Virus record (IMG/VR): IMGVR_UViG_3300009085_000072
Coordinates: 1-30,553 of that record
Strand: one strand, 5' to 3'
DNA from: a virus
DNA length: 30,553 nucleotides
Below are positions 1-30,553 of this stretch, one piece after another. Positions within the stretch are counted from its first letter, which is position 1. The number at the start of each line of letters is the position of its first letter. The notes below the pieces were generated by a model. The model ran no database searches. It was not told the origin of the DNA and saw only the letters and a program-made list of their open reading frames with translations. The translations under genes were made by a program, and so were the position numbers.

Positions 1-513
1 AAATCTGAAAACAAATCCGACAGCACCGCAACGAATAAAACAGAAATAGCAGTCAAAGAAACTGAAACTATTAAGGAAACTACCAAATCAGATAGTACCG
101 TTTCAAAGAAAAAAGAAACAGTTTTCAATATTTTTGAAGATGCTTTGCAATTAGAACCAATTGACCCAAAACAAGAAAGCTCATTTACTGACAATAACGG
201 TAATAAAAAGACTTTTAAAAACGTTAGAATCAAACGAAATCAATCTCAAAATAACTCAACTATAAACGAATCGGAAAATATACGGTTAATAGAGGAAAAG
301 AATACAGAAATAGCTACTTTAAAAGATAGTATTTACAATTTGAACAATAGTATTGATTTAAGCAAAAATGATAGCGCAAAAGAAACAAAAAGAACTAGTT
401 TTAATTGGTGGTGGTTATTGTTGCTGTTGATACCTTTGGCTTTGTGGATTTGGTGGAAATATTATAAGAGTTTTGATCCTTTGAGTTATTTAAAATTTCC
501 TAAGTTGTCTTAA
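1..513 (+). CDS. Coiled-coil protein with C-terminal membrane anchor, possible u-spanin (5' partial)
   Basis: The frame is open from the first base of the window, so the true start lies upstream; the TTG at 145 is unlikely to be the start. The 170 visible residues are a polar, Ser/Thr/Lys/Glu-rich stretch, a heptad-like coiled coil around residues 95-125, then a strongly hydrophobic segment at about residues 133-155 beginning with three tryptophans, and a short basic tail. A long periplasmic-looking body with a C-terminal membrane anchor fits a single-molecule spanin (lipid-anchored N-terminus, inner-membrane C-terminus, as in phage T1 gp11), but the N-terminus and any lipobox lie outside the window. 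The next gene encodes a lipoprotein, which suits a lysis cassette. The membrane anchor is seen; the spanin role is inferred. Confidence 0.6.
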   Translation, partial: KSENKSDSTATNKTEIAVKETETIKETTKSDSTVSKKKETVFNIFEDALQLEPIDPKQESSFTDNNGNKKTFKNVRIKRNQSQNNSTINESENIRLIEEKNTEIATLKDSIYNLNNSIDLSKNDSAKETKRTSFNWWWLLLLLIPLALWIWWKYYKSFDPLSYLKFPKLS

Positions 514-538
514 AAAAATTAATCTTAAAAACAAAAAA

Positions 539-808
539 ATGAAAAAGTTAAAAATAAGTTTATTGTTGTTTTCTTTATTTTTGAATAGCTGTTCCAAAAA
601 AGAAAATTTACAAAAAGAAGATGTAAAAATTGGAAAAGAATATTTATTCTGTTTTGATTGGGATGACGAAAATCCGTTTGAGGTAAAAGATGTTGATACT
701 GTTAAAGTAATAGCTTTAAAAGGCGATTATGTGCAATGGCAATATAAAAACGGAATCAAGCTTTCTAGTAAAATTAGATTGTTTGTAAGATTGAGTAAAA
801 GCAAGTAG
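539..808 (+). CDS. Small lipoprotein, possibly lysis-related
   Basis: An 89-residue protein with a classic lipoprotein signal: MKKLK, a hydrophobic run of Leu/Phe, then the lipobox LNSC with Cys18 as the predicted lipidated residue. The mature part is short (about 70 residues), charged, and has one further cysteine. I do not recognise the family. It lies 25 bases after the membrane-anchored coiled-coil gene and before the operon terminator, so an outer-membrane role in lysis (o-spanin-like) or host surface modification is possible. The export signal is clear; the function is a guess. Confidence 0.7.
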   Translation: MKKLKISLLLFSLFLNSCSKKENLQKEDVKIGKEYLFCFDWDDENPFEVKDVDTVKVIALKGDYVQWQYKNGIKLSSKIRLFVRLSKSK

Positions 809-859
809 TTGAACTAACCCATATACACACTAGTCTAAACAACAATGGGTGCTTGCTTT
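798..859 (+). other. Nested inverted repeat at the end of the lipoprotein gene
   Basis: AAAGCAAG (798-805) pairs with CTTGCTTT (852-859), and inside it ACCCAT (817-822) pairs with ATGGGT (845-850). The outer left arm ends at the stop codon. No T-run follows, so it is not a typical intrinsic terminator. It may stabilise or punctuate the mRNA. Confidence 0.35.
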
Positions 860-873
860 AAAATAACAAAAAA

Positions 874-1062
874 ATGAAAATAACACATCTAACACCCGAG
901 CCAAAGCCAGCTACAATTATTGTAAGGCATTACGATAATGCTATTACGCAAATTACTGAAAATATCGTTAAGGATTTTAAAGATGCTGAACCGTTTGAAA
1001 TTGGACAGTTTAAAATAAAGTATGTGAATGTAGTTCTAAAAGAATATAATTATTTAAAATAA
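874..1062 (+). CDS. Small hypothetical protein
   Basis: A 62-residue protein starting at an ATG behind an A-rich stretch, the last gene before the terminator at 1087. It has no signal peptide, membrane segment or cysteine motif. The frame fills the space between the nested inverted repeat and the terminator hairpins, which supports it being real. The family is not recognised. Confidence 0.5.
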   Translation: MKITHLTPEPKPATIIVRHYDNAITQITENIVKDFKDAEPFEIGQFKIKYVNVVLKEYNYLK

Positions 1063-1063
1063 A

Positions 1064-1116
1064 ACTATTTGGGGAAATAGTCTAAGCTCGATGTAATCTA
1101 CACATCGAGTTTTTTT
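1064..1116 (+). terminator. Strong intrinsic terminator ending the late/lysis operon
   Basis: CTCGATGT (1087-1094) and ACATCGAG (1102-1109) form a perfect 8-bp stem with a 7-base loop, followed by seven T (1110-1116). Just upstream ACTATTT (1064-1070) and AAATAGT (1075-1081) form a second hairpin closed by GGGG. Together they separate the late operon from the early promoter downstream. Confidence 0.9.
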
Positions 1117-1133
1117 ATGTTAAAGTTTAAATA

Positions 1134-1153
1134 AAAATAGTTTAAACTATTTT
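1134..1153. promoter_or_regulatory. Perfect 20-bp palindrome, candidate early operator
   Basis: AAAATAGTTT is followed directly by its exact reverse complement. The palindrome ends 7 bases before the -7 element at 1161, so it occupies the -33 region of the early promoter. A repressor or activator dimer bound here would control that promoter. No matching regulator can be named. Confidence 0.55.
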
Positions 1154-1160
1154 AATTAAT

Positions 1161-1168
1161 TATATTTG
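1161..1168 (+). promoter_or_regulatory. Bacteroidetes-type -7 promoter element (TATATTTG) for the early region
   Basis: Matches the Bacteroidetes -7 consensus TAnnTTTG, located between the late terminator and the first early gene (ATG at 1200). There is no TTG at the usual -33 distance; that place is taken by the 20-bp palindrome, which suggests the promoter depends on a regulator. Confidence 0.65.
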
Positions 1169-1199
1169 CTTATTATTAATTATTAAACAAATAGAAATT

Positions 1200-1406
1200 A
1201 TGATAGCCGAATTAATAAATGCGCTTGAAAACTACAAAAAAGCAAAAAAACAATATAAAAAAGCTTATAAAAAATGCGAGTACGATAGAAGTTATTTTTT
1301 ATCTCAAGAAATTGAATATGTAGAAAATTCAAAAAAAGAATTACACGAAATTTTCAAAATGTATGTTGCGTCTATTGTAAAAGAATTAACAATTAAAAAC
1401 TTATAG
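1200..1406 (+). CDS. Small lysine-rich early protein
   Basis: A 68-residue protein, first gene after the early promoter, so probably among the first phage proteins made. The N-terminal half is helical and Lys/Tyr-rich (repeats of KKAKKQYKKAYKK type), consistent with a short coiled coil or nucleic-acid contact. There are no catalytic motifs. Small basic proteins in this position are often host-takeover factors, but nothing specific can be claimed. Confidence 0.6.
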   Translation: MIAELINALENYKKAKKQYKKAYKKCEYDRSYFLSQEIEYVENSKKELHEIFKMYVASIVKELTIKNL

Positions 1407-1408
1407 AT

Positions 1409-1624
1409 ATGCGAACAGCAGTAGAATGGTTAGAAAAACAAATTAAAGATTATAGTCTAATTAAACCATCTTTAATAAATGGATTTAATATACTTTTTGA
1501 ACAAGCCAAAGAAATGGAAAAGCAACAGATTATTGATGCAAATAATAGAGGGTACAAAGTGGGCAGAAAAGATATTCAGGAAAGCGCACAAGACTACTAC
1601 AACGAAACTTATAAAACTAAATAA
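1409..1624 (+). CDS. Small conserved phage protein (AVEWLE...EQAKEMEKQQI type)
   Basis: A 71-residue protein starting 2 bases after the previous stop. It has the pattern AVEWLEKQI near the N-terminus and EQAKEMEKQQIIDA followed by a Tyr/Asn-rich C-terminus (YYNETYK). From memory, this pattern recurs in many small proteins of flavobacterial phages and prophages; the function is unknown. It is predicted helical, soluble and cytoplasmic. Close spacing suggests co-transcription with its neighbours. Confidence 0.65.
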   Translation: MRTAVEWLEKQIKDYSLIKPSLINGFNILFEQAKEMEKQQIIDANNRGYKVGRKDIQESAQDYYNETYKTK

Positions 1625-1625
1625 G

Positions 1626-1985
1626 ATGAAAAACATACATTTAATGCCAACAGATAAACCTAAACCACATTTATTTTGTGAAACACCAGAAGAAAAATGC
1701 ACAATGAATTATTGTGATGAAAATGGTTGTCAAAATAGAGTAAGGCATTTAGTAGAACCTATACAAGAAACACTTGAAGAGGCCACTGAAAGACTAATTA
1801 TAGACCCAACATTAGAAGATAAACTATTATTTCAAGCAGGTGCTAAATGGCAACAAGAACAAGATAAGAAAATGTATAGTGAGCAACAGTTAAAAGCATA
1901 CGGTGAGTTTTGCGTTGCAAAGTTTAACAGATTTGACAAAGTAACTTTACACGATGAATATTTTACAGAATTTAAAAAGAAATAA
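1626..1985 (+). CDS. Conserved phage protein with cysteine pairs (KNIHLMPTDKPKP type)
   Basis: The ATG at 1626, two bases after the previous stop, gives 119 residues. A longer reading back to 1479 would overlap the previous gene by about 145 bases and is not preferred. The N-terminus (MKNIHLMPTDKPKP) resembles a recurring opening of small flavobacterial phage proteins. Cysteines in residues about 18-37 (a CETPEEKC pair, then C and CDENGC) could bind a metal. The second half contains AGAKWQQEQDKKMYS, also recurrent in such phages. Function unknown. Confidence 0.65.
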   Translation: MKNIHLMPTDKPKPHLFCETPEEKCTMNYCDENGCQNRVRHLVEPIQETLEEATERLIIDPTLEDKLLFQAGAKWQQEQDKKMYSEQQLKAYGEFCVAKFNRFDKVTLHDEYFTEFKKK

Positions 1986-1986
1986 G

Positions 1987-2139
1987 ATGAAAACAGGGAA
2001 ACCACCTAAATTTAAAGAAACAGTTGAAACGACGAAAATCTATCGTAAAATACCAAAAGATAAAAAACGTCTAATCGAAAATCAAGTTGACGATTTAATT
2101 AATAACCTTTGCAAAGATGATTTGTTTGTTAGGGAGTAG
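1987..2139 (+). CDS. Small basic hypothetical protein
   Basis: A 50-residue, lysine-rich protein starting at the ATG at 1987, one base after the previous stop. The reading could be extended to 1954, but that would overlap the upstream gene. It has no recognisable domain. It ends 12 bases before the first palindromic repeat of the cassette-like island, so it is the last ordinary early gene before that island. Confidence 0.5.
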   Translation: MKTGKPPKFKETVETTKIYRKIPKDKKRLIENQVDDLINNLCKDDLFVRE

Positions 2140-2151
2140 ATGGGGTGTTTT

Positions 2152-2290
2152 GCTAACGGTTTGCGGCTTTGCGAAGGCAAGGGATTAGAAGCACTAAACT
2201 TTAAATTAAGTACAAATGATTGATAGAAATACAAATGTTCAAATAACCGATGAAGCCCTTGCTTTTGCAAAACCGATGTTAGCAGAAGTG
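2152..2290. repeat. Long palindromic repeat, copy 1 (cassette boundary)
   Basis: About 135 bases from GCTAACGG to GTTAGCAG. Inner arms TTTGCGAAGGCAAGGG (2168-2183) and CCCTTGCTTTTGCAAA (2256-2271) pair 14 of 16; the two mismatches are G-T, so an RNA copy would pair fully. Outer arms GCTAAC and GTTAGC also match. The left part and central region (ACTAAACTTT... ACAAATGA... ATAGAA) align base by base with copy 2 at 3023-3160. The architecture resembles an integron attC site but is longer. Confidence 0.75.
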
Positions 2291-2821
2291 CCTTTAAAGT
2301 GCTGTTCAAAATGCAACACAGAAAAGAGTATAAATGATTTTCCTATTGTTTACGGACATAAAAGAAAAGACGGAACAAAAAAACAAAGATATCACAGCCA
2401 ATGTAGAGAATGTAGATACTCTATTTGTAAAAAATGGTTTGATAAAAATGAAGGTTATAGCACAATTAAAAAAAAGGAATGGGATGTAAAAAACAAAGAA
2501 TATGTTACCGATTATAAAAAAAACTATAAAAAAGAAAATGCGGATAAAGTAAAACAATGGAAAAAAGACTGGGATGGTAAAAATAAGGAACACAGGCTTC
2601 AATATAAAAAAGATAACCCACAGCCAAAAGACAAAGTAAGACAATGGCAAAATGCCACAGATAAAAAAATGCGTGAAGAATTAAAAGACTGCTATGTTAT
2701 TTATACTTTATCAAAAAGAATTGGGAAAAAAGCGGAATTTATAAGACAATATCCTGAATTAATAGAAACACAAAGATTAATAATTAAAACACAAAGATTA
2801 TGCAAAACATCACAGAATTAA
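2276..2821 (+). CDS. Zinc-finger protein related to HNH endonuclease N-termini, lacking the HNH part
   Basis: From the ATG at 2276 (inside the right arm of repeat copy 1) the protein has 181 residues; an ATG at 2216, inside the repeat, would add 20. CSKC (Cys10, Cys13) and CREC (Cys43, Cys46) form the four-cysteine domain usually found in front of phage HNH nucleases, but no HNH residues follow. The middle is Lys/Tyr/Asp-rich, with repeated KNKEY- and KKENADKVKQW-like stretches. The C-terminal 45 residues (ending RLCKTSQN) resemble a domain common in flavobacterial phage proteins. Likely DNA-binding. It is the first gene of cassette A and overlaps the next by 22 bases. Confidence 0.65.
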   Translation: MLAEVPLKCCSKCNTEKSINDFPIVYGHKRKDGTKKQRYHSQCRECRYSICKKWFDKNEGYSTIKKKEWDVKNKEYVTDYKKNYKKENADKVKQWKKDWDGKNKEHRLQYKKDNPQPKDKVRQWQNATDKKMREELKDCYVIYTLSKRIGKKAEFIRQYPELIETQRLIIKTQRLCKTSQN

Positions 2822-3028
2822 GAACAAGCCTTAGTGATAATTACACTAAAATGAAAGCTGGTAAAATGGGTTTAAATGTTGGCAAGGAATTAGCCAATAC
2901 AGCAGGAAAAATCATCAACTCTTTAAAAGTCGAATTAGAATATAATTCTATGATGGATATTAAAGAAGAAATTGATTTCCTTAAAAAGTCGCCAAAGGTT
3001 TAGGGTGTCGCTTGGCATTTCTGCTAAC
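2278..3028. mobile_element. Cassette A: two-gene unit bounded by inverted repeats
   Basis: The unit starts with GTTAGCAGAAGTGCC (2278-2292) and ends with GGCATTTCTGCTAAC (3014-3028). These are inverted repeats matching at 14 of 15 positions, the single difference being a G-T pair. It contains the zinc-finger gene and the 67-residue gene. The ends are specific to this unit and differ from those of cassette B, while the sequence between units is shared. No transposase or integrase is encoded. Confidence 0.5.
2800..3003 (+). CDS. Small conserved helical phage protein
   Basis: A 67-residue protein that begins inside the end of the zinc-finger gene (22-base overlap), indicating coupled translation. 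The sequence ELRTSLSDNYTKMKAGKMG followed by KELANTAGKIINSLKVELEYN is a pattern I recall from short proteins in Bacteroidetes phages, often beside proteins ending like the upstream one. Predicted all-helical. The two genes together make up cassette A; the function is unknown. Confidence 0.65.
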   Translation: MQNITELRTSLSDNYTKMKAGKMGLNVGKELANTAGKIINSLKVELEYNSMMDIKEEIDFLKKSPKV

Positions 3029-3160
3029 GGTTTTACGCTTGGCGAAGAAGCGGATTTAGAATTACTAAACTTTCAATATAGCACAAATGACAAATAGAAT
3101 TACAGAACTTGAACATAGCACCGAACCCGCTTTTTTGCCAAACGTGTGTTATGTGAAGTG
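3023..3160. repeat. Long palindromic repeat, copy 2 (cassette boundary)
   Basis: Inner arms TTGGCGAAGAAGCGG (3039-3053) and CCGCTTTTTTGCCAA (3127-3141) match at 13 of 15; both mismatches are G-T. The centre (ATTACTAAACTTTC, GCACAAATGA, AATAGAATTACAGAACTT) corresponds to copy 1. The left edge GCTAAC belongs to the end of cassette A, and the right edge GTTATG to the start of cassette B. No gene of its own; this fills the gap between genes at 3003 and 3190. Confidence 0.75.
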
Positions 3161-3607
3161 TTTTCACTTTAACTATTAATTCTTATAAAATGAAAAAAAT
3201 AAAACAATTATACGAAAATTCAAAATCAGCAAAAGTTGGTTCAACCTGTAAATGTCCAAGTTGCGGAACTGAATTTGTAAAAAATAATTACCAACAAGCA
3301 TTTTGCAAATCCAAGAATGGAACAATTTGCAAGGACAAGTATTGGAATACAGTCACACCAGAAAAACGAAATAATACAACTCGTATATCTCCTGCAAGTG
3401 CAAGTTTTATGGCTTCGAGATACGACCATTTAAAGCCAAGTATTGTTGGAAGTGTAGAGAAATTTCAAGGATATACAAGTGAGGGTTATAGAATTTGGGA
3501 TGGCGTTGCATATAATGAGTGGGATGAAGCAGTTTATGACGTTGACCCATACAATGACACCCATCCATTTGATTTAGATAATGGGTCTTCTTAACATTTC
3601 ACATAAC
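3148..3607. mobile_element. Cassette B: single-gene unit bounded by inverted repeats
   Basis: Starts with GTTATGTGAAGTGTT (3148-3162) and ends with AACATTTCACATAAC (3593-3607), again inverted repeats matching 14 of 15. It contains one zinc-ribbon gene. A small hairpin (AAGTG-TTTT-CACTT, 3156-3169) sits in the leader. After the right end only a short remnant, TACTTGCTAACACC, is present instead of a full third repeat, suggesting the array ends or was trimmed here. Confidence 0.5.
3190..3594 (+). CDS. Zinc-ribbon hypothetical protein (cassette B cargo)
   Basis: A 134-residue protein with CKCPSC at residues 20-25, then a single Cys at about 39 and another at about 47, in the setting QQAFCKSKNGTICKDKYW. 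This resembles a small zinc ribbon. The rest is rich in Tyr, Asp and Trp with an acidic C-terminus (DVDPYNDTHPFDLDN). I do not recognise a named family. It is the only gene in cassette B and its stop codon overlaps the right inverted repeat. It may be a DNA- or protein-binding accessory factor. Confidence 0.65.
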   Translation: MKKIKQLYENSKSAKVGSTCKCPSCGTEFVKNNYQQAFCKSKNGTICKDKYWNTVTPEKRNNTTRISPASASFMASRYDHLKPSIVGSVEKFQGYTSEGYRIWDGVAYNEWDEAVYDVDPYNDTHPFDLDNGSS

Positions 3608-3641
3608 TACTTGCTAACACCTATAAATGTATTACAAAACT

Positions 3642-3824
3642 ATGAAAACACTTGTAAAGACTAAAGTAATTCGTATTTCTGAAACTCAATTAGCCACACT
3701 TCAAAAAATGAAATCATACAATATTGATACTGGTAGATTCATTAGAGAAGCTATTGCTGAAAAAATTAAAAGAGAATATAAAGACTTAATTCCTAAACCT
3801 AAAAAAGAATATCGTCCTTTCTAA
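3642..3824 (+). CDS. Ribbon-helix-helix transcription regulator
   Basis: A 60-residue protein from the ATG at 3642; an ATG at 3627 would add five residues. The order is a basic strand (KTKVIRISE), helix (ETQLATLQKMKSY), turn (NIDTG), and second helix (RFIREAIAEKIKREY), the layout of MetJ/Arc ribbon-helix-helix repressors, which bind as dimers with the strand in the major groove. The C-terminus is Lys/Pro-rich. Two direct repeats spaced 11 bases start at its stop codon, just before a promoter, a natural site for autoregulation or control of the next operon. Confidence 0.75.
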   Translation: MKTLVKTKVIRISETQLATLQKMKSYNIDTGRFIREAIAEKIKREYKDLIPKPKKEYRPF

Positions 3825-3843
3825 TATGTTAAAAATATGTTAA
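3823..3843. promoter_or_regulatory. Tandem 10-base direct repeats, candidate RHH operator
   Basis: AATATGTTAA occurs at 3823-3832 and again at 3834-3843, an 11-base period, so both lie on the same face of the helix. Ribbon-helix-helix dimers typically bind tandem sites of this kind. The repeats lie directly after the RHH gene and 10 bases before the promoter at 3853. Confidence 0.5.
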
Positions 3844-3852
3844 GGTTTTAAA

Positions 3853-3887
3853 TTTGTGTTTATATTTGAAAAATATGCTTATATTTG
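3853..3887 (+). promoter_or_regulatory. Bacteroidetes-type promoter(s) for the second early operon
   Basis: TTTG (3853-3856), 23 bases, TATATTTG (3880-3887), matching the Bacteroidetes -33/-7 pattern. A second TATATTTG at 3861-3868 could be an overlapping start. Transcription would run into the gene chain beginning at 3939. Confidence 0.65.
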
Positions 3888-3938
3888 TACAAGAGTTAAG
3901 GAAGTGATTTACACGGCAAACTTTAAAACTTAGAAATT

Positions 3939-4109
3939 ATGACAACTACAAACTACTTAGGAATGATGATAACTGAATTAGAAAGCCAAACAGTTGGTAA
4001 CTGTATTGATTTTGGATTTTCGACTGAAAAAACTAAATCTATTATTGAAAAAATGAGAGCTGAAAATATAGACTATTTAGGTCGTAAAGAAATTTCAAAA
4101 CTAAAATAA
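3939..4109 (+). CDS. Small hypothetical protein (56 aa)
   Basis: ATG behind AGAAATT, first gene after the 3880 promoter. The 56 residues (beginning MTTTNYLGMMITELESQ) have no recognised domain; the C-terminal half is a charged helix (KTKSIIEKMRAENIDYLGRK). Its stop overlaps the next start as TAATG, indicating coupled translation, which supports it being real. Function unknown. Confidence 0.6.
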   Translation: MTTTNYLGMMITELESQTVGNCIDFGFSTEKTKSIIEKMRAENIDYLGRKEISKLK

Positions 4110-4249
4110 TGAAACAAACCACCTACAAACGTGGCACGTACAACAAGCTACAAGAAAAGAAAAAACAATTTAGAGTATATCTCACTAAAAAAGAAACCGA
4201 ACTAACTATTAATTTTATAAAATCGCTACGAAATGAAAGCTCAAGTTAA
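4109..4249 (+). CDS. Small basic hypothetical protein (46 aa)
   Basis: It starts on the last base of the previous stop codon (TAATG) and overlaps the next gene by 17 bases. The 46 residues are strongly basic (MKQTTYKRGTYNKLQEKKKQ...) with a central FRVYLTKKETELTINFIKSL that resembles a short strand-helix unit. It may bind nucleic acid. The overlaps on both sides are the main evidence for expression. Confidence 0.5.
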   Translation: MKQTTYKRGTYNKLQEKKKQFRVYLTKKETELTINFIKSLRNESSS

Positions 4250-4424
4250 CAGAAACACAGAATTTATTGAAGCAACTACAATAGTTGTAATTATTAATAA
4301 AACAAGATTCACATTGAAAGAAACAAACGACGGAAGACTTTTAATAAATAAAATTTCATTAAATGATGATACAGATTCTATTCTAGTTAGCCCTAGAAGT
4401 GGTAATGAAATTAATGTTTTTTAA
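4233..4424 (+). CDS. Small conserved phage protein (NRNTEFIEATTIV type)
   Basis: A 63-residue protein: NRNTEFIEATTIVVIINKTRFTL, then DGRLLINKISLN and a C-terminal SGNEINVF. The alternating pattern suggests a small beta-sheet protein. I recall close relatives as short uncharacterised proteins in flavobacterial phages and prophages. No active site is visible. It is part of a tightly packed early operon. Confidence 0.65.
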   Translation: MKAQVNRNTEFIEATTIVVIINKTRFTLKETNDGRLLINKISLNDDTDSILVSPRSGNEINVF

Positions 4425-4426
4425 TT

Positions 4427-4720
4427 ATGAACTACGATAACGACATTCTAGGTATAGGAAATTCAGACCACCCAGCAAACCAAGAGCAAATAGAATCTGA
4501 AACTTTTGAAAGCAATAATCTTTGGGAATGTTTAGATTACACTAAAGAGTTTAAAGATTTTGAACTAATAGAAAATGCTATTACTTTGCAAAATACGATT
4601 ATTGAAAAAGCTATTATTGATTTAGATTTTTTGATAGATACATATCATCATACTGACCAATCTTTGTTAAAAAACAAGTTAGTTAAAATAAAAACGGATT
4701 TAAAATTTAATCAGAAATAA
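4427..4720 (+). CDS. Hypothetical acidic protein
   Basis: A 97-residue, acidic protein starting two bases after the previous stop behind TTTTTAATT. The N-terminal third is polar and probably disordered (Asn/Asp/Glu-rich); the remainder forms two predicted helices with TYHHTDQSLLKNKLVKIK near the end. The family is not recognised. It sits in the middle of the 3939-6582 gene chain. Confidence 0.6.
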   Translation: MNYDNDILGIGNSDHPANQEQIESETFESNNLWECLDYTKEFKDFELIENAITLQNTIIEKAIIDLDFLIDTYHHTDQSLLKNKLVKIKTDLKFNQK

Positions 4721-4722
4721 TT

Positions 4723-5154
4723 ATGAAACTAGAATTAAAACGCCTCGCGCCTTATTTGCCTTATGGGTTGAATGTTATTGAAGAAGAAATTGGCGAAAAA
4801 TTCCAAGTAGCTGGATTTAATGTTTCAAATAATGAATTTCTAATACACGACAATATTGAGGGAAGCATTGAAGAATATAGCGTTAATTTATTAAAACCAA
4901 TACTTCGACCACTTTCAGACCTTACAAAAGAAATTGAAGTAAATGGCGAAAAGTTTGTACCTGCATTTAGAACACAATTACATCTTGATAAGTCATTACC
5001 ATTATTACATCATGGTAGAATTTTACTTGAAAATAGAATAATTACAAATACAATATCATACTCAGACATGCAGTTTTTAATCAGTTTACACTTCGACGTT
5101 TTTAACTTAATAGAAAATAACCTAGCAATAGATATTAATACTTTAAATAAATAA
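4723..5154 (+). CDS. Conserved phage hypothetical protein (LAPYLPYGL...KPILRPLSDL)
   Basis: A 143-residue protein with landmarks LKRLAPYLPYGL at the N-terminus, KPILRPLSDLTKEIEVNGEKFVP in the middle and a hydrophobic C-terminus ending LAIDINTLNK. These blocks recur, as far as I remember, in a very common uncharacterised family of Bacteroidetes phages and prophages. It has no catalytic motif or membrane segment. The AAATAATT before its ATG is identical to that before the next gene, a typical start context without a Shine-Dalgarno sequence. Confidence 0.7.
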   Translation: MKLELKRLAPYLPYGLNVIEEEIGEKFQVAGFNVSNNEFLIHDNIEGSIEEYSVNLLKPILRPLSDLTKEIEVNGEKFVPAFRTQLHLDKSLPLLHHGRILLENRIITNTISYSDMQFLISLHFDVFNLIENNLAIDINTLNK

Positions 5155-5156
5155 TT

Positions 5157-5597
5157 ATGAAACTAATATCAATGACAGATTTTGTGTTGGAGCAAACTCC
5201 AAAAAGCGACATAGATAAAGCCATAATGGCTGAGGATTTAGTGCTTATATTTTACAAATACGCCAACTTCCTAAAACAACCGCTTAAAATAGAAATGTTT
5301 GTGCCTTGTGATAGTGAGGGGAATGTTTTGGAAGAGCCTGTAAATTATAATGCTTACAGTAATGAATTATCAAGAGAAGATTATAGTTATAATTTTATAG
5401 ATTGCGTAAATTATAGACAAGCCAAAGAAAAAGTTTTGTTTAAGGGGTTTGAAGTAGAGAAATTTCCTAATTTTTATTTAGTTTGTTATAATAATAAAGA
5501 GGTTTATGTAAGTTGGAATAACTCTAAAACTATCGAATCTTTAACGTATCTAAACCTTACCCTAACCGATTCAGCAATTAAACAACTAGGACTATGA
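5157..5597 (+). CDS. Conserved phage hypothetical protein (MKLISMTDFVLEQ type)
   Basis: A 146-residue protein beginning MKLISMTDFVLEQ, an opening I recall from many flavobacterial phage proteins of similar length. The body is soluble, with aromatic-rich strands (NFYLVCYNNKEVYVSWNN) and an acidic loop. No motif gives a function. It follows the previous gene after two bases and overlaps the next start by four (ATGA), so the group is translated as one unit. Confidence 0.65.
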   Translation: MKLISMTDFVLEQTPKSDIDKAIMAEDLVLIFYKYANFLKQPLKIEMFVPCDSEGNVLEEPVNYNAYSNELSREDYSYNFIDCVNYRQAKEKVLFKGFEVEKFPNFYLVCYNNKEVYVSWNNSKTIESLTYLNLTLTDSAIKQLGL

Positions 5598-5869
5598 ACC
5601 CAACAGAACACCTCAGAAAAATAGCCAAACATCGACAGCCAGTGCCTAAAAAGTTTTTAGAAACGATAGCCGACGAAATCGATAAAACTAGAACTGGACT
5701 ACATTACAATCTTAAGGAAGTAATGCGATTAGATAAAAAGCAACGTGAATATTACGAACTTAAATTAGCAAAGGCAAATATTCCAGAGGACTATATTTTT
5801 AGCTCTGTTGACTTTTTAGCAAAGGAATTATTAATAAAAGAAATAGCAATTTTAATAGAGAAACTATGA
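5594..5869 (+). CDS. Hypothetical helical protein
   Basis: A 91-residue protein starting in an ATGA overlap with the previous stop. Largely helical with a basic N-terminus (MNPTEHLRKIAKHRQPVPKK) and hydrophobic C-terminal helix. There are no cysteines and no signal peptide. It ends in another ATGA overlap. The family is not recognised. Confidence 0.6.
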   Translation: MNPTEHLRKIAKHRQPVPKKFLETIADEIDKTRTGLHYNLKEVMRLDKKQREYYELKLAKANIPEDYIFSSVDFLAKELLIKEIAILIEKL

Positions 5870-6141
5870 AAATATTTAAGTACTTCGAAGAAAAAAGACT
5901 AAAAAATAAACAGCAGTTTATTTTAGAACTTTTAACAATTGGTTTAGAAACAAAAGAAAGCATTGATTTGTTTAATCGTGTTTCTAAAGAATACGAAAAG
6001 CATTTAAAAGCAAGTAAAGAAAAAATGCTAAGCAATATTTATTTAATTGACAAAGCGACTTTTAAAGCTAAAGAATACGACCCTAACTTTGATAAAAAGT
6101 TAAGCGATTTAGAAGTAGAATTTGAAATAGTAACGCCATGA
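5866..6141 (+). CDS. Hypothetical helical protein
   Basis: A 91-residue protein coupled by ATGA overlaps to both neighbours. It is predicted to be almost entirely helical, with Lys/Glu-rich heptads around residues 10-60 suggesting a coiled coil. No known domain was recognised. Its position directly before two tiny membrane proteins may mean a shared role, but this is only context. Confidence 0.6.
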   Translation: MKIFKYFEEKRLKNKQQFILELLTIGLETKESIDLFNRVSKEYEKHLKASKEKMLSNIYLIDKATFKAKEYDPNFDKKLSDLEVEFEIVTP

Positions 6142-6245
6142 GAGATATGCCACTACCAATAGCCATCTACTTAGGAATTGCAGTATTTGTGCTAATTTTA
6201 GGAATGTTAATTGTTAAAAATTATTTTGACAAATTTAAGTTATGA
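6138..6245 (+). CDS. Tiny membrane protein (35 aa)
   Basis: Starts in an ATGA overlap with the gene before and ends in an ATGA overlap with the gene after. The 35 residues are MRDMPLPIA, one hydrophobic segment (about residues 8-27), then a basic tail NYFDKFKL. A single membrane helix with the basic end probably in the cytoplasm. The overlaps argue for real translation despite its size. Function unknown. Confidence 0.55.
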   Translation: MRDMPLPIAIYLGIAVFVLILGMLIVKNYFDKFKL

Positions 6246-6337
6246 TATACCACACAATAATAATAGGAATCTCAATAGGGGTAATATTTACAGTGATTTA
6301 TGGATTAGTGAATTTTATAAAAAATATATTGAAATGA
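6242..6337 (+). CDS. Tiny membrane protein (31 aa)
   Basis: The second of a pair of single-helix proteins: MIYHT, then a hydrophobic run of Ile/Val/Gly, then NFIKNILK. Both ends are ATGA overlaps. Two successive one-helix proteins could form a membrane complex, for example in altering the host envelope or blocking superinfection. That is a guess from context only. Confidence 0.5.
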   Translation: MIYHTIIIGISIGVIFTVIYGLVNFIKNILK

Positions 6338-6582
6338 GCAAAAGACAAAACACGCTAATGCATAAACTAGTATGTTTATCGCATTTAATGTTAGAAAACC
6401 TAGACGATTTGAAACCGACTACGCCTAAGATGAAAAAAGCACAATTAGACTTGATTGCTTTATTTGAAGAGTTGAATAATGAGTTAGCAACATCTGATAC
6501 ATTGCAGAAAACTACTTACTTCAACGATATGAGTAAAAAAATAGATACTATTGTGAGAAAAGATTTTGATAGTTCGATGTAG
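6334..6582 (+). CDS. Hypothetical helical protein
   Basis: I choose the ATG at 6334, which overlaps the preceding stop as ATGA, giving 82 residues. The frame could be extended upstream to 6211, but that stretch overlaps both tiny membrane genes and is probably not translated. The protein is helical and soluble (KLVCLSHLMLENLDDLKP..., LDLIALFEELNNELA). It is the last gene of the operon; a new promoter overlaps its 3' end. Family not recognised. Confidence 0.55.
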   Translation: MSKRQNTLMHKLVCLSHLMLENLDDLKPTTPKMKKAQLDLIALFEELNNELATSDTLQKTTYFNDMSKKIDTIVRKDFDSSM

Positions 6583-6595
6583 TTAATTATATTTG
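6565..6595 (+). promoter_or_regulatory. Bacteroidetes-type promoter of the recombination operon
   Basis: TTTG (6565-6568), exactly 19 bases, TATATTTG (6588-6595). Both elements match the consensus, making this the best promoter in the window. Its -33 box lies inside the end of the preceding gene. Transcription would start near 6602, at the beginning of a structured leader. Confidence 0.8.
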
Positions 6596-6606
6596 CCAAA
6601 CATAAC

Positions 6607-6679
6607 GGTCAGGTTATGAAACAAAAACATTATTTAGTCCTGACTATGCTCGTACTGACCTGCGAGATTTTAGTCAGGA
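6607..6679 (+). promoter_or_regulatory. Structured leader with four interchangeable pairing segments
   Basis: Segment 1 GGTCAGG (6607-6613), segment 2 TCCTGACTA (6638-6646), segment 3 CTGACC (6655-6660), segment 4 TAGTCAGGA (6671-6679). Segments 2 and 4 pair perfectly over 9 bases; 1 can pair with 2 or with 3; 3 can also pair partly with 4. The alternatives are mutually exclusive (or form a pseudoknot), as in attenuators. No T-run follows, so translational control is likelier than termination. Confidence 0.45.
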
Positions 6680-6747
6680 TTTTAAATTTTATAACAAAAT
6701 GGAAACTCAAACCGATTGGAGAAAGTACAGAAAAAGTACACATTTAG
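6616..6747 (+). CDS. Possible small hydrophobic leader protein (43 aa)
   Basis: An ATG 20 bases after the promoter opens a 43-codon frame (MKQKHYLVLTMLVLTCEILV, then a basic tail) that runs through the structured leader and overlaps the next gene by 49 bases. It could be a one-helix membrane protein or merely a leader peptide whose translation affects folding of the four pairing segments. The evidence is limited to the start context and open frame, so it may be fortuitous. Confidence 0.3.
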   Translation: MKQKHYLVLTMLVLTCEILVRILNFITKWKLKPIGESTEKVHI

Positions 6748-7205
6748 CATCAGCCGATTTAGATGCTATGGAAACGGATAAAATACCGTTAATCTTTACT
6801 ATTAAAGAAGTAAAGTTTGAAACTAATGTAGATGTTTCAGGAACTAAAATGGATGGCATATTTTGTCATTTTATTGAACCTATTAAACCTCTTAAACTAA
6901 ACTCAACTAATAACAAGATATTAGCTGGATTTGCTAAAAAGAATGGTTTAGCAGGTAAAGAATGTCATATTATAGAGAATTGGAAAGGAATGAAAATAGA
7001 ATTGTTTGTAGATCGTAATGTAAAAATGATGGGTTCGATAACAGACGGAGTTCGTATCAAACCATTACAACCAGTTACAAAAGTAAAACCTGATTTTACT
7101 GCAGCTAATTTTGAAGCTGCCAAGAAAGCTAATGCAACAAAAGAACAAATCGAAAAATCTTATAACTTAACAACAGAAATATGGAATCAGTACAACGCAC
7201 TTTAG
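6699..7205 (+). CDS. Conserved phage protein of the recombination operon
   Basis: A 168-residue protein with the opening DWRKYRKSTHLASADLDAM, a middle GIFCHFIEPIKPLKLNSTNNKIL and a lysine-rich helical C-terminus. I recall this type as standing directly upstream of YqaJ-family nucleases in Bacteroidetes phages; it probably takes part in DNA recombination or replication. The alternating strand pattern (TIKEVKFETNV, KIELFVD) would fit a small beta-barrel such as an OB fold, but this is only an impression. It overlaps the exonuclease gene by 25 bases. Confidence 0.6.
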   Translation: METQTDWRKYRKSTHLASADLDAMETDKIPLIFTIKEVKFETNVDVSGTKMDGIFCHFIEPIKPLKLNSTNNKILAGFAKKNGLAGKECHIIENWKGMKIELFVDRNVKMMGSITDGVRIKPLQPVTKVKPDFTAANFEAAKKANATKEQIEKSYNLTTEIWNQYNAL

Positions 7206-7798
7206 ATTGGCATCAACAAAGATTAGGTAAATTTACAGCAAGTGAGATTTACAAAGTAATGGGTATTAAAGCTCTTGGACTTACAGGACAAAGTTACGCA
7301 TTTGATAAAGCAGTTGAGGAACTGTTTGGTGAAGTAGAAAGCAACTTCGTATCATACGATATGGAACGTGGAATTGAATTAGAACCTTTAGCATTTGCTA
7401 AATTTAAAGAGTTAAAATCATTTGACTTTATAGATGTTGAAGAATGTGGATTTTTTGATTTAGGAAATAATGCTGGAGCTTCTCCTGATGGATTAGTTGG
7501 TGAAGATGCTATTTTAGAAATTAAATGCCCTAAAGCAAACACTTTCTTTAAATTAGTAGCTACAAATGAAATTGATGACAAGTATCTATATCAAATGCAA
7601 ATGCAAATGATGGCTACAAATCGAAATAAAGCACATTTCTTTAATTATTTTATCTTTGAGGGTAAAGAATATTATCACGAAATTATAATTGATAAGGATG
7701 AAATTATTTGTGAAAAGATTTTGAATAGAATTTTTGAAGCTGAAACATTAAAAAATGAATATAAACTAAATTTAATAAATAATAAACAATGGAAGTAG
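7181..7798 (+). CDS. YqaJ / lambda-exonuclease family recombination nuclease
   Basis: A 205-residue PD-(D/E)XK nuclease. Visible catalytic pattern: GIELEPLA (residues 64-71, Glu66/Glu68), SPDG with Asp103, LEIKCPK with Glu113 and Lys115, and the helix YLYQMQMQMMATN with Gln138/Gln140. This is the layout of phage lambda exonuclease, which resects double-stranded ends 5'-3' for single-strand annealing. The length is normal for the family. It lies between an unknown recombination protein and an SSB-like protein; a recognisable annealase is not apparent, so one of these neighbours may fill that role. Confidence 0.88.
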   Translation: MESVQRTLDWHQQRLGKFTASEIYKVMGIKALGLTGQSYAFDKAVEELFGEVESNFVSYDMERGIELEPLAFAKFKELKSFDFIDVEECGFFDLGNNAGASPDGLVGEDAILEIKCPKANTFFKLVATNEIDDKYLYQMQMQMMATNRNKAHFFNYFIFEGKEYYHEIIIDKDEIICEKILNRIFEAETLKNEYKLNLINNKQWK

Positions 7799-8160
7799 TA
7801 GGTAAAGTAAAAGTAATAGGTGCGGAACAACAAGTAAACGCATCTTTTAAAAAACGTGAATTAGTTATAAATACTGAATCACAATATCCTGAATCAATTT
7901 TAATCGAGTTCGTACAAGATAAAACCGATTTGTTAAACAATTTAGTTATAGGACAACAGGTTAAAGTACATATTAATTTAGGTGGTAGAGAGTGGGTAAA
8001 TCCTGCTGGAGAAACTAAATATTTTAATAGCATAAAAGGTTGGAGAGTTGAACAGTTAAGCGAAGCACCAGTGCAAACACCACCGCAACCGATACAACAA
8101 GCATTTGAGCCAGTTGCGAATATAACTGAAGAGGAACATGACGATTTACCTTTTAATTAA
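7789..8160 (+). CDS. DUF3127 single-stranded-DNA-binding-like protein
   Basis: A 123-residue protein. Residues 1-80 show the DUF3127 pattern: KVKVIGAEQQVNASFKKRELV, then LIEFVQDKTDLLNN and GQQVKVHINLGGREW, an OB-fold-like beta barrel. A Pro/Gln-rich linker leads to an acidic tip ending DDLPFN, very like the C-terminus of bacterial SSB that recruits partners. It probably coats single-stranded DNA during phage recombination and replication. It overlaps the exonuclease gene by 10 bases. Confidence 0.8.
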   Translation: MEVVGKVKVIGAEQQVNASFKKRELVINTESQYPESILIEFVQDKTDLLNNLVIGQQVKVHINLGGREWVNPAGETKYFNSIKGWRVEQLSEAPVQTPPQPIQQAFEPVANITEEEHDDLPFN

Positions 8161-8199
8161 GGGTTTTTAGTAATCCCGTAAAAGTAAAACTAATAAAAC

Positions 8200-8250
8200 G
8201 AAATTACCTTTTTAATTATTTGTAATTTCCATTTTAAAAACATATCTTTG
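8200..8250 (+). promoter_or_regulatory. Promoter of the HNH endonuclease gene, with inverted repeat
   Basis: TTTG (8219-8222), 20 bases, TATCTTTG (8243-8250) fits the Bacteroidetes promoter. An 8-bp inverted repeat, GAAATTAC (8200-8207) and GTAATTTC (8222-8229), surrounds the -33 box and might be an operator. The gene starts at 8273. Confidence 0.65.
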
Positions 8251-8272
8251 TATAAATCTAAAATTATTTTAT

Positions 8273-8767
8273 ATGAAGGTATGTTTTAAATGTAATGAAG
8301 AAAAGCCATTGTTGGAATTTTACAAACATTCTCAAATGGCAGACGGACACGTAAATAAATGCAAAATTTGCAATAAATTAGACGTTAAAAAAGATTATTA
8401 TAGAAAATCTAGTGATTCTATTTTTGTTGAAAATGAAAGAATTAGAGGCAAAGAAAAATATCATAGACTTAACTATAAAGAAAGACAAAAGGATTTGAAC
8501 AAAAATAAGCCATGGAAACATAATCAAATTTATAAAAATTTAAGTAGAAAATTTAAAGTTCCAAAAGGGTTTGAATTACATCATTGGAATTATAACAATG
8601 ATTTTTTAACAGATGTTATGATATTAAAAATTAAAGAACATAGACAAGCACATACTCATTTAGTTTTAGATGAAGTATTATTAATTTTTAAAACTAAAGA
8701 CGGTTTATTATTAGATTCAAGAGCGAAACATATTGCTTTTTTAATTGATAAAGGAATTAACTTCTAA
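8273..8767 (+). CDS. HNH-type endonuclease with N-terminal zinc finger
   Basis: A 164-residue protein. N-terminal CFKC (Cys4, Cys7) and CKIC (Cys30, Cys33) form the usual zinc-binding domain. The HNH-like core is ELHHWNYNND (His103, His104, Asn107/109) followed by a helix with His123 and His127. Such enzymes nick or cut DNA and commonly behave as free-standing homing endonucleases in phages. The gene has its own promoter and terminator-like stem, independent of its neighbours, as expected for an inserted selfish gene between SSB and replication genes. Its zinc domain resembles the one in cassette A. Confidence 0.78.
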   Translation: MKVCFKCNEEKPLLEFYKHSQMADGHVNKCKICNKLDVKKDYYRKSSDSIFVENERIRGKEKYHRLNYKERQKDLNKNKPWKHNQIYKNLSRKFKVPKGFELHHWNYNNDFLTDVMILKIKEHRQAHTHLVLDEVLLIFKTKDGLLLDSRAKHIAFLIDKGINF

Positions 8768-8768
8768 C

Positions 8769-8820
8769 AACCGCCTCTAGTTTATTAATTTAAGCTAGTT
8801 GGCGGTTTAATTTATTTTTG
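8769..8820 (+). terminator. Terminator-like stem after the HNH gene
   Basis: AACCGCC (8769-8775) pairs with GGCGGTT (8801-8807), with an inner CTAG/CTAG pairing. The following bases are T-rich but interrupted by A (TAATTTATTTTTG). Probably a moderately strong intrinsic terminator; its right arm overlaps the -33 box of the next promoter. Confidence 0.55.
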
Positions 8821-8828
8821 TATATTTG
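8799..8828 (+). promoter_or_regulatory. Bacteroidetes-type promoter upstream of the GIY-YIG gene
   Basis: TTG (8799-8801), 19 bases, TATATTTG (8821-8828). The expected start near 8835 would give a leader of about 100 bases before the GIY-YIG start codon. Confidence 0.7.
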
Positions 8829-8838
8829 CAGTAGTATT

Positions 8839-8930
8839 GTTTTGGTGGATTCAATGCTATTTAAGAAATTTTTAATTATCCTTTTGGGAGTAGTTGCCAC
8901 CACAACGAAACCAAAGGGATTTTTTATTTT
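8839..8930 (+). promoter_or_regulatory. Leader with terminator and alternative antiterminator pairing
   Basis: Terminator: ATCCTTTTGG (8878-8887) pairs with CCAAAGGGAT (8911-8920), ten pairs including one G-T, with an inner GTTG/CAAC pairing, followed by TTTTTATTTT (8921-8930). Alternative: GTTTTGGTGG (8839-8848) can pair with CCACCACAAC (8897-8906) at nine of ten positions, opening the inner part of the terminator. The transcript may therefore be a stand-alone RNA of about 90 bases or a switch controlling the GIY-YIG gene. Confidence 0.55.
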
Positions 8931-8935
8931 ATATT

Positions 8936-9613
8936 ATGATAGGAATTTATAAAATTACTTCTCCAACTAAAAGAATTTATATTGGACAAAGTGTGAATAT
9001 CGAAAAAAGATTTATAGATTATAAAAAATCTTTAAAAAGGCAACAAATTAGATTATATAATTCTATTAAAAAATATGGTTATAATAATCATAAATTTGAA
9101 ATACTATGCGAGTGTTCAGAAAAAGAACTAAACAATTTAGAAAGATATTATCAAGATTTATATTCTGTTTTATCTAAAAATGGATTGAATTGTAGATTAA
9201 CTTGTTCTGATGAACGTTCTGGAAAATTAAGCGTTGAAACTATTGAAAAATTAAGAAATAAAGATTTTAATTATCTTATTGGAAATAATTTTAGAAAAGG
9301 AATATTACATAGTCAAGAAATAAAAAATAAAATTTCAATTACATTAAAAAATAATGCTAAAAAAAAAGACTATGTAAATTCAATGACTGGTAAATTTGGA
9401 GATTTGAATCCTTTTTTTGGTAAAAAACACAGCAAAGAATCTTTAAAAAAAATGAAAGAAAAGCCAAATTCAAAAATAGTTTTAAATACTGAAAATGGAG
9501 TTTTTCATTATTCTATTAAAGAAGTTTCTGAAACTTATAATTTATTGTATTCACCTTTAAAATGTAGATTAAATGGTAAAAGTAAAAATAATACTAAATT
9601 CATAATTTTATAA
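8936..9613 (+). CDS. GIY-YIG homing endonuclease with NUMOD motifs
   Basis: From the ATG at 8936 the protein has 225 residues; a TTG at 8894 would place the start inside the terminator stem. The GIY-YIG core is clear: GIY at 3-5, YIG at 15-17, Arg25 and the metal-binding Glu69 (NNLERYYQ). Two NUMOD3-like DNA-binding modules follow (around residues 117-140 and 155-177, the latter with NPFFGKKHSKESLKKM), and the C-terminus looks like a NUMOD1 helix-turn-helix (YSIKEVSETYNL). This is the I-TevI-like free-standing homing endonuclease architecture. Its stop TAATGG shares an A with the next start. Confidence 0.85.
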   Translation: MIGIYKITSPTKRIYIGQSVNIEKRFIDYKKSLKRQQIRLYNSIKKYGYNNHKFEILCECSEKELNNLERYYQDLYSVLSKNGLNCRLTCSDERSGKLSVETIEKLRNKDFNYLIGNNFRKGILHSQEIKNKISITLKNNAKKKDYVNSMTGKFGDLNPFFGKKHSKESLKKMKEKPNSKIVLNTENGVFHYSIKEVSETYNLLYSPLKCRLNGKSKNNTKFIIL

Positions 9614-11853
9614 TGGAAAAACATTTAGTAAAAAAAATAGCCTCAACTGGTTTTTCAATTATTCCAGTTAATAATGACAAAACGCCAAAGGGGAGTTGGA
9701 AAAAAAATCAAGAAAGTGCTTATAGTGAATTAGAGATAGATAACATAGAATCAGAAACTTGGGCAATTGTTACTGGGTATAATAATCTTGAAATAATTGA
9801 TTTTGACTGTAAAGTATTACCTACTTTAAAAGAGCAAAACGAATTCTGGAATGAAGTAATTGTTTTTTTAAAAGACAATATAGATGATTTCGATAAAAAA
9901 TTTGTAATTTACAAAACACAAAATTCAGGTTATCACATACTTTATAAATGTAAATTTATAGATAAAAATACAAAAATAGCAAAATTAAAAAACCATAAAG
10001 AGGCTATTATTGAAACACGTGGAAAATTTGGATATGCTATACTTTATGATAATTGCATCAGTGATTTAAATTATACTAAAATTCAAGAAATAACAAAAGA
10101 GGATAGGGAAATTCTATGGAGTTGTTTAAAGACTTACAACTATGTTGACGAAATTCCTTTAGAACCTAAAAAACAGCCTAAAGAATATCTTGAAACTGAA
10201 ATAACTTGTTGGGATGACTATAATCAAAAGACTGATATATTTGATGTTATTGGTAGTGATTTTCAAATAGTAGCAAATCAAACAAAGAAATATATCATTA
10301 AACGTCATGGCGCATCTTCGCCTCATTCTGGTTATGTTTACAAAGAAGATAATCGTATGTACTTGTTTTCTACAGGAACTATTTACCCACATGAAAAACA
10401 AATAACGCCTTTTATTGCTTATGCATGGAAATTTCATAACGGAGATTTTTCAGAAACGGCTAAAGACTTATATCAAAAAGGTTTTGGTTCACGTTTAAAA
10501 TCTAAAATTAAAGAATTAAAAGAATGTATTTACATTCAGGAACAAGTTAAAATCGATATTAACGATTTAGTATTTCCTATTGATATATTTCCAAAAGACA
10601 TTCAAACGTATTTATTAGAATGTAATATTAAACTCGATAGCTCAATCGAGTACATGGGTTGTTCTTTACTTTGGTTAATATCGGTTTGTATCGGAAATTC
10701 TATTGAAATGGAAGTTAAAAAAGGATGGATTGAAAATTTATCACTTTGGATTTCTGTTGTTGGTAAAGCTGGACTTGGTAAAACTCCGAGTATATCAAAT
10801 GTAATATTTCCTTTAATTAAAATAAATGCTAAAGAAATTAAGACTTTTATTAAGGAAAATGAAAAATACGAATACTACAACAATCTATCAAAAAAAGAAA
10901 AAGACGAACATAGCGAGGTTTTAAAACCAATTAAAACTCAATTTATTGCAAATGATATTACCTTAGAGGCTCTTGTAGATTTACATCAAGAATCTGACAA
11001 CGCTGTTGGAGTTTTTAAAGACGAACTTGCTGGTTGGTTAAAAGACATGAATAGATATAGAGAGGGTTCGGATTTAGAGTTTTGGCTTTCTACATGGTCG
11101 GGCAAATCAGTAAATTTAAACAGATTAACACGTAAAGGTTCTTTTGTTGAAAAACCTTTTATTCCAGTTCTTGGAGGTATTCAACCTAATATTTTTAATA
11201 CTTTCTACACTGAAGAAAACAAAGACAATGGTTTCATGGACAGAATGCTTCTTTGTTACCCCGATTTGTCAATAGACAAATACAATGAAAACGAGATTAG
11301 CGAAGATATTTTAAAATGGTATAAGGAAATAGTAATTTCTTTTTATGATACGATTAAAAGCATTATTAAAAGAGATGAAGACGGTACTATTATTTCATTA
11401 ACTGCTAAATTTAATCAAGAGGCTAAAATTGAATGGATGCGAATCTTTAACGAAATGACCGATATACAAAACAATGAAGAGGAAAACGAGTATTTAAAAT
11501 CTATGTTTCCTAAGCAAAAGAGTTACATTCCTCGCTTTGCTTGTTTAATACACGTTTTTAACGACTTTTTTAATGAGGGTGGTAATAGTTTACTAATATC
11601 AAAAGAAAGTGTTTTAAAAGCCGAAAAATTAAGCAAGTACTTTATTGCTACTGCTAAGAAAATTAAAGTTAATAGCGTTGAGGTTTCAAAGATTAAAAAT
11701 ACTATTACTACACACAAAGGAAAAAATGAAAAAGAGAAGCTAAAAGAGATTTTTAAAAGTAATCCTAACTTTAATCGTTCTGAAACTGCTGAAATTTTAG
11801 GAGTATCGAGAATGACAATTAACAGATGGGTAAAAGAGTTTGAAAAAGTGTAA
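9613..11853 (+). CDS. Primase-polymerase / DUF3987 helicase-like replication protein
   Basis: A 746-residue multidomain protein. Residues 1-180: bifunctional primase-polymerase (Prim-Pol) with PVNNDKTPKGSW, the metal site DFD (Asp63, Asp65) and SGYH (His108). Residues about 310-690: DUF3987, an ATPase related to phage replicative helicases, with Walker A GKAGLGKT (384-391), Walker B-like KDELAGW (469-475) and the downstream GKSVNLNRLTRKG block. Residues 715-746: a helix-turn-helix (SETAEILGVSRMTINRWVKEF). It probably primes and opens the phage origin. Twelve iterons begin at its stop codon, and the C-terminal HTH is the obvious candidate for binding them. Confidence 0.85.
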   Translation: MEKHLVKKIASTGFSIIPVNNDKTPKGSWKKNQESAYSELEIDNIESETWAIVTGYNNLEIIDFDCKVLPTLKEQNEFWNEVIVFLKDNIDDFDKKFVIYKTQNSGYHILYKCKFIDKNTKIAKLKNHKEAIIETRGKFGYAILYDNCISDLNYTKIQEITKEDREILWSCLKTYNYVDEIPLEPKKQPKEYLETEITCWDDYNQKTDIFDVIGSDFQIVANQTKKYIIKRHGASSPHSGYVYKEDNRMYLFSTGTIYPHEKQITPFIAYAWKFHNGDFSETAKDLYQKGFGSRLKSKIKELKECIYIQEQVKIDINDLVFPIDIFPKDIQTYLLECNIKLDSSIEYMGCSLLWLISVCIGNSIEMEVKKGWIENLSLWISVVGKAGLGKTPSISNVIFPLIKINAKEIKTFIKENEKYEYYNNLSKKEKDEHSEVLKPIKTQFIANDITLEALVDLHQESDNAVGVFKDELAGWLKDMNRYREGSDLEFWLSTWSGKSVNLNRLTRKGSFVEKPFIPVLGGIQPNIFNTFYTEENKDNGFMDRMLLCYPDLSIDKYNENEISEDILKWYKEIVISFYDTIKSIIKRDEDGTIISLTAKFNQEAKIEWMRIFNEMTDIQNNEEENEYLKSMFPKQKSYIPRFACLIHVFNDFFNEGGNSLLISKESVLKAEKLSKYFIATAKKIKVNSVEVSKIKNTITTHKGKNEKEKLKEIFKSNPNFNRSETAEILGVSRMTINRWVKEFEKV

Positions 11854-12107
11854 CATTTACTGTAACAGTGTAACATTTAAAAATACAAATGTTACAGTAA
11901 AAAGTCAATGAAATCAATGCTTAACAAAGGAAAGTGTAACATTGTTACAGTTGAGATAAGTAAAATAAAAAAAATGAAAAATAAAAAAAATATTATTTTA
12001 AAACGCAAAAGTGTAACATGTTACAGTAAAAACGTTGTGAAGCCTTATAAACATTAGAAAACTACTGTAACATTTACTGTAACATTAGTGTAACATTTAC
12101 TGTAACA
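11849..12107. other. Iteron cluster, candidate replication origin
   Basis: TGTAACA or its complement TGTTACA occurs twelve times: + at 11849, 11861, 11869, 11935, 12012, 12066, 12078, 12089, 12101; reverse at 11890, 11943, 12019. The last four are spaced 12, 11 and 12 bases, often within ACTGTAACATTT. The copies at 12012 and 12019 form the perfect palindrome TGTAACATGTTACA. A nearly pure A/T tract (about 11959-12003) lies in the middle, like a DNA-unwinding element. No convincing gene lies in this 260-base stretch. Confidence 0.7.
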
Positions 12108-12114
12108 TTTTACT

Positions 12115-12255
12115 ATGAATTACAATTTATTACAAAAAACATACGATATTCAATGTGAATTATTTATTAAAGGTTTTATTGATTATGAAGATTTTTTAAA
12201 TTTAGAACGTGAATATTTATACAGAATTAATTTATTTACTATTAATCTTAATTAA
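12115..12255 (+). CDS. Small hypothetical protein (46 aa)
   Basis: Starts 8 bases after the last iteron; its stop directly touches the ATG of the nuclease gene, so the pair is probably co-translated. The 46 residues are helical and aromatic-rich (MNYNLLQKTYDIQCELFIKG...). No family recognised. Transcription through here may be controlled by whatever binds the iterons. Confidence 0.5.
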   Translation: MNYNLLQKTYDIQCELFIKGFIDYEDFLNLEREYLYRINLFTINLN

Positions 12256-12852
12256 ATGAACAAACAAAACAAACAAATATTAACTCAATTAGCACTAACA
12301 GCCCTCAAAGAACGTTACCCATCGTTCCCTGAACACGCTATACCAGTTCCTAAATATTCCGATAGTACTGCAAACGGATTGACTAAGTGTGTTATTGATT
12401 TTTTAAACTATTCAGGACATCAAGCAGAACGCATTAGTTCGATGGGACGTATGATTGATAAACGTAAAGATTCTATTGACGTAATGGGTAACACTAGAGT
12501 TATTGGTTCGTTAACTTATATAAAAGGAACATCCACTAACGGAACTGCAGACATATCTTCAATTATAAACGGAAAGTCTGTAAAGATTGAAATTAAGATA
12601 GGCAAAGACAGACAATCACAAGCACAAAAAGATTATCAAACAGCTACTGAAAGAGCTGGGGGAATATATTTAATAACTAAATCATTCGACGAATTTATGG
12701 AACAGTACAAAGGATTGTCAGCAGACGTTAAACTTCGCATCGTAGCAACGCACAAAGAAACATTACAGCAGTTCACTAGTTACATGACTTATTCAGAATG
12801 GATGCTTTTAAAAAAGAATAGTAAATATAATTATAACGCTTATCAGGTATGA
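12256..12852 (+). CDS. VRR-NUC family nuclease
   Basis: A 198-residue protein with a C-terminal PD-(D/E)XK fold of the VRR-NUC type: GTADI (Asp99), a strand with IEIKIGKDRQSQAQ (Glu112, Lys114, Gln122/Gln124) and the following helix AQKDYQTATERAGG ending in a hydrophobic strand (IYLIT). Stand-alone VRR-NUC proteins of phages are thought to process branched or structured DNA. The N-terminal 60 residues are an extra helical part. Its place next to the putative origin suggests it resolves replication or recombination intermediates. It ends in an ATGA overlap. Confidence 0.82.
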   Translation: MNKQNKQILTQLALTALKERYPSFPEHAIPVPKYSDSTANGLTKCVIDFLNYSGHQAERISSMGRMIDKRKDSIDVMGNTRVIGSLTYIKGTSTNGTADISSIINGKSVKIEIKIGKDRQSQAQKDYQTATERAGGIYLITKSFDEFMEQYKGLSADVKLRIVATHKETLQQFTSYMTYSEWMLLKKNSKYNYNAYQV

Positions 12853-12911
12853 CAGTAAAAGAAATAGCAAAGAAATACAATCTTAAAGCACAAATGAAAT
12901 CGATATTATGA
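12849..12911 (+). CDS. Tiny HTH-like ORF (20 aa)
   Basis: A 20-codon frame, MTVKEIAKKYNLKAQMKSIL, joined by ATGA overlaps to both neighbours. It reads like the first helix and turn of a helix-turn-helix, so it may be the remnant of a larger regulator or only a translational bridge. Very small; the overlaps are its only support. Confidence 0.3.
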   Translation: MTVKEIAKKYNLKAQMKSIL

Positions 12912-13144
12912 CAAACGAAAACGAAGAGGCGTACTGGTTCTTAAGATGGATTGCGATGAGGTACGAAAAAAACAAGTTAAAAGACAAACTCAATGAATTT
13001 TTGAAATTAGATATCAACAAGGTTTATCAAGAAAATATTGAACTTAAGAAAACATTAAAAGAAATTAGAGAAAATTATCAACCAATTAAAAAAATAATAC
13101 ATAATGGAAATCCCAAAAGAAGCAAAGGATATGGTCGGAAATAG
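12908..13144 (+). CDS. Hypothetical helical protein
   Basis: A 78-residue protein, helical throughout, with a coiled-coil-like centre (LNEFLKLDINKVYQENIELK) and a strongly basic Gly/Arg/Lys tail (NGNPKRSKGYGRK). Starts in an ATGA overlap and overlaps the next gene by 41 bases in another frame. Not recognised; the tail may contact nucleic acid. Confidence 0.5.
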   Translation: MTNENEEAYWFLRWIAMRYEKNKLKDKLNEFLKLDINKVYQENIELKKTLKEIRENYQPIKKIIHNGNPKRSKGYGRK

Positions 13145-13361
13145 TTACTTATTTAGTGGTAATTATATAGATGAAAAAGACAGAAAAGAGCAAGAGCATC
13201 TTATAAAAGATGTTAAAATGACTGACACATTTCTTAAAAATAAAGAAAATACAATCAAGCATCCATGCGTTTCTTTCTTGATAGATTTTTATGGAATTGA
13301 TAGATGGACTAAACCTATGCCTATTAGAAGTGTTAATTTAAAATTAAATATTGTTAGATGA
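13104..13361 (+). CDS. Hypothetical protein
   Basis: An 85-residue protein overlapping both neighbours (41 bases upstream, ATGA downstream). The charged N-terminal half is followed by a C-terminal segment with HPCVSFLIDFYGIDRW. No recognised domain. The start at 13104 gives a long overlap; later in-frame ATG codons (for example at 13134) are possible alternatives. Confidence 0.5.
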   Translation: MEIPKEAKDMVGNSYLFSGNYIDEKDRKEQEHLIKDVKMTDTFLKNKENTIKHPCVSFLIDFYGIDRWTKPMPIRSVNLKLNIVR

Positions 13362-13696
13362 CAACAACAGAAATATCAAAAACATTCAACATAAAAAGAC
13401 AAACTATTAACAAAAGATTACTAAGTTTAGGTTTAAACAAGTCTAGTAAAAATTATGATTATCCAACTAAAGTAGTAGAATTAGTTTCTTACAATAGAAA
13501 GCAAGTTTTTATTAGAAACAGATACAATGATAAATTATCTATTAAAGTTATGGAATTATACTTTTACAACAACAACAATGAAATTCCTGAAATAGCCAAA
13601 GCATTGAATATTTCAGAGGGTGTGGCAAATCGAGTTATTAACAATTATTTCAACAATAATAATTTTTTGATAATTCAAAGCAAAATGAATGATTAA
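13358..13696 (+). CDS. Helix-turn-helix protein, possible regulator
   Basis: A 112-residue protein with a helix-turn-helix at the N-terminus (TTTEISKTFNIKRQTINKRLLSLGL) and a second similar unit near residues 75-100 (EIPEIAKALNISEGVANRVINNYF). Two HTH units in one small protein suggest binding of an extended or repeated DNA site. It precedes the promoter and gene of the sigma-like factor, so it may control the switch to late transcription. The DNA-binding role is well supported; the target is unknown. Confidence 0.65.
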   Translation: MTTTEISKTFNIKRQTINKRLLSLGLNKSSKNYDYPTKVVELVSYNRKQVFIRNRYNDKLSIKVMELYFYNNNNEIPEIAKALNISEGVANRVINNYFNNNNFLIIQSKMND

Positions 13697-13701
13697 TTTT
13701 A

Positions 13702-13709
13702 TATCTTTG
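13702..13709 (+). promoter_or_regulatory. Candidate -7 promoter element (TATCTTTG) before the sigma-like gene
   Basis: Matches TAnnTTTG and lies 20 bases before the start codon at 13730. No TTG is found at the normal -33 distance, so recognition may need an activator, for example the HTH protein encoded just upstream. Confidence 0.5.
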
Positions 13710-13729
13710 AATTTAATTAATTATTTTAA

Positions 13730-14176
13730 ATGCTTATAGAATTAGCAAAAAGAGATAAAGAATGGAGAAAAATGGCTTTGCATATTTGTAAAAGCAAAGA
13801 CTTAGCCGACGATATTGTACAGGATATGTATCTTAAATTTGCAAACTACAACAAACAACTTAACGACTATTATATTTTCTTTGCTATCAAATCTATTTTT
13901 TTGGATTATTTAAGAAAAGAAAAAACAAAAGTAGAACTTAACGATAATTTATGTAATTTTGAAGAGTACGATTATGAAACAGATAGTTTAAAAGAATTAG
14001 CATTGATAAAAGTAAAAGAGTTACCGTATTTTGAAAAAGAACTTTTAACAGTTACTCAAGAAATAAGCCAACGACAATTAGCAAGAGAAACAGATATTTC
14101 ATTTGTGGTTATTAATCAAACAATAAAGAAAACTAAAAAAAAGTTATGGCAAGAAATAAAAAGAATAAAGGATTAG
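13730..14176 (+). CDS. Sigma-70-like RNA polymerase factor (ECF type)
   Basis: A 148-residue protein with two-domain sigma layout. Region 2: MALHICKSKDLADDIVQDMYLKF near residues 15-37, the ECF-type core-binding motif, followed by FAIKSIFLDYLRKEK. Region 4: residues about 100-145, LPYFEKELLTV, then an HTH (SQRQLARETDISFVVINQTI) and a basic end. Phages use such factors to redirect host RNA polymerase to late promoters. It lies just before the structural genes, where three identical promoter-like elements start operons. It overlaps the next gene by 31 bases. Confidence 0.78.
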   Translation: MLIELAKRDKEWRKMALHICKSKDLADDIVQDMYLKFANYNKQLNDYYIFFAIKSIFLDYLRKEKTKVELNDNLCNFEEYDYETDSLKELALIKVKELPYFEKELLTVTQEISQRQLARETDISFVVINQTIKKTKKKLWQEIKRIKD

Positions 14177-14478
14177 GAGATGTTATAGCAAATATAACAA
14201 CTGCTGTAGGAATAGAACCTTGTGATGGTTGCAATAAACGAAAAGAACAATTAAACAGATTGTTTCCTTTTGGAATTGAAGAGTTTACTGAAGAAGAAAA
14301 ATTTTTTTTAAGCAAGTTTTTTGAGAGCGATAAAAACGAATTAAAAGCAAAAGAACAAAAAGAATTACTAGATATTTACTTTCGAGTATTTAGAGTTAAA
14401 CCGTTTCATCCTTGTACTAATTGTTCTGGAGTTTGGAAGTCAATAATTAAAAAATTAAAGAAAGCTTATGAAAACTAA
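14146..14478 (+). CDS. Conserved phage zinc-binding protein near terminase
   Basis: A 110-residue protein: basic MARNKKNKGLGDVIANIT start, a CDGC pair with KRKEQLNRLFPF, a Glu/Lys-rich middle and a second CTNC pair near residue 88. The four cysteines probably bind one zinc ion. From memory, proteins of this type (KGLGDVI... KLFPF) commonly lie upstream of terminase genes in Bacteroidetes phages; their function is not known. Overlaps both neighbours. Confidence 0.65.
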   Translation: MARNKKNKGLGDVIANITTAVGIEPCDGCNKRKEQLNRLFPFGIEEFTEEEKFFLSKFFESDKNELKAKEQKELLDIYFRVFRVKPFHPCTNCSGVWKSIIKKLKKAYEN

Positions 14479-14719
14479 ATTATTATTATTCTTTGTTTTA
14501 TTATTTTCACTTGCTGGAACTTGTGAACCTGAATCAGTACAAGAAGAAATATCTTGCAACTGCGAAAAAGTTAACTACACTTATAAAGTTAGACTAGACG
14601 GGGTTCACGCTACATGGTACTATCAAAAAGACTTTTCAGAAACTATTCCATGCACAACTGAAACAGGGGAGTATGTTCAAGTAGGAAGTAATAAGTTTTA
14701 TAGAATTGAGTGTGAGTAA
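14468..14719 (+). CDS. Small exported protein, possibly a lipoprotein
   Basis: An 83-residue protein with a signal peptide (MKTKLLLFFVLLFSLAGTC). Cys19 follows LAGT, an imperfect lipobox, so it may be lipidated or simply cleaved. The mature part has four more cysteines (CNC, C, C), which could form disulphides in the periplasm. Exported phage proteins made before the virion genes can block superinfection, but there is no direct evidence here. Overlaps the previous gene by 11 bases. Confidence 0.6.
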   Translation: MKTKLLLFFVLLFSLAGTCEPESVQEEISCNCEKVNYTYKVRLDGVHATWYYQKDFSETIPCTTETGEYVQVGSNKFYRIECE

Positions 14720-14743
14720 TTCCGATAATTACGAAAAAATACG

Positions 14744-15058
14744 ATGGCTAAATTTGAAAAAGGAAATAACGGTAAACCTAAAGGAGCAACTAACAAGATA
14801 ACTCAAGAGGCAAGAGAATTATTTTTACAAACATTAGAGGCGCAAGTCCCAAATATAATGGATGCGTTTAATGAAGTAAGAGAAAAAAACCCAGCAACTT
14901 ATTTAGATTTATTTGCTAAGTACGCTCAATATTTTGTACCAAAGAAAACAAGTTTAGAGGGTGGCGATAAACCATTAGATGTAGAATTTACATTAAAGAA
15001 TGTTTTAAAATTTGATGGAGGAAGTTGTATAAAAGATTTTGATAACACTAAACAATAA
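14744..15058 (+). CDS. terS: Terminase small subunit-like protein
   Basis: A 104-residue protein with the N-terminal FEKGNNGKPKGATNKIT, the GRPKGxxNK-type motif of DUF5681-like proteins and small terminases, followed by helices (EARELFLQTLEAQVPNIMDAFNEV) and a short C-terminus. It immediately precedes and overlaps the large terminase by 20 bases, the usual position of the DNA-recognition subunit. The assignment rests on both motif and position. Confidence 0.65.
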   Translation: MAKFEKGNNGKPKGATNKITQEARELFLQTLEAQVPNIMDAFNEVREKNPATYLDLFAKYAQYFVPKKTSLEGGDKPLDVEFTLKNVLKFDGGSCIKDFDNTKQ

Positions 15059-16244
15059 ATATAAACCATTATTTGAAAACGATACTCGATACTTCATTAT
15101 AACTGGAGGTCGTGGAAGTTCAAAAAGTTTTGGGGTTGGTACATTTACCAACCTTTTATCTTTTGAGGCAAACCATAAAATATTATTCACTAGGCAAACA
15201 ATGACCTCAGCACATTTGTCAATAATTCCAGAGTTTCAAGAGAAGATTGATTTAATGGAATTGAATACTGCTTTTGAAGTAAACAAAACTGAAATAGTAA
15301 ATAAAATATCTAAGTCTGAAATAATATTCAGAGGTATAAAAACAAGTTCGGGAGACCAAACTGCTAACTTAAAATCGCTCCAAGGAATTACAACGTGGAT
15401 ACTTGATGAAGCTGAAGAGTTAACAGACGAAATGCAGTTCGATAAAATCAATTTATCAATTAGACAAAAAGGCAAACAGAATAGAGTAATTTTAATTCTA
15501 AATCCTGCAACTAAAGAGCATTGGATTTATAAAAGATTCTTTGAGGAGCGTGGAATACAAGAGGGCTTTAACGGAATAAAAGACGATGTAACATACATTC
15601 ATACTACCTACTTAGATAACGTAGATAATTTAGATGAATCATTTTTAAACGAGGTTAAACGAATTGAAGAAACAAACCCACAAAAATACAAACATCAAAT
15701 TTTAGGTGGTTGGTTAAACAGAGCCGAAGGAGTTATATTTTCTAACTGGCGTATTGATAAATTTATTGAAACTAATTTAGGGTGCTACGGTCAGGATTTT
15801 GGATTTAGTATTGACCCTACTACTTTAATTCAAACTTCGATTGACAAAGCAAATAAAAAGATTTACGCAAAGGAATTAATTTATAAACCTAGCCTAACAA
15901 CAACTGATATTTATAACGAGAATATACGATATGCAAATAGAAACGGTTTAATAATTGCCGATAGTGCAGAGCCTCGTTTAATTCAGGAGTTAAAGAATAG
16001 AGGTTTAAATATTAAAGGAGTTTCAAAGCCTAAGATTATTGATAGAATTGCATTGATGCAAGATTATGAATTGATAATTGATAGTGATAGTACAAACTTA
16101 ATTAAAGAACTTAATAATTACGTTTGGCACGATAAGAAATCACAAACACCAATTGATGACTATAACCACGCTTTAGATGCCTTAGGCTATGCTGTTTGGA
16201 ATCTATTAGGCAAACAACAAAAAACAGCAAAAGACTTCCGTTAA
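15039..16244 (+). CDS. terL: Terminase large subunit
   Basis: A 401-residue Terminase_3/PBSX-type packaging motor. ATPase: Walker A GGRGSSKS (23-30), Walker B WILDEAEE (120-127, Asp123/Glu124) and motif III region ILNPATKEHW (153-162). RNase H-like nuclease: GQDFGF (Asp253), IIADSAEP (Asp308) and DDYNHALDALGYAVW (Asp373/374, Asp380). The reading begins with TTG at 15039: in-frame stops lie at 15006 and 15030, and there is no ATG before the Walker A motif, so a non-ATG start is required. It pulls DNA into the capsid and cuts it. Confidence 0.92.
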   Translation: MITLNNKYKPLFENDTRYFIITGGRGSSKSFGVGTFTNLLSFEANHKILFTRQTMTSAHLSIIPEFQEKIDLMELNTAFEVNKTEIVNKISKSEIIFRGIKTSSGDQTANLKSLQGITTWILDEAEELTDEMQFDKINLSIRQKGKQNRVILILNPATKEHWIYKRFFEERGIQEGFNGIKDDVTYIHTTYLDNVDNLDESFLNEVKRIEETNPQKYKHQILGGWLNRAEGVIFSNWRIDKFIETNLGCYGQDFGFSIDPTTLIQTSIDKANKKIYAKELIYKPSLTTTDIYNENIRYANRNGLIIADSAEPRLIQELKNRGLNIKGVSKPKIIDRIALMQDYELIIDSDSTNLIKELNNYVWHDKKSQTPIDDYNHALDALGYAVWNLLGKQQKTAKDFR

Positions 16245-16246
16245 AA

Positions 16247-16278
16247 ACAAAACACTTTTTCTACGTTATAGTAGTATG
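16247..16278 (+). promoter_or_regulatory. Late-operon element, copy 1 (tail operon)
   Basis: ACAAAACA (16247-16254), 7 bases, TACGTTATA (16262-16270), GTAGT, ATG (16276). Same layout as at 23631 and 26320. TACGTTAT resembles a variant -7 box (TAnnTT); transcription would then begin at or next to the start codon, giving a leaderless or nearly leaderless mRNA. Confidence 0.65.
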
Positions 16279-16872
16279 GAAATCATTATACCAACTACAA
16301 TAAAAGAAATACCACTTTCATCTTTTGTAAAGTGGGAGCGGTCAGATAAATCAGAAATTGATTTAATACAGATATTTTGCAATATTCCTGATGCAAAGAA
16401 AATACCTATTTCAGAATACAAAGAAATTATATTATTGTTGAGCGATGTTTTAAACACTATTGCAGAATTTCATAAAACATTTAAATACAAAGATATTGAC
16501 TTTGGTTTCATTCCTAAACTAGATAGCATTACAGGCGGTGAGTTCATCGATTTAGAAAACTATATGAAAGAGCCTGAAACCTGGCATAAAGCAATGAGTA
16601 TTTTATATCGACCAATTACAACAAGAAAAAAGAATTGGTTTGATAAAAGCGATCACGATTTTTATGACATAGAACCATACCAAGAGGCACACGATTTTTT
16701 TATAGATGCTCCTGCAGAATATTACTTAGGTGCAACGGTTTTTTTTTACAATTTAGGGAACGACTTATTAAACGCCATGATGGATTATTCACAGAAAATT
16801 TTGAAGAAACATCCACAGTCGAAAGCAACTTTAATAAAAAATGGAGCTGGTATGTTAGCCTTAGAGCCTTAG
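16276..16872 (+). CDS. Tail assembly chaperone-like protein (0-frame product)
   Basis: A 198-residue protein. The block FGFIPKLDSITGGEFIDLENYM, then HKAMSILYRPI, is typical of a Bacteroidetes phage family that I recall as tail assembly chaperone. The last codons pass over A AAA AAT (16836-16842); a shift into the -1 frame would extend the protein by 50 residues to 16994. Tail chaperones in many siphoviruses (lambda G/GT) are made in two forms by exactly this kind of slip. The gene leads the tail operon behind late element copy 1. Confidence 0.65.
   Translation: MEIIIPTTIKEIPLSSFVKWERSDKSEIDLIQIFCNIPDAKKIPISEYKEIILLLSDVLNTIAEFHKTFKYKDIDFGFIPKLDSITGGEFIDLENYMKEPETWHKAMSILYRPITTRKKNWFDKSDHDFYDIEPYQEAHDFFIDAPAEYYLGATVFFYNLGNDLLNAMMDYSQKILKKHPQSKATLIKNGAGMLALEP
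16836..16842 (+). other. Heptanucleotide slippery site A AAA AAT
   Basis: In the 0 frame the codons are ATA-AAA-AAT; slipping back one base gives AAA-AAA, allowing both tRNAs to re-pair. This fits the X XXY YYZ rule. The -1 frame is then open for 50 codons. No strong downstream hairpin was obvious by eye. Confidence 0.6.
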
Positions 16873-16994
16873 CAGAATTAGAACACAAACGGACAAACGA
16901 AATACTAGAATATTCAATAAGTGAAATATACACGCTACTAGAATTTGAAAAGGACAAAGCAAACGTAGCTAAACAAATGATGAAAAGACAATGA
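16842..16994 (+). CDS. -1 frame extension of the tail chaperone (GT-like part)
   Basis: After the slip the frame reads WSWYVSLRALAELEHKRTNE and continues as a charged helical segment to TGA at 16992-16994. This frame has no start of its own close to the site, contains 50 sense codons in protein-like composition, and its stop overlaps the next gene's ATG as ATGA at 16991. That overlap, the same coupling used throughout this genome, is the strongest evidence that the frame is translated. The fused product would have about 239 residues and would probably bind the tape measure and tail tube, as GT does in lambda. Confidence 0.6.
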   Translation, partial: WSWYVSLRALAELEHKRTNEILEYSISEIYTLLEFEKDKANVAKQMMKRQ

Positions 16995-17446
16995 GAGAAT
17001 TTTATACCGTAATAGATTTTTTAAAGAGTTTACTTCAAGAGGATATAAACGTTCATACTATTTTACATGGCTTTAAATCGACTATGGATATAAACAAAAA
17101 GAATATATTTCCTATTGCACATATTCAGGTAACTAACTCAACTATTCAAACGGGGTACGTTGGATTTACTTTTGAAGTTGTAGCTGTAGATATTAGAAAC
17201 ATATCTAAACAAATGGTAACCGATAAATGGTTAGGTAATGATAATGAATTAGATAATTTAAACACTACACACGCTATCTTAAATCGATTATTAACTAAGT
17301 TACGCAATACACGTAACGAATTTAAAATTGAATTAAATAACGAGCCTACCTGTCAACCTATAATATTTGAAGAAACTAATTTACTAGATGGTTGGAGAAC
17401 TGAAATAGAGTTAATAATTCCTAACAACGAAATAAATGTATGCTAA
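16991..17446 (+). CDS. Tail terminator-like or neck protein
   Basis: A 151-residue protein starting in the ATGA overlap with the -1 frame stop. The N-terminal helix (FYTVIDFLKSLLQ) followed by strands (FPIAHIQVTNSTIQ, VGFTFEVVAVDIRN), a long helix with HAILNRLLTKLRNTRN, and a final strand resembles the alpha/beta layout of tail terminator and minor tail proteins. Its position after the chaperone and before a gp10-like gene supports a role at the head-tail joint. The exact family is uncertain. Confidence 0.5.
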   Translation: MREFYTVIDFLKSLLQEDINVHTILHGFKSTMDINKKNIFPIAHIQVTNSTIQTGYVGFTFEVVAVDIRNISKQMVTDKWLGNDNELDNLNTTHAILNRLLTKLRNTRNEFKIELNNEPTCQPIIFEETNLLDGWRTEIELIIPNNEINVC

Positions 17447-17963
17447 TTTAGACAAGGCATTAAGCTTATTTAGTAAATATGTAGTCGATAAGTCCAAGTC
17501 AAACTTGAACAGACTTAAAAAGAATGCATCAGGTAACTTAAACAAGTCGATTAAAGCCGAATATAAGGTATCAAAAAATAGTTTTCAGTTAAGTTTTGAA
17601 ATGGAAGACTATGGAGAGTTTCAAGATAAAGGAGTTCAAGGTTCAAAATCAAATAAAAAAGCACCGAACTCGCCTTTTAAAATGGGTACTGGTTCAGCTC
17701 CAAAAGGAATATTTAAAACAGCTATCAATGCGTGGGTAGTTCGCAAAGGAATAGCACCAAGAGATGCACAAGGACGTTTTATAGACAGGAAATTATTAAA
17801 TTATAGAATAAGAAAATCAATATATGAAACAGGATTAAAGACTACTAATTTTTTTACCGAGCCTTTTGAAACAGCATTTAAAAGATTACCCGATGAAATT
17901 ATAGAAGCCTATGGATTAGATATTGAAAGTTTATTAAAAACAAGCGTAAAAAATGGCAAATAG
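17436..17963 (+). CDS. HK97 gp10-like neck/tail completion protein
   Basis: A 175-residue protein. The pattern of an N-terminal helix, SGNLNKSIKAEYKVSKNSFQLSFEMEDYGEFQDKG (split strands), then PFKMGTG and a helix with AWVVRKGIAPRDAQGRF resembles HK97 gp10-type proteins, which assemble at the neck or tail-completion ring. It is basic and soluble and overlaps neighbours by 11 bases on each side. The assignment is by pattern and place. Confidence 0.55.
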   Translation: MYANLDKALSLFSKYVVDKSKSNLNRLKKNASGNLNKSIKAEYKVSKNSFQLSFEMEDYGEFQDKGVQGSKSNKKAPNSPFKMGTGSAPKGIFKTAINAWVVRKGIAPRDAQGRFIDRKLLNYRIRKSIYETGLKTTNFFTEPFETAFKRLPDEIIEAYGLDIESLLKTSVKNGK

Positions 17964-19338
17964 TAAAATAGTAATTACAAATTTTGGAGGAACGGATTTA
18001 AATGAATATATTTCATTTGAAGTAAATGGTGTTGAATTAATTGAAACTTGGAAAACTGTAAGGACTACAACCTTTGAAGCTACAATAGGTTCGACTATTC
18101 CTAATTTTATAACAGCTTTTAATTTAGATTATAATACTACAGGAGCTTTTACGGTAGTACAAACAAGTGCTTCGGAAGTTACAATAACTTCAACAAGTTC
18201 AACTGTTAATTTTTCAAACTTTAATAGCACAGACGGAAGTACATCAGTTATAACAAACACATACACGCCACCTGACCCACCAACAATATTAACACCACAA
18301 TTAGCACAAATGCGTTCGACTTATTCGCTTAGAGTAATTCCAAACTTGCCATTTGTAAATTGTGATTTACTTTTATATGCGTGGCAAGGTGATAAGAATG
18401 CACCTCCAACTTTACCAGCTTATTCTTTATCAAAGCAAGTAGTTCAGTTAGGGCAAACAGTAGTTTCTTTTGATATAAACCACATAGCAAAAGAATACAT
18501 AAATAATTCAATAGGGAACTATACATTAGATGGCGTTCAAGATGTCTTACCCGATTCAAATGTATGGATTCAATATTTTGCAAGTTGTGATACTACGCCA
18601 GTTTATGAAACAGAAGGTTTGTTATTAGGAACTTATGGAGCTGGATATTTTCAAGAGGGTTACAATCCGATACCAACTACAAAGGCACTTATAACAGGCG
18701 ATAAATTTACGATTTACAAAGACCAAGATTTTAGAGTTTATTTTCAAACTACAGGTTTGTTAGGAATTTATGTAAATGAGGTTGAAGTGCCTTATACATT
18801 TGACCCTAATTTAAACTATCAGATGATAGCTAGCATTAATTTAAAAGAATATACCAACAACTCACAAATATATTTGTATTTAGAATATGAAGATGTACCA
18901 GATGAAACATTAATTTTCAATGTAAAAGAGGAATGCTTTTACGATATTGTTAATTGTGTCTTTATAAATAAATACGGTTACCCTCAAACTTTCTCGCTAA
19001 CAAAAGTTTCAAAACCTAGCATCGATATAGAGGGTCAAGATTATAGAGGTTTAATTTCAAACTTTGGAGTTTACAATACAACCGCCCATCAAACAGTATC
19101 TTTTAATATTAACGGAACTAATAAAGTAAAATGTAATACTGATTACTTAAATGAAGCTGAAAATAATATCATTCAAGAGATGTTATTAAGTGAATCAATA
19201 TGGCTAATTGAAAATGGAGTTATAAGCCCAGCGGTTTTAGAAACGAAATCACTAGACTACAAACAAACAAAAGTAGAGCGATTAATACAATATGAATTTG
19301 GATTTAAGTACGCATTTAATACATTGAACAAAGTATGA
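17953..19338 (+). CDS. Virion structural protein, probable minor tail protein
   Basis: A 461-residue protein rich in Thr, Ser, Asn, Tyr and beta-strand patterns, typical of tail or adhesion modules. Residues 1-95 look like a repeated beta domain, a Pro-rich linker (YTPPDPPTILTP) follows, and the C-terminal third contains FINKYGYPQTFSLTK and the SLDYKQTKVERLIQYEFGF ending, which I recall from Bacteroidetes phage tail regions. It lies between neck-type genes and the tail-tip protein, overlapping the next start by four bases. No enzymatic motif is seen. Confidence 0.55.
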   Translation: MANSKIVITNFGGTDLNEYISFEVNGVELIETWKTVRTTTFEATIGSTIPNFITAFNLDYNTTGAFTVVQTSASEVTITSTSSTVNFSNFNSTDGSTSVITNTYTPPDPPTILTPQLAQMRSTYSLRVIPNLPFVNCDLLLYAWQGDKNAPPTLPAYSLSKQVVQLGQTVVSFDINHIAKEYINNSIGNYTLDGVQDVLPDSNVWIQYFASCDTTPVYETEGLLLGTYGAGYFQEGYNPIPTTKALITGDKFTIYKDQDFRVYFQTTGLLGIYVNEVEVPYTFDPNLNYQMIASINLKEYTNNSQIYLYLEYEDVPDETLIFNVKEECFYDIVNCVFINKYGYPQTFSLTKVSKPSIDIEGQDYRGLISNFGVYNTTAHQTVSFNINGTNKVKCNTDYLNEAENNIIQEMLLSESIWLIENGVISPAVLETKSLDYKQTKVERLIQYEFGFKYAFNTLNKV

Positions 19339-21686
19339 TAAATACAGACTTATATATTCAGGATATTAGACAAAATACCGACCCTATTTCTTATATTAAA
19401 GTAGATTTATTTAAAGATGAGAATATAGAATTAAATTCTAGTGTTCAGAATATTAACGATATAAGTAAGACTTTCAGCGATTTTAGTCAGTCGTTTACTA
19501 TTCCTGCAAGCGATAAAAATAACAGTGTATTTCAACATTATTATAATACTGATGTAGATGGTACTTTCAATCCTAATATTAGAATAAGAGGGTATATCGA
19601 GTGCGGTTCTTTGCCTTTCAAATACGGTGTAATTCAATTAGAAGACGTTAAGTTAAAAGATATGCAACCAGATTCTTATACGGTGCGTTTCTTTTCGGCA
19701 AGTGTAAATTTGTCAGATAGATTTGGTGATGACGATTTAACTACTTTAGATTTAAGCGAATTTGACCATCAATATAATTCAGATATTTTTGACGCAACCT
19801 ACTCAAATAGCTTAGGAGAAGATTTATACTATCCATTAATTACAAGTAGTCGAGCGTGGCAAATAGGGGGAAATAATCATTTAGATATTACTAAAACATC
19901 TGGACACATACACTATACAGAATTAAGACCAGCTTTAAAATTAGTCAAGATTATTGAAGCTATTGAAACAAAGTACAACTTTACTTTTGACCGTTCTTTT
20001 TTAGGCCGTGCGGTGTTTGGTAATTTGTATATGTGGGTTTTTAATAATTTAGAATTTTCAGTAGACCCTAACAATGCAGTTGAAATAGATTTTACAACAA
20101 AAGGAAATTTAGAAGATATTAGCGGTGTTACGGTAAATTTAACAGATAATTATTTTATAACAAATGCTCAAGTAAACACTCAAATTACAATTACTCCTGA
20201 CTCTGGATTTTTAACCACTCCCTACACTGTTATAAGATATATAGACGGAGTTGAATGGACTATTTTTAATTCAGTAGGAACTACTAAATTCCCACTAAGA
20301 ACAGACCAAGATACAAAAAAACATTCTTTTAAAATATTTACGCAAGGCACGTTTCAATTTACTTTTAAAATAGAAATGCAAGGCTTCCCAACATTTGTAA
20401 ACAAAACTGCTACTATGTCAAATCAGACAGTAGTTGAAGCTATTAGTATTTCAGCAAATATGCCTAAAATAAAAATAACTGATTTTATTACGTCGTTAAT
20501 AAAAATGTTTAACCTTGCTTTAGTTCCTATAAATTCAAACAGTTTCAATTTGTTACCACTTGACGATTGGTATTTTCAAGGTAATTTAATAGACTTAACA
20601 AAATACATAGATAGCAAAGATGTTACTTTCAAACGCCCTAAACTATTTAAAAATATTTTGTTCCAACATCAAAAGTCAGGTCAAATTTTAAACGAGCAGT
20701 TTAGAAACAATCAAGGGGGTATTTTAGGTTATGGAGATTTACAAGCTATTTATCAAATCGACGGTGCAGAATTAAAAGTACAAACTGGAGTAGAAAATTT
20801 AATGTTTAATAGATTAACCGATATTGCTACAGGAGATGTTACTAACGTTCAAGTTGGATTGTCTTTAGATAAAAATTCACAGCCTTACATTGGCAAACCT
20901 TATATTTTTTATAAATGCGGTTTTCAAAATTACGATACACCAATAAAAGCAAGCGGTCATTCAGATTTAGATTATACTTATTTAACATCAACTGAAAACG
21001 ATTTTATTTTAGAGCAAGTATCTAATAGCGTAAACTTTTCAACAGACCCAAGCACGTTTATATTTTCTGAAATACCTAGAAATTTATACTCTAATTTTTG
21101 GAGCGATTATATTTCAGATTTATACTCAACAAAACGTAGGATTTCAAATTGGAAAGCTAATTTACCTATTGGAATAATTATAAGATTAAAGCTAAATGAT
21201 AGAATTGTAATAGATGACAAAGCCTATATCATTAATTCTATGAAAACAAATCTTAATACAGGCGATGTAGATTTAGAGTTGTTGAATTATATCGGTTTAC
21301 CTTTTACGTCCGTAAATTCTAACATACCATTAACGGCAGATACAGTAGACTATTCAGCAGATAGCGAAATACTTAGTGCAGATATGACTTATATTTATTT
21401 AGCGGATTTGTCTCCTATACCAAACGGCGTTGAATATGAAAGATTATTAGTGAGTTACGCAAGGCAAGATTTTGACTGTAAAATTAATGCAAACTCGCCT
21501 TATACCGTTACTAAAATAAATACAGGCGATGGTATAGGATGGGTAAATTTAGAACGGTCATCTGGACAAACAACAGATTATTTACAAATAAAAGTAAATC
21601 AAAGTACGATTAATAGAACTATGGATTTAGAAGTAATTATTGGAGGCGATACGTTTACAATAACCATAACACAACAACAATTATGA
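19335..21686 (+). CDS. Large tail-tip protein with C-terminal BACON-like domain
   Basis: A 783-residue protein. The N-terminal 200 residues (DLFKDENIELNSSVQNIND, FSQSFTIPASDKN) resemble tail-tip/hub proteins of Bacteroidetes siphoviruses; the middle is beta-rich. Around residues 670-690 is a motif with TADT, SADS and SADMTY. Residues about 710-783 have the spacing of a BACON domain: NSPYTVT, GWVNLERSSG, LQIKVNQSTINRTMDLEV and the final TITQQQ. BACON domains are linked with carbohydrate or mucin binding, so this end may attach to the host surface. Ends in an ATGA overlap. Confidence 0.65.
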   Translation: MINTDLYIQDIRQNTDPISYIKVDLFKDENIELNSSVQNINDISKTFSDFSQSFTIPASDKNNSVFQHYYNTDVDGTFNPNIRIRGYIECGSLPFKYGVIQLEDVKLKDMQPDSYTVRFFSASVNLSDRFGDDDLTTLDLSEFDHQYNSDIFDATYSNSLGEDLYYPLITSSRAWQIGGNNHLDITKTSGHIHYTELRPALKLVKIIEAIETKYNFTFDRSFLGRAVFGNLYMWVFNNLEFSVDPNNAVEIDFTTKGNLEDISGVTVNLTDNYFITNAQVNTQITITPDSGFLTTPYTVIRYIDGVEWTIFNSVGTTKFPLRTDQDTKKHSFKIFTQGTFQFTFKIEMQGFPTFVNKTATMSNQTVVEAISISANMPKIKITDFITSLIKMFNLALVPINSNSFNLLPLDDWYFQGNLIDLTKYIDSKDVTFKRPKLFKNILFQHQKSGQILNEQFRNNQGGILGYGDLQAIYQIDGAELKVQTGVENLMFNRLTDIATGDVTNVQVGLSLDKNSQPYIGKPYIFYKCGFQNYDTPIKASGHSDLDYTYLTSTENDFILEQVSNSVNFSTDPSTFIFSEIPRNLYSNFWSDYISDLYSTKRRISNWKANLPIGIIIRLKLNDRIVIDDKAYIINSMKTNLNTGDVDLELLNYIGLPFTSVNSNIPLTADTVDYSADSEILSADMTYIYLADLSPIPNGVEYERLLVSYARQDFDCKINANSPYTVTKINTGDGIGWVNLERSSGQTTDYLQIKVNQSTINRTMDLEVIIGGDTFTITITQQQL

Positions 21687-21832
21687 TAAGGGATATAATA
21701 GAATTATTACAGTTTCAAGAGTGGCATAACACAACCGAAAATATACATATTGCAAAAGGAGGGTATAGATACCCAAGAACGTTTAAAGAATTATTTAAAA
21801 ACTCATTAAGATGGCTATCAAGAAAACAATAG
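21683..21832 (+). CDS. Small protein between tail-tip and tape measure genes (49 aa)
   Basis: Starts in an ATGA overlap with the tail-tip gene and overlaps the tape measure gene by 22 bases in a different frame. The 49 residues (MIRDIIELLQFQEWHNTTEN...) are amphipathic and basic at the C-terminus. Tight linkage on both sides suggests it is made. It may be a small tail assembly factor; no family is recognised. Confidence 0.5.
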   Translation: MIRDIIELLQFQEWHNTTENIHIAKGGYRYPRTFKELFKNSLRWLSRKQ

Positions 21833-23622
21833 AGATTGACGTAGTCGCTCCAAACGCACAACAAAATATTAATTCTGTAACTAATTCATTAAATAATGCT
21901 AGTAAAAGTTCCGACAATCTTAACAAAACCTTAAACACGGAAAAAGGAGATAGTAAGTTTAATAGTTTAAAAGAATCGATAGGTGGATTAGTACCTGGTT
22001 TTGATAGCGCCAAAGAGGGAGCAAGTGCATTTAATAAACAGTTATTAGTTTTATTAGCAAATCCAATAGGATTAGTTATTGCAGGTATTGTTTTAGCAGT
22101 TACAGGATTGGTTGCAATTTTTAGAACTTTTCAACCTGTAGTCGACAAAGTTGAGCAAGGTTTAGCAGCATTGAGTGCGGTTGCAAACACTATTAAAAAT
22201 ACATTTTTAGCTGTTATAACAGGAACAAAATCTTTAGGCGAAGCTTTTAGTAGTTTAGGAAGTGATATAAGCAATACAGCTTCACGGACTATGGATTTAG
22301 TAAAAGCACAGCAAGACTTAGAAGATGTTTTAGCACAGCAAGAAGTACAAACATCAAGAACTAGAGCTGAAATAAACAAGTTAAATGTACAAGCTAGAAA
22401 TAGAGCATTAAGCGAAGCTGAAAGATTAAAACTATTAGAAAAAGCTAGTAAGTTAGAAGAACAAGATTTTAAACAAAGAGTAAAAAACGCAAATGAAGAG
22501 GTAAGAATCGCAAGAGAAGCGATTGCAATAAAAGCTGGTTTTAGTAAAGCCGAAATAAAACTTTTAAAAGAACAAGGATTAGCAGCTAAAGAATTAGCGG
22601 AAAGTAAAGGAGGTAATTTTGATGAAGAGTTCAAAGCTTTAGCGACAGCACAAAAAAATAGAATTGGTTTAGAAGATGAATCAACAGCTAATTTGGAAAA
22701 GAATCAAAATAGAAGAGATGCTTTAGAAGATAAACAACAAGCTAAACGAGAACAACAATTAGAACAAGACAAAGCACGTTTAGAAAAATTACAAAAAGCA
22801 AGAGATGAGGCAAGAGAAGCAGAGCGTAAAAAAGCAGAAGATGAGTTAAAAGTATTTCAAGATTTATTAGCTAAAAAACAACAAATAGAATTAGATTCTT
22901 TAAATGCCAGTAGAGACACTATTGATAAAGCTACAGAAGAAAATATAAATAGAACTCTATCTAAAGAAGAAATTGAAATAAGAGCTATTAAGGACAAGTA
23001 TTTTACTATAATTGAATTAGCAAAACAAAATGTTTTAGAAACTTTAGAATTAGAAATAGCACAGGCTAACGAGTTAAACGATGTTAATCTAAGAGTTCAA
23101 GAAGCCGAAAGGCTCGAAGACCAAAAAACAGCAGAACAAAAAAGAATTTTAAAAGAACAAGAAATAGCATTAACAGCGCAAACTTTCGGAAGAATTGCAG
23201 ACCTAGCGGGTAAAAATAGTAAAATAGGAAAAGCCTTTGCAGTAGGGCAAGCTTTAATAAACACCTATCAGGGTATAACAGCCGAATTGCAAACTAAGGC
23301 TATCACTCCTTTTGAAATAGGTTTAAAAATTGCAAACGTTGCTACTGTTGCGGGGATAGGTTTTAAGGCGGTTAAATCTATTCTATCAACAAACCCAATG
23401 TCAGGTGGAGGCGGAGGAGCTTCGCCATCTACTCCAAGTGGAGGGGGTGGTAGTTCAGCACCTCAATTTAACCTAGTAGGACAAAGTTCAACTAACCAAC
23501 TATCACAAACAATAGCAAATCAACAAAACCAACCTATTAAAACTTATGTAGTCGCTGGCGATGTTACAAGTCAACAAAGTTTGGATAGAAATGCAGTACA
23601 AACTTCAACTTTTGGAGGTTAA
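21811..23622 (+). CDS. Tail tape measure protein
   Basis: A 603-residue, mostly helical protein. A hydrophobic segment at about residues 75-105 (LLANPIGLVIAGIVLAVTG) could insert into the host membrane during DNA entry. Residues 160-450 are long Glu/Lys/Ala-rich coiled coils. A Gly/Ser-rich linker follows near residue 535, and the C-terminus has KTYVVAGDVTSQQSLDRNAV, a block I associate with Bacteroidetes tape measures. With the usual 1.5 angstrom per residue rule, tail length would be near 90 nm. The short length fits a modest siphovirus tail. Confidence 0.75.
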   Translation: MAIKKTIEIDVVAPNAQQNINSVTNSLNNASKSSDNLNKTLNTEKGDSKFNSLKESIGGLVPGFDSAKEGASAFNKQLLVLLANPIGLVIAGIVLAVTGLVAIFRTFQPVVDKVEQGLAALSAVANTIKNTFLAVITGTKSLGEAFSSLGSDISNTASRTMDLVKAQQDLEDVLAQQEVQTSRTRAEINKLNVQARNRALSEAERLKLLEKASKLEEQDFKQRVKNANEEVRIAREAIAIKAGFSKAEIKLLKEQGLAAKELAESKGGNFDEEFKALATAQKNRIGLEDESTANLEKNQNRRDALEDKQQAKREQQLEQDKARLEKLQKARDEAREAERKKAEDELKVFQDLLAKKQQIELDSLNASRDTIDKATEENINRTLSKEEIEIRAIKDKYFTIIELAKQNVLETLELEIAQANELNDVNLRVQEAERLEDQKTAEQKRILKEQEIALTAQTFGRIADLAGKNSKIGKAFAVGQALINTYQGITAELQTKAITPFEIGLKIANVATVAGIGFKAVKSILSTNPMSGGGGGASPSTPSGGGGSSAPQFNLVGQSSTNQLSQTIANQQNQPIKTYVVAGDVTSQQSLDRNAVQTSTFGG

Positions 23623-23630
23623 AAAATATA

Positions 23631-23662
23631 ACAACAAAATATAAATACGTTATACTATTATG
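23631..23662 (+). promoter_or_regulatory. Late-operon element, copy 2 (capsid operon)
   Basis: ACAACAAA (23631-23638), 7 bases, TACGTTATA (23646-23654), CTATT, ATG (23660). Same spacing as the other two copies. Lies in the 37-base gap between tape measure and protease genes. Confidence 0.65.
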
Positions 23663-24763
23663 AAACTATACGAATTAATTTTATCAGACGAAGAGATACA
23701 AGGAATTGATGCTATTTCTGTTGTTGGTTCGCCAGCTATGGAAAGCCAATTTGTAATGCTTTCAGAAGAGAAAAGAGTTTCATTTGCAAAAATTGACAAT
23801 GAAAAACAAATCTTATTAGGGGTTGCAATGATACCTGAAAAAAAGATTTACAGATTTGATGAAAATACAAAAGAAGAGTTTAACGTGTTTTTTTCAAAAG
23901 AAACTATAAAAAGAGCATCTGAATTATATTTAAAAAAAGGCAATCAAAGCAATGCAAACTTAGAACATTCAAAGCTTGCTTTAAGTGGAACAATAGTAGA
24001 GAGTTGGATTGTTGAAGATTTGCAAAAAGATAAAACAGCTTTGTACGGTATCGATGCCCCTGTAGGTAGTTGGGTTGTGGCAATGAAAATTGAAGATAAA
24101 GAGCAGTGGAAATTATGCAAAGAAAAAGGAACAGGATTTAGTATCGAGGGCATGTTTAACGAGAAAGTAATATTAACTAAAAACGAGAATAATATGGATT
24201 TTAAACAAATGAAAGACGATTTACTAAAAGAGTTCAAAACTCTATTAGGTAAACAAGTCAAATTAGCAGAATGGAAAACCGAAGACGGTTCTATTACGTT
24301 GGTAACAGAAACAGAAATACCCGAAATCGGAGGCACTATTTCTATATCTACACCAGACGGTAATGTGCCAGCGCCAGTAGGGGAGTACGTTCTTAACGAT
24401 GGTACAACTATTGAAGTTGTAGAAATTGGAGTAATCGGAGAAATTTCAGCAAAAGAACAAGAAGAAATAGCTCCAGTTGAAGAAATGAGTGCGCCTCAAT
24501 CAGTTCCTGATGTAGCTGAATTGAAAAATGCGATTAGCTCAATGCTTATTAAATTCAACGAGGATTTGAATGTAAGATTTACAGCGATTGAAACTAAACT
24601 TTCAGCACAAGAACAAGCAAGCGAAACTTTAAAAATAGAATTGTCAGCTACACCAGCGGTTCAAAAAACTACAGTAGCACCAACATCAACAACTAATGAA
24701 GCTCCAAAAACAATGAGAGGTCGATTAGCATTATCACTAACTGAATTAAAAAATAAAAACTAA
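23660..24763 (+). CDS. XkdF-type prohead serine protease with scaffold-like C-terminus
   Basis: A 367-residue protein. Residues 1-170 match XkdF-type (Peptidase_S78_2) capsid proteases: ISVVGSPAMESQFV (19-32), PEKKIYRFDE (59-68), the probable catalytic His103 in ANLEHSKL and Ser161 in TGFSIEGM. The rest is a spacer plus a coiled-coil region (about 285-330, NEDLNVRFTAIETKLSAQEQ) and a Thr/Pro-rich end, looking like a built-in scaffold that is cleaved after shell assembly. It stands directly before the major capsid gene, as expected. Confidence 0.75.
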   Translation: MKLYELILSDEEIQGIDAISVVGSPAMESQFVMLSEEKRVSFAKIDNEKQILLGVAMIPEKKIYRFDENTKEEFNVFFSKETIKRASELYLKKGNQSNANLEHSKLALSGTIVESWIVEDLQKDKTALYGIDAPVGSWVVAMKIEDKEQWKLCKEKGTGFSIEGMFNEKVILTKNENNMDFKQMKDDLLKEFKTLLGKQVKLAEWKTEDGSITLVTETEIPEIGGTISISTPDGNVPAPVGEYVLNDGTTIEVVEIGVIGEISAKEQEEIAPVEEMSAPQSVPDVAELKNAISSMLIKFNEDLNVRFTAIETKLSAQEQASETLKIELSATPAVQKTTVAPTSTTNEAPKTMRGRLALSLTELKNKN

Positions 24764-24768
24764 AAAAA

Positions 24769-25680
24769 ATGGCAACAGAAGCAACAGTAAACAGCTCGTA
24801 CGCGGGAACGGTAGCGGGCGAAATAGTAGGAAAAGCTTTTAAAGAAGCAGATACTATTCAAAGAAATTTAGTAACGGTATTACCAAATATACCTGTTAAA
24901 CAAGTAATTCGTAAAATTGATTACGGTAACGGAAGACAGGATTATTCTTGCGGATTTGCTCCAGCAGGTAGTGTAACATTAGACGAGGTAATTTTAGAGC
25001 CTAAGAAAATCAAAAACGAAGCAGAGCTTTGTAAAGAAGATTTTAGAAATGTTTGGGATACGGCTTCGATGGGGTTTTCAGCGCACAATGACAATATGCC
25101 TGTAGATGAAGAAAGCGCTTTGTTAGTTGAAATATTAGCAGATACAGCACAAGCAACAGATTCAGATATTTGGATTGGAGATGCTACAGATGATGGTCAT
25201 TTTGATGGGTTTATTCCTTTATGGCTTGCCGATGCAACTGTAATTGACGTAACTACTGCAACTGTTTCAGCGACAAACGTAGTAGCGGAATTACAAAAAG
25301 TATCTAACGCAGTGCCGATTGCATTGAGAAGAAAAACAGATTTAGTATTTGCTATATCTCCTGATGTGGCGCAGTTCTATAACAATGCTTTAATTACAGC
25401 GGGTATTAACAACGGATTAGGCGGTCAAGGGTCTGACTTGTACTTAGGAATGTACAAACTAGAAATCATAAATGGTTTGCCACCAAACACAATGGTAGTT
25501 TACCAAAAGAAAAATCTTTATTTCGGTACAGGTTTATTGTCAGACCACAACGAAATTCGTATTAAAGATATGGATGATACAGATTTGAGCGGTACAGTAC
25601 GTTACAAAATGGTTTACACGGCAGGTGTTCAATACGTAAGAGGTTCAGAGATTGTGCTTTATACTACTTACACAGTTTAA
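24769..25680 (+). CDS. Major capsid protein
   Basis: A 303-residue protein located 5 bases after the protease gene. It has regions expected of an HK97-fold shell protein of Bacteroidetes phages: FAPAGSVTLDEVILEPKKI (E-loop-like), ESALLVEILADTAQATDSDIW and GLPPNTMVVYQKKNLYFGTG, with a C-terminal YVRGSEIVLYTTYTV. The start codon is preceded by a poly-A tract without Shine-Dalgarno sequence. A stable hairpin follows the stop, as is common for highly expressed capsid genes. I judge by composition and context rather than a diagnostic motif. Confidence 0.8.
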   Translation: MATEATVNSSYAGTVAGEIVGKAFKEADTIQRNLVTVLPNIPVKQVIRKIDYGNGRQDYSCGFAPAGSVTLDEVILEPKKIKNEAELCKEDFRNVWDTASMGFSAHNDNMPVDEESALLVEILADTAQATDSDIWIGDATDDGHFDGFIPLWLADATVIDVTTATVSATNVVAELQKVSNAVPIALRRKTDLVFAISPDVAQFYNNALITAGINNGLGGQGSDLYLGMYKLEIINGLPPNTMVVYQKKNLYFGTGLLSDHNEIRIKDMDDTDLSGTVRYKMVYTAGVQYVRGSEIVLYTTYTV

Positions 25681-25688
25681 TAAATAAC

Positions 25689-25711
25689 AAGGCGGTTGAA
25701 AACACCGCCTT
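25689..25711 (+). terminator. Hairpin after the capsid gene
   Basis: AAGGCGGT (25689-25696) and ACCGCCTT (25704-25711) form a perfect 8-bp, GC-rich stem with loop TGAAAAC. Only a short T stretch (ACTTT) follows, so termination may be partial; the hairpin may also protect the capsid mRNA from 3' decay. Confidence 0.6.
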
Positions 25712-25729
25712 ACTTTAAAATATATTATT

Positions 25730-26263
25730 ATGGCTTGTGATTTTATAACTAGCGGTCGTTTACTTGAATGTATTAATAATACATCAGGTTTAAGAAACGC
25801 TTACTTTGCAAAATGGTTAGACTACGGATTTACGGTAGTTGATTCAGCAATGACTGGATTAGGTACTTTAGACGAAGTGTTTAAATTTGAACTTAAAAAC
25901 GTTGGAAATATTCCTTTAGAAACTGAAACTTCATCAGTAGATAATGGAACTGTTTTTTACGATGCAAAAATTGATTTAGTTTTAACAGGATTGACCGCCC
26001 CTTTGGTAAATCAGGCTAAACTATTTTCAAGAGATAGAAGCGTTATTTTTATTGAAGACAACAACGGAAAATTTCATTGTTTTGGTGTTGCAAACGGTGC
26101 AAACAAAACTACAGGAACTAGAGAAATTGCTGGAGACTTAGGAGGATTCTATGGATTGAAAATGTCATTTCAAACATTAGAGCCAGACACCGCTCCGATA
26201 TTAGATAGTGCTACAGTTACCTCGTTACTAGCTATTGTTAGTGATGTTTATGTAAACGATTAA
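25730..26263 (+). CDS. Putative major tail (tube) protein
   Basis: A 177-residue protein with a pattern frequent after capsid genes in Bacteroidetes phages: GRLLECINNTSGLRNAYFAK, FKFELKNVGNIPLETETSS, VDNGTVFYDAKIDLVL, FIEDNNGKFHCFGVANGA and TGTREIAGDLGGFYGLKMSF. The alternating strands and the size suit a tail tube subunit. It is followed by a strong terminator, so capsid, tube and protease could share one transcript with high output. The tube role is inferred. Confidence 0.6.
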   Translation: MACDFITSGRLLECINNTSGLRNAYFAKWLDYGFTVVDSAMTGLGTLDEVFKFELKNVGNIPLETETSSVDNGTVFYDAKIDLVLTGLTAPLVNQAKLFSRDRSVIFIEDNNGKFHCFGVANGANKTTGTREIAGDLGGFYGLKMSFQTLEPDTAPILDSATVTSLLAIVSDVYVND

Positions 26264-26285
26264 TCCCTTTTTGCTTCAAAATATT

Positions 26286-26316
26286 AAGCCTACTATTTAT
26301 TTTAGTAGGCTTTTTT
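26286..26316 (+). terminator. Strong intrinsic terminator
   Basis: AAGCCTACTA (26286-26295) and TAGTAGGCTT (26303-26312) form a perfect 10-bp stem with loop TTTATTT, continuing into a T-run (six T in 26311-26316). It ends the capsid/tube transcript; the next late element starts four bases later. Confidence 0.9.
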
Positions 26317-26319
26317 ATT

Positions 26320-26351
26320 ACAAAACAACAATTATACGTTATATTAGTATG
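26320..26351 (+). promoter_or_regulatory. Late-operon element, copy 3 (portal operon)
   Basis: ACAAAACA (26320-26327), 7 bases, TACGTTATA (26335-26343), TTAGT, ATG (26349). Because a strong terminator lies immediately upstream, this stretch must contain a promoter for the following essential genes, which supports a promoter role for all three copies. Confidence 0.7.
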
Positions 26352-26717
26352 GTAATATTAAAACCCGAAAATACTATACACGAAATTACAATTATACCTA
26401 GATTAGATTCAGGAGTAATTGCTATTGTAATGAAAAATGAAAGTAAAAATACTGTAGAAACTTTTTATAATATTCCTACTGTTTTTTCATTTGGATATTT
26501 GACTTTTGAAATAGAAAAAACAGTTGAAGAAAAAGAAAGTTTTGAATATTCAGTTTATTCTTTTGACGAATTAACAGCAGATACTACTATATTTTCAGCA
26601 GATTCGACTTTAATAAATGCCGATATGACTTTATATTTAGGAAACAATTTGCTATTTAGAGGCAAAGCATTTGCAACAAATCAAATTGATTTGCAAAATT
26701 ATAAAATAAACAATTAA
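26349..26717 (+). CDS. Hypothetical virion-associated protein with TAD/SAD/ADMT motif
   Basis: The ATG at 26349 (122 residues) is chosen because the late element joins it directly; the upstream extension to 26271 crosses the terminator. N-terminal strands (HEITIIPRLDSGVIAIVMKN) precede a segment reading LTADT, SADS, ADMTLYL near residues 76-98, which strongly resembles a motif near residue 670-690 of the tail-tip protein. The end (LFRGKAFATNQIDLQNY) is a pattern I recall from Bacteroidetes phage structural regions. Lies two bases before the portal gene. Confidence 0.6.
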   Translation: MVILKPENTIHEITIIPRLDSGVIAIVMKNESKNTVETFYNIPTVFSFGYLTFEIEKTVEEKESFEYSVYSFDELTADTTIFSADSTLINADMTLYLGNNLLFRGKAFATNQIDLQNYKINN

Positions 26718-26719
26718 AA

Positions 26720-28387
26720 ATGGGAGACGTTAGAGCAATTTCTTTGAGTTCACATAAAACGGAAGTGTTTAAAGAATTTAAAACAAGCGGTAAAAAGTAT
26801 ATTTTAAACGGTAAAAATAACTTAGGTTATGATTACGTAATCGACCGTTACAAATATTCGCCAACAAATTCAGCTATTTTAGATTCTTACTATTCATATA
26901 TTTATGGTAAAGGATTAACCGCTAATTATTCAGTTGAGCAAGTCTCACAAATGGCTGTAGTTCAAAAGCTATTTAATAAAGATACAGTTCGTAAAATAGT
27001 AAGCGATTACAGACTATTTCACGAGGCTAGTTTTGAAATAATTTTAGGCAAAACAGGAAATGAAATAGCAGAAATAAATCACTTACCTAAAAATAAAGTA
27101 GTGCCAACTGAGGTAAATAAGGACGGCGAAATTCCATCTTATTGGTATAGCTACGATTGGAGTGATATTAGTAAATATCCGCCTGTAGAAATACCAGCAT
27201 TTAAGCAAGGGACAAAAGAAAAAAAGACAATCTTTGTAATTAAAGAATATACAATTGATGATTTTTATTTTGCTAGACCATCGTATTATTCGGGGTTGAA
27301 CTATGCAGAATTAGAAGAACAAATTTCAATCTATTGCATAAACCATATTAAAAACGGGTTGAGTGCTGGTTATATTATAAATGTAAATGATGGTATAACA
27401 GATGACGAGGTTAAAGATGCCTTTGAAAGAAATGTAATTAAAAAATTTACAGGTTCACAAAACGCTAATAAATTTATTTTATCTTTTAACTCAAATAAAG
27501 ATTCAGCTACTACTTTAGAAGCGGTACAAGTTTCAGACGCACATCAACAATATCAATTTTTAACGGAAGAGGCAAGAAAGCAACTTTTAACAGCGCATAA
27601 AGTTGTAAGCGGTGCTATTTTAGGGATACAAACAGCTACGGGATTTAGTAGTACGGCTGATGAAATAGAAGTAGCATTTAATGAAACTATGCTAAACGTA
27701 ATTAAACCGATGCAAGATACTTTAACCGATGGTTTTGAATATGTATTAGGGCAGAATAATATTAGCTTACAGTTGTATTTTGAGCCTTTGAGGCCTAAAA
27801 TTATGAATGCTCCTGTAGTTAAGATGTCAGAAATTAAATCAACTGAAATATTAGAAAAAAAAAAGGTAGGTAACAAACTTATTGAATTAGGAGAGGATGA
27901 AGATTTAGAAAATTATGAGTTAATTGAAACAAAGCCTGTTGATTATGATGAAGAGGAAAAATTAACTTATAAATTTGCAAGTACAGGAACGGCAAATCCT
28001 TATCGTAAAAGTGTTTATGATACTGATTTTTATATTTTTCGTTACCGTTATGCAGGAAATCAAAACCCTGAAAGAGAATTTTGTAAAAATATGATGCGTG
28101 CTAATAAGATTTACAGACGTGAGGACATTGAAGCCATGAGTAATATTGTTGTAAATCCTGGATTTGGCAAACATCCAAATCCCGACAATCCTTATTCTAT
28201 CTGGAAATTTAAAGGAGGGGGACTGTTAAGCGCAGAATATACAGGAGGCACTTGTAAACACTATTGGGAAAAATTGACGTACAGAATTAAGAATGTAAAA
28301 CCTGATGTAAAATCACCAATTGCAATTGACAAAGCTACTAAAGAAAGAGCTTCTGGGATTGCAGGTATAGCTCCACACGATATATGA
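26720..28387 (+). CDS. Portal protein fused to a MuF-like head morphogenesis domain
   Basis: A 555-residue protein. Residues 1-350 have the portal pattern of PBSX-like Bacteroidetes phages: early FKTSGKKYILNGKNN, DRYKYSPTNSAILDSYYSY, the central ARPSYYSGLNYAELEEQ, NHIKNGLSAGYIINVNDG and VSGAILGIQTATGFSSTADE. Residues about 448-535 match the C-terminal part of SPP1 gp7/Mu F proteins: REFCKNMMRANKIYRREDIEA split with NPGFGKHPNPD and CKHYWEKLTYR. The dodecameric portal would thus carry its own minor head domain. It overlaps the connector gene by four bases. Confidence 0.72.
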   Translation: MGDVRAISLSSHKTEVFKEFKTSGKKYILNGKNNLGYDYVIDRYKYSPTNSAILDSYYSYIYGKGLTANYSVEQVSQMAVVQKLFNKDTVRKIVSDYRLFHEASFEIILGKTGNEIAEINHLPKNKVVPTEVNKDGEIPSYWYSYDWSDISKYPPVEIPAFKQGTKEKKTIFVIKEYTIDDFYFARPSYYSGLNYAELEEQISIYCINHIKNGLSAGYIINVNDGITDDEVKDAFERNVIKKFTGSQNANKFILSFNSNKDSATTLEAVQVSDAHQQYQFLTEEARKQLLTAHKVVSGAILGIQTATGFSSTADEIEVAFNETMLNVIKPMQDTLTDGFEYVLGQNNISLQLYFEPLRPKIMNAPVVKMSEIKSTEILEKKKVGNKLIELGEDEDLENYELIETKPVDYDEEEKLTYKFASTGTANPYRKSVYDTDFYIFRYRYAGNQNPEREFCKNMMRANKIYRREDIEAMSNIVVNPGFGKHPNPDNPYSIWKFKGGGLLSAEYTGGTCKHYWEKLTYRIKNVKPDVKSPIAIDKATKERASGIAGIAPHDI

Positions 28388-28914
28388 TACTTTTAATAAC
28401 ACCACAGCAAGTAATCGACAAAACACCGTTTAACGGAAATATTGACTATGATAAGTTAGTGCCTTGTATAGAGGACGCACAAGTTACAGACTTAGAACCG
28501 ATACTCGGACAAGTTTTGTTTGATAAGATTTTAGATGATTTTGAATCTGAAACATTAGCAGGTTTATACTTGGATTTGTACAATAAATTTTTAGTAGATT
28601 ATTTGATTCGAGCTAGTGCAAAGAATTATTTTTTAATCGGAGCGTACCAAGTGGCAAACGGCGGAATTTATAAACACACTGCAGAAAATGCTGAAACTAT
28701 TAGTAAGGAAGAGGTTGACTATTTAATGGTACAACAACGTTCTAAAATGGAAGTTTACGGAACTAGAATGAAACGTTGGCTATTTTATAATTCTATTCCT
28801 GAATATTTGAAGCATTCTGAAATTATAAACGCAAAACCTCAAAATATTTCTAGTTGGTGGTTTGGGGGTCGTAAAAATTGTGTTGAACAAATTGATACAT
28901 GGAAAAATGAATAA
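28384..28914 (+). CDS. Head-tail connector/adaptor protein (gp6-like)
   Basis: A 176-residue, mostly helical protein: LLITPQQVIDKTPFNGNIDY, CIEDAQVTDLEPILGQVLFD, then a helix around KFLVDYLIRASAKNYF. This resembles the DUF6712/gp6-like head-tail adaptors of Bacteroidetes phages, which form a ring below the portal. Coupling by ATGA to the portal gene agrees. The C-terminus is tryptophan- and lysine-rich. Confidence 0.65.
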   Translation: MILLITPQQVIDKTPFNGNIDYDKLVPCIEDAQVTDLEPILGQVLFDKILDDFESETLAGLYLDLYNKFLVDYLIRASAKNYFLIGAYQVANGGIYKHTAENAETISKEEVDYLMVQQRSKMEVYGTRMKRWLFYNSIPEYLKHSEIINAKPQNISSWWFGGRKNCVEQIDTWKNE

Positions 28915-29020
28915 AGAGAAAAAACCCAATATTGCAAGAGTAAAAAACGAAGAGAAATTAAGAAAATATTTATTAAACAAACAACAAAATGGCAAAGCAA
29001 ACGATAAACGTAGGGACTAG
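28907..29020 (+). CDS. Small basic protein (37 aa)
   Basis: Starts inside the end of the connector gene (8-base overlap) and overlaps the next gene by 32 bases. The 37 residues (MNKEKKPNIARVKNEEKLRK...) are strongly basic and helical. Without it there would be a 74-base gap, unusual in this compact genome. It may bind DNA or an assembly partner. Weak support. Confidence 0.4.
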   Translation: MNKEKKPNIARVKNEEKLRKYLLNKQQNGKANDKRRD

Positions 29021-29624
29021 CGCAAACGATGGTACAGGCGATAAAATTAGAGTAGCATTTCAGAAATGTAACTCTAATTTTACGGAGTTGTACGATGCTA
29101 TTCCATCAAGTAAACAATACAAATTCCTACTATCACAATCAGGAGGCGACGACCCACAAACAGCAACGTCAGGAAGTTTGACACAAGGGGTTACTTATGA
29201 AATAGTAGCTTTTGAAACAGGCGATGATTTTACACCTAGTGGCGCACCTAATAATACAGTTGGAACTAAATGGATTGCTAATGGTACTGCTCCGACTTGG
29301 AGCGAGGGTAGTGAGATTGGTTTTGATAATGCACCGATAGTAAATAATAATTTTGGATTAAATGATTTTTGGTTAGAACGTGGAGAGTTTTCAGGAACTT
29401 TTACAGGCTGTTATTATATTAAATCTGACGGAAAATTTACCGAAAATAAAGTATTTTTTCCTACACATCATGGGTTTTGTGAATGGCTACCTGATACGGC
29501 TAACAAATACGGGTTGAATTGGATTGACGAAAATACTATTTTAATAGTAACAGCAGATAACGATGCCTCATACGTAGATGGACTTTTAAACAACACACCA
29601 ATATCTTTTGAAATATTTAACTAA
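28989..29624 (+). CDS. Tail fibre/appendage protein
   Basis: A 211-residue protein whose N-terminus (QTINVGTSANDGTGDKIRVA, then FQKCNSNFTELYDA) is a very common phage fibre start module that attaches to the virion. The rest is Thr/Gly/Asn-rich with aromatic strands, a likely receptor- or glycan-facing part. It is the first appendage gene after the head-tail connector and precedes a second small fibre protein. Confidence 0.7.
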   Translation: MAKQTINVGTSANDGTGDKIRVAFQKCNSNFTELYDAIPSSKQYKFLLSQSGGDDPQTATSGSLTQGVTYEIVAFETGDDFTPSGAPNNTVGTKWIANGTAPTWSEGSEIGFDNAPIVNNNFGLNDFWLERGEFSGTFTGCYYIKSDGKFTENKVFFPTHHGFCEWLPDTANKYGLNWIDENTILIVTADNDASYVDGLLNNTPISFEIFN

Positions 29625-29638
29625 TAAACAATAATAAA

Positions 29639-29932
29639 ATGGAAGAAATTACAGTAACATCGCCAACAAGAGTAAAATGTTTAAACGCAAACGGAGATGG
29701 ATATAACTATGTTTATATCGATGATAGTTGCGTACAATTAGAAATCAATATGTCGCCAACTATGTACACTAAATTAGGAGTTAGTTCTCAGGAAATTTAC
29801 GCACAAAGCAACGACCCTGATTTTTTAGGAATTCGTTACCAAAATGGAACAACTCCAACTTTAGACGAAAACACCTTAGTTCCTAAAAGCTACGTCGATG
29901 CAAAGATAGCCGAAGCAATATCTAACTTGTAA
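29639..29932 (+). CDS. Small tail fibre-like protein
   Basis: A 97-residue protein: strands rich in Asn/Asp/Tyr (NANGDGYNYVYIDDSC), then TLDENTLVPKSYVDAKIAEA at the end, a helix pattern typical of fibre proteins where a trimeric stalk begins or ends. It follows the larger fibre gene and precedes the lysis operon. It could be a fibre subunit or a chaperone-like tip. Confidence 0.6.
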   Translation: MEEITVTSPTRVKCLNANGDGYNYVYIDDSCVQLEINMSPTMYTKLGVSSQEIYAQSNDPDFLGIRYQNGTTPTLDENTLVPKSYVDAKIAEAISNL

Positions 29933-29957
29933 GACGTGTTTAACTTCATTCAATCAC

Positions 29958-30000
29958 GCTACTACCTACATTTAATTGTAGGGTAGTAGCATAAATTTTT
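29958..30000 (+). terminator. Terminator after the fibre genes
   Basis: GCTACTACCTACA (29958-29970) pairs with TGTAGGGTAGTAGC (29977-29990), 13 pairs with a single bulged G and a 6-base loop, followed by ATAAATTTTT. The stem is very stable; the T-run is short and interrupted. Confidence 0.7.
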
Positions 30001-30009
30001 CTACATTTG
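29976..30009 (+). promoter_or_regulatory. Bacteroidetes-type promoter of the lysis operon
   Basis: TTG (29976-29978), 23 bases, TACATTTG (30002-30009). The -33 box lies in the terminator loop and arm. Transcription would begin near 30016, at the first of two direct repeats, and run into the genes at 30049 and 30384. Confidence 0.6.
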
Positions 30010-30013
30010 TAAC

Positions 30014-30044
30014 AATCGACGAAACGATAAAATTAATCGACGAA
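30014..30044. promoter_or_regulatory. Two 10-base direct repeats, candidate operator
   Basis: AATCGACGAA occurs at 30014-30023 and 30035-30044, exactly 21 bases (two helical turns) apart, between the expected transcription start and the ATG at 30049. A protein bound here could delay lysis gene expression. Confidence 0.45.
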
Positions 30045-30048
30045 TAAT

Positions 30049-30387
30049 ATGACCGATAAAGATATAGCAGTTAAGTTTAGTGAATTAAACAACAAAATTG
30101 AAACCCTAGACAGGCATGAAAAAGAGTTTAAAAAACAACTAAGCGATATTAGTTTAGGAATGATTGACGTCAATACAACTTTAAAAGTAATATTGTCAAA
30201 AGTAGATAATTTGCCTGATAGAGTTCGAGTTATGGAACTAGAAAAAGCTGAAAACAGATACCTTAATTCAGTTGTAAAACCGTTTTTTATATTCTTTATT
30301 GGTATGGTTTGCTCATTTGTTTTTAATAATATTATTTTTGCACAGAAAAAAGAAAAAGACAAACCACGAACGGAAGTAAGTAAATGA
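30049..30387 (+). CDS. Coiled-coil protein with one membrane segment, lysis region
   Basis: A 112-residue protein: residues 1-70 form a charged coiled coil (NNKIETLDRHEKEFKKQLSD), followed by a membrane helix at about 78-98 (FFIFFIGMVCSFVFNNIIF) and a short Lys-rich tail. Similar layouts occur in phage holin-like or antiholin-like proteins (for example XhlA), but topology alone does not prove it. It starts the lysis operon and overlaps the next gene as ATGA. Confidence 0.6.
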   Translation: MTDKDIAVKFSELNNKIETLDRHEKEFKKQLSDISLGMIDVNTTLKVILSKVDNLPDRVRVMELEKAENRYLNSVVKPFFIFFIGMVCSFVFNNIIFAQKKEKDKPRTEVSK

Positions 30388-30553
30388 AACTAATAAACGA
30401 TACATTAAAAATAAACGGTAAATGGGCGCACAAGCGGTTAATGGCGTTTGTATCGTTTCACTCGATGTTACTTTATGTGTTTACACCTACTTTATACCCT
30501 ACTTTTGAAGTAAAGGAATTTGTAGTTATTGGATTTCTAGGATTTGCAGGAGC
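30384..30553 (+). CDS. Putative holin or membrane protein (3' partial)
   Basis: The first 56 codons are visible: MKLINDTLKINGKWAHKRLM, then hydrophobic segments (AFVSFHSMLLYVF, and later FVVIGFLGFAG) that fit two membrane helices separated by a short loop. The gene runs off the window. Position after a holin-like protein and the lysis promoter makes a holin likely; the endolysin would be expected next, outside the window. Confidence 0.55.
   Translation, partial: MKLINDTLKINGKWAHKRLMAFVSFHSMLLYVFTPTLYPTFEVKEFVVIGFLGFAG

Follow-up and report, generated by a model that had tools for sequence, protein, structure and literature searches.

The viral DNA that we analysed here (IMG/VR record IMGVR_UViG_3300009085_000072, 30,553 nucleotides; hereafter the window) very probably carries an integrase-less, CALIN-like array of two integron-type cassettes that belong to a Bacteroidota type of integron. 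Two attC-like sites are present and a profile search found no PF00589 protein in the 30.5-kb record, which may be a fragment; this matches the usage of CALIN for at least two attC sites with no integrase nearby. The units belong to a large cassette system that extends to about half of the sampled Bacteroidota genomes and is apparently undescribed; in the open-access literature searched, no description of Bacteroidota-wide integrons was found. Features of the array are listed in Table 1.

Table 1. Features of the cassette array and its docking site in the window
Feature	Position	Strand	Remarks
Cassette A, mobile unit	2154..3028	+	attC-like site and two ORFs, R'' arm at end
attC-like hairpin site A (TAACGG...CCGATGTTA)	2154..2281	+	covariance model, covarying stem, DNA fold
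ORF A1, 201 aa	2216..2821	+	start codon within attC-like site A
R' arm of cassette A (GTTAGCAGAAGTGCC)	2278..2292	+	pairs with 3014-3028, 14/15 and one G.T
ORF A2, 67 aa	2800..3003	+	function unknown
R'' arm of cassette A (GGCATTTCTGCTAAC)	3014..3028	+	pairs with R' arm
Cassette B, mobile unit	3025..3607	+	site and one ORF, R'' arm at end; anatomy as cassette A
attC-like hairpin site B	3025..3151	+	R1 match; 73% identical to site A
R' arm of cassette B (GTTATGTGAAGTGTT)	3148..3162	+	
ORF B, 134 aa	3190..3594	+	phrog_8162 (unknown function); weak HNH-endonuclease-like match
R'' arm of cassette B (AACATTTCACATAAC)	3593..3607	+	
Fixed docking (attI-like) site of phage (TAACTACTTGCTAAC)	3604..3618	+	in front of conserved gene
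Conserved phage gene beside docking site	3627..3824	+	phrog_25647, weak DUF6290

A first-pass annotation of this DNA had described two gene units, each bounded by its own inverted repeat. Both repeat pairs were found where it had placed them, with 14 of 15 positions in Watson–Crick pairs and, at a position common to both units, one G.T wobble. Considered within the window, these repeats are a weak signal: eight 14/15 repeats lying 300-1000 nt apart occur in 6 kb, compared with 1.7 and a maximum of 10 in 60 shuffles. This statistic was undecisive and it is comparative data that settle the reality of the repeats. The 15-mers are the outer arms of imperfect palindromes of ~126 nt, and the boundaries originally proposed, with units starting at 2278 and 3148, had to be moved outwards since the palindromic site travels with the unit. 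Relatives of cassette A in other phages (L316, L318, L319 and L321) have 92% identity to exactly 2154-3028, from TAAC to TAAC, between unrelated flanks, which indicates that the mobile unit consists of a site plus its gene or genes. The match to a further relative (L317) stops at a contig end, and another (L320) has 2263-3028 in common with the window. The joints of cassette A fall within the TAAC at 2154-2157 and 3025-3028, such that the neighbouring units are joined to each other within TAAC, and the right joint of cassette B, the TAAC at 3604, is the point where homology to related phages begins. ORF A1 opens with a leader encoded from within site A (MIDRNTN..FAKPML) and matched no family in Pfam, NCBIfam or PHROG; searches with the cassette A and B proteins, covering 397 and 299 genomes from a single bacterial family and run without a positive control, gave no match, and no cassette was seen in phage and chromosome alike.

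Both palindromes resemble attC sites. A covariance model (R1), itself built on the same kind of site, scored 128.6 bits for site A (2146-2291) and 131.6 bits for site B (3017-3161). Folded as single-stranded DNA, site A was more stable than expected (z = -2.6), and site B on its own gave a weak signal (z = -1.44). A pattern for the 5' half of the sites matched 98 viral DNA stretches, nearly all with the same anatomy, and gave at least 118 matches in bacterial genomes, almost all of them Bacteroidota; IMG/VR contigs may include host DNA. Alignment of 56 diverse sites revealed a stem of 23 pairs with 95.6% of cells paired, compensatory double changes at 11 of these pairs and a conserved unpaired spacer; the covariation score was 0.371, as against 0.099 for shuffled alignments and at most 0.07 for slid versions. 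Several stem pairs are G.T in almost all sequences and the outer arms likewise have a fixed G.T, and hence good folding is confined to one strand. For chromosomal arrays this is the strand opposite the genes, which is also the case for the attC bottom strand of integrons. The sites thus display the hairpin anatomy of attC, an imperfect palindrome with R and L stems, and the joints fall at TAAC(G)/(C)GTTA, which is compatible with G/TTA; the RRRY of GTTRRRY is not conserved as such. Rfam holds no family for the sites, and a gapped pattern for the site centre, probably too strict, had no match in viral contigs. Matches to the site pattern also occurred in contigs labelled Chlorobaculum, Limnohabitans, Sphingomonadales, Lacticaseibacillus and Klebsiella (L122, L155, L158, L183 and L202), some of which may stem from faulty binning or be chance matches.

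To the right of the array lies a conserved gene whose product looks ribbon-helix-helix-like and to which 70 loci are related. In about 60 phages homology to this gene begins at the TAAC at 3604, which is kept in 59 of 63 related phage loci, and 50 different units are docked to the left of it. For 45 of these 50 units, an R' of their own (GTTA followed by the 5 nt of that unit) lies within 3 kb upstream; a control with swapped ends gave a mean of 2.1 and a maximum of 7. Relatives of the gene in L246, L254 and L296 have no TAAC at the expected junction, and these phages possibly never had the docking site.

Unit-specific ends were also found in arrays at large. Among 89 distinct units, each bounded by two sites, the first 4 nt after GTTA matched the unit's own other end in 49, compared with 4.8 expected when ends were swapped; the total of matches was 436 of 712 (252 +/- 11.6 expected), a value reached in none of 5000 shuffles. 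The two arms of one array site matched each other in only 15 of 317 cases. Own ends that match, together with facing array arms that do not, are what a circle would leave if opened inside its site. The proposal that the ends are inverted repeats specific to each unit is borne out by these data and those from the docking site and, to judge from the sequences, each unit behaves as if it had once been a circle and had been opened in its single palindromic site, with clean gain and loss. What did not hold is the suggestion that this geometry goes beyond integrons: matching of a cassette's own R' and R'' is the integron arrangement, here extended to ~15 instead of 7 nt.

Bacteroidota chromosomes contain the counterpart of the phage array. 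R1 sites were detected in 137 of 296 sampled Bacteroidota genomes, often tens per genome, and cluster in same-strand arrays; site counts from this model are lower bounds. TIGR02249 matches XerC/D in every genome and was therefore replaced, as a test of presence, by a profile (A3, E <= 1e-60) for an IntI-related class of tyrosine recombinases, which detected this class in 95 of the 296 genomes. Sites and integrase occurred together in 81 genomes and were both absent from 145 (odds ratio 15, Fisher P = 2.4e-21); at the threshold used, 56 of the 137 site-bearing genomes were without the integrase. A single geometry, with the array 3' of the gene and sites on the opposite strand, was found for 18 of the 22 integrases that have a listed site no more than 12 kb away; Flavobacterium silvisoli (G010:C13) has ~24 sites after the integrase gene and Pelobium manganitolerans (G011:C2) ~19 beside it. 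A conserved CATATA..AAG/TTA lies 48-243 bp after the stop codon of most integrase genes and in six of seven linked loci its GTTA is followed by bases matching R'' of the first detected site. As the R' of the first detected cassette lies at this motif, we marked it as attI-like. Integrase, attI-like site and cassette array, the combination that defines an integron, therefore occur together in these chromosomes.

The Bacteroidota integrase is related to IntI. It scored 207-222 bits against TIGR02249 (cut-off 265), 201-219 against NF040815 (cut-off 220) and 167-193 against Xer families (cut-offs 330-335), placing it outside the Xer families; in a tree the Xer rows grouped apart on a long branch, as a clade with 100/100 support. 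Placement of IntI among the Bacteroidota recombinases in this small tree was marred by long branches and weak inner support and was not used. The residues R, K, H, R, H and Y are kept as in IntI, the SPxDxL C-terminus is common to both, and the predicted structure (pLDDT 80, pTM 0.52) has IntI4 (PDB 2a3v) as its best solved match, followed by archaeal XerA. The additional domain of IntI near patch III was missing in all 11 Bacteroidota integrases aligned, which are ~40-45 residues shorter than IntI at this point. As this domain is held to be defining for an integron integrase (PMC9668308), we have not filed the protein as an IntI. On present evidence it would work like one, and its linkage to the arrays suggests that it recombines these sites. 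The first-pass interpretation is supported in part: in Bacteroidota chromosomes attC, an attI-like site and an IntI-like integrase make the system an integron-type one, with a divergent integrase.

The cassettes might instead be moved by another recombinase, either XerC/XerD of the host or a phage-encoded integrase like that of Unahavirus, in the manner of Xer-dependent modules. Xer proteins are present in all hosts, and every Unahavirus phage encodes a single generic tyrosine recombinase (66 bits). Set against this, it is the IntI-like class that is linked to arrays and has the attI-like site, and no PF00589 protein was found in the window record or in the three 36-40-kb records that carry relatives of cassette A. 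To our knowledge, long, covarying, unit-specific arms are not those of a dif-like site. We judge this explanation improbable. The empty PF00589 search of the phage record means that a recombinase would have to act in trans, as had been foreseen in the first-pass annotation, and come from the host.

Phages of Flavobacterium psychrophilum provide direct comparisons of arrays. On the right side of the corresponding TAAC, seven such phages have 98-100% identity; on the left side most of them differ. FPSV-D15 and FPSV-D17 are identical throughout. Between the cultured phages FPSV-D15 and FPSV-D35 both flanks are 100% identical, and the difference is one unit with a clean joint, an additional 390 bp adjoining the fixed site in FPSV-D35, so that related phages lacking one unit do exist; at the joint only TAACGT (6 bp) is in common. 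Units u2-u6 recur in differing orders among five phages, with arrays of u4-u3-u5-u6-u7, u4-u3-u8-u9-u5-u10, u4-u3-u8-u9-u5-u10-u12 and u11-u2-u4-u3-u6, and a fifth, parsed less completely, of u1-u2-u3-(u2 inside longer stretch). An own R' was found in 11 of 12 units, 10 at 122-128 nt from the unit start and one at 67 nt.

These phages also bear on whether ordinary homologous recombination between phages could shuffle units via their similar sites, without the sites being substrates of a recombinase. Similarity among sites is 70-95% over ~126 nt, neighbouring sites in FPSV-D35 reach 94% identity over 128 bp and the phages are mosaic, all of which would favour such exchange. However, the change between FPSV-D15 and FPSV-D35 ends on 6 bp, at a fixed site that has no homology to the cassette sites, unit ends match their own other end rather than the arm of the array partner, the stems covary, and in bacteria a recombinase gene is linked to the sites. 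We judge homologous recombination improbable. Finally, dispersed palindromes are common and the window-only statistic was undecisive, but REP/MITE-like repeats or terminators that merely lie between phage genes would have neither unit-specific ends, nor 50 different units at one fixed docking site, nor clean presence/absence and identical unit boundaries in relatives, and we give this reading almost no weight. In its simple form, the repeat/terminator reading is refuted by the 6-bp joint and the unit-specific ends, on which we also rejected simple homologous recombination.

Movement of integron-type cassettes can be envisaged as follows. Each cassette comprises one ~126-nt attC-like site and its gene or genes. 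The site, when single-stranded, would fold into a hairpin whose outer arms are cassette-specific (R'' ..NNNNTAAC, R' GTTANNNN..), and this folded strand would be the substrate of a tyrosine recombinase acting within TAAC(G) (CG/TTA on the other strand). A cassette circle opened there would carry R' and R'' at opposite ends, and would be joined either to a neighbouring cassette or to the fixed docking site, the TAAC at 3604. The enzyme would come from the host, with the IntI-like integrase of Bacteroidota chromosomal integrons as the best candidate. Hairpin folding, circular forms, enzyme activity on the sites and the action of the host enzyme on phage sites are all predicted from the patterns described above.

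Phage and chromosomal cassettes differ in orientation and content. Genes lie opposite the folding strand in 46 of 47 chromosomal units and on it in 40 of 42 phage units. Given this flipped arrangement, the pools of phage and chromosomal cassettes may be separate, and another enzyme may be in use. In 52 of 119 phage sites versus 16 of 159 chromosomal ones, a frame leading into the cassette gene opens at an ATG within the site, adding an N-terminal leader (..FAKPVL.. or ..FCQTRV..); ORF 2216-2821 is the example in the window and others are found in L005, L012 and L018. Six of ten sampled phage cassette proteins matched DNA-methylase families and one more had a weak methyltransferase match; cassettes rich in DNA methyltransferases were seen in L028, L038, L041, L043, L053, L062 and L099. 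This richness suggests that phage cassettes carry exchangeable anti-restriction genes. Defence-like proteins, an AbiP2-type reverse transcriptase among them, are encoded in chromosomal cassettes.

Phage CALINs have already been described, for example in Polaribacter phage P12002L, one attC site of which was recombined by IntI1 in Escherichia coli (Qi et al. 2023, PMC9892861). Phage CALINs of this kind are attC-type cassettes in virulent phages without an integrase, as here. The P12002L genome has the R'/R'' geometry and gene orientation of the window phage and differs in the central sequence of the site, which scores just 23 bits with R1. The fixed docking site, exchange of units among near-identical phages and the Bacteroidota-wide link to an integrase appear to go beyond that description (PMC9892861). 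The chromosomal system resembles sedentary chromosomal integrons, such as the Vibrio cholerae superintegron, in having an integrase, an attI-like site, a long same-strand array, a site 3' of the gene (46 of 47) and cassette-specific R'/R''. Unlike in those integrons, the integrase has no additional domain, has an extra N-terminal module and reads in the direction of the cassettes, and the sites have longer unit-specific arms and another consensus. Archaeal integrons also have attI directly downstream of the integrase gene, whereas archaeal IntI proteins retain the additional domain (PMC9668308). For Bacteroidetes proper, IntegronFinder 2.0 yielded nothing but In0 elements and one complete integron, that of Salinibacter (PMC9024848).

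Taken together, we think it rather likely that Bacteroidota possess their own class of integron, present in about one-third of genomes and characterized by an integrase without the additional domain, a TATA-rich attI downstream of it and attC-like sites with long unit-specific arms. In this joint reading, the class has been overlooked because searches for IntI commonly require the additional domain, and phages tap the same machinery via a fixed docking site and a separate, flipped pool of cassettes, whose sites supply a start codon and leader to a protein that is often a DNA methyltransferase. Integrons are the best-known bacterial device for gene stockpiling and shuffling, and a widespread system of this type in Bacteroidota would alter views of how far integrons reach and what an integrase needs. 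Exchange of genes such as DNA methyltransferases by lytic phages that have no recombinase becomes testable, with FPSV-D15 and FPSV-D35 as a ready-made natural experiment. Chromosomal arrays meanwhile carry defence genes, as in Flavobacterium silvisoli, where the first gene past the attI-like site (L151:2144-3670) encodes the AbiP2-type defence reverse transcriptase (702 bits).

In an array of Pedobacter arcticus, another reverse transcriptase (L176:6325-7779) adjoins a site and, judged by eye, looks like a group II intron protein; group IIC introns are known to target attC sites. Elsewhere in the window, an ORF at 8894-9613, which contains MIGIYKITSPTKRIYIGQSVNIEKRF, resembles a GIY-YIG homing endonuclease and lies near an endonuclease VII-like ORF at 8273-8767.
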